64,000 nt of DNA, from NCBI RefSeq assembly GCF_000003815.2, contig NC_049984.1, positions 27,009,424 to 27,073,423 of the forward strand, in the 5' to 3' direction. Below are positions 1 to 64,000 of the stretch, one piece after another; the stretch's first letter is position 1, and each line of letters begins with the position of its first letter. The DNA comes from Branchiostoma floridae. Its lineage: Eukaryota > Chordata > Leptocardii > Amphioxiformes > Branchiostomatidae. The position numbers and the translations under genes were made by a program. The notes beneath the pieces were generated by a model. The model was given only the letters and a program-made list of their open reading frames with translations, did not search any database and had not been told where the DNA came from.

Positions 1-415
1 GCCACATCCAGGAGAGCTAACAGGAGGGGTCGTAGCTCCTCCGCCACACAACTACTGTCTCCATTCCTCACAAGGTCAAAGAGGACTGGAATCTGTTTCT
101 GTAGAAATTCCATGTCAGAGACAGAGTCACTGATGGCTGCTCCATCTGCGACTTTCTGAACAAAATCATGCAGTTCTTCTGACGGATGGAGAAGTCCACA
201 AACAGGAGAGTTTTTTGACAATGTTCCCAGGAGGGACTTCAGTCCTTCCGGACACGTCTTCAGGTGCTGATACTGTTTGATCACAGTGGCAAGCGAAGGT
301 GGCACAATCCTGATCAGTTCCGCCATTTCATCTGGCGTGACCTCGTTGTTCACAAAGGACTCCAGCAGCTTCCGTCCTCGTTGGTTTTGGATAAAGACTT
401 TGTGGCTAGTACATT
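1..415 (-). CDS. Exon of unrecognised gene, runs off the left edge
   Basis: The minus strand is open without a stop from position 415 to the window edge (about 138 codons), starting after a tactag acceptor-like site. The product begins HKVFIQNQRGRKLLESF and is a mildly acidic, helix-rich sequence with no cysteines of note. There is no start codon at the exon head, so this is an internal exon. I do not recognise the family. Other minus-strand exons with good splice sites (5520-5600, 5897-6052, 7310-7470) could be upstream parts of the same gene, but I could not verify phase continuity across them. Confidence 0.55.
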
Positions 416-1754
416 GGACAAAAATGACATATCCAGGACAAGAAACAACCTACCCTGGCACATATTTCCTAATATTTTCATTCCTAACTTACACAACAAA
501 CAGTATCTTTCAAGTCAATGCATTGCATCATATATGTATATCAAAGGAAAAAAATCAATATCAACTGGCTCGAACAAACTAGCCCCAAACATTTCCATGC
601 ATACTGCCCACAGTCCGTTCTGCCATACCCTATCAAAGCACTATCAAAACACGGCTGCACTACAAGCCTAATTTTGATACTGGTTTAGTTTATCAGAAAG
701 AGCTCACTGAAACTGAAAGAAGCAAAATTTAGATAGCTAACAGTCAGCCACTCATCGCCATCTTCTGAGGCTGACTTACACTGCGTGAGATGGAAGATCA
801 GTATTACTGATCTGTCTCACAGTTTCCACGGCAGGATGTGTGTTGCTCTTTTATCAGTCTGTCAACTCTCTTCCGACAGCTGTCATTAGGATATGGAAAA
901 CACACGGCGCTTTGTGGAAGTCCAGGCTTTTCACTGCTTCTGCGTTTATATCGTCCTCCATGATAGGATCAACCCTGTTCGGGGCAATCACATCTAACTC
1001 TTCCATCATTCCCCTCTCTTTTCTCGCCCGCCGTGAGTGTCTCTTCGTTCCCTTGTTCCGCTGCTGCTTGTCTTTTCTAGACTTTATGTCAGCTGTGTCT
1101 TATTCTTTTTGCTCTCTTCAGAGCGTCCCCCAACTCTGCTGGTGTTGCTGTGATGGTTACCTTCAGAATCCTGATGCAGTCAAGATGCTTTGTATTGAAA
1201 TCATGCTTAGTGTTTGCATAGTGTTGCGTCCGTGCCCCCCCCCCCCCCCCCCCGACTTGAAAAGTGTTACGTCGTGGGTCTGTGTTATTCTGTATTGTCG
1301 TACTATCCTTTTCTCCGTTTATAATACGTGTTTAGAGATAGCTGTGACAACGGCATAATGTAGATGTGTTTGTGTCATTTAATATGCAATCTCCAGGATG
1401 ATGATGAATATGCAATCTTCTATTATAAAACATGAATGTGATTCTTGATGCTGAAGGTTTTTTTTATATTAACCTCTTGCGCAGCTGTGGGAGAAAACCC
1501 TTGGCTGGACCGCTCGCAGTTAGCACGGCTGTTATCTAAAATCACATTCGTAATGACGCTGAAGTATTCCCTGTGGTGGATACCTTATGTCATAGAGCTC
1601 CCTACATTCTGCACAAATTTTAACCCTGAAGTTTGTTTTGCTTACTAATTCCCAGGGAAAACTACTTAACCATGGCTTTGGCGACTGTATGTTTTGGGTT
1701 GCTGGTACACTTGCGAGTACACCTGTACAGTCTACCGCGAGTCGATGTTGACAC
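416..1754. other. No supported gene; contains a poly-C tract
   Basis: I see no convincing exon here. Open frames on the plus strand (such as 840-1358) have biased, low-complexity translations and no family resemblance. A run of about 19 C residues lies at about 1235-1253, followed by AT-rich sequence. Confidence 0.5.
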
Positions 1755-2437
1755 CTCATCGGCACAGGCAAAAACAAATCTTTTGTCGGTGGACAGAGGA
1801 CAGGTCCAACTTAAAGACATTTGGACGGCATTCCAGCTTGAACTGGATTTTAAAACTGTCGTCAGCGATTGCCATCACCTTGCCAAGATACCAACCTTCC
1901 TCGTAGGCCACACAAGCCATGCCCTATCTCGATTTCAGCCATCTCTGCGTCACGCGTAGGAGTATGTAGGAGTATGACAGGTCAAACTCGTCTTTTGAAA
2001 TCTTTTCCATCATGACCGTCGTCTCTCCTAAGGCCGCCTGGGAAAACTGCATAAATGCTGGATGATTGGCAAACCCCTTAAGGCCCATGTATCTCTCCAA
2101 AGCCTGTCAATCCAGCATCCCTAGCCATCTCGGCCAACATTTTTTCACGCATCGTATGAGGCAGTGTTGTGAACATTCTTCTTTCTAGAGACACCACTTT
2201 TTCAAAATAGGAGATAGCATTGTTTGGAGTAGTGCCTTTGGGATTGGTCTGTTGGAGGCCAGACACAGAAGTGAAGTTCATCTTCCACTGCTTTCGCTGA
2301 ACAGTAATTACATGTTCTGTAATCAACAGGAGGTTTTTGTACCTGCCCCGTTCTATTTCTATTGAATGAGCACTTATCATCATTTTACATACATTGGACC
2401 TTAGCTTAAAATCTGTGTGGTAGAGGTAACTTTCCAT
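1755..2437 (-). pseudogene. Transposon-type gene remnant with SH3-like tail motif
   Basis: Minus-strand coding-like sequence in at least three frames. The first part (2437-2080) includes SIEIERGRYKNLLLITEH and ends near MAEMARDAGL. After a frame change it reads KGFANHPAFMQFSQAALGE, and after a stop it reads MACVAYEEGWYLGKV. The last motif resembles the small C-terminal SH3-like domains of many uncharacterised transposon-derived proteins in marine invertebrates. The frame changes suggest decay, though small introns could explain some of them. No function is assigned. Confidence 0.35.
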
Positions 2438-2679
2438 ACTGTAGCCAGGTGTAAGGTTTTTTTTTTAAATCTTAATTTACCTGTATTGGCAGATAAGATG
2501 TGAAGAGAAGTTTTAACGTACATGTCTGAGAGCCTCTTCCTTAGCAATACACATACATGTTTTCTATCTTTGGCACAGTAACAATGTAGATGTTGATAAC
2601 AGAGGAATGAGTTACCGTTACTATCTAGTATTTCTTGTACGTGGTACAACCAGTTTTTCTTGTTATTATTTATCATATC

Positions 2680-2900
2680 TGCGCGGAAAGGGAAGGGTCA
2701 GGCTGGCCTTGGTGGTATAGTGGTCAGCTCTGTGACATACCATTATTCGTCCAGTATGTCTTGGAGGCTGTTCCATCCTTGTCCTGTACGGGTTATGTTA
2801 TGCTGTCTGACCGCTCCTCCTTCACAAGTTTCATGGCAAAGACACTTGAACTGTGTGGCTGTGGCAAGGAACGTAAAAAAGTTAAAATTTAATGTGAGGC
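2680..2900 (+). repeat. Dispersed repeat with tRNA-like A-box
   Basis: The segment contains TGGTATAGTGGTCAGC, which resembles the A-box region of a tRNA gene, next to GGGAAGGGTCAGGCTGGCC. The latter block recurs in inverse orientation at 60113-60145. A tRNA-derived SINE is the simplest explanation. I do not see a clean B box here. Confidence 0.4.
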
Positions 2901-3059
2901 CGTTGAGTGATCTCGACCTGATATGGGGGAGGACAAGCTCCATGCTTAGGTTCCATTCATACTCAAAGGAATTCTCCTTATTCTTCTTGGATCCTTCTTA
3001 AGGTTCATGGAGTTGACTGTACATGAGTTGACCCTGCAGTTTTCCAGCAGATAGAAGAA

Positions 3060-3660
3060 CGCTGTCATAGTCCACCGCGCGAGTTACCTTAAGTCCGATC
3101 TAGGCTTCTTCACCATGGCGCACAACTTGTCGAGTTTCACCTCTACCGCGGGCAATATATCCATTTTGGCCTCCATGGTGGACAGCCGCTGCTATTTCGA
3201 CCAGAGACATCCCAGCATGTTTTGATCTTCTCTCTTCCGAGGCGATCTTTTGAAAGACAGATTTTCCGGTAACACTGTCCTGACAAACTGAACTGACTTC
3301 TTCCTGGGAAAGGTCGCAGAGTCTGTCTAGTCTTTCCCTTCTTGAATGCTTGAACTGTGACCTTTGTGTCAAATGTTCACGATCGTTGTTGTATAACGAG
3401 CATGGAGCTCATTGCGCCGGTGTCCAGTCTCCAGCCCTCGGTTTCCACGTCCCTGCCGTCCCAGTCGGCGACTATGTTTGAGTTTTTACATTGTCTCTGC
3501 ATCCATGCTTGGACGGGACAGGATGGTTTCAAGAAGTTGGATATGGACCTCCAAACATCTCCATGCTTCATCTATGCAATGTTCAGCCATGTTGGATATA
3601 CGGAGTTTATCTTGTCCTATGTCACGTAGTCTCTGCTGAATAACTAACAACTCTGAACAG
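3060..3660 (-). pseudogene. Coiled-coil fragment, possibly LINE ORF1-like
   Basis: Minus-strand reading shows several short coding-like stretches in different frames: MAEHCIDEAWRCLEVHIQLL near 3590-3530 and MEAKMDILPAVEVKLDKL near 3175-3125. The heptad-like leucine/lysine pattern looks like the coiled coil of LINE ORF1 proteins, but no RNA-binding domain is visible. Stops and frame changes indicate decay. Confidence 0.25.
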
Positions 3661-4005
3661 GTTTCTGTAGGATGACGTATTTATATAAGTAAATAAGTAC
3701 AGGAGGAGTCAAAATAAGTACATAAGTACAGGAGGAGGTGCAAACTTAACTATCTCAGGGAAGCGACTGGAAAATCCCTGATTGATCTTGAAAACTTTCT
3801 CCTTGATGTCTTCCATGTAGCCTCCAAACCAAAGGAAACTTTGCAGTTCCATACTGGGAGCAATAATCACAATGGAATGTTTTACACAGTACATACATAG
3901 GGTCGGTTTATAAAGACATAGGAATAGCAACAAACTATATACTAGTATGTGCTGTCCGTGTTTATGTATCGTGTGAATAAAACAAAACAAAAAAGACTTA
4001 GCGTC

Positions 4006-4341
4006 TTAGTTGTCTTTCTTTAGCTTATCCTTGCTGTGGCCACGCACGCTCTTGGCCTTGGTATTTATGGCTCCCTCTACTTCCCTCTGGAACTTAGCGT
4101 CGTCCGCGCTCCTTTCCTCTATGATCGCCATGAATTCTGAAGTTGTGAAAATAATCATAAAACGGTTTGAACTTGTACAGGCTTCAGAGGTGTTCCGGGG
4201 CAACTTCACCACTGGCCAGCCCCATCCTTCATGGGCAAGCATACCTTTAATCCACTCAATTTGTTCAATGGTTTGTCTGAAGCAACTGTCTTGAACATCA
4301 GCCATCGTCTCCAGTACATAAAAAAACACATCTCTCTGCAC
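4006..4341 (-). CDS. Unrecognised coding-like fragment, C-terminal
   Basis: About 100 codons on the minus strand, containing IEQIEWIKGMLAHEGWGW and ending with a lysine-rich tail (GHSKDKLKKDN) before the stop. Codon usage and composition look like real protein, but I do not know the family. It follows another fragment (4375-4650) in a different frame, and both lie next to an hAT transposase scrap. An origin from the same decayed element is possible. Confidence 0.3.
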   Translation of the reverse strand: MQRDVFFYVLETMADVQDSCFRQTIEQIEWIKGMLAHEGWGWPVVKLPRNTSEACTSSNRFMIIFTTSEFMAIIEERSADDAKFQREVEGAINTKAKSVRGHSKDKLKKDN

Positions 4342-4374
4342 ATGCAGCCTGCACGAGTTTGTTCCTTACGTCTT

Positions 4375-4650
4375 CTATTGTACGTCCTTGCTGCCATTCT
4401 GTCTCTCACTTCGTTTAGCCCTCTTTGCAGCTCTGGAGTGGAAAAAGTATTCCTTCATCATCAGGAACAGGTCGCACAGGACACCAGATGTTCTGCCCTG
4501 TGGCCCAAGACTATCAAACTTATCTGCAGAATCAGATTCCTGAACTTTCATGGCTCGGAAAACTTGATCGTCCAGCTGCATACCCTTACTTTTTCTGATT
4601 ATGTCTGATACTTGTTTGGTGCCCCGTGGAAGTTCGCATTGTGCGGTCAC
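4375..4650 (-). CDS. Unrecognised coding-like fragment
   Basis: About 85 codons on the minus strand, starting near LPRGTKQVSDIIRKSKGM and ending in a basic stretch rich in AKRAKRSER. A stop follows directly. It may continue into 4006-4341 through an intron or a frameshift. No family is recognised. Confidence 0.25.
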   Translation of the reverse strand: MTAQCELPRGTKQVSDIIRKSKGMQLDDQVFRAMKVQESDSADKFDSLGPQGRTSGVLCDLFLMMKEYFFHSRAAKRAKRSERQNGSKDVQ

Positions 4651-4682
4651 ACCTGTACTTGAATCCCATAGCTTTGTTTAAT

Positions 4683-5030
4683 TCAAATCATATTCTGGAG
4701 GACCCTGCTATAGGGTTTCTTCTTTTTTATTCTAGGCTTTAACATTTGAATAGTGGTCCGGTTACAGCGGATATATGGTTTTGGTAGTATAGAAGTATTT
4801 AGCATTGCCATGTGGCTTTCTGCACAAATATAACAAACTTTAAGTGACTTCAAAGTCAGTAGCAGACCTTCAGTCTTGGGTTTGCTGTCCCCAGTGCCAG
4901 TTTGCACTACCTGTTCTATGTGTGTGATAAGTGCAACATAACTTCCGTCCACCACACTAAGTGCTGTCTGTGTGTGGTCAAGCCACCTTGTGCCAACCGT
5001 ACTCAGAGGCTTCAGAGCTGTGATTTTCAA
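4683..5030 (-). pseudogene. hAT-family transposase fragment (ZNF862/ZMYM-like)
   Basis: The minus-strand frame contains GTRWLDHTQTALSVVDGSYV followed by a helical stretch (KTEGLLLTLKSLKVCYICAE) and a later MLKPRI. This order (GTRW-x2-H, then 'Y..L..H.E', then 'L..LKS') matches the segment between the zinc fingers and the C-terminal dimerisation domain in ZNF862-like hAT transposases. Only about 115 residues remain. The catalytic triad and hATC domain are missing, so this is a remnant. Confidence 0.5.
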
Positions 5031-5519
5031 TGCACTTTATTTGATGATTTCCTGGTTAAAGTCCTGTGTGTGGAAGTTATGTATGGAATGGACATTGTCG
5101 CTGTATCTGTGGTACGTATACCTCCTTGGTCATATCAATTTAATGACACAGATCAAGAGGGTTAAAATAGAAATAACATTGTATTTATGTTTCTTTGTAA
5201 GCATTATTAGCAAATGCTTGGCACCTCAGGTTAACAAAGTATAGAAGAACCTTCTCCAGTAAAGCTACACTTGCCTTCTCATCTGTTATGTCACAAGGAA
5301 GGGTACACCATTACTTGTTCACCAAGAAATCAGTCTCAAGTTTGTTGATAATCTCATTACGTATTCCTGCCAGTATTCGTTGTTGTAGCTGCTGAGTGTT
5401 AGCAATATATCTTTTTGTTACTTACAGAATAACAGCTGATTGTTAATGAACCCCATGTCAACGTCATATGCGGTTATTTGATGAATGTGTATTGGTCAAC
5501 TCTAATGATATGTACGTAC

Positions 5520-5600
5520 CTTTGATGACGTCTTCAATATCTCTGTACAGAGCCGCCATCTGCTCATCTAATTCAAGGGATGGACTGTGTTCATGTGTGC
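5520..5600 (-). CDS. Short internal exon (unrecognised gene)
   Basis: Eighty-one bases flanked by a strong acceptor (ccccacag at 5601-5608) and donor (GTACGT at 5519-5514) on the minus strand. It encodes THEHSPSLELDEQMAALY and RDIEDVIK. A related but broken copy lies at about 33640-33740, which shows that this exon belongs to a duplicated gene. The family is unknown. Confidence 0.55.
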
Positions 5601-5896
5601 CTGTGGGGAAAGTTGTGCATATATATGTAAGATTGTATCCATCTTTTAATAATTCTGTTTGAATGGTGAAGTTGTCTTTGATTTTGACATAATATTGCAA
5701 ACAATACTCGGTACATATAGGAATCAAATTAGGAAAGTTTGGAGAATTTTGGGGGTTAGTAGTTGTGGTTATTTGTAGTTTTAGCTAATTATGGTTTTTT
5801 TATCGATTGTATTTCATAAATACTACAGTTAGAGATGAAATATATTGTCCATGCTACCCCTTTATCATTCTGAGTACATCATGAACTAGTATTTAC

Positions 5897-6052
5897 CGTG
5901 CGTTGTACTTCTCGAACACCATCCGGAATGCTGTGGAGCCCAGTGTCGTTCTTGTTCCCTAGGTAGTCCGGCCTCAGGTCCTCCAGCATCGGTTCCAGGA
6001 CACAGTTCCACAACTTCAGGGAGAGCTGATTGGTCACCAGGTCCGCCTCGAT
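5897..6052 (-). CDS. Internal exon, 52 codons (unrecognised gene)
   Basis: Exactly 156 bases between tttacag acceptor and GTAAAT donor on the minus strand, open in phase 0. The translation starts IEADLVTNQLSLKLWNCVLE and ends IPDGVREVQRT. It looks like a soluble helical domain of a large protein. Directly upstream lies a truncated copy of another exon (see 6058-6120). Confidence 0.6.
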
Positions 6053-6057
6053 CTGTA

Positions 6058-6120
6058 AACCAGGGATTAAAGCGTGTTGGGATCATCAAGGAAACAAAGT
6101 GTTGTTCTGCTGGCCAGTGA
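6058..6120 (-). pseudogene. Truncated copy of the 25.8-kb exon
   Basis: About 60 bases, read on the minus strand as SLASRTTLCFLDDPNTL, match the first part of the exon at 25731-25911 almost base for base, including the gcag acceptor. The copy breaks off after the NTL codons and runs into the intron of the 5897-6052 exon. This is a partial exon duplication. Confidence 0.6.
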
Positions 6121-6920
6121 CACTACTGCCTCTCTCTTGAACTGACATCCATTCTCAGTTATCCATTCTCACAAATGCCTGAAAACAATTAAAGAATGTT
6201 TATAAAGCAAATGTACCCTATTTAATATACTTCTCTCAACTACCGCCCCCCCCCCCCCAATTGACATAAATGGACCATTAAAAACAAAATTAACGTATTA
6301 ATGAATGTCAAAATATGTATGAAAGTCTGGAGCATCAGTCTGATCTTCAATGGCAAAGTGACTTGTTTCATCTAAGAATTAACCACAGGATATCACAAAA
6401 ACTAATTTTAAGACATAATGATTGTGGCTTTAGTTTTGCATAGTTTTGATTTCATATGGTATTGTTTCAACTTTCATCAAATAATTGAACCTGACTCTTG
6501 GGGTTATAGACTGTCTAATATGTAACTCTGTATCCATAGTACAGAACAGGAAGAACAGCAAGTAACAGGAACAACTTGTAAATTCATGTATCATGTGTTT
6601 AAAAGGGGAGTTCATACTTCAACACACCTACAATTGTCTGGTAGATACCTTACATAATATTCAACTTCCCATTTAGAATTGAAATGTAATTAGGAAGCTG
6701 ATAATATATCATTTCTTGAAATATATCTATGGTTGGGAAACTTTCTAGTAAAAAGCTCTATATCTTTTTGTTCAAATTAAAATTACTAAATGCAAACTTC
6801 AGATTAAGGGATTGATAACTGCAGACTTGGGGAAAAGGAAACTCTTTTATTTTCGGATTTAATTTTCTCCATGACACATTTAAAAACTTCTAAAAATCAC
6901 TTGAGGTGAAAAGTGGAATC
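6121..6920. other. AT-rich sequence, no gene seen
   Basis: Contains a poly-C run of about 13 near 6246 and otherwise AT-rich sequence. No exon with splice sites or family motif was found on either strand. Confidence 0.5.
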
Positions 6921-6924
6921 ATGT

Positions 6925-7060
6925 GGTGCAGTCAATTAGGTGGTTAGCCCAAACCCCAGAGGTGATGGGTTCGAATTATTACTCCAATATTGTGACCTTG
7001 GGAAGGCACTTTTACAATTTTCCTCACTAAACATGAGGCCATTGAGTTTTTGTTATTTTT
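6925..7060 (+). repeat. tRNA-derived SINE with CORE-like segment
   Basis: The segment shows GGTGGTTAGCCC (A-box-like), then GGGTTCGAATTATTA (B-box-like) about 35 bases later. It is followed by TGTGACCTTGGGAAGGCACTT and TTTCCTCACT, the conserved string of CORE/MIR-like SINE bodies. The order head-B box-core is diagnostic of a tRNA-derived SINE. The 3' tail is not clear. Confidence 0.6.
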
Positions 7061-7309
7061 GTTAAATTGCTGATGCTTCCTTTGCACAACTTTCCCTGAG
7101 CTATATTTGGCCCTTATATAGCAACCTATTTCAGTGTTTGTTCAGATTGGCAGGAATAGGATATCCTTTTATCTGATCTGCCTATCGCCGTTTTCTGCTA
7201 ACCTTGCCAGGTTGGGCATAGTCACCTACTAGAGATTCTACTATGGACACCATGTACTTGTATCTGGACATCACTGGTGGCTCAGCATGCTGACTGTATA
7301 TGATATTTG

Positions 7310-7470
7310 AGAACATCTCTCCCAAACAAAGACATCGCCACCTTTGTTGTCCGTTTGCTGGAGGGCTGCCAGGAGCTTGTGCAGCTGTGGGATTCCCATT
7401 GTCCAGAGTTCCTTGAGTACACCTTCAGGCAAGCCTTCCACAACTGCCTTCTTGCCATCCAGCATTACTC
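7310..7470 (-). CDS. Probable exon (unrecognised gene)
   Basis: On the minus strand, about 50 codons read LDGKKAVVEGLPEGVLKELW followed by MGIPQLHKLLAALQQT. The composition is that of a globular helical protein. The downstream donor is weak (AAAGGTGGCG), so the boundary is uncertain. It may belong to the gene represented by the exons at 5.5-6.1 kb. Confidence 0.35.
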
Positions 7471-7559
7471 TTTATTTTGGGTTAACCTCTTCATCGGAAA
7501 GTGCAGCTCACAGTCATGACCAACGCTTCTCCCGACTCCTCTCCACTACTCACTACGGT

Positions 7560-8035
7560 CCTTTTCTGGCTGAGCAAGTGAGCCGCCAGTTAACTTTATT
7601 TCAGAGCTCATGGCACTTACTTGCCAGACAGCCGTCTGGTCCAAGCAGCAGGAGAAACCATCTAACCTGCCTGCTAAATGTGTTACATTGTTGACAGCGT
7701 CATTGTTGTTTCTACTCATCAAAGGTCATAACACAGACAATAACGCAGGGCGGTGAACCACTTTGTTCTATCTACCTTAAAAGCCCGTCAAGGAAATCCG
7801 TCTTCTCTCTTCTTTTCTCACAGTTCCCCCAAGTTCCGACCAGTCAGGTTGTTCCCATGTTGATGATCCCCCGCGGTCTCTCTTCCTCCCGTGTTGTTGC
7901 ACGGTGCACCGACGTACGTCCACAGTCTATCCTCAAGTGCTGCCACAATCGCCGGCCTCCAGTGGGAGGTTCCCCGGTGAAGATGCTGGTGCTGCAGGAT
8001 TCCCCTTTAGGGAGATGACTGTGACGTGCCGTCTA
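7560..8035. other. No gene seen
   Basis: Plus- and minus-strand frames here are short and low in coding character. The region abuts the left end of the Harbinger-type element at 8042. Confidence 0.4.
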
Positions 8036-8041
8036 AACTTA

Positions 8042-8779
8042 GACCCCGTTCACACTCAAAAAAATGAAGCGGCTTCAACGTCGAAGCCGCTTCAACGTGC
8101 AAGCCGTTTCAAAAAAATTACGTTCACACTCATTACAGACCGATTGACCGCCCACAATGTAAGCCGATTGCGATCTGCCCAGTGTTTCTCTAGCATATCG
8201 CATAGACATCGGGTCATTTCCACTCTTGTTATTATGATCCAGCACCGTCCTGTACCTTGACTTCAGGTTCTTTACTTTCGTTTTGCATTGTTCGGCGGTC
8301 TTCTCAAAACCGCTCGAGATTTCCTCGAAGATGTCCCGCTTTCGGTGCATTTTGCCTAGTTTACTCTGTGTCTCTTCCTGGCCCCACAACCCGATCAGGG
8401 CCTTTGTTTGTTCATGATTCCATTTTCCTTGACTCGACGCCGTCCTTTTCTTGGAAGACATCACTATTAGAAAAAATCGAGCACACTGTCTGGCGTGGCG
8501 TAGCCTTGTGAGGGTTTCGTTTCCCGCGCTACGTTTCGCAACCTATGGACCCGCGTAACCGGATGTACGACCTCCACCAGGGGCAAATCGGAAATTTGCA
8601 TAGAATCTAACCCGCGTTGCGTTCACACTCGCGATTCGAGACAAGCGGCTTGCTCGCAAGTGTCTCAAACTACCTCGCGGGGAAGGATTGTAAACGAGCC
8701 GGATCGGTGTAAATCCAAGCCGCTTGGAGCGTTCACACTCAAGAAAACGATCCTCATTTTTTTGAGTGTGAACGGGGTC
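8042..8779. mobile_element. Complete small PIF/Harbinger-type element with Myb gene
   Basis: The ends are perfect 26-bp terminal inverted repeats (8042-8067 GACCCCGTTCACACTC..., and its exact complement at 8754-8779). They are flanked by a TTA target duplication (8039-8041 and 8780-8782), the TWA-type duplication made by PIF/Harbinger transposases. Extra copies of GTTCACACTC lie inside the ends near 8113, 8620 and 8730, and a short GCGGCTTC hairpin follows the left end. The 738-bp element encodes a Myb/SANT-like protein but no transposase, so it must rely on one supplied elsewhere. Intact ends and gene suggest a fairly recent insertion. Confidence 0.88.
8075..8461 (-). CDS. Myb/SANT-like DNA-binding protein of Harbinger element
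   Basis: A single intact frame of 128 codons starting at ATG 8461 (MSSKKRTASSQGKWN) inside the Harbinger-type element. The core motif is W-x3-Q-T-x-ALIGLWG, then a basic helix, then CKTKVKNLKSRYRTV and DHNNKSG, which is the trihelix Myb/SANT-like pattern of the second gene of PIF/Harbinger transposons. In active members this protein escorts the transposase to the nucleus and binds the ends. That role is inferred from the family. No frameshift or stop is present. Confidence 0.82.
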   Translation of the reverse strand: MSSKKRTASSQGKWNHEQTKALIGLWGQEETQSKLGKMHRKRDIFEEISSGFEKTAEQCKTKVKNLKSRYRTVLDHNNKSGNDPMSMRYARETLGRSQSAYIVGGQSVCNECERNFFETACTLKRLRR

Positions 8780-8847
8780 TTAGACTTCCTTTTTGTACAT
8801 GTGCAAGGATGGAGAGAGGGAATACACACGAACCAACAACCTGACCG

Positions 8848-8995
8848 CCCTTAGCCGATCGAGGTCCTCAACAACAAGGACTAGGCCCTTAGCCGATCGA
8901 GGTCCTCAACAAGGACTAGGCCCTTAGCCGATCGAGGTCCTCAACAAGGACTAGGCCCTTAGCCGATCGAGGTCCTCAACAACAAGGACTAGGAC
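8848..8995 (+). repeat. 34/37-bp minisatellite, four units
   Basis: Four tandem copies of CCTTAGCCGATCGAGGTCCT-type units, each followed by CAACAAGGACTAGG. Units differ by presence or absence of an extra CAA. It lies just right of the Harbinger element. Confidence 0.85.
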
Positions 8996-8999
8996 GTCT

Positions 9000-9385
9000 A
9001 CTCGATCCTAAGATTTCCTAAACTTGCCCCGCTAACACCCCCCACCCCCCTTTACTGACCCGCAAATCGCCCGACGGTCAGTCGGTGGTCTGCCCTGGCC
9101 ATCTCAACAACTTCCACAACCACCCTCGGATTTCTCACAATACGCATTCGAACTGCTTTCACGACATCTGAGTTGAAATACTCTATATAATTGTTTCTGT
9201 AAAACTAAACTGCCACGCGGGCCTTCAGTTACATAACAGTTTCTCAAAGCACTAACTAAATACGCCGCAAACTGTTTTTCCCTTTTCTCACATTTCGGAG
9301 CAAAACGTCACCTATACTTCAATACACACCATTGCTGTAATGCAAAATTCAAACAATCATCTGCGGTACGTGCCCTGGTCCCCCC
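9000..9385. other. No gene seen
   Basis: A C-rich then AT-rich stretch between two minisatellites. No supported exon on either strand. Confidence 0.4.
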
Positions 9386-9391
9386 CCCCTC

Positions 9392-9585
9392 TATTTGCAC
9401 CGTGGCCTCCCACACCGTATGTGCACTGGCCCCCCACACCGTATGCGCCCTGGTCTTCCCCGCCGTATGCGCCCTGGTCTCCGCCGCCGTAAGCGCCCTG
9501 GTCTCCGTCGCCGTAAGCGCCCTGGTCTCCGTCGCCGTATGCGCCCTGGTCTTCGCCGCCGTAAGCCCCTGGTCTCCGGCTGCAG
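9392..9585 (-). repeat. 24-bp minisatellite, possibly coding
   Basis: About eight units of CGCCCTGGTCTCCGCCGCCG followed by TAAG or TATG. On the minus strand one frame encodes an 8-residue repeat (GAYGGEDQ / GAYGDGDQ), but all three frames stay open because the period is a multiple of three. It lies downstream of the Harbinger exon at 9845-10029 in the same direction. I cannot tell whether it is translated. Confidence 0.7.
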
Positions 9586-9844
9586 CCTGGCCTCCTTCGC
9601 CGACAATAGCTGAGGGCTGGGCTCCCATACTGACTGTGGCCTGGCTTACCACAACAGCTCTGGGTTGCCATCAGAAACAGGCTCCTACACTGGCTCTGCG
9701 CTGGTCTTCTCTGCCACATGCGGTCTGGTTTCCTATACTGGCTGCTGCCTGGCCTAAACTGGCTCCGGGCTGCCTGCTGAGGAAGGCTTCCTCATGCCCT
9801 ACAGGCTTGCTCACGGTTATTGCAGTCCTAAACCTCACCCATAC

Positions 9845-10029
9845 CTTGCTACGAATGTGTTTCTTTTCATCCTGAAGTTTTCCAACCAATCTTTGTCCGT
9901 GAAGGTCTGTAGAACATCATGTTCCCACCAGTGCTTGCTGCGTTCCCTGAAGCACAGCGTCCACTCCACCGCCGCTGTCGTTTCAGTGCCCAGGTACGCG
10001 AACAACATTGGCGACGACGAATACTTCTA
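9845..10029 (-). pseudogene. PIF/Harbinger transposase N-terminal exon
   Basis: On the minus strand the frame between a cttag acceptor and an AAG|GTAT donor reads RERSKHWWEHDVLQTF and DKDWLENFRMKRNTF. The spacing of W-W-x-n-F-x-D-x-D-W-x4-F-R-M-x-R-x-T-F matches the N-terminal region of Harbinger transposases. The plus-strand fragment at 45587 has the same pattern (RSSHWWDIVALPTF...DWYSRFRLRRGTF). The DDE core is not found nearby, so the gene is treated as a remnant. Confidence 0.6.
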
Positions 10030-10584
10030 AGGCAATACATCTGTGTCTTCTCCAACAGGCATCTTGTGTGGCATAGAACTTGGGTCAGCCTAGGTAACCA
10101 CAAGCAAATATGAAGGACACATTTCTCTCTAAATCATTCAACACATCATTTGTGTCAAATGTGGGCTTTCCTGTTGGCTGGGCTCACCAAAGTCAAGACC
10201 ATGTACATTTCTATCATTTCTTCTTTAGGTCGATTAGTTGCTGCATGTGCTCCTTGTGCAACAGGTGGGCGTTGACGATATCAACAAATGCCCACTTGAC
10301 TTCCTCATATTGTAATTGAATTTCTTTGAAAAGAATTTCCATTATGTCGATAAGCGGACGTGGCTTCTATTCGGTGGCTAGCTTAAGTTAGTGGTTGGTA
10401 GATTTGCAGTTTTTTTGTCCATAGGGTCTCACTAACTGGAAATCACTATAAAATGCTGGGGGTAATACGGGCCGTGTAAACAAGTTCCAGCAAGCCTGAC
10501 AGATGATGTGGGGAGGTCTGCCCACGGGTGACCCTTTTGGATGACAGAAAAAAAGGAGACTTATGTGTCAGTTCATTTTTTTAT

Positions 10585-11035
10585 TATCTAGCAGTTACCG
10601 AAGCACTCGAAGCAGCAACCTCACTCCTCCCTCTGGAAAGAAATGAAGGAATTTGACAGATTTTACATATATGTACTGCAGTATTGACTAGAAGATGATG
10701 ATGATTAACTAGCAATGTGACACTTGCAGGGAGTAGAAATGTCTCTTCAATTATTCAACAATTAAACATCTTGACAGAAAAGTGTGATAAAAGACATTCT
10801 TACCACATAAGGACAGCAATGTCCACACAAAAAAGGTGCCAGGACTCGACAACGAACAACAAGTCAGATGAAGCGATCAGTTTGAATCCAGCAGCCGTTG
10901 CGCTACAAGGCAAAAGGTTTAAAAAAACAAAGGAATACTAAATTACCGTAAATGCAGAAACTTTCGCGGTGGTTTAATGTTCGCGGCTTGGACGGTGGCC
11001 GCTTCACCGCGAACTTAAAACCACCGCGAGCATTT
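10585..11035. repeat. Dispersed repeat copy 1 (pair with 19806-20235)
   Basis: About 450 bases, from the string AAGCAGCAACCTCACTCCTC through the MITE-like TACCGTAAATGCAGAAACTTT, are repeated in the same orientation at 19806-20235. Both contain a cttacc block (a GGTAAG donor on the minus strand) after a short minus-strand open stretch with FVVESW. The copies have diverged by scattered substitutions and small indels. Confidence 0.7.
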
Positions 11036-11150
11036 TCCATGGCAATAAGATACTACATGGCACCGTATGATGGTGCTACCACAAACCGAGAAAAATCCTT
11101 TTTACCTTGAAATTAAATCCCCAAGAACTTAAATGCATCAACAGTAATAA
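10943..11150. mobile_element. MITE with TTAC(C/T)GTAAATGCA-type ends
   Basis: The left end is TTACCGTAAATGCAGAAACTTTCGCGG. The right end, read backwards, is TTACTGTTGATGCATTTAAGTTC. The interior has repeated TTCGCGG/CCGCGAA blocks. The same end type occurs at 42236-42346 and, truncated, at 20157-20235. There is no coding capacity. Confidence 0.6.
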
Positions 11151-11245
11151 ATGCCTCATCTGAGCAACACCCCTAATTAAGACAAATCAAGGCAAAATAT
11201 TCCTAAACAAACTATAGACTCAATTTATCATCACAATTTACTTAC

Positions 11246-11358
11246 GAATCGTTGAGCTGTGAGGCAAACTCATAGCTGACCTCCTGGACCTGGCTAAAGC
11301 GGTAAATCAGGTCCTTCACGTCCTTGGGATTGTCCACGAAGTTGTGGTGATCAACAAA
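11246..11358 (-). CDS. Internal exon with strong splice sites (unrecognised)
   Basis: Minus-strand exon between acatcatacag and a consensus GTAAGT donor. It is open in phase 0 and reads FVDHHNFVDNPKDVKDLIYR then FSQVQEVSYEFASQLNDS. Splice sites and composition are convincing. The gene family is unknown. Other minus-strand exons (18416-18545, 20764-20870) may belong to the same long gene. Confidence 0.55.
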
Positions 11359-11689
11359 CTGTATGATGTGCATAGAAAAATAGCATGTGAATTTGTCGTT
11401 CCCTTGTGCAGTTACAAGCATTTGCCACCAAAAAGATACAAAAATAGAATTTATGCAGCAGTATCAAGATATCACAAAATGGTCACAAGGGCTCCAAATT
11501 GCCTATCTAATAAAGGATAAAAATATCCACAGATTTGTAACCGGTTATGCACAAAATTATACTTTATACTCTATAATTATACTCTAGTACAGAAGTACTA
11601 GAACTGTAACTGCCCCCTGGTACAGAGTCATCCCGGTCACGTGGTGCGCTAATGAGGAAGATGGCCGCCGCGAACCGCGACGAAACTTT

Positions 11690-11881
<192 letters not shown>

Positions 11882-11984
11882 TTAGCACCTTCGGTCTCAA
11901 TATAGCAAAGGAATCCGCTTGTTTCCCGCATTTTACGTTTGAGAATAAGTAAAATACGGCCTTTTAGTAGCCAAGTAAGGACAG

Positions 11985-12125
11985 AAATAATATATGTCAG
12001 TTGATGTCTATGTATATATAATATGATGATGTAACTGTCCTTGTAGCGAAGCTTCGGACGTCCAACATGTCCGAAGCTTCGCTACAAATAATATATGTCA
12101 GTTGATGTCTATGTATATATAATAT
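11985..12125. repeat. Perfect hairpin between 40-bp direct repeats
   Basis: A 40-bp sequence (11985-12024, AAATAATATATGTCAGTTGA...) is repeated exactly at 12086-12125. Between them lies a perfect inverted repeat with 19-bp arms (12041-12059, TTGTAGCGAAGCTTCGGAC, and 12069-12087) and a 9-bp loop. Either a small foldback element inserted with a long duplication, or a 101-bp tandem duplication was truncated after one unit. Confidence 0.85.
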
Positions 12126-12282
12126 ACAGTTTGAAAAACGGACTTGTAGCCGAACGGCCTCAAGATGAATACAGTCAAAACAACAGCTACAACTATGCGC
12201 TATTAGTAAAGAGCGAGGCTATTGACACACCTGATTTGATACGGGCCATAAAATTCCGTGGTCAGGTTTCAAGTGAGGCCTA

Positions 12283-12445
12283 GTTTCTCTGCCGTATAGC
12301 TGACCATCACCATGATACCCGCATCGTACGGCTGTCCATAGACCAAAGTCCGAGAACCGTGGTTTGATGCAAGTAACATTGGCACGGAAGTAACCGTTAC
12401 CCCAGCTATCTATAACTTCCCCGTCTTTTATTAAAGTAAGGGTAG
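12283..12445 (-). CDS. Possible exon, unrecognised
   Basis: The minus strand is open for about 50 codons reading IKDGEVIDSWGNGYFRANVT then KPRFSDFGLW. The composition looks protein-like and no similar frame exists on the other strand. No convincing splice sites were established and I cannot name a family. Confidence 0.22.
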
Positions 12446-12449
12446 TTGT

Positions 12450-13300
12450 TGCGATGCTGAATGTCTAGAATTGACGAATTGATTTAAGAGGCTCGGCCCT
12501 GGCTTGTTTCAGTAGAATTGGAGCAGTGAGCTAAATGCAGGGAGCGTACAATTGCACGGAGGTTTTGCTTTCAGTATTGGAGGATCATGCTGATTTCCCC
12601 CTGAAGATAGTGCAAACAGTTGCTTGTTGGCTTTGGAGATGGCTGGGAACATTTCCTAAAAGTAAGTGACATGTTTTCCGAGCACGTTAATTTGCACCGG
12701 AACAGACTTTGAGGACACATTTTCGATGAACTCCTCACACTGATTGATGACACTGGGCCGCCATAAACTTGTAGGATCTTTTTCTTTGTTTCTGGTATGT
12801 TATAAGGCATTAACCTGTAGCTTTGCCTGCCTTGTGAGCTATTGGTCTCTTAATCGTCCTGTCTAGGAAAAAGTAAAGTTCGTTTCTTTCTGCTGTATTT
12901 TGTACTGCAAGTTACTAAACAATTACTTTCTGAGCAAATTGCAACATTACATCGTTATCATGATAGTGAAGCAAAAAGTAAATGGCGTTTCTTTCTGCTG
13001 TTCTGCAATAAGAGGAAGTGCTATTGTGTACTATTGTGTCATAGCGTCCATGTGTTCTGGAAGATGCAGCGTTAAGGGCTCCAAAGGATTATGTACCTTG
13101 TACCCGCTTGACGTCAGTCAGATCAACCTTTGTAAGAGTTTTTAAATTCAAAGGCTGAAGGGTTACATGGACACACTCTCAGTGATCTCAAAAAAGACGT
13201 AAAACGAACACACTGAAGAATGTAGACTTATCTGTCTTGATACCCTAATCACTGAAAGGTCCCAGTGTAGCTGCACCAGTTGTATATTAACTTTTTTCCA
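12450..13300. other. No gene confirmed; possible decayed 3' part of family X copy
   Basis: In the direction of the pseudogene at 13303-13600 this stretch would hold the C-terminal half of family X, but the minus-strand frames are broken within a few codons. I could not find its expected FRGNRFN motif here. Confidence 0.3.
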
Positions 13301-13302
13301 TC

Positions 13303-13600
13303 TGCAGCATATTTACCAACAAGTGCATCTTACAGAAGTAATTAGACATTTTCAAGAGCTCATCCCTCACTTCCGTGGTCAAAGTGTCCCAGTTGTCTTT
13401 GACTACGGAAAGGAGTTCCTTTCACAGGTCCTCCAGCTGGCTGTTGAGCAGGGGGTTGGTTGCCTCCCTGTCAGATATGGTACTTCTTAATGATGTAATC
13501 ATCTGCGCTGTTTTCAGCTGGACAACTTCACCGGGTTCACACAGCACCTTGCCAGCTCCCGACAGGACTCCGAGAATAATTCCGTCAGACCTTCGAGATT
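13303..13600 (-). pseudogene. Family X (putative transposase) remnant, copy 1
   Basis: Minus-strand reading gives, in order, SESCRELA, a frameshift, VLCEPGE, KTAQMITSL, SDREATNPLLNSQLEDL, an in-frame TGA, KELLSVVKDNWDTLTTEV and KMSNYFCKMHLLVN. Every block aligns in order with the better copy at 48064-49469 (SDRGATNPLFNEQLQDM, ELLPVVEDNWDSLTDEV, FCKMHLLVN). One frameshift and one stop show it is inactive. It is the same gene family at an unlinked place and on the opposite strand, so it is dispersed. Confidence 0.75.
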
Positions 13601-13789
13601 GCCCTTACCTTCGAGATATGATCAGATGCATAGGGCAGATCCTGTAGGCATTGCCACGATAACTGCATCCAACACCTTCTCAATGTACCCTTGTTTCAAT
13701 CCGCTCTTTATTTGGTACTTCAGGAACCAGAAACTGAGGTGACCAACCTGGCCTTGGGTTCTTTCCTGCTGTTGGGTAGTCAAGTATTC

Positions 13790-13993
13790 TTATTCACAAC
13801 CTTCCAAAATGACTTCCTCCCAGATGTGTCGCAATTTTTTCCTCACAAACTCCCCAATCAGCTTGTCTGGGCTGTCGAACAGCCTCTCCAGCGATTCCAG
13901 GATACGGTTTTCCTCTTCCCACTGTAGCTCGAGTTGTCTTTGTCGCTTTTCTGCTTTATTTCCCTTGTCATAGCCGTCATGATAATTTGGCAC
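13790..13993 (-). pseudogene. Unrecognised charged coiled-coil fragment
   Basis: A minus-strand frame of 67 codons, rich in E, K and R, reads QRQLELQWEEENRILESLER. It lies between the family X remnant and the DIRS-type recombinase. It may come from either or neither. Confidence 0.25.
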
Positions 13994-14363
13994 AAGTGGA
14001 TGACATAATTAATGAGCAATGGAGGACATTGGAAGTTGATTTACCTCAGAAGGCGATTTTTTAGGCGACTCCAAACTAAGGAACACTGTGAGGGCAGCTA
14101 GAATGTGTCCTTTACTGGTATGGCAGAGCAGAAGAATTCATCTGATATTTGAAAGTTCTTACACCATTTGTCCGGTTGATGGCCACTCTAATCTGGGAGA
14201 GGGATCCCGCTTCTGTAGACAGTCCCCAGCAGCACTGCGTAGCTGTTTTTAGGGCCTCCGAAACAAAGTGAAAGTCACCTATGAAAAAATAGCAAAGGGC
14301 GGAAACTAAAAAATTTAGCAAAACGCTGTGGCCACTGTAGTCTGAGTCCTGGTAGCCACATTG

Positions 14364-14693
14364 TTATAACAGTTGACGCAATGTTTTCACGAAAGGCTGG
14401 TGTGTCAACGCCGCGTGCCGTACTCCCTGCCCCGTTCCCTGGGGTAGAACAAACGCGGGACCGTCCGCTGCCGCTGTGCTGGTCCTGGAGAACGCGGTTT
14501 CTAATGCTGTAGTCGGATACAGGGGCGACCCGGGGATGGGGATTTGCAATGTTCGCTCTTTAAACTGAATTGTCTTACTCCATCTCACGGTGATGATTGC
14601 GCCCCAGTCAAAGATACGAAAGTCTTTTCTGCATAGACTTCCACTCCTCATCTGCACCGAAGTTCTGGTTGATATGAATGGTACAAGTTTCAT
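14364..14693 (-). pseudogene. Tyrosine recombinase fragment, DIRS/Crypton type
   Basis: The minus-strand frame reads RKDFRIFDWGAIITVRWSKT, IQFKERTLQIPIPGSPLYPT and ALTHQPFVKTLRQLL. The sequence 'WSKTIQ', then 'IPGSPL.P', then 'LTH..F...LR' is the characteristic central part of DIRS/Crypton tyrosine recombinases. Beyond the stop, SDYSGHS recalls the conserved H-x-x-R region, but the expected arginine and tyrosine are not in frame. The encoded enzyme would have integrated circular DNA. This copy is broken. Confidence 0.7.
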
Positions 14694-14879
14694 ATAATTA
14701 TCACCGCAAGGAGGGAATTACAGACAGAAAACAACAACAGCTAACTCCTCACCTTTTGTCTTACTTTAAAGCATTTATTTAAAAAGATGTATTTAGGTTT
14801 CCTATATTTACTAGCAAGTAGTATCATGACATCAGGGCCGATATGAAAAAAAAACGGCATTGTTTATGCCACTAGAATA

Positions 14880-15270
14880 ACAGCAAATCCGATACAAATA
14901 ACAAATTCAATAGGCAATGGAATTCAAAAATACAAGGAGGTACGTGCCTTAATCCAACAATTAGCTTGTTATCAAACCCCTTTGTGAAACAGTAGGCGTG
15001 TGGGCAGCTGTGCTGCTCCAACCAGTTGCACACATCCCCCATGAAGTCCTTGACTGCGTCCAATTCCTCCCCTTCGACGTTGGGGAGGGACTTTTCGATG
15101 ACGTCGAGTCGTTGCGTCTTATTTTCTGAGTTTTTCAGCAACCTTGCTGAAGAACTGGTCAACGTCCTCTTGTGTAGGTCCCACAAGCAAATTTCCGACT
15201 TACTATGGGAATGAGAAAATACGTAGTGTTGTAAATGCTGTAGTTCTTCTCCAACAACTCTCAAGACAAG
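14880..15270 (-). pseudogene. DUF7869-type transposon gene remnant, copy 1
   Basis: In one minus-strand frame VGNLLVGPTQEDVDQFFSKV and AEKLRK occur, then a stop. In the adjacent frame DVIEKSLPNVEGEELDAVKD and NWLEQHSCPHAYCF continue. 'VGxTxEDVDQFFS' followed by a helical linker matches the C-terminal half of DUF7869 proteins, widespread putative transposases of invertebrates. The break after LRK is a frameshift. A second remnant with N-terminal motifs lies at 57673-58017. Confidence 0.62.
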
Positions 15271-15469
15271 GGATTGCAGAGATAATGGATCAGCAGTTTC
15301 TGATACGTCTTTTCTTTCGGACGCCGTCAATTCTCTTTTTGTCGTTGTCAAAATCAAGCCCTGTCAGTACTGGAGGATTTGAGCCTTTCAGCAAATCTAA
15401 CGCTACGTCCTCACTCATCTGCTTTCCCGCTTTGCAACACGAGAGGGCGTGACTACTGTAATAGTCCTC

Positions 15470-15960
15470 CCAGGTGTTACTGGATGTGTCTCATATCACA
15501 GTCTTCCTGACCACAGGTCATTACCTTCCTTCCAATACTGAAAGGAAATATCAACCTGAACTTGAAGTGTACCATGCGGCTTTTGTCTGGTCCTTCACAA
15601 TGCTGAACTTACGTGAACCGGTGCGGACGTTCTGGCCCGAGGAGCGGTACCTGCAGCTGTTTCACATGTTACAGGCCCACCATACTTCTGTACCAGCTCC
15701 CATTGTGCTTCTCCCCTGCTTCATTCTGTGCAAAAGTTTTGTTGCATGTTTACTTGCTCTGTAACAGAATTGCCTTGTATTTTGCCGGGTCATCTGTATC
15801 CTGCGCCTCTAGCCAGGCAGAAGTACAGTTGAACTTGAACATTAGCAGCCCTTCTGCCATTCCACTCAAGATCCAGTTCTATCTTTCCAGTTCTATCTAG
15901 ATGCTGAAAGCTAGTGACACTTTGCCTTCAAGCTGAATGCTAGTGAAATGATACTACAAA
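15470..15960. other. No gene confirmed
   Basis: A plus-strand open stretch (about 15600-15720, including TFWPEERYLQLFHML) looks partly protein-like, but it lacks clear splice sites and any family match. Confidence 0.25.
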
Positions 15961-16011
15961 GTTTCCTTACGCTTTGTTGTCACAGCGGTGGATGTTTGCT
16001 ATCACACTCCA

Positions 16012-16605
16012 TGGCACTGGTCAGGTCAGGTCCGGCCTCTGTGATGGCGACCCTATCGCACTGGTCAGGTCCGGCCTCTGTGATGGCGACCCTATGGCAC
16101 TGGCCAGGTCCGGCTTCTGGGATGGCGACCCTATCGCACTGGTCAGGTCCGGCCTCTGTGATGGCGACCCTATGGCATTGGTCAGGTCCGGCCTCTGGGA
16201 TGGCGACCCTATGGCACTGGTCAGGCTCGGCTTCTGGGATGGCGACCCTATGGCACTGGTCAGGCTCGGCTTCTGTGATGGCGACCCTATCGCACTGGTC
16301 AGGTCCGGCCTCTGTGATGGCGACCCTATGGCATTGGTCAGGCTCGGCTTCTGGGATGGCGACCCTATGGCATTGGTCAGTTCCGGCCTCTGGGATGGCG
16401 ACCCTATCGCACTGGTCAGGTCCGGCCTCTGGGATGGCGACCCTATGGCACTGGTCAGGTCCGGCCTCCGTGATGACGACCCTATGGCACTGGTCAGGTC
16501 CGGCCTCTGTGATGGCGACCCCATGGCATTGGTCAGGCTCGGCTTCTGGGATGGCGACCCTATGGCACTGGTCAGGCTCGGCTTCTGGGATGGCGACCGC
16601 ACTTG
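16012..16605. repeat. 39-bp minisatellite, about 15 units
   Basis: Tandem units of ATGGCGACCCTATGGCACTG followed by GTCAGGTCCGGCCTCTGTG. Units alternate between GGTCCGGCCTC and GGCTCGGCTTC variants and between CTATGGCACT and CTATCGCACT. Because 39 is divisible by three, frames on both strands stay open throughout. The long frames are a by-product of the array, and I see no flanking exon to support translation. Confidence 0.9.
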
Positions 16606-16639
16606 TTATGCCCTGCGAAAAATAAACGGGTAATGCAAT

Positions 16640-17760
16640 TAACGACGCGACCTTGGGAGATACCCGGACAGTCAGGCTAAGAAGCATTAGAATGTTTCAT
16701 TGTAGTTTGCTTCTAATACGATCTTCCTTATGTACTATTATGGGCGGGAAAATGATGTAGTGAGTTCTCTAGCTTGCAGTTAACTATTTACTAGTTAGCC
16801 TTAGTCTTGTGAACTCTATGGGAATTCCTTATTAAGTTTCATTTACAAGCCAATGGAACTGTGAAACGCTGGCCGTTTCTGGCTTATCTTTTTTAAAATC
16901 ACATACAGACGTATCTGCAGATTCAGTTAACATACGTTGCCATATTTATGAACTTCTATGGAAAGGAAGAAACCGGTACATGACGACAAATTACAGAAAA
17001 GACTTGTCGTTTGTCTTCAGTTTATCGATCCAAGTATTTATTTATTTTATTTATTTATTGATCTTGAATTGATTCCTGGTGTACAGCAGCTAACTGTGGA
17101 AAGAAGAAAAAAAATTATGGGTGTCTTGGCTATTTGGGCATAAATATTTCACTCCTTCTTGAAAGTTGATGTGTATTTCGGGGCCTGTACTGCTAGTCGC
17201 TGGGTAACATGGAATACGTTTTCAATCTTGGTCGATCACAAATGTTATAGCAATCAATCACTTTTGGCGTATTTTACTAACCCCAGGAACACAGCAACTG
17301 ACTGTTAGTAATTTTCACATTATCATGGAATTGAGTTAAGCCTGAGAATTTTATATCCTGCAGTTTCACCATTGAATGGTGCAACTCCTCCTGTGACTCG
17401 TGGAATATTATTGATTTTGCAGCAACATAAGATTTCAGAACACACGGGCCCATTTATAACCAAAGGTGTTCTGAATTTCGTACCCAATGAGATCTTGTAT
17501 CTGGACTGGTGCAACTCGAAGTGGACAAGCTCGGAAATAGTGTCGCAGAACATAGTATTATAACCCCCGTACTTAGCATTGTGTCCCATGGAATCGTAGC
17601 GGCTATCCCCACTCAACAATTTCAATCATTCCAATAAGAAGAGAACTAAGATATTAACCGCCATTAGTTTTCTGTTTTCAGCCTCCAGATCTGACCTCCT
17701 CGTTCAATAGGAAGTCTGAAATGTGAAATTGGTTATTTCGATCAATGGCCTCTCAATTGA
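16640..17760. other. No gene seen; AT-rich with TTTA microsatellite
   Basis: Includes a short (TTTA)n stretch near 17035-17060. Open frames (for example 17323-17625) are AT-driven and resemble nothing known. Confidence 0.45.
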
Positions 17761-17884
17761 TCTCATGAACAGTCGGCTGCGGAAAAAATTAAATAACATA
17801 CATGTGTGGAATGTTCTATTTCAAATAAGTGTGCATGTTGATATATGTGCATAGTATGCATGTTGATATGAATAACACGCCTTT

Positions 17885-18000
17885 CCTCTTTTGACACATA
17901 CAGCAGATGTACGTGCCATCCTCCGCACAAGACTGGCTGCAGTACCAGTGGCAGTGTGGGCAGCCTGCAGGGCTGCTGTGAGATGGGCCTCTTTGGCATT
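17885..18000 (-). CDS. Possible cysteine-rich zinc-finger exon
   Basis: In one minus-strand frame the sequence reads GCPHCHWYCSQSC and YICCMCQKRKG, with cysteine pairs C-x2-C, C-x3-C and C-x2-C, as in small treble-clef or RING/PHD-like fingers. Splice boundaries are not clear. It may be an exon of the long minus-strand gene around it, or a coincidence of a Cys-rich frame. Confidence 0.3.
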
Positions 18001-18415
18001 ACAGTACATTGGTACATTATTGTACTACTAGTACCTACCAAAACCCCACCCCTCTTTTATCGTTTCAATAAAACCAACATAATGTACTACTTTTATGTAG
18101 CAAAATAATGACAGTCAAACACTTAAGCACACAGCCAAGCAAAGCATCAACTTGAATCTTCCGTTTCGGGAGGATATGCGTGGTTACTGTACACAGAAGT
18201 CAATACCTGCTAATACTATTCAAAATTGTTCTGCTAACAACAAAGGGAGTGCATGTTTTTCAATGCTTTTGCCACTAGGTGTACATGGATCATACGTGCA
18301 TCATGAATGCATTCAACCAACTTGTCATGCACATATTAAGTTGTTACTGTTATCCTACAGCCTTCCATTTTAGTTTTATGTAGATATCATAAGACGGAAC
18401 TCGCGCAAAACGTAC

Positions 18416-18545
18416 CTCCACTTTTAACTTCTTCCAGCCACAAGGTGAACTTCTTGATGATACTTGTTTGTATTTCATATCGGTTGGTCCCTTGGTTTGC
18501 GAAGATCACATTACACTGCTCCATCAGGACATCTGGTTCCAATTT
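18416..18545 (-). CDS. Internal exon (unrecognised)
   Basis: Minus-strand stretch ending at a GGAG|GTACGT donor and encoding LEPDVLMEQCNVIFANQG then IIKKFTLWLEEVKSG. A TGA lies just upstream of the first leucine, so the 5' limit is uncertain. It is coding-like and compatible with the minus-strand gene of this half of the window. Confidence 0.4.
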
Positions 18546-19077
18546 TCAGTCAGAAGCTCTAAGGAATCTGTCTGAAACATACTGAAACGTAAGCAAAGTG
18601 ATTACAAATTCGTTGTTTAAAGGAGTTATAAAAACACAATTTGATATTTACTTATGCAAATGAAACTTTTGTTAATTTGGCAGTTTAGTTATGCAAATGA
18701 CGATCAATTAGTAATCCAGGGAAGGAGGGCATTGGATTCTCTTTATAGACTGTCCTCTAGCCTGATCAGTCTGTACGGTGCTATACTTTTCGTAAAGCGC
18801 CTGTTTGTAATTTCCCAATTCATCAGATTCCCAAGGAATGGCCCTTGTCTTAAAAATGTTCCCTCCGTTGTTGTCAGTGTCGGACTCGTCTGACGACTTG
18901 AACTCTGTTCGTAGTACACGCTGAAGTCTCTCCTTGACCTTCTGGTTGTATGACCGCTTGGCCCTCAAGGCCTTCAAGCGTTGTTTCATCGTCTTCGATT
19001 AAAAAAAAAAAGGCGCAATGTGTGCTTGGAAATCTGTCACATCTCTACGTTACACATGAGAGAGAAGCATAACTGAA

Positions 19078-19410
19078 AAGGTGTTCATGCATAAAGGACA
19101 ATTAGCATTGTATCCCGCGCACTGGCAACATTCAGAGAAGACGTGTTTCCTGCAAACAGCAGAGCCGCAACGCTGACACTGCATTCTAGCTCTTTCAAGT
19201 GTGTCTTTCCTCTTCTTTCCGCTAACACCTTGGATTCCTGACAGACACTCGCCTCGCCTTCGGACCGCTGACTTACCAGGCAGTAGTGAATCCTCCTGTA
19301 TTGCCGTGTACGCGGTGAGGTTGAAAGAACATGCATGGATATGAATCAGAGTGAACCCCATGCCGTGCTTCCAGCCATACTCGAATGAGTCCTGCTTCCC
19401 TGGATCTATC
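19078..19410 (-). pseudogene. piggyBac transposase C-terminal fragment
   Basis: On the minus strand a frame reads KRKDTLERARMQCQRCGSAV then CRKHVFSECCQC. C-x2-C-x4-C-x3-H-x5-C-x2-C is the arrangement of the C-terminal cysteine-rich domain of piggyBac transposases, which binds the element ends. The upstream part (GWKHGMGFTLIHIHAC) may come from the insertion domain, but no DDD core is visible. It is isolated and truncated. Confidence 0.6.
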
Positions 19411-19805
19411 TTCGGGTTCATGGCTTAGACGGTGCAGCAGTTGACCCTACACATCTAACATAGCGAAAGCAGTCATGGTCCATCTTGCAATCTTGGTCTT
19501 GGAGTAGAATCCCATTAACTAACCCCCCCCCCCCTCCCCCGATGAAGTCGCACCACTTTTATAAAACTGGTTTGAACTTTTTATCGTCCTTTGTTTGTCA
19601 CAAGAGGGGCGGCACTGTTGATAACATCAGCATATTCCGCAATCCAGACGATTTCTGCTTCATGGCATATGAATCACTAACACTCACTAACTCAGTCCGG
19701 TGGCCGTAGTGGCATTAAAACTGTTCACAAGGTCTTTCCACTTCTGGCGATCTGGCTAGTTCATTTTATATTACTTTATTGGCAATGCCTTGTATTTCTT
19801 ATCAA

Positions 19806-20235
19806 GCAGCTACCGACGCACTGGAAGCAGCAAACTCACTCCTCCCTGTGGAAATAAATGAAGGAATTTGACAGATTTTACAGTATATGTACTGCAGTAT
19901 TGACTAGAAAAAAATGATGATTGACTAGCAATGTGACACTTGTAGAAATGTCCCTTCAATTATTCAACAATTAAACATCTTCATCTTGGCGGAAAAGTGT
20001 GATAAAAGAAATTCTTACCACATATAGACAGAAATGTCCGCACCAAACAGAAGCCAGGACTCAACGACGAACAACAGGTCCGATGAAGCGAAAAGTCGGA
20101 AGCCAGTAGCCGTTGCGCTACAAGGCAAAAGGTAAAATAAAAAAAAGGATACTAAATTGCCGTAAATGCAGAAACTTTCCCGGTGGTTTAATGTTCTCGG
20201 TTTGGGCGGTGGCCGGTTCATGCACCGCGAACTTA
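19806..20235. repeat. Dispersed repeat copy 2 (pair with 10585-11035)
   Basis: Direct copy of the 10.6-11.0 kb segment, ending in a truncated MITE end (CCGTAAATGCAGAAACTTTC). On the minus strand it keeps the open stretch containing FVVESWLLF before a GTAAGA donor. Both copies keep that short frame open. Confidence 0.7.
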
Positions 20236-20239
20236 AAAA

Positions 20240-20755
20240 CAAAATTTTCGACAGGTACAACAAAACGCTGAATAGACACACCGGAAAAGAACTCAAAAAT
20301 GTCCTCGTCGAAGCAAAAGAAGGGCACCCCCAGTAACCGGAGGGGCTTTATGACACTGATCTAATAGATAAACGCTAATCGTTTCTACGCCACTTTAAAA
20401 GAGTTTTAGACGGGCCTTTCTCTCAGAAAGAAGTCATATCTTGTGATCAAAATCAGAGTCATAAGGTACAAATCATAACGTAAAATACACACTGGAGAAG
20501 CAACAGTCATCAGCTGTTCCCCTCTAACACCCTGTATCTACTTACACAATGATTTATCTTTGATGTAAGCATCTACCACACTGCCAAATATCTTACGTTT
20601 ACTTCATTAAGTACATACAGTACTAGTTGTATACAGTCCTAGACTAAAATGTTACGCTAACGTCACCATGAATTAGCCAAAGATTTCAAGTACTTCTATA
20701 TCCTGACAGTAGAATGGTAGTCACGTGTTGTTGATCAAGAACGTACCATGTGGAG
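20240..20755. other. No gene seen
   Basis: AT-rich sequence without supported exons or recognisable repeats. Confidence 0.4.
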
Positions 20756-20763
20756 TAACTTAC

Positions 20764-20870
20764 CCAGAGTTTGCCTTGTCTCTTCTGGTCTCCAACAACA
20801 TCTTCCACAGGATATATGACTATGGAGTCTGTCTCCTCGATCTCCTCAAAATCTTTCCAAACTTCTTATC
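20764..20870 (-). CDS. Internal exon (unrecognised)
   Basis: Minus-strand stretch ending at a consensus GTAAGT donor, encoding WKDFEEIEETDSIVIYPVED then VVGDQKRQGKLW. Acidic and short, with plausible acceptors upstream. No family is recognised. Confidence 0.4.
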
Positions 20871-21204
20871 TCCCAAGAAATCTTTACCATTTGGGAACTG
20901 GGCCGTTTTCATGAGGAGGGCTCGTGTTTCCTTTTAGGTATTTCCTATTCCTAGGTAGGGTCACATCTCGGGGACACGCTGTCAATCATCGTTTTCTTTC
21001 AGCTCACTGTGGGCTAGGCTGTAGTCTGGCCTCGAGGCCATTTATGGTAAAAACGTCATAGGCAGGGAGGGGCTTATCCTAGGTTACCCCAGGTCGGGAC
21101 CACATGTGTTTCGGACCTTGCATTTCGCAATTAGAAAGCTGACACACCATATCACGTATTTCATACTTAGGTAGATACTTTTCATGTACTCCTGCTTGAA
21201 AAGG

Positions 21205-21670
21205 TCACAGGCCCTTTCCTCTTTCCAAATGGGTCTGAGAACTCTGGTCGTCCGCCGCTTTTTCGCCATCTGCCCACGCTTCCTTTAGCTCTTCCACAAG
21301 AGGCTTAATAAATGTAGTTAAACCGAGGAGTGAGTGAGTGAGTGAGTGTGTTTTGGGTTTTACCCCCATGTCTGGTATAATGCCAGCTAATATGATACTG
21401 TTATGAAACGTTCCTCCCGTGGCAGATAAGCAATAGCGAGATATATAACACAAATGTTGGAATGGCTGGAACCAATCAACGTTGAGAATCAATCCGTAAT
21501 TGCAATCTTTTGTAAAGAAGTGATGCTTTTGAGGATCATTGAATTTCTCCAGATGTTGCTATCATAGATATCACTAATCTTGTTACCATTTCCAGACCTT
21601 TTTCTCCAATGTTCACATGACTCCTCAAATCCTCTTCGTTTTACCAGACTCAGATGGACTCTTAAAGTGA
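21205..21670 (-). pseudogene. Tnp2 (CACTA-like) transposase fragment
   Basis: On the minus strand RRGFEESCEHWRKRS and KISDIYDSNIW are followed, after a 1-base frameshift, by DCNYGLILNVDWFQPF, IILAGIIP and FIKPLVEELKEAWADG. The order 'G.L.E.C..W', 'D.YDG..W', 'LNVDWFQPF', 'ILVGIIPGP', 'YL.PLVDEL..LW' is that of Tnp2-family transposases (Pfam PF02992). An (ACTC)n microsatellite at 21328-21350 has expanded inside the frame between GIIP and FIKP. The gene is inactive. Confidence 0.78.
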
Positions 21671-21879
21671 CTTGAGGCAGTGGAACCAGTTAAATGTCCC
21701 CACTCGAGAGTTTAATACTTTTCAGTAGCTTCTGCCCACATTCTCTCCTATGCTGACGTTTAGAGTGGTTGATTTACTTAACAAAATTACATATTTTACT
21801 TTCTTCTATAGATGCGATCTTGTACTGTACAGATATAATCTCAGAATTTCTGATTGGCTTGGTTACCTTAAGGATGGCT

Positions 21880-22065
21880 TGTGTGGCTCCGAGCATTTGT
21901 AGCACAAGTGTTTGAAGGGGCAGTCGTGTCTGAAACACACTCGTCAGCTTTGTGGTACCGAAAGCAATACCGGCCCTCTTTTATATTTGTATTGCATTTA
22001 TGAACGCCACCAATATACCATTGTCTGCCCTGGACGTGACGTACAAATGTTGTCTACTCCATGAC
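21880..22065 (-). pseudogene. CCCH/CCHC zinc-finger fragment of a transposon ORF
   Basis: Minus-strand frames give GRYCFRYHKADECVS and, shifted by one base, DCPFKHLCYKCSEPHKPSL. The pattern C-x-n-C-x-n-C-P-F-K-H-x-C-x2-C matches the C-terminal zinc fingers of gag-like or ORF1 proteins of DIRS-type elements. The frameshift shows decay. Confidence 0.4.
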
Positions 22066-22112
22066 AGCCTATTCCACTCCTTGTCTACTCCATGACAGCC
22101 TATTCCACTCCT
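22051..22112 (+). repeat. 31-bp tandem duplication
   Basis: TTGTCTACTCCATGACAGCC followed by TATTCCACTCC occurs twice head to tail. Confidence 0.9.
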
Positions 22113-23960
22113 TGAAGTCTATCAAAACGAAGGGCTTTTTTGTACCTGGTACGTATTTGAGCCAAATACCCTCATCTGAAATCTTGGGAAACTTGGCGAT
22201 TATATGAATTCAAGTTGGCCACGAGTTTTTAGTAAGTCTAGTTAGGACTTTGCACTGTATTTTTTTCCTCACGTCACCGGCCGCTCTGACCTTAATGTGA
22301 TACTCTCTCAGAGGGTTTTTTTTTTCAGTACTTTATTGAGATTGAGATAGGACTTAGATGCTGAAATAATAATTAAGACCAACTGTTCAACTGAAAAGTG
22401 ACAAAATACACATGGTTGAACCTTCATAGTAGTATCTGTCATTTCTCGCTATTTGATTTGTTTATGTTCAGGGGATAACTAACACTGCAGGATTACTGGA
22501 GAAGGGGTTACCATTACTCAGAAATTAAGACATTGTCATACTGACAGCCACACTATCATTGAATTGTTGGTAGAGATTAAGTGTGTTATGATTCATTCAC
22601 ACAACTGAGGAAATATATAAAAGTCGAAATGTCATTCAAAATATTTCCTTAATATCCATAGATCCTAAAGATGTCTAACAGTTACATATGTTATATAATC
22701 CCAAAGATAATTATATAGAAATAAAGACAATGACAATCCTTGTGGTGACTTGGAATGTACTTTAATCTACTTTCTACAATACAAACAGAAAATACTTATC
22801 AAATAACTTAGTCATGTAACATGTCATAAAAACCTATAAGGATTCTTGTACAACAGATAACATGTAGTCAGTGTCTTCAGAGAGAAGTTTTAAAACAGTT
22901 ACAGACAATCATTGTTGCATACATTGCACTCCAATAGAGAACAAAACTGCTGAATCTGTTTTCTCCAAATAAAGATCTTAAAGTACAAGTTTCAGATGGG
23001 CAGACAATTCTCTCAGTGCTAGAAGGAAGACGTTTTGGAATGTTACATGATCGATCAACAATCTATTCTGTAGTAAAAGAAGAAAAATTCGGCTACTAAA
23101 ACACAGCAGAAGCAGTATCATGAAGTGAAATAGGTTTGGTGATCTACAGCATTGGAGCTTATTAGTCTTAAAACATTTTAATCTACTTTCTAAGAACCCA
23201 TAGAGAATGTAAGGTGCTAGAGTAACAAACTGTTCTCTATTAATAAAACTTTTAACCTGAGCATAACTCTGCCCACACAACTCTGTCCACAGTAGAAGGA
23301 AGACATTTTGTTACATGATATATTAATCAACTGTTCCCTTGTAAAAATTAGCAATAAAACAAGCTTGCAACAGCATTGTTGCTTTCCTGATCTACCCTTT
23401 GCACCAGGGGCTATATAAATAGAGTGATTCAATACCCGTAAGCTCTTGCACGTGCACAGTAATCTTGGTTTGTTTTGAACTCTTAAGATCTGCTAAATCG
23501 CTACTCTCCTGAGTATTTTTTGTCATTCTTTACTCGGCTCTTTACTTCACACATTGCTTTTCCTAACAATGAATGAGGCCACAGGAGCAATATTCACTTT
23601 ACCAAAGTCTTACACACCTGGTCAATGTGCATCACACATGCACAACATATATTGTGTCCATGGCAGTCTTAACTCGACACTGAAAAAGTCAAAGTAGCAA
23701 CTAATAATATTGATAGAAGCTAAATCTATCATGAACATAACTATTAGACGCCTTCCTACTAAATCTCTGGCCACATGTAAGCTTTCTCCCCAGTAACAAG
23801 CTATGCATGTCCAAATCCTAAACCGTCCAGGACGGTTTCAGTCATGACTTGTGCAAATGACTGCTTTGACAGAGAAGTTAGATCTTTAGAAGTGCAAAAT
23901 GGAAAATATCATTTCATGTAAGTGGCACATGGCATCTCTTGAATTTACAGAAATACCTGA
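22113..23960. other. AT-rich, no gene; imperfect 300-bp internal repeat
   Basis: No exon seen. The blocks at 23018-23090 and 23285-23350 share AGAAGGAAGAC(G/A)TTTT...TTACATGAT and following bases, so an old ~270-bp tandem duplication lies here. A fragment at 22743-22760 (GTGGTGACTTGGAATGTACT) resembles the terminal repeats of the element at 30534-31247. Confidence 0.45.
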
Positions 23961-23971
23961 GCTCATGTGCA

Positions 23972-24225
23972 CTAGACCCTTCCGAAACTGCATCCACCAA
24001 TGATGGCTTCTTCCATCTGTTGGGCAAACTCAGTGTCGGTAAGGGTGCCCATGTGCTCTGGCATTATAAGCTTAAGTGAGCACGTGCTTGACACGGGTAG
24101 GCAGCGGCACCCAGCATCACACTCCTGGAACGTCAGTGAAGGCTCCTGGCTCCATCCCGTCAGGGGCTTGGTTTCAAGTGCTGTAAAGAACTTGAGAAAG
24201 TCCTTGAGGGAGACGCTACCAGAGC
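23972..24225 (-). CDS. HECT E3 ubiquitin ligase C-lobe, terminal exon
   Basis: The last exon on the minus strand follows an accepted ccatccag site and ends at a TAG. It encodes SVSLKDFLKFFTALETKPLT, then CRCLPVSSTCSLKLIMP and finally EEAIIGGCSFGRV. 'LP.SSTC...L.LP' with the cysteine after ST, about 30 residues before a C-terminal acyl-chain-like helix and an FG-x-V end, is the catalytic C-lobe of HECT ligases, with the thioester cysteine in STC. Exons at 25.1-27.9 kb on the same strand are the likely upstream part. The frame is intact here. Confidence 0.65.
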
Positions 24226-24229
24226 CTGG

Positions 24230-25120
24230 ATGGTTAGAAAGAAAATGTACCACTGTAAATCAAATGAAAAACATACCTTCGCCAAATAATCAAGGTTCAT
24301 AATGGAGAGTGTCTTGATCAAAGACTTTAAGCTCTCATGGGGGGGGGGGGTCTAAGTGGTAAGTACTGTGTTCTGCTTCCATAAGAAGACACTGTAGTCC
24401 ACAAACGCACAAAGCACATGGCACCAGCAAACTAATAAACGTGTCACCAGAAATAACATCTATGTTTTGCTACCAAACACATATAGCGTGCAGCTGGCTA
24501 GCTAGTCAGTGCTGCCAGTGTCTTTGAATTGCGGTTGATTCCTTGAATGGAATTTCAAAGTTACTTCAATAATCATGTAAATGAAACCCAAGATTTGTAT
24601 ACCACACATTTCAGAATTTTAATCATCTCCTAAGGTATATACATACCAAAAATAATGCAAATCCTACAACATCTGCTTGATTTAGACTCCTCCAAAGATA
24701 AAACCAAAATCACCGATTGCAGTTCAGAACAAGCTACTAGGGGGCCCAAACTTGCACAACTTTGTAATTTTTATTAATGATCACAAACCGATCTGTCTTT
24801 GTGCGGCCCATTTGCTCTTTGACCCGGATCATGTGAGCGTACCGTTACTCGCGATTTAGTTGGCAGGCGGGCCGAACGGTTTTTCTGCTCGTCGGTTGGC
24901 AATGAACGGTTGAAGCTTCTCTTCCCAAAAGCTGTCAACCTCCCCATATTGAACACCAAGCCTGCGGCAAAGCTGAAATTCAAATTCAGGACAACGCAAG
25001 GTTTATGATATGAGTTGAAATATAGAGAGGTTTTAGATAGAATGTAAGGGTCAGAAGAACTTTTGTTTAATTTGGTGTACATTAAAAAAATTGCTCAAAC
25101 CACATTAAGTTTTAGGTAGC
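24230..25120. other. Intron-like sequence with poly-G tract
   Basis: Lies between two minus-strand exons. Contains an uninterrupted run of G at about 24339-24350. The frame at 24774-25082 is not supported as coding. Confidence 0.4.
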
Positions 25121-25124
25121 TCAC

Positions 25125-25392
25125 CTTGGAAGTGGACCAGTGTAGGACGCTGTAGTTGAAAAGCGTGTCCTTCAGAACATTTGGCATCTCCCTAGCCCAC
25201 TCATCGGCCTGTTGCTGTACTTTCCTTCATCCCTTGTCCCTGAACCTGAGCCCAATCATGACAAGGGCCCGCACACAAGATGACAGGGGTTCTTTATCCC
25301 TCATCTCCTTCAGGTCCACCCTAGCCTCCGCCCCGCCTGTGTCACCGATTTTGGGCCCGCTGAATGGGATGTAGATCAGCCTTCTCAGGTCC
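25125..25392 (-). pseudogene. Exon of HECT-like gene, with in-frame TGA
   Basis: Between a ctaag acceptor and a CCAAG|GTGAG donor the minus strand reads DLRRLIYIPFSGPKIGDTGG, CVRALVMIGLRFRDKG, a TGA, and QQQADEWAREMPNVLKDTLF. The sequence on both sides of the TGA is coherent, so a nonsense mutation of an otherwise coding exon is the simplest reading. It weakens the case that the HECT-like gene is functional, unless the annotation is wrong or this exon is skipped. Confidence 0.5.
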
Positions 25393-25730
25393 CTTAGATT
25401 ACAGAAATGTATGCCTTCTAAGTTTCAATTTTGCCATACATGTAATACAACAGATAATACCTTAAATTACAAGGAGAACATTAATTGGCTAAGTACACAA
25501 ATTTAAAATGTATGACATAAAAATGATGATGAAGGCCTTTTCCATTTTCCCACTAATGGTTAAACTCTACAATCTAAACAATGATTCACTTTTTTCACAT
25601 TAATCATATTTCTTAACAAGACTTTTAAAGTGATTAATACTTAATATGATCATCACATTTATATAACTTTATCCAATACCTTTGAAACTTCTGAAACAGT
25701 TGTTTTGATAGAATAAAAGAAATAACGTAC

Positions 25731-25911
25731 CTCTCCTCGTGGTACTCTTGATGGTTGTTTGCGGTCATCTTGCGGATCGACTCCCGTCCTCTGGAAAGGG
25801 TGAAGAATCCGCCCATGCCATAGAAATCTACTACTGCCTCTTTTCTTGATTCAAGCGTGTTGGGATCATCAAGGAAACAGCCAAGTGTTGTTCTGCTGGC
25901 CAGTGACACTA
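25731..25911 (-). CDS. Internal exon of probable HECT-like gene
   Basis: Between ggggcag and a GTACGT donor on the minus strand, coding VSLASRTTLGCFLDDPNTLE and VVDFYGMGGFFTLSRGRESI. It is open throughout. The first third has been copied to 6058-6120. No domain is recognised. Confidence 0.5.
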
Positions 25912-26672
25912 CTGCCCCCAAATGAAAATGGAAAGGGAGGCGCATGTATTAAGAGTAGGTAAAATGTAGGCTGTAGACAAAGTTATTTGCCAGACCCAAG
26001 GCAAAGGTATAATGGAAGGACTTAAACTTTAAAAATGATGCATGTTCTTTTATTAACAATACAGGGTGTCAACACAACGTTAAGTCTATCGCCAAACAAA
26101 AGTCAATGCATAAGTAAAGTGCAAACAAGGCATGGTTTAGGTTTACGTGGGCAATTTTAACTTGCTTAAGTCTACATTGCACAAAATGCATCCACATGTC
26201 ACACTTTCAGTAAACAGACCTCATCAAGGTTCAACTTCTGGTGCCAAAGTTCACACTTTGGGTTCATCCCCTCCAGACGTTCTACGGGTGTGTCTCAGTC
26301 CCTAAAGCCGGCTTGTTTCCCTCCGCTCTCTCCTCCAACAGCCAGTCTCCTCCCAGCGGAATTGGTTCACAAACACAAACCAGCTTTAACATTGTAACCT
26401 AGCCCTTGGCATGTTGACCGCTCACATCACAACATCTGAATGATTTTATGCAGCACTTCTTGGCTACACATCTCAGTGCTGCACGCTGGTGGCATAAGCC
26501 GTTTGCACATTGCTGACCCTTATGTGTCCGTCTTCTTTCTTAACTGAAAGAACAAGTTAAAAGAACATGACTTGTTATGTAAAACCTCCTTGGTTTGCTA
26601 AGTTTTAAGATATTCAGTCAATCTACCATTGTTATAACATGGAAGTGGATACTGAATACCTGAAACACTTAC

Positions 26673-26843
26673 TTTTCACTGTTATGTTGTTTTTTTGCTT
26701 AAGGGGTGCTTCCAGGTTGTCCTTACGAATGGACCCGATATGGTCAATGCTAATGCCCCCAGGCAGCCCGTGCACTGTGATGCTTCCATCCTTCTTGCCA
26801 TACCATTGGTAGGGAAATCCTCCTTTATCGCCTGTCGGAGCAT
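26673..26843 (-). CDS. Internal exon, 57 codons, of probable HECT-like gene
   Basis: Exactly 171 bases between ttttcag and GTAAGT on the minus strand. Open, reading DAPTGDKGGFPYQWYGKKDG and GGISIDHIGSIRKDNLEAPL. Splice sites are strong. The domain is unknown. Confidence 0.55.
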
Positions 26844-27454
26844 CTGAAAATGGTTCATATTTCTGGTTTAAAATGTAGCTCTGATGTTGATAATAATCTT
26901 TCGAATGAGAAATGTAAATAAGTGGAATCAAAAACTGTTTTCCAATGTGTGTTACTTTAGTCAGAATTATGTGAACCATTATACTAGCACCAAAATTACT
27001 AATGACAGTTAAGGAAGTGCACCTACCATGAGCATGCCTCTGACTTCCTTTGCCAGGTGACTTTTAAGAAAAATTTCAACAAAAATTTACCATTCATGGT
27101 CTTGGCAAATTGTAATTATAGAGCACTGTGGTGTTCTTGGTCTGTAAGGAACTGCTTCCCTTTTCTCGTTCCAATATAGGGCACTCCTGGATCCTCTTTC
27201 TAGATCCATGCAACATGGCAACCTCCATGTTGCATTTCTCAAACTTGTGTGTCTGAAACATAGTTCAGTCGTTTCATTTTAATAAAATTAGTAACGGCAC
27301 TAAATAGTGTCTAATAATGCATGATACCTTAACTTTTCTCCACATTAATTTAAAAAAATAGCCATGTATAGCCAAAGTTAAATTATGATACTGTTGCTGA
27401 CACGACTAGCATTAGTTGTTTTTCATATGAAAAGATTTGCTGTGAGGAAGATGA

Positions 27455-27590
27455 ACCTTCTGACCATGTTTTGTAAATTCTTGATCAGATTCAGGGCTTC
27501 CAGCCTCTTGTCTTTTGCAAACAGAGCCTTGATCTTCCTGTACTCCAGCTGGGCCGCGGCTAATGTTGCTCCCTCTATATTCACATCGGA
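27455..27590 (-). CDS. Probable internal exon, helical
   Basis: The minus strand reads GATLAAAQLEYRKIKALFAK then DKRLEALNLIKNLQNM, a strongly helical, coiled-coil-like stretch. The acceptor (atatag) and donor are weaker than in neighbours, so the limits are approximate. Confidence 0.4.
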
Positions 27591-27779
27591 TATGATGATT
27601 TGGAGTTTAGTGAAATGTATGTAGTTAGGACCAAGAACAGTTAACTCACAATACCTTTTACAAAATCACTGGTAACTAAATTCTTTTGTCAAAGCAACTC
27701 ACCTCACCTCACCGGCAACTGCATGTTAAGGTCTATTTTCTAAAATAGCACTTTGTTGATAAGAATTTCAACATATTTT

Positions 27780-27885
27780 TGTTCTTGGCTAAATCAAACT
27801 CTGCATACATCGAGTCTGTACATTTCTGGATGTCACGGGCCATGGGCATGACCCAGGCGTCAAGGATATGCTTTAACACGATAAA
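27780..27885 (-). CDS. Probable internal exon
   Basis: The minus strand reads VLKHILDAWVMPMARDIQKC then TDSMYAEFDLAKN with no interruption. It is coding-like and lies in line with the other exons of the HECT-like gene. Boundaries were not resolved. Confidence 0.4.
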
Positions 27886-28270
27886 CGGATAAATAAGCTT
27901 GTAAGGAATAACGTCGAAATAATGTGTTCACGGGTGAACGAGGTAAACAACACAAGGTGAACGAGGTAAAAAAATATATAATAAGAGTCGATTGACCAAG
28001 TCGTCAGAACAGGTCGGTAAGCCAACTGGATAATTACATTTATAGAAGACGAGCATCTGACGAATGTTTGGGAACTTGGAGTGATGGCTTTCTGTACAGT
28101 GATGTCTGACCTGACGGTAGCTCTCCTCAGCCGAAGCTGGTGTGATTGGCCCGGGATATGGTTATAACGGATTCAGATGCAACTTGAGACATTATTATAG
28201 TCTCAAGTTGACATAATTTTTACATCTGGGTACTATTTCTACATGATATGATATTTTTCACTCCTAAATC

Positions 28271-28935
28271 CTACTCAAGACTGCTTCCCTGGCTGGAATT
28301 CCAGCGCCTTACCCTAGGTTTTTGTCTGGCTGGAATTCCAGCGACTTCCATTTGACGTCTACTCTGGCTGGAAATCCAGCGGCCTAGAGCAAGACTGCGT
28401 CTTTGGCTGGAATTCCAGCGGTACAGAGCGAGACTCCCCCCTCGCTGGAAATCCAGCGGCACTATTCACACTGCCCACCTCGCTGGATTTCCAGCGACTC
28501 TGTTCAACACCACCTCGATCCCTCGCTGGAATTCCAGCGGCACTATTCACACTGCCTCCCTCGCTGGATTTCCAGCGGCCCTGTTCCACACTGCCTCCCT
28601 GGCTGGAAATCCAGCGGCCCTGTTCAACACTGCCTCCTTCGCTGGATTTCCAGTGGCCCTGTCCAACACTGCCTCCCTTGCTGGAAATCCAGCGGCCCCG
28701 TTCAACACTGCCTCCCTCGCTGGAAATCCAGCCGCCCTGTTCAACACTGCCTCCCTCGCTGGAAATCCAGCGGCCCAGTTCCACACTGCCTCCCTCGCTG
28801 GATATCCAGCGGCCCTGTTCAACACTGCCTCTCTTGCTGGAAATCCAGCGGCCCAGTTCAACACTGCCTGCCTGGCTGGAAATCGAGCAGCCCTGTTCAA
28901 CACTGCCTCCCTCGCTGGAAATCCAGCGGCCCTGA
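28271..28935. repeat. 39-bp minisatellite with palindromic core, ~17 units
   Basis: Units of about 39 bp contain a 12-bp palindrome-like core, CTGGAAATCCAG, CTGGATTTCCAG, CTGGAATTCCAG or CTGGATATCCAG, followed by CGGCCCTGTTCAACACTGCC. The arms CTGGA/TCCAG are kept while the central bases vary. One unit has ATCGAG instead of ATCCAG. Several frames are open because the period is a multiple of three. No flanking splice sites support translation. Confidence 0.9.
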
Positions 28936-28949
28936 GGGGGGGTTCTCTC

Positions 28950-29845
28950 TTGTAGGAGGGGCTAGGGGGCTATCCCAGGAACAGGCTCTTACATGTTGAC
29001 AGTAAGTTAACAGCATTAATATGGTCTATTTCTAATGCTCAATAAAGTAGTCAACACCTATGCTTTCAAGATCCATACTGGTTTTTAATGCATTTATCCA
29101 TGTCTGTTGGTAAGAGTTACACGTACAAAATATGGACCCTACAATAGATAGCTCATTCATTTCATTGTTCTGTTGTTACTGAGCACATCAATTGATTGTC
29201 ATCATCAAATAACCTTCATTTGTTGTCATTGGAAATTACTATAGTAAACAAGGTTGTTACCTAAGGACGTAGGGTAACTAACTTTTTAACTTACGGTTTT
29301 CAGACTTTCAGGGAAAAAATCCCGCTGGTTGGATCACCCTTCGGCCGATCCGACCCACGGTCGGGGTCGGGCAGGTAGCTGGGGTGATTGAAATACATTG
29401 TGTTGTATTCTTTATAGTGATTACAACCTTCTTCAAAACAAATGCCTATCGCTAAGTCAAGAGAACAATAATCTAAAAGTTTTTTGTTAAACTAAATGTA
29501 AAGAAATCATACATTGGCATATTAACAACTAACGTTACTAAGAAAACTAAGTATTATTACTTCCAATACAACATTTTATTCCAGTACTTGACACTAACAG
29601 TTGGATTAAAGTAAAGAGTACAAAATTGTGCCACTGAACTGAGTTACATACAACTAATTGGACACTTACTAATATGTAAGTACGTTGTGCAAATGCTGGA
29701 GGATTTTGAAAACAATTTCAGTAACTTGGCAGAAAAGCTGAACTGGGTAAGAGATATGTTTGTATGAAAATTTAACTATATTTTGTAGTTCCTAACAGGT
29801 TGGTATTGGCAGACCTGGGACATGAGCGGATGGGACTGAGCCACT
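28950..29845. other. No gene seen
   Basis: AT-rich, including a GC-rich island at about 29330-29375 with repeated CGACC/GGTCGG. No supported exon. Confidence 0.4.
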
Positions 29846-29850
29846 GTACC

Positions 29851-30281
29851 TCACACATTCGGATTCAGTGACACTTCATGGAGTTCTTTCACCTTTTCCT
29901 CTATATCTTTTGGCATCTTTTGCGTACCAAGCGGAAGAATGTGGAACCAAACTTTGGCTGCCACCTTTGTCAAGGCGCAGGTTATGGGTTGCCATCCGCT
30001 CACGTTCCATGGCTTCCCATATCCACCAGTTAGGAACTTCACTTCAATGTTGCCTCGTTTGATACCCATTACAAACACCAACCAAGGTTCCTTGGCTTTA
30101 TGTTGGGTTTTTCCTGGATCTACAACAACGATGTCCCCTACTTTCAGCCTGAGAGGACACTCTAACCTGACGTCCTCATAGAAGGAATCTGCCTTGTTGA
30201 TTGATGGTGCTGAACGTTCAATTGCTTCCGTTGCTGCTTCATACTGCTCATCTCTGCTCAGCTTTCTTGTTGGTTTCTTTT
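29851..30281 (-). CDS. Terminal exon of SPAKK-repeat gene
   Basis: After a ttacatgcag acceptor the minus strand is open to a TGA at 29851. It encodes KKPTRKLSRDEQYEAATEAI, then LRLKVGDIVVVDPGKT, then LTGGYGKPWNVSGWQ and a charged end. 'VGDIVVVDPG..........PWLVFVMGI....IEVKFLTG' looks like a small SH3-like beta barrel of the chromatin or transposon-protein kind. The phase matches exon 31370-31993, whose last base C plus AA here restores a codon. The join is inferred, and the function is unknown. Confidence 0.55.
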
Positions 30282-30533
30282 CTGCATGTAAAACAAACAG
30301 ATCTTAGGAAACAATATTGCACTAAAATGCAAAGAAAAAACACAAAAGTTATAATATAACATAGGATTTTGCAGTCCAAGGCCCAAGCCATTCCTGGGTC
30401 ATGTGGGTTATGGGTTATTCTAACACAATCTACACACAAAAAATGGGTATCATAAGGATCCATCTTGTACAACTTCTCTAATTATGACACCACATACAAT
30501 CAAACTCAAAAACCAACACCACTGATAAGCTAT

Positions 30534-31247
30534 TAGAGTCCATTCCAAGTCACCACGAGTGTTTTTAGGACATATTTGTAAAAAGTCTTAATTATTTTGA
30601 ATAAAAGAATATCTAAGCCGAAATAATTAGATTCTTTTATAAAAATTGACTTAAGAAAAAACTCATCTATTTAAATTACTTTGAATATTTTAGAAACATT
30701 TTGAAAGTAACTGTACAAAAATATCTTTATTTAGAATAATTGTGAAACCTCTGTGTGATAGTTTCATAATTACAAATATTTACAAATATTTGTAAACTTT
30801 GCCAAATGGTAAAATTAGTTTATTGCCCCCATAAAAGTAAGCCCTATTGTTGCCTCTGTATATTTTTAGATTTCACTACTGGGCACTGCCAAATCCTTTG
30901 TGATGGGCCATTGTTGCATGACACCCAACCATACTTTGCAAGGATGTGTGAATTGCTATCTTCCTTGCCCACTGACCCATTTACAAAATGTTACAAAAAA
31001 TGGTAGAAAATGGTTAACAATCATAGTAGAATGCTGTTATAATAATTTAGAAACCATTAGAAATATCCAATTTCACATCATGAATATTTCCAAAGTTTTA
31101 CAGGACCAGGGAAATATTTATAAAGTTGTAACAGTGTTAGAAATATTTCTGAAGTATCAAATGTTCTAGACATATAATTACAAAACTTGGAAATTAATTC
31201 TAAACAATGGGAACAAACTTCCGCACGGTGACTTGGAATGGACTCTA
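30534..31247. mobile_element. 714-bp MITE with 21-bp perfect terminal repeats
   Basis: TAGAGTCCATTCCAAGTCACC at 30534-30554 is matched exactly, inverted, at 31227-31247. The interior is AT-rich, and I see no convincing coding. If the outer TA is a target duplication, the inverted repeat is GAGTCCATTCCAAGTCACC and the element would be of Tc1/mariner type. It lies wholly inside the intron of the SPAKK-repeat gene. Confidence 0.75.
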
Positions 31248-31369
31248 GCCATCATAGTTGGTCATAAACCAAACAACAATACATATCCCTTTCCCAATAG
31301 GTAAGTGAAATATAAGTATTAAACATAGTCTTCTTTATATCAACCTTCATCCATTGAAGTTAATCTTAC

Positions 31370-31993
31370 GTTTAGCTGGAGTTGTCCCCTCTGCTGTTGT
31401 GGCTGAATTTGACTTCTTCCCTGTGGCTGCAGAGGGTCCTGTTGTTCCTGACCTTGACTTCTTCGCTGGGGATGCAGAGGGTCCTGTTGTTCCTGACCTT
31501 GCCTTCTTCGCTGGGATGCAGAGGGTCCTGTTGTTCCTGACCTTGCCTTCTTCGCTGGGGATGCAGAGGGTCCTGTTGTTCCTGACCTTGCCTTCTTCGC
31601 TGGGGATGCAGAGGGTCCTGTTGTTCCTGACCTTGCCTTCTTCGCTGGGGATGCAGAGGGTCCTGTTGTTCCTGACCTTGCCTTCTTCGCTGGGGATGCA
31701 GAGGGTCCTGTTGTTCCTGACCTTGCCTTCTTCGCTGGGGATGCAGAGGGTCCTGTTGTTCCTGACCTTGCCTTCTTCGCTGGGGATGCAGAGGGTCCTG
31801 TTGTTCCTGACCTTGACTTCTTCGCTGGGGATGCAGAGGGTCCTGTTGTTCCTGACCTTGACTTCTTCGCTGAGGATGCAGAGGGTCCTGTTGTTCCTGG
31901 CCTTGCCTTCTTCGCTGGGGATGCAGAGGGCTCTGGAAGTGGTGTTCCCATCTTCTTGTTCTGATACAACTGCTGGATCTCTTTCAGAGCTTC
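31370..31993 (-). CDS. SPAKK-repeat exon, 45-bp coding minisatellite
   Basis: Minus-strand exon between attatgcag and a GTAAGA donor. It starts EALKEIQQLYQNKKMGTPLP and continues in 11 to 12 copies of a 15-residue unit, PSASPAKKARSGTTG. The SPAKK motif recalls the SPKK DNA minor-groove motif of histone-like proteins, so a nuclear, DNA-binding role is possible. One unit near 31515 lacks one G, which shifts the frame for the last three to four units. If the read is right this allele is truncated, otherwise the frame would end PAKRK-like at the donor. Confidence 0.6.
31400..31940. repeat. 45-bp minisatellite inside the SPAKK exon
   Basis: Eleven to twelve near-identical units of GGTCCTGTTGTTCCTGACCT followed by TGCCTTCTTCGCTGGGGATGCAGAG. 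Inner units are almost identical and outer units diverge, the pattern of recent unequal exchange at the centre. Confidence 0.9.
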
Positions 31994-32039
31994 CTGCATA
32001 ATAATATTAGAAAACAAACTTTACGTTAAGGTCGTTGTA

Positions 32040-32650
32040 CTCTTAATATAAATACAAAGATATTGCTTTATATAGGAACAACTGACAACATATTGCCTTT
32101 TGTACATGTTACACAGTACATGTTCCCAATCACACACAGACACATGTTACAAGAACTGAAATTCTCGGTTGAAACCTGTGTTTCATGCTGCCGGCCGTCT
32201 GAGGGTGCGGTTTACAGTTAACGTGGACAAATTGGTCGCCTAAAACCGGAAGTGGGATGAGCTGCCGTTTGCGCCATCACACCCACCAATGCGTTGTGCA
32301 AGAACAATATACGAAACTCTTTACAATTCCAGTAGATAGCTCAGATCACAAGACACCTTGGAGGGGAGTTTTTATTGAACCTTGTGCTTGCCTTAAACTT
32401 GGTAATTCACAACAACCACCTTCACACCACTCCGCCTGGTTTTGCCGTTTTCCAGCGCACAGCCAAAAAGCTTCGAGGGGTTGAGTTGGACTTTGCTGGC
32501 CACAGGAGTGCAGTCCTCAGACTTGCATCTGGGTGACTGTCTGCTCCCCTGCCTTCCTCACATACTGCCTGTATGCTTCAGGGTGTCTCCCGCATCTTCT
32601 TTTGTCCTGATCTTTTTGTCCTGATCTGATTGGAACTTTGCCACTCAATC
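32040..32650. other. No gene confirmed
   Basis: The 5' part of the SPAKK gene should lie here or further right on the minus strand, but I could not find a first exon. Plus-strand frames around 32257-32600 show no family features. Confidence 0.3.
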
Positions 32651-32659
32651 AGTTAGTTG

Positions 32660-33560
32660 TTATGAGATATTTTATTTATTTATTTATTTATTCCACTTCA
32701 CAGATTGCGTACAATCTGAGGGGAGTCGGCAACAGAAATCTAGTTCCTCTACGAGGCCGACTCCCCCAGAAAATATACGAAGTTGAGATAAAAAAAAAGC
32801 AGCTCAAGACAAGCCTGACATCAAATACTAAAAGGAATACATAAATGAGAGAGTAACAAGGTCAAATAATTAGAAAAAACATAAACAAACGGTTAAGCTG
32901 TCACTAGGCATGATGAGCAACGGCAAGTAGTTGTCCAAGTACATAAGTTATCAACAGTAAATGTGTCACTTAGTCGGGATCTATAATATGAAACCAACAT
33001 TTTTTTTACGGACTGTAGAGTAAGGTTTGAGTGCATACGAGGATGTTGGCGGATGTCTAGTTTTAAATTGTTCCAGATGACGGCAATACGCCTACAGTAA
33101 GAGAATGTTTCAGTTTTACATGGCCGGGGTACAAGTTGAAATTGGTCTGTATAGCGAAGTGATCTAGTAGGTATGGATACATTGAGGACATGAGAAATGT
33201 TGGTGCAGTAGACGGAAACATTTGAAAAGAAATAAGATATCAAAAAGTTCTCGTCTGTAACACAATGTTAGAAGGTTGGTATGGGTTAATCTGTCCTTAT
33301 AGTTAAGTTCGTAATCATTACAGATGTACTTCTTTGAACACCTACTTTGCGCAGATACAATCTAGTATGCGGTGCCCATATCTGAGAACAGTAGTCTAAA
33401 TGTGGTATCACCAGCGATCGATACAAATTGAGTTTAACAGTAAATGGGGCATTAAAGCCTACTGATCTCTTGATCATTGCAAGTCTTGAGTTACATGTTG
33501 ATATCTTCCTACGTCTTTCTTCTCATGAGTATTCCAAGATAAGTTATGTTGTACATGAAC
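32660..33560 (-). mobile_element. LINE 3' end (CR1/L2-like), 5'-truncated
   Basis: The minus strand reads LYRSLVIPHLDYCSQIWAPH then LYLRKVGVQRS (33430-33290), and after frame changes CRRIAVIWNNLKLDIRQHPR (33080-33020). 'R.LV.PHLEYC..IW.P', 'K.E..QR' and 'WN.LP..IR' are the C-terminal landmarks of CR1/L2-type reverse transcriptases. The element ends in an (AAAT)n tail at about 32663-32692, as expected for this clade. Several frameshifts make it inactive. Confidence 0.7.
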
Positions 33561-33579
33561 TCCTAAACATCACACGGGC

Positions 33580-33780
33580 GCCATATCAACGTCATATGCG
33601 GTTATTTGATTGTGTATTGATCATCTCTAATGATATTTGTGTACTTTTGATGACGTCTTCGACGTCTTTGTACAGTGCAGACATCTGATCGTCCAATGTT
33701 TAGTTGGTCTTGACTGGTTTATGTGTGCCTGTGGGAGGGATTTGTGCACATGTTTTGATTATTTCGTTACACGCCATTTG
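33580..33780 (-). pseudogene. Broken paralogue of the 5520-5600 exon
   Basis: About 200 bases match 5460-5660, including the block CGTCATATGCGGTTATTTGAT. On the minus strand the exon reads THKPVKTN, a stop, then TLDDQMSALYKDVEDVIKS, against SPSLELDEQMAALYRDIEDV in the other copy. A stop and the loss of the donor GT show decay. Confidence 0.6.
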
Positions 33781-33839
33781 TAATCGATGTATACTTCACT
33801 CACATTGGTACATAAATGTCAAACATAATCTGTACTCTT

Positions 33840-34130
33840 CTAGGCGAATACACGTGGAAGGAAGAGATGATATTTTCCAGGTCATTGTCGTCCGAGTCTG
33901 ACTCCGAGCTGCTGGCCGGGTCTCTCCTCGACTGCTTCCCATGTCGTCCAGGGGCGGCTGGCGCCAGCCTCTTCCCGTCTCCCGCTTTCCGACCAAGACC
34001 GGAGGTCGACGGACCATCGTCGACCAGACTGACGGCGGCCTGGGCGGCGTCCTTGCTGGCTTTGTCCTGATGGATGGGTTGGGCCGCCGTGATGTTGTTG
34101 GCGGCCAGGATGGCACAGTGCGCTAACTTC
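33840..34130 (-). pseudogene. Third copy (3' part) of the LTGED gene
   Basis: The minus strand reads ILKLAHCAILAANNI, KASKDAAQAAVSLVDDGPST and DPASSSESDSDDNDLENIIS. KASKDAAQAA aligns with KASKAAAQAA in the intact gene at 34233-34652, and the downstream basic/serine tail differs. The N-terminal LTGED module is missing. It could alternatively be the downstream exon of that gene. Confidence 0.4.
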
Positions 34131-34232
34131 AGGATGGAGGACCCGGGCTTGTATCAAATCCCTTCTTACCTCGCTCTCTGTTCGAGTTTAGATGTGGGTG
34201 TTATATCGGGTGCTCCTGCCTTCCCCTTATAC

Positions 34233-34652
34233 CTAACTGCTATCCTTCCCCTTTTTTGTCTTCTTTGCCTTTTTGGCTGGGGGTGGGAGGCCAGAAGAAG
34301 AGGCGCCGTCCGTCTTCGACGCCGCTGCCGTTGTTGCATGCTCCGTCTCGCGGGGTGGGACGTGGGTCGGGTCCAGCAGGGTCGCGGCCGCCTGGGCCGC
34401 GGCTTTGCTGGCCTTGGGGTCCATCCCCGTCATGCCCAGGAGGAACCCGGTGTCTTCTCCTGTGAGGGTCTCCAGTCGCTCCGACAGCTCGACGTCGCTG
34501 AGGTTGCGGATCGGCACATCCGCTGTGAACCTTGCATGGAGATCCTCCTCTGGGAGGGGAGTTTCTCCTCGCACTTTCATAAAGACACCTAACAAATTCT
34601 GCCCCACAAGGGTGGCATCTCCGCGCAGGACAATGGGAGCCGGAGCGCTCAT
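34233..34652 (-). CDS. Intact single-exon gene with LTGED module (unknown)
   Basis: An uninterrupted frame of 139 codons from ATG 34652 (context CACCATGAG, a good Kozak match) to a stop at 34233. It starts MSAPAPIVLRGDATLVGQNL, has ELSERLETLTGEDTGFLLGM in the centre, and ends in a basic nuclear-signal-like PAKKAKKTKKGK. The GC content is clearly higher than in flanking DNA. A related copy with a stop lies directly upstream (34745-34977). I do not recognise the family. It may be the first gene of a retroelement or a small nuclear protein. Confidence 0.5.
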   Translation of the reverse strand: MSAPAPIVLRGDATLVGQNLLGVFMKVRGETPLPEEDLHARFTADVPIRNLSDVELSERLETLTGEDTGFLLGMTGMDPKASKAAAQAAATLLDPTHVPPRETEHATTAAASKTDGASSSGLPPPAKKAKKTKKGKDSS

Positions 34653-34744
34653 GGTGAGGACCGCTCCGGTCCTGTTCGCGACACGGAGTGAGATCACATG
34701 TGGGGTTTGTTGTATCTAACTCGCTCATCGCGCGAGGCATGACG

Positions 34745-34977
34745 GGATAGGGATCCAAGCCGGCCATCTCCATCAAGGTCTCCGAGTCCTCCCCAGTCAA
34801 CGCCCCAATCCGCTCAGAGATCTCTCCGGCAATGTACGACGACAGAGGCTTATCGGCTTCAAACCGAGCAAGCTGATCCTCAGTAGGTGGAGCGTCGGAT
34901 CCCCGCAACTCCCTCAAAAGCGGGACAATGCTGCGGCCCACAAGAGTGGCGTCCGCCTATAGAACCGGAAAGGATGA
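34745..34977 (-). pseudogene. Upstream paralogue of the LTGED gene, with TAG
   Basis: The minus strand reads MSSFPVL, a TAG, then ADATLVGRSIVPLLRELRGS and GEISERIGALTGEDSETLME. The alignment with the gene at 34652 is colinear from the start codon (DATLVG and LTGED shared). It lacks the lysine tail. An alternative is a tatag splice acceptor exactly at the stop codon, which would make this a second exon of a longer protein with two modules. Confidence 0.5.
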
Positions 34978-34999
34978 CATGACTACCGTTCTTGTTGGG

Positions 35000-35780
35000 C
35001 GTCGAGACCCGAGTGAGGACATATGGTGTGTTCGATACCTAGACCCTTCCTCATGCAAAGCCTTTCCATCACACTCATCAGCTCCTCCAGGGCCCCCCTT
35101 CCCAACATCCTTTGAGGACGAGTCGGCTTGCGCCAACCTGTAGGCTTCGTCAGTCTGAATGACTTCTCCCTAGTTAGCCTTTATCTTCTTGATACCAAAC
35201 CCCCCCTCTCAGTATCCTCAGGTGATAATTTGTTGATGAAGTTTGTGGAAAATTACACGTCAGCAACTCTATTCTTGACTACTGATATAATACAGAATCC
35301 CATCCTAAGCATCTTCTTGTCAAGAAATATTCAGTACATAGTTGCAAAGGTGTCAAATTATGTAAACATCAAATGACAATCCAAATGTATTCACATGGGC
35401 TTTTCTGTAAAATCTGGCTGATTTATTGACTTTTATTGACTCCCTTGCCTCTAACGCAAGTTCCTTGTGCGATATAGTGTCTTAGCTCATCCCGCAACTG
35501 GAAGTTATAAAATGGATATGAATGTTTTAAATTATTAGATACTGATCCCATGTCATGGATGAAGCGTTTAGGCATTGATCAGAATCCTTCTGTCACTTCT
35601 AGTCAACCCTTGATTTTTTTTTGGTCTTTGTGTAATATCTTTTAGTATCGTATACCTGTGCTGGGGTGTTAGTCTCATAAACTATTGGGTTTTGATTGGG
35701 TTTTTTTTTCGGTTGAGCCGCTAGCCATTTTGTCCACAGTGAAGCTGCATGACATGGCTTCATCGACGTACTCGTGTAAT
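35000..35780. other. No gene confirmed
   Basis: AT-rich beyond 35180. Nothing with family motifs or paired splice sites. Confidence 0.4.
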
Positions 35781-35784
35781 TTCT

Positions 35785-36030
35785 CAACCCAAATACCGAT
35801 GATATCTCCATCCTTTTCCCTCCCTCACATTAGTGAGCCTGATGGACATGCTTAACTGCAAAGCGAGGCAGATGTCATCTTGTAGGCCCACGTACAGGGT
35901 AACATTTCTCTTGGAGAGAATCTCCCTTTCTTCCACACTTTTTGCTTCCATTAGTGTTCTGCGCTGGGCCTCCAAGCGATCGTTGCCATTAACTAATACA
36001 GTACTTGTGCAGTTTTTCTTTGTCAAAGTC
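35785..36030 (-). CDS. Unrecognised coding-like fragment
   Basis: The minus strand is open for about 80 codons including MEAKSVEEREILSKRNVTLY and QDDICLALQLSMSIRL. It follows the gypsy integrase scrap in the same direction but is not part of an integrase. Its identity is unknown. Confidence 0.3.
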
Positions 36031-36044
36031 CTCCACTGAAGGGC

Positions 36045-36145
36045 AGTCTTCCCTCTTGATCAAACCGATCAAGATATCCCGGTGACGATGTCACGTGGTG
36101 GAAGTTCCACTCTTCGGCAAACGACTTGAATTCTGCAGACTAAGT
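36045..36145 (-). pseudogene. Gypsy-type integrase scrap
   Basis: The minus strand reads EFKSFAEEWNFHHVTSSPGY. 'EF..FA..W.F.H.TSSP.Y' is the segment just before the catalytic glutamate of Ty3/gypsy integrases. Homology stops at once and no other pol domain is seen around it. Confidence 0.55.
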
Positions 36146-36179
36146 TCCTCTACCCTTCTCTGATTCACTGCTCATACAA

Positions 36180-37830
36180 CAACGTGTAAATGAGAGAGAT
36201 TTAATGAAAAGAGCAGAAAATGAAGAAATGTTCCAGCTTGAAATCAGTCACACCAGATTACAACACTGAATTCAAACTAGCATTAAATTTCCTGCGCCAA
36301 GAAAACCTTTTCATGAGTCAATATAGACTGTTGTCAGGACATCCTCAGTGCCTTGTAGTGTAGTAGAGAATCTTCATCTCTAAACCGTCGAAGCGATAAC
36401 GAAGTTCTGCAGCTGTAGACCTAATGCATGTTTCACCCTGGCATCAGTCAAGTAGGCAACATTGTTAACAGAACTATTGACCTGCTGTAAAAGCTGCAAC
36501 ACATCCAGGTGTCCACACACGCTGCAGAACAGATCACCTCCCCGTGTTGAATACGGTCACGTGGAACCCGTTAAAGCTGGGTCGGTTGAATTTATTCAAT
36601 CACTTTCTGAGAATTATCACTTTTCATATACATTGTACACAAATATGATTGTGTTTCACATGTGAAGTAATGGATATTTGTAGTGAAGTATTTGAATGTG
36701 ATGGTTACTTTCCCAGCCAAACTCCACCATGCATCCATACAGGAGTAGTGCATTGGTGTCCTTTACCAGGAATTCTTTGTAGACATTGTGGCAAGGAAGA
36801 CCTCTCCGAGGGCAATAAGAGAGGCAAGAGCCCTTGGAGCGTCGGTATTTGCCAGTTTGCCGTACAATTCTGTACCTGTGTACGCATCGTGTGGGGTGTT
36901 ACTCGTCGGAAGGGAATTGCAGAACAGTTACAACTTTCTCCACAACATCATGGAAATGTATACTATGTACCTGACTGTCTAAAATATCTGTTCAAAAACT
37001 CGACAGAATTGACACATACATGTTTCTGTAGTAATAACTACTACCTACTAGAGATTATACAATGGACACCTTTGTGTAAATTAATTCAGATACTGTTTCA
37101 GGACACGTCAAGGGATTGGCAAGTAACCATGGTTCGATATTAATGTTTAAGAATACTGTATACACCTAACCAATGGCATTACATATGACATTACATATGA
37201 CAATTCAGGTACACATACAAAAAAGAAAATTGTGTAGAACATGAAATAGTAGAATATCAGTAAAACAAAACTGAAAACTATACTGAGAAAAGTGAGTAAA
37301 TGACATGATATTCTTAATACAGCTGACATAATCAGCAGCTGTACTTGCTTGACATCTTCTTTTACATAGTTGTTCCTTATATTGTCACCCACTCATCCTA
37401 CGGCTTTTGGATTTTTACATTCCTGCAGCCACTCCTCCACCTTCCACTCCTTTCCTTCTCTCACCCAGCTCTCAAGTTTGGGCACCAGATCCAGAAAAGG
37501 AATGGAAGGTGTCGGGGAAACTTTCCAAACAGGATGCAATCTTTCTGGGAATTTTACCTATGTCACTCTACATTATCGGCCTTACGCTGGCTTATTCTCT
37601 TCTTCCTGTACTACCAGCGCATGGAACTGGGCCACGATCACTTGTTGTTCTCAGCAACTGTTCAGTACATAATGAAAGCTCCTTGATACGTCATGTCCTG
37701 TTACACATTCTTACACTTCTGGGTCTCCTGTGCTCCAAACTTTGGCTATACGGTTTGTATACTATCAAACTCCTTTCTACATCCTGCACATGTTTTGGCT
37801 GTAAAATCCATGCGTCCGACCAATTCCCGT
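36180..37830. other. No gene confirmed
   Basis: Open frames at 36649-37143 and 37345-37970 overlap each other on both strands without motifs. The 3' end of the first exon of the 37.8-kb gene may lie near 37700-37830, because a frame begins MSCYTFLHFW at 37693, but that start is unproven. Confidence 0.3.
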
Positions 37831-37842
37831 TCAGAGAAAGGC

Positions 37843-37980
37843 GGAGATGCAGCAGCTGCAGAGAAAGGCGGAGATGCAGCAGCTGCAGAGAAAGGCGGAA
37901 ATGCAGCAGCTGCAGAGAAAGGCGGAAATACAACAGCTGCAGAGGAACATTCCATCCAGAACCAACAAATTAAATCACGG
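37843..37980 (+). CDS. Exon with 9-residue AEKGGDAAA repeats
   Basis: After a cccgttcag acceptor-like site the plus strand encodes three to four units of AEKGGDAAA/AEKGGNAAA and ends SIQNQQIKSR at an excellent CG|GTAAGA donor. The 27-bp DNA repeat is nearly perfect. The donor phase (two bases) matches the next exon at 38607. The frame also extends upstream to an ATG at 37693. Confidence 0.5.
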
Positions 37981-38606
37981 TAAGATTTTATTTATGCAGT
38001 AATGTTCCGTGGATTGTACATTTATAGTATTATATGACACTAACATTGATGAAAGCAATCCCTGTTTGCAGTTCATACGAAAGTCACTGTACTTTTGTCG
38101 TGTCAATAAAACTAGATGTACATCGGTGGGTCCCGTAACTACGGGATACCCGTTTTCGGACAGATTTTTTGTCTCATGTAGAAAGGAGCATGTCGGCATG
38201 AGAATTCAGCGATTGTAAACAAAAACTGTGGTATTCAAAGCGTGTTGTTGTATAACAGGATTCCGAATTTCATCAAGTACAGTGATGCTATATTGCATAC
38301 TGTGTCTAAAGAGTAATGGCCTACAAACATTTCATGTTTCAAATGGTGGGAAGAAATCAATATGGTAAATGAGCGCGTCTCCCTCCTTGAAAAGACTGTC
38401 TTCCTTTCTTCAAGATGGGAATAAAATGAGTTAGTTCAAAATATTCCCTGACACTTAGTCTTACTAAAATCTACTTGTCAGACTTACGACACTGCAAAGA
38501 TAACACAAGTGAGGTGTTGCCGAAAACAACACGACTGACAAACCATGATTACGTCACGAAGTTTGTTACCTAAGGTCACTTGTTGTTTTTATGTTTTGTT
38601 TTGCAG

Positions 38607-38751
38607 CGACAAAGTTGTGGCCACCATCAAGTGCGAAAGTAGGTGCAAATTCTACAAAGAGTCAAACTATGGTTACTGCAAAAACAATTGCTTTTGTGGC
38701 ACGAAATACCAAAGAAACCTTTCTAAACAACAAAGTGTGTACCCATTTTGA
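38607..38751 (+). CDS. Terminal exon, cysteine-rich defensin-like spacing
   Basis: After tgttttgttttgcag the frame continues in phase from the 37980 donor and reads DKVVATIKCESRC, KFYKESNYGYC, KNNCFCGTKY, then a stop at 38751. Cysteines are spaced C-x3-C-x10-C-x3-C-x-C, and GYCKNNC fits a gamma-core (G-x-C-x3-C). This is the spacing of cysteines 2 to 6 of CS-alpha-beta defensin-like peptides, but the first cysteine is absent in the 30 residues before it. A secreted peptide is a possibility, not a claim. The long repeat-containing N-terminus is unusual for that class. Confidence 0.5.
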
Positions 38752-38759
38752 GCAGCTGA

Positions 38760-39185
38760 TAAAGTACTAGTAACTAACACTTTGTGTATTGTCCAATTCG
38801 TGTATTGATCCATATTTTTATTGATCAACAAAATAATGTACAGGACGTAGAGGTGATTCAGATTGATAGACTGTAAAATCAAGATTGTGACCTACTAGGG
38901 TCCGAAGATTGCCGAGAAGATTTACACTTGGTTGTTTATAGGTAGGGCAGTATAACAGTATAACAAGTATAACAGTATAACAGCTCGGCCAAAGTAAAGT
39001 AAAGTAGGTAAGTATAACAAAAACATGAACAACGCCTTCACTTCGATAACCCCCAGTTACAGGCTAGACTTAGGACTACATTTCGTGTAAACAAACTGTC
39101 TTATGTAAATAGACTAAAGTTCGGCTGTACGATGATGATGATGATGATGACACCTTTGATCCATATATACGTACTCACTCGTTTA
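38760..39185. other. No gene; (GAT)n microsatellite
   Basis: Includes repeated AACAGTATAACA blocks near 38945-38980 and a (GAT)n run at about 39130-39150. Confidence 0.5.
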
Positions 39186-39189
39186 CAGA

Positions 39190-39285
39190 TGACAACAACG
39201 AGTATTACACTCTCATACTAGAGGAAAAGATTTCCTCAGATGACTTCGAGATGCCATTAACGTTGAAAAATGGCAAAACATGATG
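39190..39285 (+). CDS. Possible short exon, acidic
   Basis: After ctcgtttacag one frame reads DNNEYYTLILEEKISSDDFE then MPLTLKNGKT and a stop. A GTGAGA donor follows 15 bases later. It is acidic and coding-like but too short to place. Confidence 0.3.
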
Positions 39286-39602
39286 GGCACAAATCAAGGT
39301 GAGAATATAAGATTCAAAAGATTGGTGTGGTTGTTTAAGTTGGTTACGACGTATTTTGAGCAATCGAACTTGAATATGAGATGATTTCACATAGTGATTA
39401 GATAAATAGATGCAATAGTCTCAAATGTATGTATGTGCGAGTGGGTGTTTATATGCGAACAAAACATGTACATGCATGTACACGTACAGGCATCAGAATG
39501 CTTACAGCAACATTCTGAGGGGAACAGATACAATTCATATATTTTTGAGAAAATATAAATAGCAACTGCAACTTGAATGATTGTTTTAATTCTTCTTTAC
39601 AG

Positions 39603-40226
39603 AAACATACTCAATTCGCCTGGCCAAAAAGTGCCGTACAAAACAAGGAGACGTACAAGGAGATGCCGCACGGCAAGGTGACCAAGGAGCCGCAAGACGG
39701 CAAGGTGACCAAGGAGCCGCGGAACGGCAAGGTGACCAAGGAGCCGCAGGACGGCAAGGTTACCAAGGAGCCGCGGAACGGCAAGGTTACCAAGGAGCCG
39801 CAGAACGGCAAGATGACCAAGGAGCCGCGGAACGGCAAGGTGACCAAGGAGCCGCGGAACGGCAAGGTGACCAAGGAGCCGCGGAACGGCAAGGTGACCA
39901 AGGAGCCGCGGAACGGCAAGGTGACCAAGGAGCCGCGGAACGGCAAGGTGACCAAGGAGCCGCAGGACGGCAAGGTGACCAAGGAGACGCAGGACGGCAA
40001 GATGACCAAGGAGCCGCAGGACGGCAAGGTGACCAAGGAGCCGCAGGACGGCGAGGAGAGCATGGATCTTAATCTTGATCTTGATCTAGGTGACACTGTC
40101 GAAAGTGTTGCCAGCACAACAGCCAACATCAGATTCTTGGTGGCCAAAGATGGCATATTCAGGAAGGATTCGTCAAAGGCAGTCCCAGTGCATAATAAGC
40201 CTACGTTTTTGCCCGAAATACTTTAG
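39603..40226 (+). CDS. Terminal exon, GKVTKEPQD repeat protein
   Basis: After ttctttacag the plus strand is open to a TAG at 40226. It begins KHTQFAWPKSAVQNKETYKE and continues in 14 to 15 copies of the 9-residue unit GKVTKEPQD/GKVTKEPRN, then SMDLNLDLDLGDTVES and ends KPTFLPEIL. The repeat is highly basic and hydrophilic, and the tail is acidic then neutral. The upstream exon is not identified. The array is a 27-bp coding minisatellite. The function is unknown, and a disordered linker protein is likely. Confidence 0.55.
   Translation, partial: KHTQFAWPKSAVQNKETYKEMPHGKVTKEPQDGKVTKEPRNGKVTKEPQDGKVTKEPRNGKVTKEPQNGKMTKEPRNGKVTKEPRNGKVTKEPRNGKVTKEPRNGKVTKEPRNGKVTKEPQDGKVTKETQDGKMTKEPQDGKVTKEPQDGEESMDLNLDLDLGDTVESVASTTANIRFLVAKDGIFRKDSSKAVPVHNKPTFLPEIL
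39664..40052 (+). repeat. 27-bp coding minisatellite
   Basis: Units of GGCAAGGTGACCAAGGAGCC followed by GCGGAAC or GCAGGAC, 14 to 15 copies. Changes between units are mostly at the variable last two residues (QD/RN) and at third positions (GTG/GTT). Confidence 0.9.
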
Positions 40227-40309
40227 TTACTGTTAATACTTAATTTGCATAATCAACTAGGTAAAAGGAAAACTGTAGACTATTTGCATCAGAAAAGTAT
40301 TTGACGAAT

Positions 40310-40905
40310 CCTTCCTGAACATATGTTTAGGCTAAAGTTAGATTTTGACATGTGATATTATCTTTAGGATAAAACTGTTGGACATTCACATGTGATACTA
40401 TATTTAGGACATCATTGTTAGGTATTGATATGTGATATTGTGTTTAGGCTAAGACTGTTAGACATTCACATGTGATACTTTATTCAGCCTTAAGTTGTCA
40501 GATTTTGACATGTGATACTACTAGTATGTTTAGCATAAGACTGTTAGATATTCACATGTGATACTTTATTCAGCCTAAAGTTGTCAGATTTAGACATGTG
40601 ATACTACTAGTATGTTTAGCATAAGACTGTTAGATATTCACATGTGATACTTTATTCAGCCTAAAGTTGTCAGATTTAGACATGTGATACTACTAGTATG
40701 TTTAGCATAAGACTGTTAGATATTCAAATGTGATACTTTATTCAGGCTAAAGTTGTAAGATTTTGACATGTGATACTACTAGTATGTTTAGGCTAAGACT
40801 GTTAGATATTCATATGTGATACTATATTTAGGATAAGATTGTTAGGTATTGATATGTGACATTATGTTTAGGCCAAGATTGTTCAATATTGACATGTGAT
40901 ATTAG
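40310..40905 (+). repeat. ~84-bp satellite with 42-bp half-units
   Basis: About seven copies of ACATGTGATACT followed by ACTAGTATGTTTAGCATAAG, ACTGTTAGATATTC and ACATGTGATACTTTATTCAG. Each 84-bp unit is two diverged 42-bp halves sharing CATGTGATA. Noncoding. Confidence 0.88.
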
Positions 40906-40909
40906 ACTA

Positions 40910-41435
40910 TATAATTGTCATCTCATGTTACATTTGCCGTGTTATACACGCTATCGTGATCAGATCTTTCCGGCTTTTCCCGAAACTGCAGTCAGGCCAG
41001 GGTCTTCTATGTTTTATATGATATGTTGATATACAGCCTTGTCGAACTCGACAATTAGTTACCTTACAATAAATGTGATGCGAAAAAAGGAATTTAAACA
41101 CGTATGATGTTGATTATTTCACTTTTCCAAAGGTGTAAGCAGGATACATGACTTCATACAATCTGACAATATATAAAGGTAAAAACCTACTTGACTCTTT
41201 CAGTAACTTCACGGTCATGAATATATTTTTCTTGATGAAGTCGGCAACTCAACTCGGTAACTCACACCCACGTAGGTAGGCCTGGTGCTCGAGTTAACAT
41301 AATAACAATCATAATGGGTTTAATATCAAATGAAAGGACATCACCCAGTGCTCGAAATACTTTTTTTCAGCCAGGTTGCGCAGATTAAGCGCACTTTTCT
41401 CAATAAACATCCATTTATCGATCTTTTAAAAATAA
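40910..41435. other. No gene seen
   Basis: AT-rich, without exon signals. Confidence 0.4.
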
Positions 41436-41614
41436 AGACTGTATTTTTCTCAGACTCTAATATAATTCCAATAGGCAAGATGGACTGTCCACCATTGCAT
41501 TTGGTGGCTAGTTTCAGATATTGTTTTAGATAATTAGCACTTTGTATTTTCACACTAAAAGTAGAATGCTTGTCAAAATTAACTACTCATAAGTTGTATT
41601 ATACCCTTGTCTAG

Positions 41615-41689
41615 CCACGGAAGATCCCGCCTACCCACCCCACACCTGAGTTTTCAAAGCAACCAGATGGGTCTACTGGGGCAAAAAAG
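41615..41689 (+). CDS. Cassette exon ending STGAKK
   Basis: Twenty-five codons in phase 0 between ccttgtctag and AAG|GTAAGA, encoding PRKIPPTHPTPEFSKQPD then GSTGAKK. The final STGAKK and donor recur at 52239-52502. Confidence 0.45.
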
Positions 41690-41896
41690 GTAAGATATTA
41701 TCTATACTTACTGAGATTTATGAGTACTGTTAATTTCTCAGAAGTTAATTCTCAATATACTCCCATGGTCTGACCACCAATGCATTTGTGTGTGGCTAGT
41801 TTCAGATGTTGTTTAGGATAATAAGCACTTTGTATTTTCACATTAAAAGTAGAATTCTTGTCAAAATTGACTAAGTTGTATTATACCCTTCTCTAG

Positions 41897-41957
41897 CCAC
41901 GCAAGACCCCGCCACTTCCAACCATGGAGCCAGCGGGAGGGGCATCAGGCACCCATG
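41897..41957 (+). CDS. Cassette exon PRKTPPLP
   Basis: Between cttctctag and CATG|GTAAGA it encodes PRKTPPLPTMEPAGGASGTH. The related exon at 52720-52800 reads PCKTSPLPTPPLPIMEAAGG. Proline-rich, unknown function. Confidence 0.45.
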
Positions 41958-42235
41958 GTAAGATATAAATAATCATCAATATTATTCAGCCCAATCTCGG
42001 GTATAATTCATACATGTTAAACATTAGGTAGATATGACATAACAAATTTATCATTATTGTAAAGATATACCAGAATTCTTGAGATGATTACACAATGTTG
42101 TAACTGGTTTTGAAAGCCAAAAGTAGACTGTTCTGTCCCTTTGTAGCAGCCTTACCGAGTAACCAATTAGTGTTTTCTGACTGGTGGTTTGTAGTGCCAC
42201 ATGGTTTTCCATTATAAAATGTGAGTACCGTGCAG

Positions 42236-42346
42236 TACTGTAAATGCACAAGTTCGCGGGATGTCGCTACAGCGAAATTAAAACCGCCGTTCTTTTCTCA
42301 GCAACCATAAAATTAAATCTCGCGAACTTTAAATGCATTTACAGTA
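42236..42346. mobile_element. 111-bp MITE
   Basis: Left TACTGTAAATGCACAAGTTCGCGG and right CGCGAACTTTAAATGCATTT-ACAGTA are imperfect inverted repeats. It belongs to the same end family as 10943-11150. No coding. Confidence 0.7.
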
Positions 42347-42349
42347 ACT

Positions 42350-43740
42350 GTTTAAACACAGTACAATAATGATGATGAATGTGTTAAGTAACGAAATGTA
42401 AGTAAGTAATGTTCTTTTCTCAGCGTGTTGGTGGCACGCAAAGAAAAAGTAAGTGGTGACGCGGGCATGTCGAAATGCCATGTCCCGGAATTCCCGGAAA
42501 TTCAGTGCTTTCAAAGATTCATTTGGTTGAGAAGTGTCCGATACCTTAAAAGATGTATGCTGCTATAACTTTAAAAAATACTGATTGAAATCTGTGCGAT
42601 TACTAATGGACCGATCTTGAAGCCCCATCCCGTTTGATCATGTCCTATTTCGAACACCTAGTCAAAAACTGCGCTTGTCGGACAGTTTAACTTTCTTTTG
42701 ACCTGAAATGCTCTCAGACCGGGCCGACAAAAATGTGCTGCCTTCTTTGTTTAATTGCTACATCCACTTGATACAATTGTTTGAGGAGGAGGCGGGTATA
42801 GTTGCGGTAAGGTCGTTTTAATTTCAGTCAAAGCGGAAGCGAGAAGCACCGCATAGCATTGCCTTGTTGGTGGGCAGGAGTGCCCGGTTTCTGGCTTGTG
42901 GTCATTACATGTGAAAACCAGGGTACATATATCTGTGACAGGGTTTCTACTGCGTTTGTTGCATGCAAAACAGCTGCATGCATGCTCATGATAAAAACGA
43001 AATCAAGAAAAAAACAGCTCGGGCACTCGTGGAGAGGGAGCTTGTATTACACACCAACTAAAAGGACCCTTCTAGTTGGGTCTGCTAGTGTCGTATACAT
43101 ACCCTGCTCTGCACGTGCATCCTGCCCACCAATGTAATGCTATGCAGTGGCTCTCCCTCCTAAAACAACTATACTTGGTGGGTGTTATCTTCAACAAAGA
43201 ATGGTATAGCAATTTTTATAGCCATTTGTGTCCAATGGGGCTGTTTTTGACAGAGCTGTTCGAAATACGGGGTTCTACCTGATTCTATTTGAGCGATATG
43301 GCGTTCGATCGAGGTCGGTCCATTACTGACATTTACTGCCTGACTCTCCCATGTTTCGAAATTTGAAATATTTTTGTTCATTTCAGTGGAAAGAAGCAAG
43401 AAACTCCAGCTACACTCCGGCAGCTACACTTACCTACACACCACCAGCTAGGCCCAGAAGCTTTATGCTGCTTTATAACTGCTAAATGATGGTTCTGTAG
43501 GAACCAGTGACATCCCTATGGCCCAGTGGAGTCCCTATCAGCACCAGGCCCAACCCCACGCCCAGTACAGGCCAAAACCTGTTTCGGCATCAGTGGGATC
43601 CGGCCTGCAAGCCGTATACCCGCTAAATAGAGAGTTTGCTAACGATTTGCCGTTTTGTTGTGTTACGGTTTAAGAGTTTTGATATTTACTCTATACGAAG
43701 TTGTTGCAACAATACGTCTCTATCTTATTGAAATTAGATA
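42350..43740. other. No gene confirmed; proline-rich exon-like blocks at the end
   Basis: The block after tcatttcag (43387) reads SSYTPAATLTYTPPARPRSF. That after tctgtag (about 43500) reads GTSDIPMAQWSPYQHQ. They could be exons of a proline-rich protein but lack downstream donors. The rest is featureless. Confidence 0.3.
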
Positions 43741-43752
43741 TTTCATTGCAGC

Positions 43753-44216
43753 TTCACAAATATCAATGTAGGCTTTCCAGCAAGTGTACACGATGCCAGA
43801 GTCTTGCGTAATTCTGACGTCAGGCTGTGCTATATGCAACTGCTGAAGGTCAGCTCAGGGAACATATCCAAAGTTGTCCATGCTGTCCTCGACAACCTTC
43901 TGAAGATCAAGGTGAAATTGGAAGACCGTCCGACTTGAGGCAAATCTTGCTGCGTCTATACATGTTGAAGTTGCCTTAAGCTTACTTAAGGCTGGCACGC
44001 TTTACAGTGATGAGACGACCAGTGACGGCAGCAAGGTCTGCAACTTTCAAGCAAATACAGCCAAGTTCAAGACCCAGACAATGGGATGTGTTGAGGTCCC
44101 CGGTGGCGAGTCAGCAGAGCAGTTGAAAGCGTTGGGGTTTGTACTGAAGAAAGTGGCTATACCCACATCTCCTCCTGACGGTACAGACAAGAAAACTAAA
44201 AAGCTGCTGGCACAAG
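43753..44216 (+). pseudogene. Harbinger / family X chimeric fragment
   Basis: A plus-strand frame opens with FTNINVGFPASVHDARVLRN, the motif after the second aspartate of PIF/Harbinger transposases (usually 'VGWPGSVHDARVF'). Without a stop it continues into YMQLLKVSSGNISKVVHAVL, DNLLKIKV, which fits the N-terminal part of family X. After stops and a frame change TLYSDETTSDGSKVCNFQAN, MGCVEVPGGESAEQ resemble the DGTSK...SGDA region of the 48-kb copy. It ends at an AAG|GTAAGA donor. The join of the two families is direct. Confidence 0.6.
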
Positions 44217-44337
44217 GTAAGAAGCTCAAATCTCAAAGATTGGGATCTGCAATGCAAAGTTCTGCAAACACTCAAGGCGATAGCCCGGCAGACCGGAGAG
44301 AAACCGGACAACCATGTTAATGTGTGTTTTTCATGTT

Positions 44338-44441
44338 AGTCAGTGATTTTCGACAGCTTCTTTCTCGCATGATTCCCATTGTTAAGAATATGCAGTGTAA
44401 ATACCGCAATGTGGCCCGCATGCCAACAGGATGCGTCAATG
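44338..44441 (+). CDS. Short exon with good splice sites (unrecognised)
   Basis: Between ttcatgttag and GAG|GTGAGT the frame reads SDFRQLLSRMIPIVKNMQCK then YRNVARMPTGCVNE. Coding-like. It lies just upstream of the endonuclease fragment and may be part of that gene. Confidence 0.4.
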
Positions 44442-44559
44442 AGGTGAGTTTTTTCGCAACTTTTTCATACTTGATACCCTTAGACAAGACAGGGAGAGTA
44501 CAAGGACACATGTTGGGTTAGTTGAAAACCAGTTAATTCAAAGTATACAAGATTTCGGC

Positions 44560-44907
44560 TGTTTTGGTTGGATGGTAGGAATACAAAGAAAGATTTTGGC
44601 TAAAATACGTACAGATCCTGAATCAACATGTTTGCATTGGACAGGAGGGAGGAATCGAAGTCGGCTAGGTCACCCTACGGAGCGATTAACATCTCATGGT
44701 TCCCAAACACGCTTGCCTTTGCATAGAGTGGCTTACATGGGCCACTCTGGCAAGCTACACATTGAGGGAACTCTACAAATCTCTCTTTGTCATGATCCTC
44801 TCTGTGTAACTTGTCAACATCTATCTTTGGAGCCGCAGTCAGTCAACAACGAAAGAATGGTCTGCCGACGCTTTTTTCATTGTCTGGTGACTGTGAACGT
44901 AATTTGA
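44560..44907 (+). CDS. His-Me finger (HNH-like) endonuclease fragment
   Basis: The plus strand reads STCLHWTGGRNRSRLG, then LPLHRVAYMGHSGKL, then ISLCHDPLCVTCQHLSLEPQ and SVNNERMVCR. The order 'C..WTG...YG', 'HR..Y....G', 'SHLCHN.LC.NP.HL.LE....NN.R..C' is the zinc-binding loop region of His-Me finger homing-type endonucleases (Pfam zf-His_Me_endon). The catalytic histidine and zinc-binding Cys/His positions are largely kept, but the 'SHLCH' histidine is changed to SLCH. Such domains occur in transposon-borne genes of invertebrates. It is a single open fragment, without a proven start or end. Confidence 0.62.
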   Translation, partial: CFGWMVGIQRKILAKIRTDPESTCLHWTGGRNRSRLGHPTERLTSHGSQTRLPLHRVAYMGHSGKLHIEGTLQISLCHDPLCVTCQHLSLEPQSVNNERMVCRRFFHCLVTVNVI

Positions 44908-45008
44908 TGTGAGCAAGATAACCAAAACTTTGGTTGAGTAAGTAACTAAATACTGTGCCACCATGGTCAATTTTACTGGCCACTAACATCTTTCTTTTCT
45001 CCAGTTCC

Positions 45009-45382
45009 CTCTTAGGCTCCTTTTCAAAAATGAAACTGATTCTAGAGACCTTGTTGATATCGTTCGGCATATGCAGAGAGATTAAGTGTACTCAACCAAT
45101 AAAGGCACAGGCACAGGTGCGGGCATAAACAGTTGCGAATGTCTTCGGTACGGCTGTTTGTGCCTGAAAATGAATCGTACCCCAAGGCCTGGAAGGGGTT
45201 CACACTTTCTCAAACATGTCAAATCGGAACAAAAGCTACAACAAGTCTGGGAAAGGGGAAGACGGATGGTTGATAAAACAGGTTGTACGTCACGTACTCA
45301 TCTACCTGCAGTACAGGACAACCTGGAGTCAAGAGACAAGATCGCTTACATGATGCAGAGGAACGGCCAGACGCGCCGCTAA
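45009..45382 (+). CDS. Possible exon(s) downstream of the endonuclease
   Basis: After ctttcttttctccag the frame reads FPLRLLFKNETDSRDLVDIV then RHMQRD and a stop (45009-45083). A further frame at 45086-45382 holds SCECLRYGCLCLKMNRTPRP and QRNGQTRR. The cysteine cluster C-x-C-x5-C-x-C is notable but unassigned. Confidence 0.28.
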
Positions 45383-45586
45383 CGGGAAGATAGAAAAAAA
45401 AGGTATGATAAGGTATGGTTTTAGGCGTTTTTGTCGGGCTCTCTATTTTGTAGCCTTTTATCTATATCCGATGACCAAATCTATAACTGTCATGTTCCTA
45501 TTTCTGCGAAATTTGATATTGCTAAAAGAACCGTTCATAACGAGACACAACAATTATAACAAAAACAATCAGGGTGTAAGAAAATC

Positions 45587-46006
45587 GTGAGTCCATGGGT
45601 GCAAAGTAGAAAACAAAAAAACGCATCAAAAACAGTTGGTCTTGTCGATCGCGAGATCTGGTCAGAAAGCCAGCGGAGCAGCCACTGGTGGGACATTGTT
45701 GCACTGCCTACATTCTGTGACCAGGATTGGTACAGCCGATTTCGGCTACGTAGGGGCACTTTTGAACGTCTACTTGAAGAACTGCGACCGACAATTGAGA
45801 GAAAGAACACTCTGATGCGCGACGCCATTAATGCAGAAAAAAGACTTGCCGTCACGCTGTACTGGCTGGTGTCGGGTGACTTGTTTCGCACTGTCGCCGA
45901 TCTTTTTGGCATAAGTGAAGGGTCGGTTTGTCTAACTGTTCATGATGTATGTAAAGCCATCGTGGAAGTTACTGCCCCAGTACATCAATTTTTGTACTCA
46001 AACTGA
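45587..46006 (+). pseudogene. PIF/Harbinger transposase N-terminal half
   Basis: An open frame of 139 codons on the plus strand (first codon GTG, no ATG at the head, so probably an internal exon) contains RSSHWWDIVALPTFCDQDWY, SRFRLRRGTFERLLEELRP, RLAVTLYWLVSGDLFRTVAD and LFGISEGSVCLTVHDVCKAI. These are the N-terminal helices and the helix-turn-helix-like segment typical of HARBI1-like transposases. The DDE core is not found downstream in frame. Thus a truncated element, or the rest lies in exons too decayed to see. Confidence 0.78.
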
Positions 46007-46439
46007 ACAAGAAGACTCTTGATATGTTTTTTACCCTAACACCTGCTATTAGGTGGGTGGCTGGGCGCCTAGAAACGGACAGGAAAGCTGTATGTCCGGG
46101 GTGTCGCAAGTCGTCAATGATCAGACCAATGCTTTTTATCTCAGTCAGTGGATCCTGGATCACTCTTCAACACAATGTTGTACAAATAACATTTTTGTTT
46201 CGTGCAAAATTCAAAGCCATATATGAGTGATTTGAAGTGCACAATTCAGGCCCACCATGTAACATTTACTCTGGAGATCTTGACAAGTTGAAGGCCAGAG
46301 GCATTACTATGGCCTACTAAACATAATGTATGGATAGATTTTTGGCCGTTCTATCTGAAACACATGAGGTACATATAAATGGACCTTTGCAACTATAGTG
46401 TTACTCAGCTTTTCACCTTCCATCGTAAGTCAAACTTCC

Positions 46440-46610
46440 TTCATAAAGGCCGTTTCGATCCCATGAAGCAATTCACCACACCGAGTACGAGGAGGAGGAC
46501 GCCGATTTGGACAAAGACGAGATAGCTAAGGCGATCTCGGCAGCGCTAGTTCTGCTCGGCAACGCAAGCTTCTCTATGTCCCTACAGCGCAGCCCCCTCA
46601 GCATCTGCAT
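46440..46610 (+). pseudogene. DIRS/gag-like scrap (LLGNA motif)
   Basis: The plus strand reads EYEEEDADLDKDEIAKAISA then ALVLLGNASFSMSLQRS. An acidic stretch followed by 'AL.LLGNA...S..RR' is found in the first gene of DIRS-type and related retroelements of invertebrates. A stop follows. Confidence 0.4.
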
Positions 46611-46654
46611 CTGAGAACAGCGCAGCCCTGTCAGCGATCTTATAGAAATGTCTT

Positions 46655-46905
46655 TGTCACTGAATGTTAATGACCATGTTCTTGTAAGATATGGCTGTCT
46701 TGAAATACCAGCTGTAATTGTACGGGTGAGGAAGCTGGACTTGCCGTTAGATACTTTGAAAGTGTTGGTGGTTCAAGTTCAGCGTTGTATTCTGCACAAG
46801 ACCATGAATATGAGGTGCTGAAAGATGATCTCATCAGAAATCTTACAGCACCTACAATGGAGTTACGTGGCACTCGTGTGTACTTTAAGTTTGCTGATGT
46901 ATAGT
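46655..46905 (+). pseudogene. Transposon-type C-terminal domain fragment
   Basis: The plus-strand frames read LNVNDHVLVRYGCLEIPAV, and, after a shift, VRYFESVGGSSSALYSAQ, VLKDDLIRNLTAPTMELRGT and RVYFKFADV with a stop. 'V.YF...G..Y.L.E.D.YDV...DI...L..P.....G.YVF' is a common C-terminal module of uncharacterised transposon-linked proteins. Broken by one frameshift. Confidence 0.4.
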
Positions 46906-46909
46906 CAAA

Positions 46910-47735
46910 TCTGTATATTATTAGACCCTTTGTTCTCCATTGAGTAAACATAATCATTGCTACAATGTATGCATCTGCTATGTCATAGTATGTGTAATAT
47001 GGCATTGATAAGTGTAGTTATAGTATGTTTATCACTAAGACAGTCACATTTCTTTATTTTGTTTTGTAATCATTGCTACAATATGTAAAATCGGCCCCGC
47101 CAATCCAACCCAAGTACCAGTCTATCTCTGAGGATAACAGAGACCGGGAGACCAGAAACTTTTCATAACTGCAGAGGACTCTCTCAGATATCACGAGCAC
47201 GCCCAACAGTGCCGGGAGCAGCAGAAGATGCAGGTGCACACGGGTATCACCACAATGCGAAAAGGACACGGCTTCATGTGGACGTCATTGTCTCTCGCGT
47301 TGTTGCGGCAGGGCGGGTTTGAAAGACAGAATTGTAGCAAGACAAACTTTTATAATCCCACAATACGTCAAAGAAACCAGAACAGGAGGCTTTAAGGGCG
47401 ACTGTATGGGGTATAAATCCAACACTTCTGTGACCATACACTTGTGTCAGTCAGACTGTAAGTGTGCTACCTGAAATACTTTCATCTTGTCATCTTTTGA
47501 AGAAAGGAAGCAAAAAATCCATACTCCTTTCCTCAGTTTAAACCCCAAATCCTGGGAAAAAGAGACCGTCAGAAAATGAGACATGGCGCTCTCAGGTGCT
47601 ACCGTTTAGATATCAGATGTGTTAATTTAAGGCACCTGTCATTCGGTCCTAAAGAGAAACATTCGGTCCAGAGATAAGGGAGGTAAGCATTCCAGACGTG
47701 GGCTCAAGTGAAAAATAGGCGAATACGGCATTAAG
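46910..47735. other. No gene seen
   Basis: AT-rich then mixed sequence, no exon with family resemblance. Confidence 0.4.
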
Positions 47736-47739
47736 TAGT

Positions 47740-47935
47740 GAGTTCGGTGTGTGGACAGACGAGGAGAGACGCGCACACTTGGCTATATTCGCGGGCACAG
47801 AAATCCAGAAGGAGTTTAAAGGATGCAAGTCCCTGACACTGTGCAAGACTGCACTAGATCTGTGGAAATGGTGGCTGACCTCAGCCAACAGGTGTGACAA
47901 CTCAGGTACATCCTGCGCACCCAGTTGTTGCTGAG
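47740..47935 (+). pseudogene. Possible Myb/SANT-like fragment
   Basis: The plus strand reads VWTDEERRAHLAIFAGTEIQ then KEFKGCKS. W-T-D-E-E-x-x-A-x-x-A-I-F/W-x-x-x-x-I-Q fits the first helices of the trihelix Myb/SANT-like domain. The remaining helices are not recognisable. It may be a separate Harbinger scrap or the 5' part of the adjoining family X copy. Confidence 0.35.
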
Positions 47936-48063
47936 TTTTCTGTCTACCATAGAGAGTACGGCAAGCTGTGGGGAGTTTAGTGAAGCTGAGAGTCGAGGCA
48001 CAACTTTCGGAACTACAAAAAAAACAGGTCAAGTCTCTGCAGGACTCAAGGTGAAAGCTTGAG

Positions 48064-49469
48064 TTGAAACTCGAGAAGATGGCAGCCGAGAAAGAGAGAG
48101 TACAAGTTGATCTTGAGGCGACTGTTGAACATTTGACTGAGAAGCTAAAAGATCTCAAAACAGAGAACACTGAGTTGAAGGAAATCCAAGCCCTCATGGA
48201 GACGAAAACTGTCACCTCATTTCAGGATGGAAAGTACAATGACGAGATTAGAGAAGTTGTGATAACTCTGTTGACGTCAGGGGTGTCAATGAGTAAATTT
48301 GATGGCGTCATTCGAACCGCCCTGGAAAGCTTGGCCAACATGACAGTACATCGCCTTCCCAGTCGTGGACTTCAGTCAAGGCTTTTAGTGGAAGCCGATA
48401 TCCTGGCGAAGTGTCAGGTAGCGGAAGCCCTCCTTTCTGGAGAAGAACAGAACAAGAGGAATTGCCTGCATCAAGATGGCACATCGAAATTTTTCAAAAA
48501 ATATCAGACCTTTGACGAGACTCTACCATCTGGAAGGGCACTGACAATGAGTATGTCAGAAATCCCAAGTGGAGACGCCGCTGGTATAACAGCAAGCTTC
48601 AAGGAGTCATGTAGAGAGCTGGCTGAAGTGTTATGCAGTCCTGGTGAGGATGTTGCAAAGAAAACAGCGCAGATTGTGACATCCTTCACAACAACGTCTG
48701 ATCGTGGCGCAACGAACCCACTGTTCAATGAGCAGCTACAAGACATGCGCAGGGAGCTGCTTCCCGTAGTAGAAGACAACTGGGACTCCCTGACAGATGA
48801 AGTTAAAGATGAACTTTCAAAGATGTGCAATTATTACTTTTGCAAGATGCACCTGTTGGTCAACTTTGGTGCAGAGGCTAATAGTACTCTGAAAGTCTTT
48901 GAAGATGCTGTGTCGGAAGGGAAAATCCCCTGGCATTTTCACAGCAGGGAGAGTCGGGTGCTGGAAGGTTAATCAGGACAGCATGTAATGCTTTTACAGA
49001 TCACGGCAACGAGAAGTCAGGTTTCCCGCACTACTTCCAAACGCACATGTTCCATCATTACCATGAAGAAAAGAACCATATGGTTACCTTTCGTGGGAAC
49101 AGATTCAACATAATCTTCTACAACGGTGCAGCAGTCTACCCTCACCACAAGCACATCACAAGCTTTGTGTCCTCTTGGCCAGACCCGAATGGCCTGTTGA
49201 AAGCCGTGAAGGCTGATGCCAAACAAAAAGTCTACCTTGCTGGGGTTCGCGCCTTATTAGGAATACTGGACAAGACAGTGACAGGGCCAGTCTTCCGCTT
49301 ACTTGGGTTGGTGAAAGCAGTGCTGGACATAAGCGTTCATCTGCATCAAATGCAGCTGTCCCTGGATTCAGCACAGACCCACAGATCCTTCCATGACATT
49401 ATGGACACCGTGACGGCCAGGAAACCACCACCCTACTATCAAACAGTGATGGCTGGCAAACATCACTAA
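48064..49469 (+). pseudogene. Family X putative transposase, best copy (one frameshift)
   Basis: Two plus-strand frames (48064-48972 and frame -1 from about 48945 to 49469) form a nearly complete protein of about 450 residues. An N-terminal coiled coil starts at ATG 48079, though coding-like sequence extends upstream across a TGA at 48051. The core contains HRLPSRGLQSRL, QDGTSKFFKKYQTFDE, ITASFKESCRELAEVL, SDRGATNPLFNEQLQDM and YFCKMHLLVNFG. After the shift come RLIRTACNAFTDHGNEKSG, VTFRGNRFNIIFYNGAAVYP and VKAVLDISVHLHQMQLSLDS. I know proteins of this design from many marine invertebrate genomes as uncharacterised multi-copy genes. Conserved D (DGTSK), D (SDR) and H/E positions suggest a DDE-like nuclease, but this is inference. 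Confidence 0.7.
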
Positions 49470-49474
49470 GGTCT

Positions 49475-50270
49475 GCTCTATGTCTGTCAGTGTTCAATTA
49501 CTTGTACCAAGGAGATTTACAAATAGTTTTACTTTGGGCCTACACTTATGTCTATTCTTTTTGTTCCACAGCGATTAGGGAATTTACGAATATGTATTGT
49601 TATGCTATGATGACACAGTCAATGTTTTCGTTAAGTCTAGGAAATTTCATGTACAACGAAATAACCTCCTTGGTATTGTATGATAGATGTCATATGCTAT
49701 GATCACACAGAACATGGTTAAGATAACAACATTTCTGTAACATGATTTTTTTTAATACAACAATGTAGCAAATACAGATTAAGGCCTTTTGAAAGCTATA
49801 TACATGTGGCATTCCTGCTTTAAACGGTTGAAGAAACTTAAATACTGGAATTGCGATGTAGCATTGCAGTCATACAACCACATCACCAACAGATATTACA
49901 CCACTTTATCGAACAAAAGCAAGGCTCAACTTCCTGCATGACAACTGTAGGAGAATGGCAATTCCATTCATCAGTGGACAATCAAGATGTGATAGAACAA
50001 GTGACTGTATCACAGTTTTTAATATATCTCCGGGAAAGAAGGTTTTGTATTTTCTTAATGAGTACCAGCCATTTTAGTCCCAGGATAGATGCTGGTCAAC
50101 TGTGAAGCAGCAAGACTGCTTGTCTTACTTGTATGATGTTCCTGCCTCCCACACTTAGCTTAATATTTCCAAATTTATGGGAATAATATACTTATAGGAA
50201 GCCACCACAAACTGCACAACCCTGAATTAAGGCTGTCTCTAGACATCAAATCCTTTCTCCGTCGTTACTT
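49475..50270. other. No gene seen
   Basis: AT-rich sequence between the family X copy and the next exon. Confidence 0.45.
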
Positions 50271-50273
50271 TTC

Positions 50274-50583
50274 AGGGGATGAGGAGTGGCAGTTCTTAAA
50301 AGTTGTAGGGAACAACAACCTGCAGCCTATCTTCGGACGGGTGGAGCCAGGAGACTACTGGAGCTGGCATCACGGCCAACACTAATGTCAACATTAGGAG
50401 GTGCAGCCCCTGGCACAGCCCCAACCGCCTACCCAGGGACAGCCCCAGGCACAGCCCCTGGAGGCACAGCCCCAGCCCCCCACCCAGGGACAGCCCCCGG
50501 CACATGATGGAGAGTCAACAGATGAGGCAGGGAAGGCAGAGATGACGAAGGCGAAGAAGAAGATGACGAGCAGGAGAGACAGG
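50274..50583 (+). CDS. Exon(s) with PQ-rich repeats (unrecognised gene)
   Basis: After ttacttttcag the frame reads DEEWQFLKVVGNNNLQPIFG then EPGDYWSWHHG and hits a stop. The next frame from about 50400 reads QPLAQPQPPTQGQPQAQPLE in degenerate repeats, then DEAGKAEMTKAKKKMTSRRD to a GTATGT donor within GAGACAGGGTATGT. The stop between the parts means a frameshift, or two exons with an unseen short intron. Confidence 0.35.
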
Positions 50584-50785
50584 GTATGTACATTTACCTT
50601 CTTGCATGTAGTGAAGGAAGAGATAAGAATTAAAATTAACGGGTGGGGGATTGTTCATGTCCACATTTTTGAGCAGCTTCTTTCTCTTTCAAGTATTGCA
50701 CTCAGACTAAATTTGAAATTAAAAAAAGTCAGATATGAAAACAAAGGCTTTGAAAGAAGTTTTGCCTTGCTGCAATATCTTGTTG

Positions 50786-51152
50786 GGCACAACCCAGTTT
50801 CAACCTCAAGGTAAGCAGCTTGCTACTTAGTTTCGGAGACAGTGTCTTGCAGGTGCACTGTCGCCCTGTGCACTAAGAATTAAAATCAACTTAGTAACAC
50901 CCAGCCTGAGTATCAGCCTGTCTAATTTTTCGAATACCTACTAATGTTACCCAATTTGTATGGGAATCTCCAAGCAGATCTTGCAGATCACAAGATAGTA
51001 TCAAACTGACCAAGGAGTGTAGCCAGCTAAAGGGGTGTACATCAACCAGCCAAGGGATGTACCCTTGGCTGGCTACACTCCAGGCCTGCACAACACTGTC
51101 TCAGAAACTAAGTAGCATGCTGCTTACCTTGAGGTTGAAGATGGGTTGTGCC
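50786..51152. mobile_element. Foldback MITE with ~60-bp terminal inverted repeats
   Basis: GGCACAACCCAGTTTCAACC-TCAAGGTAAGCAGC...TACTTAGTTTC at 50786-50853 is matched, inverted and about 90 % identical, at 51091-51152. The interior holds a second hairpin, CCAGCCAAGGG-ATGTA-CCCTTGGCTGG at about 51037-51064, nested in GGAGTGTAGCC/GGCTACACTCC. Confidence 0.8.
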
Positions 51153-51241
51153 AAGACGGAACCCTAGTAAAATAATTACAGCCTAGTCCTACGGGCAATG
51201 TATCCCCCTTTGCTTAACATTCCTTTTTTTATGCTACTCAG

Positions 51242-51479
51242 CTATTCAAGTCCAGGCTGCGTGTCGCGCTGGAGCTGCTCAATGAGGAGGAGTATGGAGT
51301 TCTTCCAACACTCAGGACCAATGTACATGTCGGACGAAGAAAATGACGAGGAAGACAAGACGGTCGTCTGGGTAAAACCACCTCAGTGGCGGGCACCCAG
51401 ACTGACCGACATGGTGTTAAGGTGCCACTTCCAATCATGGAGGCAGCAGGAGGCTCGAGGGGCATCAGGCACCCATGGT
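51242..51479 (+). pseudogene. Exon of transposon-linked gene, frameshifted
   Basis: After atgctactcag the frame reads LFKSRLRVALELLNEEEYGV and then a stop. One base over it reads PMYMSDEENDEEDKTVVWVK then PPQWRAPRLTDMVLRC. An acidic 'YMSDEE.DEED' followed by 'VK...WRS.RL' is a module of many uncharacterised invertebrate transposon-linked proteins. One frameshift lies near 51300. The 3' part (51420-51650) is duplicated at 52740-52975. Confidence 0.45.
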
Positions 51480-51650
51480 AATCCCTTCCAAAGCTCAGTC
51501 ATACAGATGAAGCACAGAAGAAATGCAGGAGAAACACACCAGGCAAAAGAAGAGCTATTTCCTGTGTGTATCTTGCTTTTTTTCCCCAGTCAGAGAGCTT
51601 CTAATGTTTGTTTAAGAGGACATACAACGGACAACTTTCCTTCTTAGTCA
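51420..51650 (+). repeat. ~225-bp duplication (pair with 52740-52975)
   Basis: From TGCCACTTCCAATCATGGAG to ACGGACAACTTTCCTT the two blocks are almost identical, differing at a handful of bases. The duplication includes the exon with GGSRGIRHP and its CATG|GTAATC donor. Confidence 0.88.
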
Positions 51651-51659
51651 AGGTTCCTT

Positions 51660-52235
51660 CTTAGTCAAGGTAATCTCAGTCCAGTACATGATACAAAGCA
51701 AAATAAACTTTGAAAACTTGAACTTGTGTCTTCTGTCCTTTTTCATAGTATGTACACAACCATGTACAATAGGTCATAGAGAAAGTTGAGGACGATAAAT
51801 GATATAATGCCAGTCACTTTGTGTTTGTTCCACAAACCTGTTCCCTATGACTTTACTTCATGAGGAAGCTCTGCCTAAAAATGAAAAACATGAGTCCAAT
51901 AGAATAGATATGATATGGACAGACATGTTCCTGGATCTAACATAGTGCTAAATCAAAACTTGACAATCAATCAATCGTACATATTGACAAATGCATTCTC
52001 ATGTGGCTTGGCAAGAACCCGCAATATCTTGTACAATAATTTGTTTTTTTTATGCCAATGAAGATTTGAGTCAGACTTTCCTTTTTTTTTAACTAGGTAC
52101 TTGTATGTTGCATATGTATATAATAAAAATGTATGTGTGTATAGATATAACATCTAAATATAGTAATATATTGTGAGGCATCTGTGCTTGTGTTATGATA
52201 CACGCTACTAACATTTGCCATTTTATTTCCGCATA
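51660..52235. other. AT-rich, no gene
   Basis: Intron-like sequence between the duplicated blocks. Confidence 0.5.
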
Positions 52236-52238
52236 CAG

Positions 52239-52502
52239 ATCCAACCCCTAACAAAGATGAAGAAGAGGCTATCCAACAAGAAGCCACGAATGACTGGGCC
52301 ATGGAAAAGGACTCTTGAGCGTCGTAGTGAAGAGGCTACACATTCCAATGAAGATGGGAACAACCCTGACAATGAGAACTCGCCACCCCACGACACCACT
52401 GACTCAGATGGAGACCATGACACCACTGACTCAGACGGAGACCACGACACCACTGGATCAGATGTAGACAACTCTGCCCCCAGGTCTACTGGGGCAAAAA
52501 AG
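52239..52502 (+). CDS. Exon with DTTDSDGDH repeats ending STGAKK
   Basis: Eighty-eight codons in phase 0 between tccgcatacag and AAG|GTAAGA. It reads IQPLTKMKKRLSNKKPRMTG, then SNEDGNNPDNENSPPHDTTD, three copies of the 9-residue DTTDSDGDH unit, and ends RSTGAKK. Basic start, acidic repeat. It shares the last residues, donor and following intron with the cassette at 41.6 kb. Confidence 0.55.
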
Positions 52503-52719
52503 GTAAGATATTATCTATACTTACTGAGATATGTGAGTACTGTATTTTTCTCAGACTCTAATATAATTCCAATAGGCAAGATGGACTGTCCACCATTGTA
52601 TTTTTGTATGGCTAGTTACAGATATTGTTTTAGATAATTAACACTTTGTATTTTCACACTAAAAGTAGAATGCTTGTCAAAATTGACTGCTCATAAGTTG
52701 TATTATACCCTTGTCTAGC

Positions 52720-52800
52720 CATGCAAGACCTCGCCACTTCCAACTCCGCCACTTCCAATCATGGAGGCAGCAGGAGGCTCGAGGGGCATCAGGCACCCAT
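52720..52800 (+). CDS. Cassette exon PCKTSPLP (paralogue of 41897-41957)
   Basis: Between cttgtctag and CATG|GTAATC, in phase 0 with the preceding STGAKK exon, encoding PCKTSPLPTPPLPIMEAAGG then SRGIRHPW. Confidence 0.5.
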
Positions 52801-52975
52801 GGTAATCCCTTCCAAAGCTCAGTCATACAGATGAAGCACAGAAGAAATGCAGGAGAAACACACCAGGCAAAAGAAGAGCTATTTCCTGTGTGTATCTTGC
52901 CTTTTTTCCCCAGTCAGAGAGCTTCTAATGTTTGTTTAAGAGGACATACAACGGACAACTTTCCTTTTCGCCAAT
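52740..52975 (+). repeat. ~225-bp duplication (pair with 51420-51650)
   Basis: Second copy of the block described at 51420-51650. The breakpoint on the left falls inside the exon at CCACTTCCAA, a string that is itself repeated twice here (52732 and 52748). Confidence 0.85.
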
Positions 52976-52979
52976 TAGA

Positions 52980-53585
52980 GACAGTGAATCTTATGTGTGC
53001 CTCTTGTGATTCCTGGTAATCAGTCACACCCTAGGAGGAGAGATGGGCAGAGCTGATGGTCAACAGGCTCTTATCCTTACAGTCTCTGCAGCTGATTAAG
53101 GGTGAAAAATCAATTATCACGGTAATTAGCTATGATTCCATTGGCTTTCCCTTCTGTTTCCCTCAGCCATGCATGGGAATCACATTGGAAAAGTGTTCCT
53201 GTATGCATCAACTGTATGACTGAGCTTCGCAAGGGAGTCCTATAGCATCTTTGATTTCTTCTTTGGTTTGTTCGTCTATCAAAAATTATGCAAAACATGC
53301 TTGCCTGTCATTCTGATTGTGGCACCAGATTCAACTTGCCTCACAACGAGGCTGTCACTGGGATAGTGATGTAGTCCGTCAGGAACTCGGGTGGAGTTAG
53401 TGGACAACATTGTCAGAAGCAAAAGTTCTATTTTTCTCGAGCTTCTTTAATCTACACACCTCTTGTCAATACTTTCTTTGTGTGTGTTAACAGTACAGAA
53501 ATTATCTTGAACTGGTCTAAAACTATTGTTTACAGGTCTTTTATTTTACATCAGCTCAATGTCGCTCTTCTCACATTGTCTCATT
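52980..53585. other. No gene seen
   Basis: No exon with motif or paired splice sites on either strand. Confidence 0.4.
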
Positions 53586-53589
53586 TACC

Positions 53590-53705
53590 ATGACACGAGC
53601 TTGTAACCGTTTCTTCGAGAACTTGAGGGCACAGGCAATGCACCTCCAACAGGGAGGACAAAATAGGTCGGTGAGACGACGAAACTTACCAGCAGGCGAG
53701 ACAGG
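53590..53705 (+). CDS. Possible exon ahead of a GACAGGGTATG donor
   Basis: The plus strand reads TRACNRFFENLRAQAMHLQQ then SVRRRNLPAGETG up to GAGACAGGGTATGTATTC. The same donor context occurs at 50578-50592 and 56396-56410, so the three exon ends look related. Confidence 0.35.
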
Positions 53706-53743
53706 GTATGTATTCATTTTAGTAATATATTTACTTCTTTTTC

Positions 53744-53866
53744 AGAGAATGAGGCCAGAGGTGTGGATACGCTACAAGCGACAAGAGGCAAAGAGGATGA
53801 GATCATACAACGAAATACCCTCTACAAGCACCTGAGGAAGAGATTCTCTTCTGTGAAGTTTCCCAA
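53744..53866 (+). CDS. Short basic exon
   Basis: After cttctttttcag the frame reads NEARGVDTLQATRGKEDEII then QRNTLYKHLRKRFSSVKFPK up to AAG|GTGATT. Open and basic. No family known. Confidence 0.4.
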
Positions 53867-53869
53867 GGT

Positions 53870-54260
53870 GATTTAATAATAAATAAAAATTGTAAGAGAC
53901 ATATGGATATTATTTTGAATCTTTCTCACTGTGTTGATATACCTGTTTATTCTGTTCTACAATCTCTAATCAAGGTTTAAATATACTAATTGAAAACAAC
54001 ACAGCAATCATCACCATCATACATCCAAACCTTAGTTTGGTGAGGAACAGCAATATTACAAGAAATCTCCATTATTTTTACTATTGGCATCTATGATTTG
54101 TACACTCCACCCTTGACATGGAAAATTGTTTAAATATGTATTCCATTACTGTTTAGGAATCAAGGCATGCAAGAACAGATAGTGAAGTGACGGAAGGATT
54201 CTCACTGACGTCATTTCAACTTTGACCTTTCACGAGATATTTTCTCGTGAGAGGTCATAA
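53870..54260. other. No gene seen
   Basis: AT-rich. Contains the dyad ACCTTTCACGAGATATTTTC / GAAAA-type around 54225-54260 (TTTCACGAGATATTTTCTCGTGAGAGGTC), a 12-bp inverted repeat. Confidence 0.4.
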
Positions 54261-54263
54261 CCT

Positions 54264-54473
54264 ATGACTTCATCATCTAGCCATCTCTTCGTCATTCGCG
54301 ACGAACCAGCAGACTGGACGGACTTGGTACTACGCACCTGGTTGTCTGAACGGAACACCACCATGAGTACGTCGACTACTCCGGCGGGCGAGCCTAGAAC
54401 ACTGCAGCATGTGGAGCCGGGCGCTACTCCTTCGACCCCGACTGGAGCTAAGAAACACTACAAGGGCGCTTAA
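54264..54473 (+). CDS. Possible coding fragment ending TGAKKHYKGA
   Basis: The plus strand reads RDEPADWTDLVLRTWLSERN, then TPAGEPRTLQHVEPGATPST and TGAKKHYKGA with a stop. The STPTGAKK end recalls the cassette exons' STGAKK, but the flanks differ. Confidence 0.25.
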   Translation: MTSSSSHLFVIRDEPADWTDLVLRTWLSERNTTMSTSTTPAGEPRTLQHVEPGATPSTPTGAKKHYKGA

Positions 54474-54867
54474 GGTCTGTACCAGGTCGAGTTTGTCGTT
54501 GTGGTGAAAAAAATTTGTTTTTTGCTTAGAGTGTGTCGTTATTTTGTAGGCGACGTGAGTGCCAAGAGTTTTGAATTTTTGGGTTCCCAATTTAACGTAA
54601 ATATGGATAAGAGCGCAAAATTCTGGTGGACTGTATTGTTAGCAATGGCACCTACTAGCTGCATAGCGAAGTCATTATTGCCCTGATGATCATCGAAATG
54701 TCGGTGAGAAATAATTTCCAAAAATATGTGGCCTCTTGAAAACATGCGATTGTTAGGACATTTTATCCGTCATTCAATCAACTGACGAAATTATTAGCGC
54801 TCACAAATCAAGTCTTGCTTCTTGCAGATTTCAGCTATATTATTTATTCCCACCAACTTGGTCAAAC

Positions 54868-55420
54868 AGCTATATAGTGCCCATATACAAATCAGGAAGA
54901 AAAGACGACACTAACAACTATCGTGGTATTTCCATTTCGAACTGTCCCAGAAAACTGTTTACCTCTATACTATACAGAAGAATCTCCTCTTTTCTCGAGG
55001 AAAACGAAATACTCAAACCTAACCAAACTGGATTCCGGAAAAACTACAGAACATCAGATAATATATCTGTCCTGAAAACATTAATATCGAAATACACACA
55101 ATCAAGAAAACAACTCTTCGCCTGCTTCGTGGACTTCAATTTGGCATGAGGGCCTTCTATTTAAAATTCTATCAAATGACCCGGACATGTCAAGTTCCAC
55201 GGTAGTGTAAGAAACCAGACATTGCCAGATATTCTTGTTTTCGTGCAGTGAGGAGTTAGGCAGGGTTGCATTCTAAGCCCTTCGCTGTTTAATCTGTATA
55301 TAAGTGACTTGGTATGTGAACTGAATGCGGGAGATTTTGATGCGCCCCTGTTAAATAAATCCAGCGTATCAAGTCTATTTTATGCAGACGACCTCGTTGA
55401 AAATCAATGCAAAATCTGAA
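54868..55420 (+). pseudogene. LINE reverse transcriptase fragment with YADD
   Basis: The plus strand reads PIYKSGRKDDTNNYRGISIS, FLEENEILKPNQTGFRKNYR and LFACFVDFN, then a TGA where the first catalytic aspartate region should continue (KAFD). After an internal deletion with several stops, it resumes in the same frame with GVRQGCILSPSLFNLYISDL and SSLFYADDLV. YADD holds the two catalytic aspartates. The protein is a non-LTR retrotransposon RT (Jockey/CR1/RTE-like group), inactive. Confidence 0.82.
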
Positions 55421-55519
55421 GAGAACGTCCATAGCTAGTTCCATCAATCCCCCCTGTAAACTAAAACTATGCAATCTCAAAGCAGATGTTTGAAATCAGT
55501 TCATCATCATCATCATCAA

Positions 55520-55885
55520 AATGACCCCGAAATCAGTTGAAAGCAAGATAAGACTGGTTGGTTTGATCGCTGGCCTGACATGTGCTGACATTGTGTCCAC
55601 AGAGGCTGTGGCTCGAAAGAAGGCGCCAAAGAAGACTGAGAAGGAGAAGACGACTGTGCAGAAGAGTTCTCTCACGCAGAAGAGTGAGGAGAAGGATGCT
55701 GCAGAAGAAGCATCCACAGTAGAGGCAGCAGCTGCAGAGAGGCAGCAGCTGTGGAGAGAGAAAAGGCGGCCATAGAGAGGGAGAAGGCAGCCGCAGAAAG
55801 AAAGGCTGCTGTAGAGAAAAAGACTTTGTTTGCCTTTGAGCAATTGTCCGAGAACACAAAATTTCTTGCAAAACAGTCTAGATGA
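55520..55885 (+). pseudogene. Lysine/glutamate-rich coiled-coil gene, frameshifted
   Basis: From ATG 55521 the frame reads MTPKSVESKIRLVGLIAGLT then ARKKAPKKTEKEKTTVQKSS and stops at 55775. Shifted by one base from about 55740 it continues AVEREKAAIEREKAAAERKA and TLFAFEQLSENTKFLAKQSR. The continuous heptad pattern across the shift indicates a 1-base indel in one long coiled coil. Confidence 0.4.
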
Positions 55886-55889
55886 AGCA

Positions 55890-56195
55890 GACAACGTGTA
55901 CAAAGGAAAACAGAACTGAATGCCTCTGCAGACACGTTGTTCGCATTAGGATGGGAACTGGACAGCTACAAGAAAACTCCTTGTAGTAAATGTCGAACTG
56001 ACATATACCATGGAAAATATGGTGGCTGCAATGAAAACGGACAAGTTTCCAAATGGGTTGCGGGACTAAAGACAGAAGCTTTAGTGTTACTTGAATGGTG
56101 TCCACACCAAGAAGAGGGAGGCGGCCAGCTACTTCCTATATTCATGATACCCTATTTCAGCACAACATTTTCTTGCCAGCATTTTCAAATATGAA
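55890..56195 (+). CDS. Coding-like fragment, unrecognised
   Basis: The plus strand reads ADTLFALGWELDSYKKTPCS, KCRTDIYHGKYGGCNENG and VSKWVAGLKTEALVLLEWCP. A C-x2-C pair and further cysteines are present. It follows the coiled-coil frame with one stop between. No family known. Confidence 0.3.
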
Positions 56196-56639
56196 AAAAA
56201 ATAAGTATGGAAATTGTGATCTTTTTATTCTGCCTAGCTTCTGACAATCCTCACCATGCTGGCGTGGGAGTTTCTTCACGTACTGCATGGAGACTCATCA
56301 ATGAGAACGCTGCCACCACACGTGTATCTCCTGTAGCAGCAGGGGGGAAATCTGGGCGTATGACAATGTGAACATTATGGTTAACGTCCAACAAGTGAGA
56401 CAGGGTATGCTGTCATTTATGGAGTATACGGTCAGAATACATATGAATTTTGTTCACTCTATTCACAACCATAGTTTGAATACAGACAATCACTGGTTCG
56501 GTTAAGAAAGCTAATGTTTAACTTAAACTTAACAACAGGATTTTCATGAGATTTGATTGAAGTTATAGTGGAGCACTCCCAATATATATTTGATGTGGAT
56601 TACATTAAGGAGAAATTCTCTCATTCTTCTGGCATTAGA

Positions 56640-56770
56640 CCAGTGCCTTGCTTGCCATAGGTTTGGCCACTGGGGTAGAGACTCTCCAAGGTACCGGAAG
56701 TCCAGGGGAGGGCTCCCGGGACGAGGGCGTGTAGTGAAGTTTTACAAGGATGTCAAGAAGTGAACGCCGT
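56640..56770 (+). pseudogene. Zinc-knuckle scrap of a retroelement
   Basis: The plus strand reads LDQCLACHRFGHWGRDSPRY then GLPGRGRVVKFY. C-x2-C-x4-H-x4-S is a CCHC knuckle whose last cysteine has become serine. RFGHW is typical of DIRS- and gypsy-like elements. Only this piece remains. Confidence 0.45.
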
Positions 56771-56839
56771 TCAAATAGAAAAACCAATGTTCTGTTCTGT
56801 TGTGAGAAGATCAAAGGTAGAATGGCTTCCCCATGTGCA

Positions 56840-56895
56840 ACAATGCTCACAACCGACCACACAGTGTTGCTCACAACCGACCACACAGTACCACA
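56840..56895 (+). repeat. 24-bp tandem duplication
   Basis: GCTCACAACCGACCACACAG followed by TGTT/TACC occurs twice in tandem. Confidence 0.85.
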
Positions 56896-57164
56896 AAAAT
56901 GTATTTCTTAAGTTAAAGTTCTTCCGCTATGCAGAGGCCAAACAATTCAGGAAAGGGATCCACAATCCCTCACTAGCCATGGAAGACAAAGGCAGGACAC
57001 TAATCGTTTCTCTACTTTCAGTCTTTTTTTTTTCAGAAACACTGAAAGTCTGTGCACCACATGCTGTTGACAATGTCTGAAATAAACGAGAGAAAAAGTG
57101 CTTGTCCTCAACTAGGGTTATGTATAATAAAGAGAATCATGAGCAAGTTATCTCTACATGTACA

Positions 57165-57369
57165 GGCTTGACATTTTCGCATTGGAGGGCAACAACAGAA
57201 GGGTAACTGGTGGATCCTGGCACCACCACTGTCCCCAGAAGGAACAGGAGGACTCAGCTGGAAGCAGATGGACGGGTGGTTAACATCTGTGTCCTGAGAA
57301 CAGACAACGAAGTGCAGCTGAGGGGCAAAATCCGAGAGGCTTTTGGACAAGCCGATCACATTCTACGGT
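57165..57369 (+). CDS. Possible exon upstream of DUF7869 fragment
   Basis: The plus strand reads GRVVNICVLRTDNEVQLRGK then IREAFGQADHILR before GTAAAG, with an upstream stop. It is coding-like, but its phase does not match the next exon, so either the boundary is wrong or the gene is broken. Confidence 0.3.
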
Positions 57370-57672
57370 AAAGAAAACATGTTGTTGCAAAATGTAAGAA
57401 TTGTGCGAATCATGCATGCTTGTGATGTGTCCGGCACTGAATGTGACAGTACCTTATTCGTTATTCGTGTTACGCCTCACCCAGTCATCCGTGACTCTGT
57501 CACACCTACCCAACCTCACCCCTCCAATTAAAATCAGGCTGTTAGTTAGTTCTCATCATCACCTTTAGACATACTTGTACACCTGGTGCGAGTTATAGCA
57601 GAAATGTGTTGTGTCCGGTTGACGCATCTTTAGTACATATTCTTAACACACGTAACAATTTACTGTGCACAG

Positions 57673-58017
57673 GATGGAGAGACGGGTGTACTGGGGGACG
57701 GCGCACAGCTCCCTATCTCTCCATCACCATAGATGGGATGGACCAAAATGAGACCGCCATCCCACATTTTGTTCAAAAAACGAAAGTACGTCAATATTCC
57801 GAATTCTTATCATTAAGTTGGTAAAATGGACACATTCAAGTCAATTGATAGAAAATGTAATATTTGGAATTGAATTTCCACGTGATCTAGAGCTCAGAGA
57901 AGCGGAAAATGAAGACACATGTAACGGGAGTCCTAGTCCATTGACAACCTGCACTGGCCACATGATTGTAACTTGACATGCAACGTGTTGCTGGCCACTC
58001 TTCGGATGGTGTACATG
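57673..58017 (+). pseudogene. DUF7869-type transposon gene remnant, copy 2
   Basis: The exon at 57673-57785 reads PYLSITIDGMDQNETAIPHF to an AAA|GTACGT donor. Further on are KTHVTGVLVH (57912-57941), then, after a deletion and frame change, HDCNLTCNVLLATLRMVYM ending at ATG|GTAAGT (58017). 'YLSIIIDGMDQ.KT..PH', 'THVTGVLVHG' and 'HDSNLT..VL' are the N-terminal landmarks of DUF7869 proteins. The copy at 14.9-15.3 kb holds the C-terminal landmarks. Both are broken. Confidence 0.72.
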
Positions 58018-58229
58018 GTAAGTTGAACAAACCCCATGATCAGGGCCCAATTATTGAGCATTCTTTGATACTTACTTAGCTTTCGGAAATTGGTGGTTAT
58101 ACCTGAGGCCAGCAAGTGAGGAGTATGTTCTAGGTGAGAATAAGGTGACGGTGGTGAGTAATGTTCAAAGCTTGAAATGTTAACACTACAATACACCTTA
58201 AACTGTAATAATTACTCCTAATCCAACTA

Positions 58230-58500
58230 TAACGGGGCAGAAGTTTTAGGGCCAGTTCTTCTCCTCGGTGTTGGTCAGCTAGACCGGCTCATCAGGCTCA
58301 GCTATGCGAAGATCCCCATGGCAGAGTTTGACTTCGTCGGAGCAAGGAACATCTACTTGCAGGCCCCTAGGCGGTTGTACAGTTATTACAGTCACCTGGA
58401 GATTTTGTTTTTGCTGTTTTGTTTGTGTGTGTATGCTTACATCCGTAGTCTATATAGACTGACAGTAGTAGTATGGCATGGTATGTGTTGAATATGAGCA
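58230..58500 (+). CDS. Coding-like fragment (unrecognised)
   Basis: The plus strand reads LDRLIRLSYAKIPMAEFDFV then GARNIYLQAPRRLYSYYSHL. It is open and protein-like, but I find no family and no splice sites beyond an agctag acceptor. Confidence 0.3.
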
Positions 58501-58653
58501 TGTTACTGCTACTTGTTAACTTTATTGTTGTCACTAAAAGTTGTAAAATTTAAAGTTTAAGTTGCATTTCCTCAGGTAAACTTGATACAGAAGAAAGTTG
58601 CATTACCTTAGGTAAACTTGTTAATCCAGTGAGTATGTGTAGGCTAACATTAG

Positions 58654-58908
58654 GTTCGAGATGTATGTCGCTGGTCGTGCCGAAAAGATGCCCCTCGTGC
58701 CATCAGTCAATGTCCATGATTCTACGAACGCGGGTAAGCGAAAGTCGTTTAATATGTAGAGACCCAGGACATTGATGCATTTTCCCCCAAAGGACCCATT
58801 GCTGGTGACTCTTCGCAGAAGCAGGGTGAGAGCAACGACCCTGACAGCACAGAGGATGATCAGACCCACTCAGCCACCTGCAGTCGTCAGTCAGCCAAGC
58901 CAACAATT
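58654..58908 (+). CDS. Two short exons joined in phase (unrecognised gene)
   Basis: Exon 58654-58733 (acceptor aacattag, donor GCGG|GTAAGC) reads FEMYVAGRAEKMPLVPSVNV then HDSTNA. After a 59-bp intron, exon 58793-58908 (acceptor ccccaaag, donor ATT|GTAAAC) reads GPIAGDSSQKQGESNDPDST then DDQTHSATCSRQSAKPTI. The phases agree (1 + 2 bases). Low-complexity acidic linker. The role is unknown. Confidence 0.35.
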
Positions 58909-58909
58909 G

Positions 58910-59925
58910 TAAACGGGAAAATTTTTCAGCTCCGACATCTCTGTCATGTAGCCCCGCAAATCCGCACCCGCCGCAAAACAAGAAGAAACAAAGTTTTTGC
59001 CTTCCTGGATCTCTAGCTAGGTTTCTGCCTTTATAACTTCTAGAAGCACTTTCCAAAATGACATGTCGACTGACTGAAAACATGGTCAAGGCCACTGCAA
59101 GGGTCGTTTGCTGAGCTGAACTGAGTGTAACAGCCGCCATGAAGAATGTGTATTTTTTCTGACTAAGGAAGAGATAGCCACATAAAACACATACCCTTGT
59201 TAGAGCTTCAGAAGGACTTGGGTGTTGCGTAGTCATCACATTAAAGACTGGAGGAAATGCAGCTACTCGCCGCCGTGGTTTAGGCGACCCGTCTACCTGG
59301 CCTGCTTTCTATGTTATGCACTGGTAATACTTCATACATTACCAGGAGTGCAAAAGACTCAAGTCAGCTAAAATCCCAACAACATCAACAAATCATGGTT
59401 TGCTCAGAGCTGGATTCACAACCAGACGGTAAAACTGAGGAAGGTGAAAAAGCGAGCAGGAGAGGAGCCAGCCTGTAAGAAACATAATTTTTCAAAAAGG
59501 GTCGGTGACGCCTACAGGTGTTTCCTGAAGCATGGTAGGTAGAGCCGAAGTCTGACAAGGACAATGATGGTGATACAGCAGCTAATCAATAATACACTTC
59601 GATTCTACAATGTAATACCAATATTCATATATATGTCTACATATAATTTTATACAGGACGAAATGCGGGACTACATCGGAAAACTTTTGTTTTTTGTTTT
59701 GTTCCCGGCTTGCTATTGCTCACCACAATACCTAGCTATCTGCCAACCCACGACCACTATGGCACCCCACATGACAGGAAACATCATCTACTCGCACTAT
59801 GTAAGTACAGCGCCAAAGTACACCTGTTACGATCGTACGTCTTAAAGGTGCTGATACCAGCTATTACAATTGTGTTTGCATTTCTATTTCACTTCACATT
59901 GTGTATTCTTGAATACACCATTGAA
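58910..59925. other. No gene confirmed
   Basis: A candidate exon starts after attaccag at 59345 (ECKRLKSAKIPTTSTN), with alternative donors at about 59430 and 59476. Other open frames on both strands lack support. Confidence 0.3.
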
Positions 59926-60095
59926 TAGACCTCGTGTTCGCGCATTTGAAAGAAGCATATGAAGACAAGGCCCCGTTTTCATCCTTCCTACATCACTATA
60001 GGGAGGCAACTACTCTGGGCAAGGGGGGAACCCAAGAGGAAAGCGAGGTGATACAATACCTCCGAACGGCCATTTTCACTGCCCTAGGGGAAGGT
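59926..60095 (+). CDS. Probable exon (unrecognised)
   Basis: Between ccattgaatag and GAAG|GTAGCC the plus strand is open and reads DLVFAHLKEAYEDKAPFSSF, LHHYREATTLGKGG and EESEVIQYLRTAIFTALGE. Strongly helical, with good codon composition. The neighbouring exons are unclear. Confidence 0.45.
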
Positions 60096-60099
60096 AGCC

Positions 60100-63000
60100 A
60101 GAGATAACCAGTATATCACCAAGGCCAGCCTGACCCTTCCCTTTCTTTTCTGCGCAGAGACTTTTTTACAAGGTACTTATATTCAATATTACTAATATAT
60201 GTACTTAGTCTCACTTTTACTACGGAACAGTCAATTTTCAAGATCTCCTGCTATGTCCTTCACAAGGAGCTTTGCCATCTTCCTGAAGAGCTTTTTTTGC
60301 ATTTCAGTACTTTCGGCCCCTGACTGAAGGTTGTTGGGCGGATGAGAAAGGGGTCAGGACATTTTATGTATTAGGTAGCATGTAGTATTCCCCGTTGGGA
60401 ATTTGTTGCAATGTGGGAATTTGTTGCAATGAAAACCCTTTGCTGCTTCATATGAACCTTGTATCATATATAAGAAACACATATTGCTACCTATCAAAAC
60501 ATTACTGAAGACAAGGCTATATCTAACTGGGTGCAATCAAATGTCAAAGTATTTTTGTACCTCAGGAGTAGGGGGGACACTATTTTGCAAAAATGCAGTT
60601 TTTAATGAAATACGCACCTAGAAATATGGAGACGGTCCATCTGAATATGAAAATGTAAAAATTTTGTAAATCTTTAATTGCTAACCCCCCTGTACATACC
60701 CCCTGAAGTTTTTAAGTTGACAATGTACTGAACTAGTATAACGCTATACTGCCAAACATGCTTAATGCCTTAGAAATTGTACTTTGGCATCCTTGGCACA
60801 ATATTTGACTTTAAGAGAGATCATTGTGGATATCTGAACCTCCAAATGTATTTCCTAGGTAAATATGGACTATTCCAAAGTCACCCCCATGGCAAAAATG
60901 GACTGGTCCAAACTCAAAATTGGACGAAACGGGCTACACTATCATAGAGTGGGCAAAACATGTGGTCACATAGTATTCTATGACTTAGATTCTCTTCTTT
61001 GTGATTGCTCTACAAATTTTGAAATAATGTAAGGTAACTAAGGGTAGATACTGGGACGGTGTGCCGGTATAAACCAGGTTTTTTGTATTGGACCGGTCCG
61101 GAAAAACCTGACCTGAAAAAATTCGGTGGACAGGATGTTGGAGCTATTGGAAAATGAACAGATTATATGATCAGGCATTCACACGTTTTCAGACTTACCT
61201 TTACGTCGAATAAAATAACAAGAGTAAAGTATAGATTAGTATAGTATAGTATAGTCTGTAGTCATTTCTACCAATTTTTACAGTCAATCGCACAGAGACA
61301 GTTAGCCTTAAAGGATTTTAAAACGCCATTGGTAGTCAAATACCCCGCAAAGCAGATTTCTTTGAAGCGAAATGGACCATTGTATTGAGTATCACAAGTT
61401 CTCACATACTGAATCAGGTTCAGGTTCGGACCTGGACCTGATCCTCTGGACCTGAACCGGATCTGGATTTTCTGTACCGGTACCCTCCCCTATTAGGCAC
61501 CCCTGTAGTTACATGTAACTTATGTTTTATCCTATCAAGAAATAAATACTTATGCATGTAGGTGGGGTGAAAGTGGTGTTCCAATTGAATTAAGTGGCAA
61601 CCACAATTACCAATCTAAAGTTACAAGGGTACTGAAAAAGAAAAGAGAACCTGTATCGTTTAGACAGTACAGTAGAGAAGGCAGGAAAGGACATTATCTC
61701 CTACACTGCACACTCTATACCAGCCAATGAAGTTGTTTGTTATCGGCTGTCTCCAATATAATAGTAGACCTAAAGCACCTCTAGGGCACTACTTTATGTT
61801 CTTTACTGTTATCAGGATCAACATCTCTTTCACATCTACAAACCTGTAATATTTTTGATTTTGTCAATACTTATATCCATTGCACAGGCAGGTTCTCCTA
61901 TTTGATGCAGCACCAACTTTGTCTTGTCTAAATTTACTTTTCTGTTATCCATTTTGTACTTATGTATGTATGTGGTTTACTATTCTTGTTTTATGTGTAT
62001 GTTTCTTGAGTAGAAGGCTTAATATAAGCAATTTGTGCTTTCTGCCTCATACTCTCAAAATATATGTGAATATCAAATAAATAAATTTAAAGGACGCAGA
62101 GAGTCTAATAGCTTGGTAGAGAAATGAGCTTAAGAAGCAAGGAGCTTAAGAAGCAAGGACTCAATGAGAAAGAGATTGCAAACATTGCTGTTGATTGGAA
62201 GAGAGACAAAGACAACCCCTGAAACCCAAGATGGATATTTAACATCAGCAGCAGACGTTGATATGTAAGTGTAAAGCTAGCCCAACTCAAGAACACAGCA
62301 CTGTCACTACCGATAACCACAAAAAATCATCTGCAACACTTATCTGCGATCAACCTAAAATTGTACTTGAACAATGCAAAAAATATGTCATAATCCATTG
62401 ACACCATCTACAATGAGTGTAAATTTGACTATGGTTCTTCTGATTCTGTTGTAATTACAGGTACCAATAAAACGTTGTTGAAATTCAGTATCGCAGGCAT
62501 CTTGCTTGCAATGAGAGATATATGTATACGTATGTACAGGGGGAGAGCTTGGGAATAAGTCATTTGATGCTTTTCTGTCCATACTTCACGACACATATAA
62601 AAACACTGGTTTTAAGCTTGGCAAAAAAAAACTGTGTTTTTGTAACCTTGAAACAATGATTCTCTTTGAAGTTGCCCAATTCCTTGGCATCCAGTTTCTG
62701 AAAATTTTACCACTATTCTTGTGAAGCTTAATACACTTGTAGTTGATCTGGGTACTCTTTATTATTCTCAGCAATTATCGAATTACTGCCCTGCCGTGCT
62801 TTCCCTGTTTTGAGCCAAATAATTGAAATTCGCCCCAAGACTTGCTGCCCTGTTGCCATGGCAACCAAGATTATTAAGCCAAAACCTGTTAGAAAAGTAT
62901 CTTGAAGTGTAATGTATCATTTAATCACACAAAATGTGCAAAAAGAACTGAAGTAATGTAGTCAGTGCTTGCAGATCCTAGCAACGTCACACAAGTACAT

Positions 63001-63340
63001 GGCGAGGGGGCTATCCAAACTTCAGGGGGTATGCACAGGGGGGTTAGAGTTTTACAATTGCCTAAATTTTGTGATTTCTGTGTTTATATAGATCATCTCC
63101 ATATTTTAAAATGCGTATTTCAAAAAGTTTGTATTAATGTCCCCCCCTATCAGGAGTCAGGGGAAAGTATTCCTTTCCTTAATATACCTCTTTTGGCAAA
63201 TATCAAAGTGTTGTTTTGTACGTCAAGGCAAAAAACATTCCTTACATTTATATACCTTTGTGCAAATACCAAAGTTTATTTTTCTAACTCAGGACAAAAA
63301 AGACAAAGAGTGTTAAACTTTTATGATCTTTCTCTAGCGT
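60100..63340. other. Repeat-rich stretch, no gene confirmed
   Basis: Holds an inverse copy of the 2.68-kb SINE-like block (60113-60145), a 17-bp tandem repeat GGGAATTTGTTGCAATG at about 60396, and a probable MITE at 61045-61495 (GGGACGGTGTGCCGGTATAA at the left, GGTACCGGTACAG-type inverted end at the right). An open stretch at 61880-62080 ends in CAAATAAATAAATTT, as LINE 3' ends do. No gene with a recognisable domain. Confidence 0.4.
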
Positions 63341-63352
63341 GTTTTAAAGCCG

Positions 63353-63660
63353 ATGGGAGACTCAATGCACGGGACAGTAGACACCTACAGCAGGAACGGT
63401 GTCTATCTAGGAGCATCTGGACACAACACGGGCGCTCAAACACCAAGGATGTTCCTCAGAGGTGCTGTAGAATATGGACTCCCGAGCAGGATACCCACGG
63501 ACAGGGGCTCTGGAAACAACGAGGTTGGACGATCTATGGTTCGGCTGAGAGGCGAAGGACACAATGCTCAGAACATCCATCCATAATGCGAGGATCGAAC
63601 GTTTTGGGCGTACCATGCGAAAAGAGGCCACAAACGACTTAAAGAACTTTTCGATTCATA
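63353..63660 (+). pseudogene. DDE integrase core (transposon-type), frameshifted
   Basis: The plus strand reads HGTVDTYSRNGVYLGASGHN, RGAVEYGLPSRIPTDRGSGN and MVRLRGEGHNAQN. After a 1-base shift, SIHNARIERFGRTMRKEATN. 'G.IDGYSR', 'YGLPSRVRTDRG.EN..V' and 'S.HN.RIER.WR' carry the three catalytic positions D, D and E, all present. This is the integrase-core type found as multi-copy genes in cnidarians, fish and amphioxus. The frame breaks between the second D and the E. Confidence 0.75.
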
Positions 63661-63765
63661 TCAATATGAGGAAATATTGGTCCCATCATCTTTTATTGAT
63701 ATTTTGACATCCTTCTACAGTTTGCTGAGGACAGTGGTCGTCAGGATTGTCATGATCAGGTGTGA

Positions 63766-63880
63766 ATGCCGGTAGTCTTCGGGGACCAGGCTACTTGCAA
63801 GAATATACGGGGTGCAAAAAGGCTGAGGCAAACAGAGTGGGACCCGCACCAAAGTTTGCAGTGGGCCAAGGAGACACCAG
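63766..63880 (+). CDS. DUF6589-like exon
   Basis: The plus strand reads MPVVFGDQATCKNIRGAKRL then RQTEWDPHQSLQWAKETPG up to CCAG|GTAAAT. 'PV.GDQ.T...IRGA.RLR......RLE...P' is the start of the DUF6589 domain, another putative transposase of invertebrates. The next stretch (63900-64000) reads SSLANFGQEPEMEENAFKGC and may be another exon running off the window. Confidence 0.5.
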
Positions 63881-64000
63881 GTAAATATTCCTGTAGTCCA
63901 GTCCAGCCTGGCCAACTTTGGCCAGGAACCAGAGATGGAAGAGAACGCTTTCAAAGGGTGTGAAAGGTTCGTGTGTAGCATCTATGACAGTGGAAAATTG

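Follow-up and report, generated by a model that had tools for sequence, protein, structure and literature searches.

Our analyses indicate that the copies of an unnamed protein family (here family X) found in the window, the whole 64,000-nucleotide stretch of Branchiostoma floridae DNA that was analysed (C6:27009424-27073423 of a 513-Mb assembly), are very probably dead pieces left by a lineage of cut-and-paste DNA transposons whose transposase is divergent and hAT-like. Elsewhere in the genome, copies that moved recently retain intact reading frames. Family X is a mobile element, with near-identical dispersed copies, inverted termini starting with TAG and target duplications mostly of 7 bp; the elements carry one long ORF (about 1000-1350 aa), whose product has a coiled coil at its N terminus and conserves D, D, CxxH, R and E. 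The copies in the window itself are relics without function, lying in a chromosome end rich in transposons; segmental duplication has multiplied at least one pair of them.

Family-X relics in the window

The window was searched, as six-frame fragments, with a profile (HMM) built from eight ORF pieces; these come from seven loci beyond the window and were aligned jointly with two window pieces, whose rows were removed before model building. The search recovered the three places listed in the initial annotation, together with a fourth, unlisted one (15753..15878; Table 1), and the E-values of the window pieces argue that they are real family-X sequence rather than chance matches. No transposase match was obtained with Pfam for the window pieces.

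Table 1. Family-X features of the window and the duplicated segment around the 48-kb remnant
Feature	Position	Strand or orientation	Evidence
Family-X remnant, N-terminal part	48055..48969	+	Frame 1, 305 aa; HMM E 3e-60
Family-X remnant, following part	48903..49466	+	Frame 3, 188 aa; HMM E 3.1e-44, model positions 574-718 of 1129
Fragment of another family-X copy	43738..44317	+	Two frames; HMM E 4.2e-10 (43738-43935) and 2.3e-15 (43916-44317)
Decayed fragment, near the 48-kb copy in sequence	13290..13654	-	SCRELA to FCKMHLLVN; tblastn E 1.2e-30, 66% identity over 83 aa; HMM E 1.8e-9 (13290-13421)
Short C-terminal family-X fragment, region past the conserved E	15753..15878	-	HMM E 1.6e-6, model positions 833-863
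Duplicated segment including the 48-kb remnant	43882..51427	Inverted at C6:25.90-25.91 Mb	93.9-98.4% identity in blocks, over >7.5 kb

In the best remnant, at 48 kb, the translated ORFs of the two frames together carry DGTSK, SCRELA, SDRGATNP, ELLPVVEDNWDSLT, FCKMHLLVN and FRGNRFN, just as had been read there before. The first part holds the end of the coiled coil, a helical region and the RNase-H core, with the first D at about 48475 (DGTSK), the second at about 48700 (TSDRG) and the C-x-x-H at about 48841-48852; the second part holds the GNRFN block and then a helical region, and stops short of the conserved E. The view that this copy is one frameshift from complete does not hold, given that in addition to the frame change the profile covers only positions 275-718 of 1129, and that it found neither the greater share of the N-terminal part nor the C-terminal third, where the conserved E lies. 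The same protein blocks had also been reported in the same order at all three places, and all three do belong to family X; however, the 43.8-kb fragment covers nothing beyond the helical region and the stretch leading up to and surrounding the first D (reading YSDETTSD there) and lacks the SCRELA-to-FCKMHLLVN blocks, and at 13.3-13.65 kb SCRELA, SDR, DNWD and FCKMHLLVN are spread over more than one frame, with stops.

At C6:25.91 Mb a second copy matches the 48-kb one at 99% identity over 1259 of 1406 bases, and its two parts likewise lie in different frames. The duplication to which both belong extends past the family-X ORF at both sides, and transposition as the source of the multiple window copies is thus rejected for this best pair. 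Since the pair is an inverted segmental duplication, and since a search around the 48-kb copy gave no terminal repeat accompanied by a target duplication, the dispersal of the window copies does not show mobility. The earlier argument from dispersal to a mobile element is not supported for the window; the full-length relatives described below do have ends, target duplications and dispersed copies.

Several other sequences in the window may be recorded here. Upstream of the family-X fragment at 43738-43935 (+), and in the same frame, lies VGFPASVHDARVLRNS, which we take to resemble a Harbinger nuclease motif; these are perhaps nested remnants. The sequences at 45560-46003 (+) (HTH_Tnp_4, E 0.0013, below the cut-off) and 8078-8542 (-) (Myb/SANT-like domain, E 1.5e-14) may be PIF/Harbinger remnants. 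At 15.9-16.7, 28.3-29.0, 31.3-32.0 and 39.5-40.2 kb the open frames are repetitive, encode short peptides that recur in several frames and look like minisatellites, and identical 219-bp direct repeats (51424-51642 and 52748-52966) lie 1324 bp apart.

Full-length relatives and their ends

A search of the genome with the window protein gave 39 matches, among which diverged ones (26-36% identity) fall within ORFs of about 900-1360 aa on C1, C7, C10, C11, C13 and C18 (one ORF locus on C7, L048, being broken in two). Four elements (L039, L040, L041 and L043) share 96.7-99.6% identity across most of 5.7-6.6 kb and have abrupt limits; in some pairs a 5' part is 81-84% identical. Intact ORFs of 1042, 1008 and 1042 aa are present in L039, L041 and L043, respectively, and the L040 piece includes 1370 masked bases. 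The 5' ends of this group read TAGC[TG]AGCGCAATT, and the 3' ends, reverse-complemented, TAGCTAGCACAGG. Exact 7-bp repeats flank L039 (CATATAT), L040 (GCAAAAA) and L041 (ACTACTG); no flanking repeat was found at L043, the 3' end of which contains an N.

Three diverged elements of 6.1-6.3 kb (L042, L044 and L045, with 52-53% core identity to L045) carry TAGGGGT at both termini and are flanked by the 7-bp repeats TTATTTC, CTTAAAA and TTCATAG. In a shuffled-DNA control, a terminus of at least 7 together with a 7-bp repeat arose in 2-8 of 60 trials per locus, so that ends and a 7-bp repeat at a single locus prove little, whereas one and the same terminus shared by three diverged loci does count as proof of element ends. 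Around L046, L047 and L048 no convincing ends were found.

Five further elements of the L039/L041 group were read at both ends. The element at C8:9.17 Mb has a 7-bp duplication (ctgatac), L052 (C1:27.52-27.53 Mb) has both ends and a 7-bp repeat (tataact; 5610 of its 9901 fetched bases are N), that at C18:13.21 Mb has an 8-bp duplication (ctatatag), and those at C9:15.54 Mb and C8:4.67 Mb have no adjacent target duplication. Overall, the duplication is 7 bp in 8 of the 12 elements, 8 bp in one and absent in three, and its sequence varies between copies. A search with the 3' 702 bp of L041 gave 28 genomic matches (second matches within the same elements counted), 12 of which are long and 90-100% identical and lie on C1 (three), C4, C7, C8, C9, C10, C12, C13 and C18 (two); the 5' 563 bp of L041 gave 17. 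On C4 (10.623-10.645 Mb) a 5' terminus match (10644566-10644916) and a 3' end (10623295) lie 21.6 kb apart, and may belong to one element containing an insertion.

The predicted transposase and its affinities

In four pairs of near-identical ORFs, differing at 14-76 positions per pair, dN/dS is 0.20-0.27 (three diverged pairs were saturated), and values so far below 1 suggest, from sequence comparison, that the protein was under selection until recently. The D, D and E are invariant across six aligned cores, as are C209 and H212 of the CxxH. The C-termini of the L042, L044 and L045 ORFs share VVVAYEDDW ... FWP ... YYNxYFA after long acidic repeats, a stretch not seen in L039, L046 and L047.

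Sequence searches of the PDB, and Pfam searches with nine ORFs and six cores, matched no transposase. Structure prediction yields an RNase-H-fold core with a predicted Hermes-like fold, in agreement with what had been proposed from the D, D and H/E residues: for the full-core model the hAT transposase Hermes is the best structural match, clear of the other rows among the 50 listed, and for the window-fragment model it is on top, tied with retroviral integrases (pLDDT is below 50 around the second D and the E).

For the comparison with hAT we took six of 33 hAT matches, chosen by open-frame length; one without a hAT ORF (L074) entered only the first profile comparison and was dropped before the second, and among the remaining five, two share 69% identity. 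With L074 included, the first comparison gave E 0.029 and a probability of 1.7%, and a global run aligned nothing useful. Both D pair with hAT in the default hhalign alignment, and the E in the extended alignment, so that D, D and E correspond at the level of sequence to the hAT core residues, for which D180, D248 and E572 of Hermes serve as reference; moreover, the CxxH after the second D is aligned with the hAT CxxH. In the GNRFN block the R is followed by F or C (the RW of Hermes being R318, W319), and hhalign sets the hAT RW against another stretch, with W in some members.

The Pfam hAT dimerisation model PF05699 had no match in the six cores at E<=10 (where the filters drop most matches above 0.1) or in the nine ORFs at E<=0.1. 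Nor was a BED zinc finger matched in the nine ORFs (E<=0.1), coiled-coil-like sequence lying in its place; such a finger is usual at the hAT N terminus but is not known to be universal. It is named in PMC6027215, and the same source gives a terminus consensus [T/C]A[A/G]NG, which fits TAGGG at both ends of L042, L044 and L045 and the 5' ends with TAGCG but not those with TAGCT or TAGCC. The usual hAT duplication is 8 bp, and variants termed hAT5, hAT6 and hAT7 with 5, 6 and 7 bp are reported, the Puccinia hAT7 with its 7-bp duplications clustering with fungal and plant hAT (PMC12730594).

Family X thus resembles hAT (Hermes, Ac) in its predicted Hermes-like fold, in having D, D, CxxH and E in register and in moving by cut and paste, and resembles fungal hAT7 in making mostly 7-bp duplications; it differs from hAT in being unmatched by the Pfam hAT and BED models, in its long N-terminal coiled coil and in that RW is not clearly present, and from usual hAT in that most duplications are 7 and not 8 bp. 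Because neither the Pfam hAT model nor the BED finger was matched, we describe the family as hAT-like and stop short of listing it as an established member. Still, a family that had been known only as 'uncharacterised' can be placed, as hAT-like.

The absence of Pfam hAT and BED matches, the 7-bp duplications, the long coiled-coil N terminus and the weak profile similarity to hAT would also fit a DDE superfamily that is kin to hAT without being part of it, a position ascribed to Dada and P, and that deserves its own name. We regard this as possible but somewhat doubtful, given that both D, the CxxH and the E align with hAT, that Hermes stands clear for the long model and that duplications of 5, 6 and 7 bp occur among hAT groups (PMC12730594). 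In its boldest form, which we likewise regard as possible but somewhat doubtful, this reading sees an unnamed animal superfamily sister to hAT, still mobile in this genome, that integrates with a 7-bp stagger of its own and has a coiled coil replacing the zinc finger.

Other superfamilies share single features with family X. P-superfamily proteins carry a THAP domain and a P-type RNase-H/GTP-binding insertion, and no THAP or P-element-type Pfam match was found in the nine ORFs and six cores. A P-superfamily transposon like Galileo, which makes 7-bp duplications as family X does (PMC2775673), is most improbable; Hermes, moreover, tops the structural matches listed, although the absence of P-element (and KDZ) structures from the best 50 excludes nothing. 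Dada has a DDE core with a DxxH (or CxxH) motif and 6-7 bp duplications, which recalls the CxxH and the 7 bp of family X; unlike Dada-U6 and Dada-U1, which have no terminal inverted repeats in a group that targets small RNA genes (PMC3706591), family-X elements end in short inverted termini, and their target duplications differ from copy to copy. Fungal IS3EU, with 6-bp duplications and terminal inverted repeats of >30 bp ending in TAYGG (PMC12730594), likewise has termini starting with TA, but those of family X read TAGGG or TAGC and its duplications are mostly of 7 bp. Viral contigs gave 28 pattern matches to family X, none confirmed, and no published name for the family was found among the literature matches listed.

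With a hAT-like transposase as the preferred reading, a mechanism can be proposed by analogy with hAT. The transposase would bind the element ends, the D, D and E of its RNase-H core would hold two metal ions, and the element would be cut out at both ends by the hAT route; its 3' ends would then attack the target strands 7 bp apart, and repair would leave the 7-bp repeats. The coiled coil may serve multimerisation.

Accumulation on C6 and its meaning

Merging, within 10 kb, the matches of the window-protein search and of a search with L045 (at least 75) gave at least 65 loci, counts being lower bounds, with 79 of 102 candidates of the L045 search scored. Of the 65, 42 lie in the terminal 8.6 Mb of C6 (19.5-28.09 Mb), a stretch that makes up 1.7% of the assembly. 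This clustering, and the multiplication of the window and C6:25.91 Mb copies by segmental duplication, could be taken to mean that family X is a host gene family (a domesticated transposase) clustered and decaying on C6, and not an active transposon lineage. We consider this very unlikely, since the C6 matches are short, many have stops and they are related to several subfamilies, whereas the intact ORFs belong to elements on other contigs that are dispersed, nearly identical to one another and bounded by TIRs. For the family as a whole, the host-gene reading is already contradicted.

Furthermore, 11 of 29 merged loci of ordinary hAT lie in the same stretch, the excess of family X over hAT being modest (Fisher p 0.024, with hAT as sole control family and bounds set after seeing the data), and L041-type 3' ends show no such excess, with 2 of 28 matches on C6 as a whole. 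Since ordinary hAT is enriched there too, we read C6 19.5-28.09 Mb as a probable debris zone of hAT-type transposons, in which segmental duplication raises the count.

Finally, an 'uncharacterised' protein family to which Pfam is blind becomes a transposon lineage with defined ends, a target duplication, candidate catalytic residues and a predicted fold that can be tested, and the near-identical copies with intact ORFs make its activity directly testable. Family X would widen the hAT-like range by a coiled-coil N terminus and a 7-bp stagger, and the pile-up of dead copies at one chromosome end raises the question of how such regions gather transposon debris.
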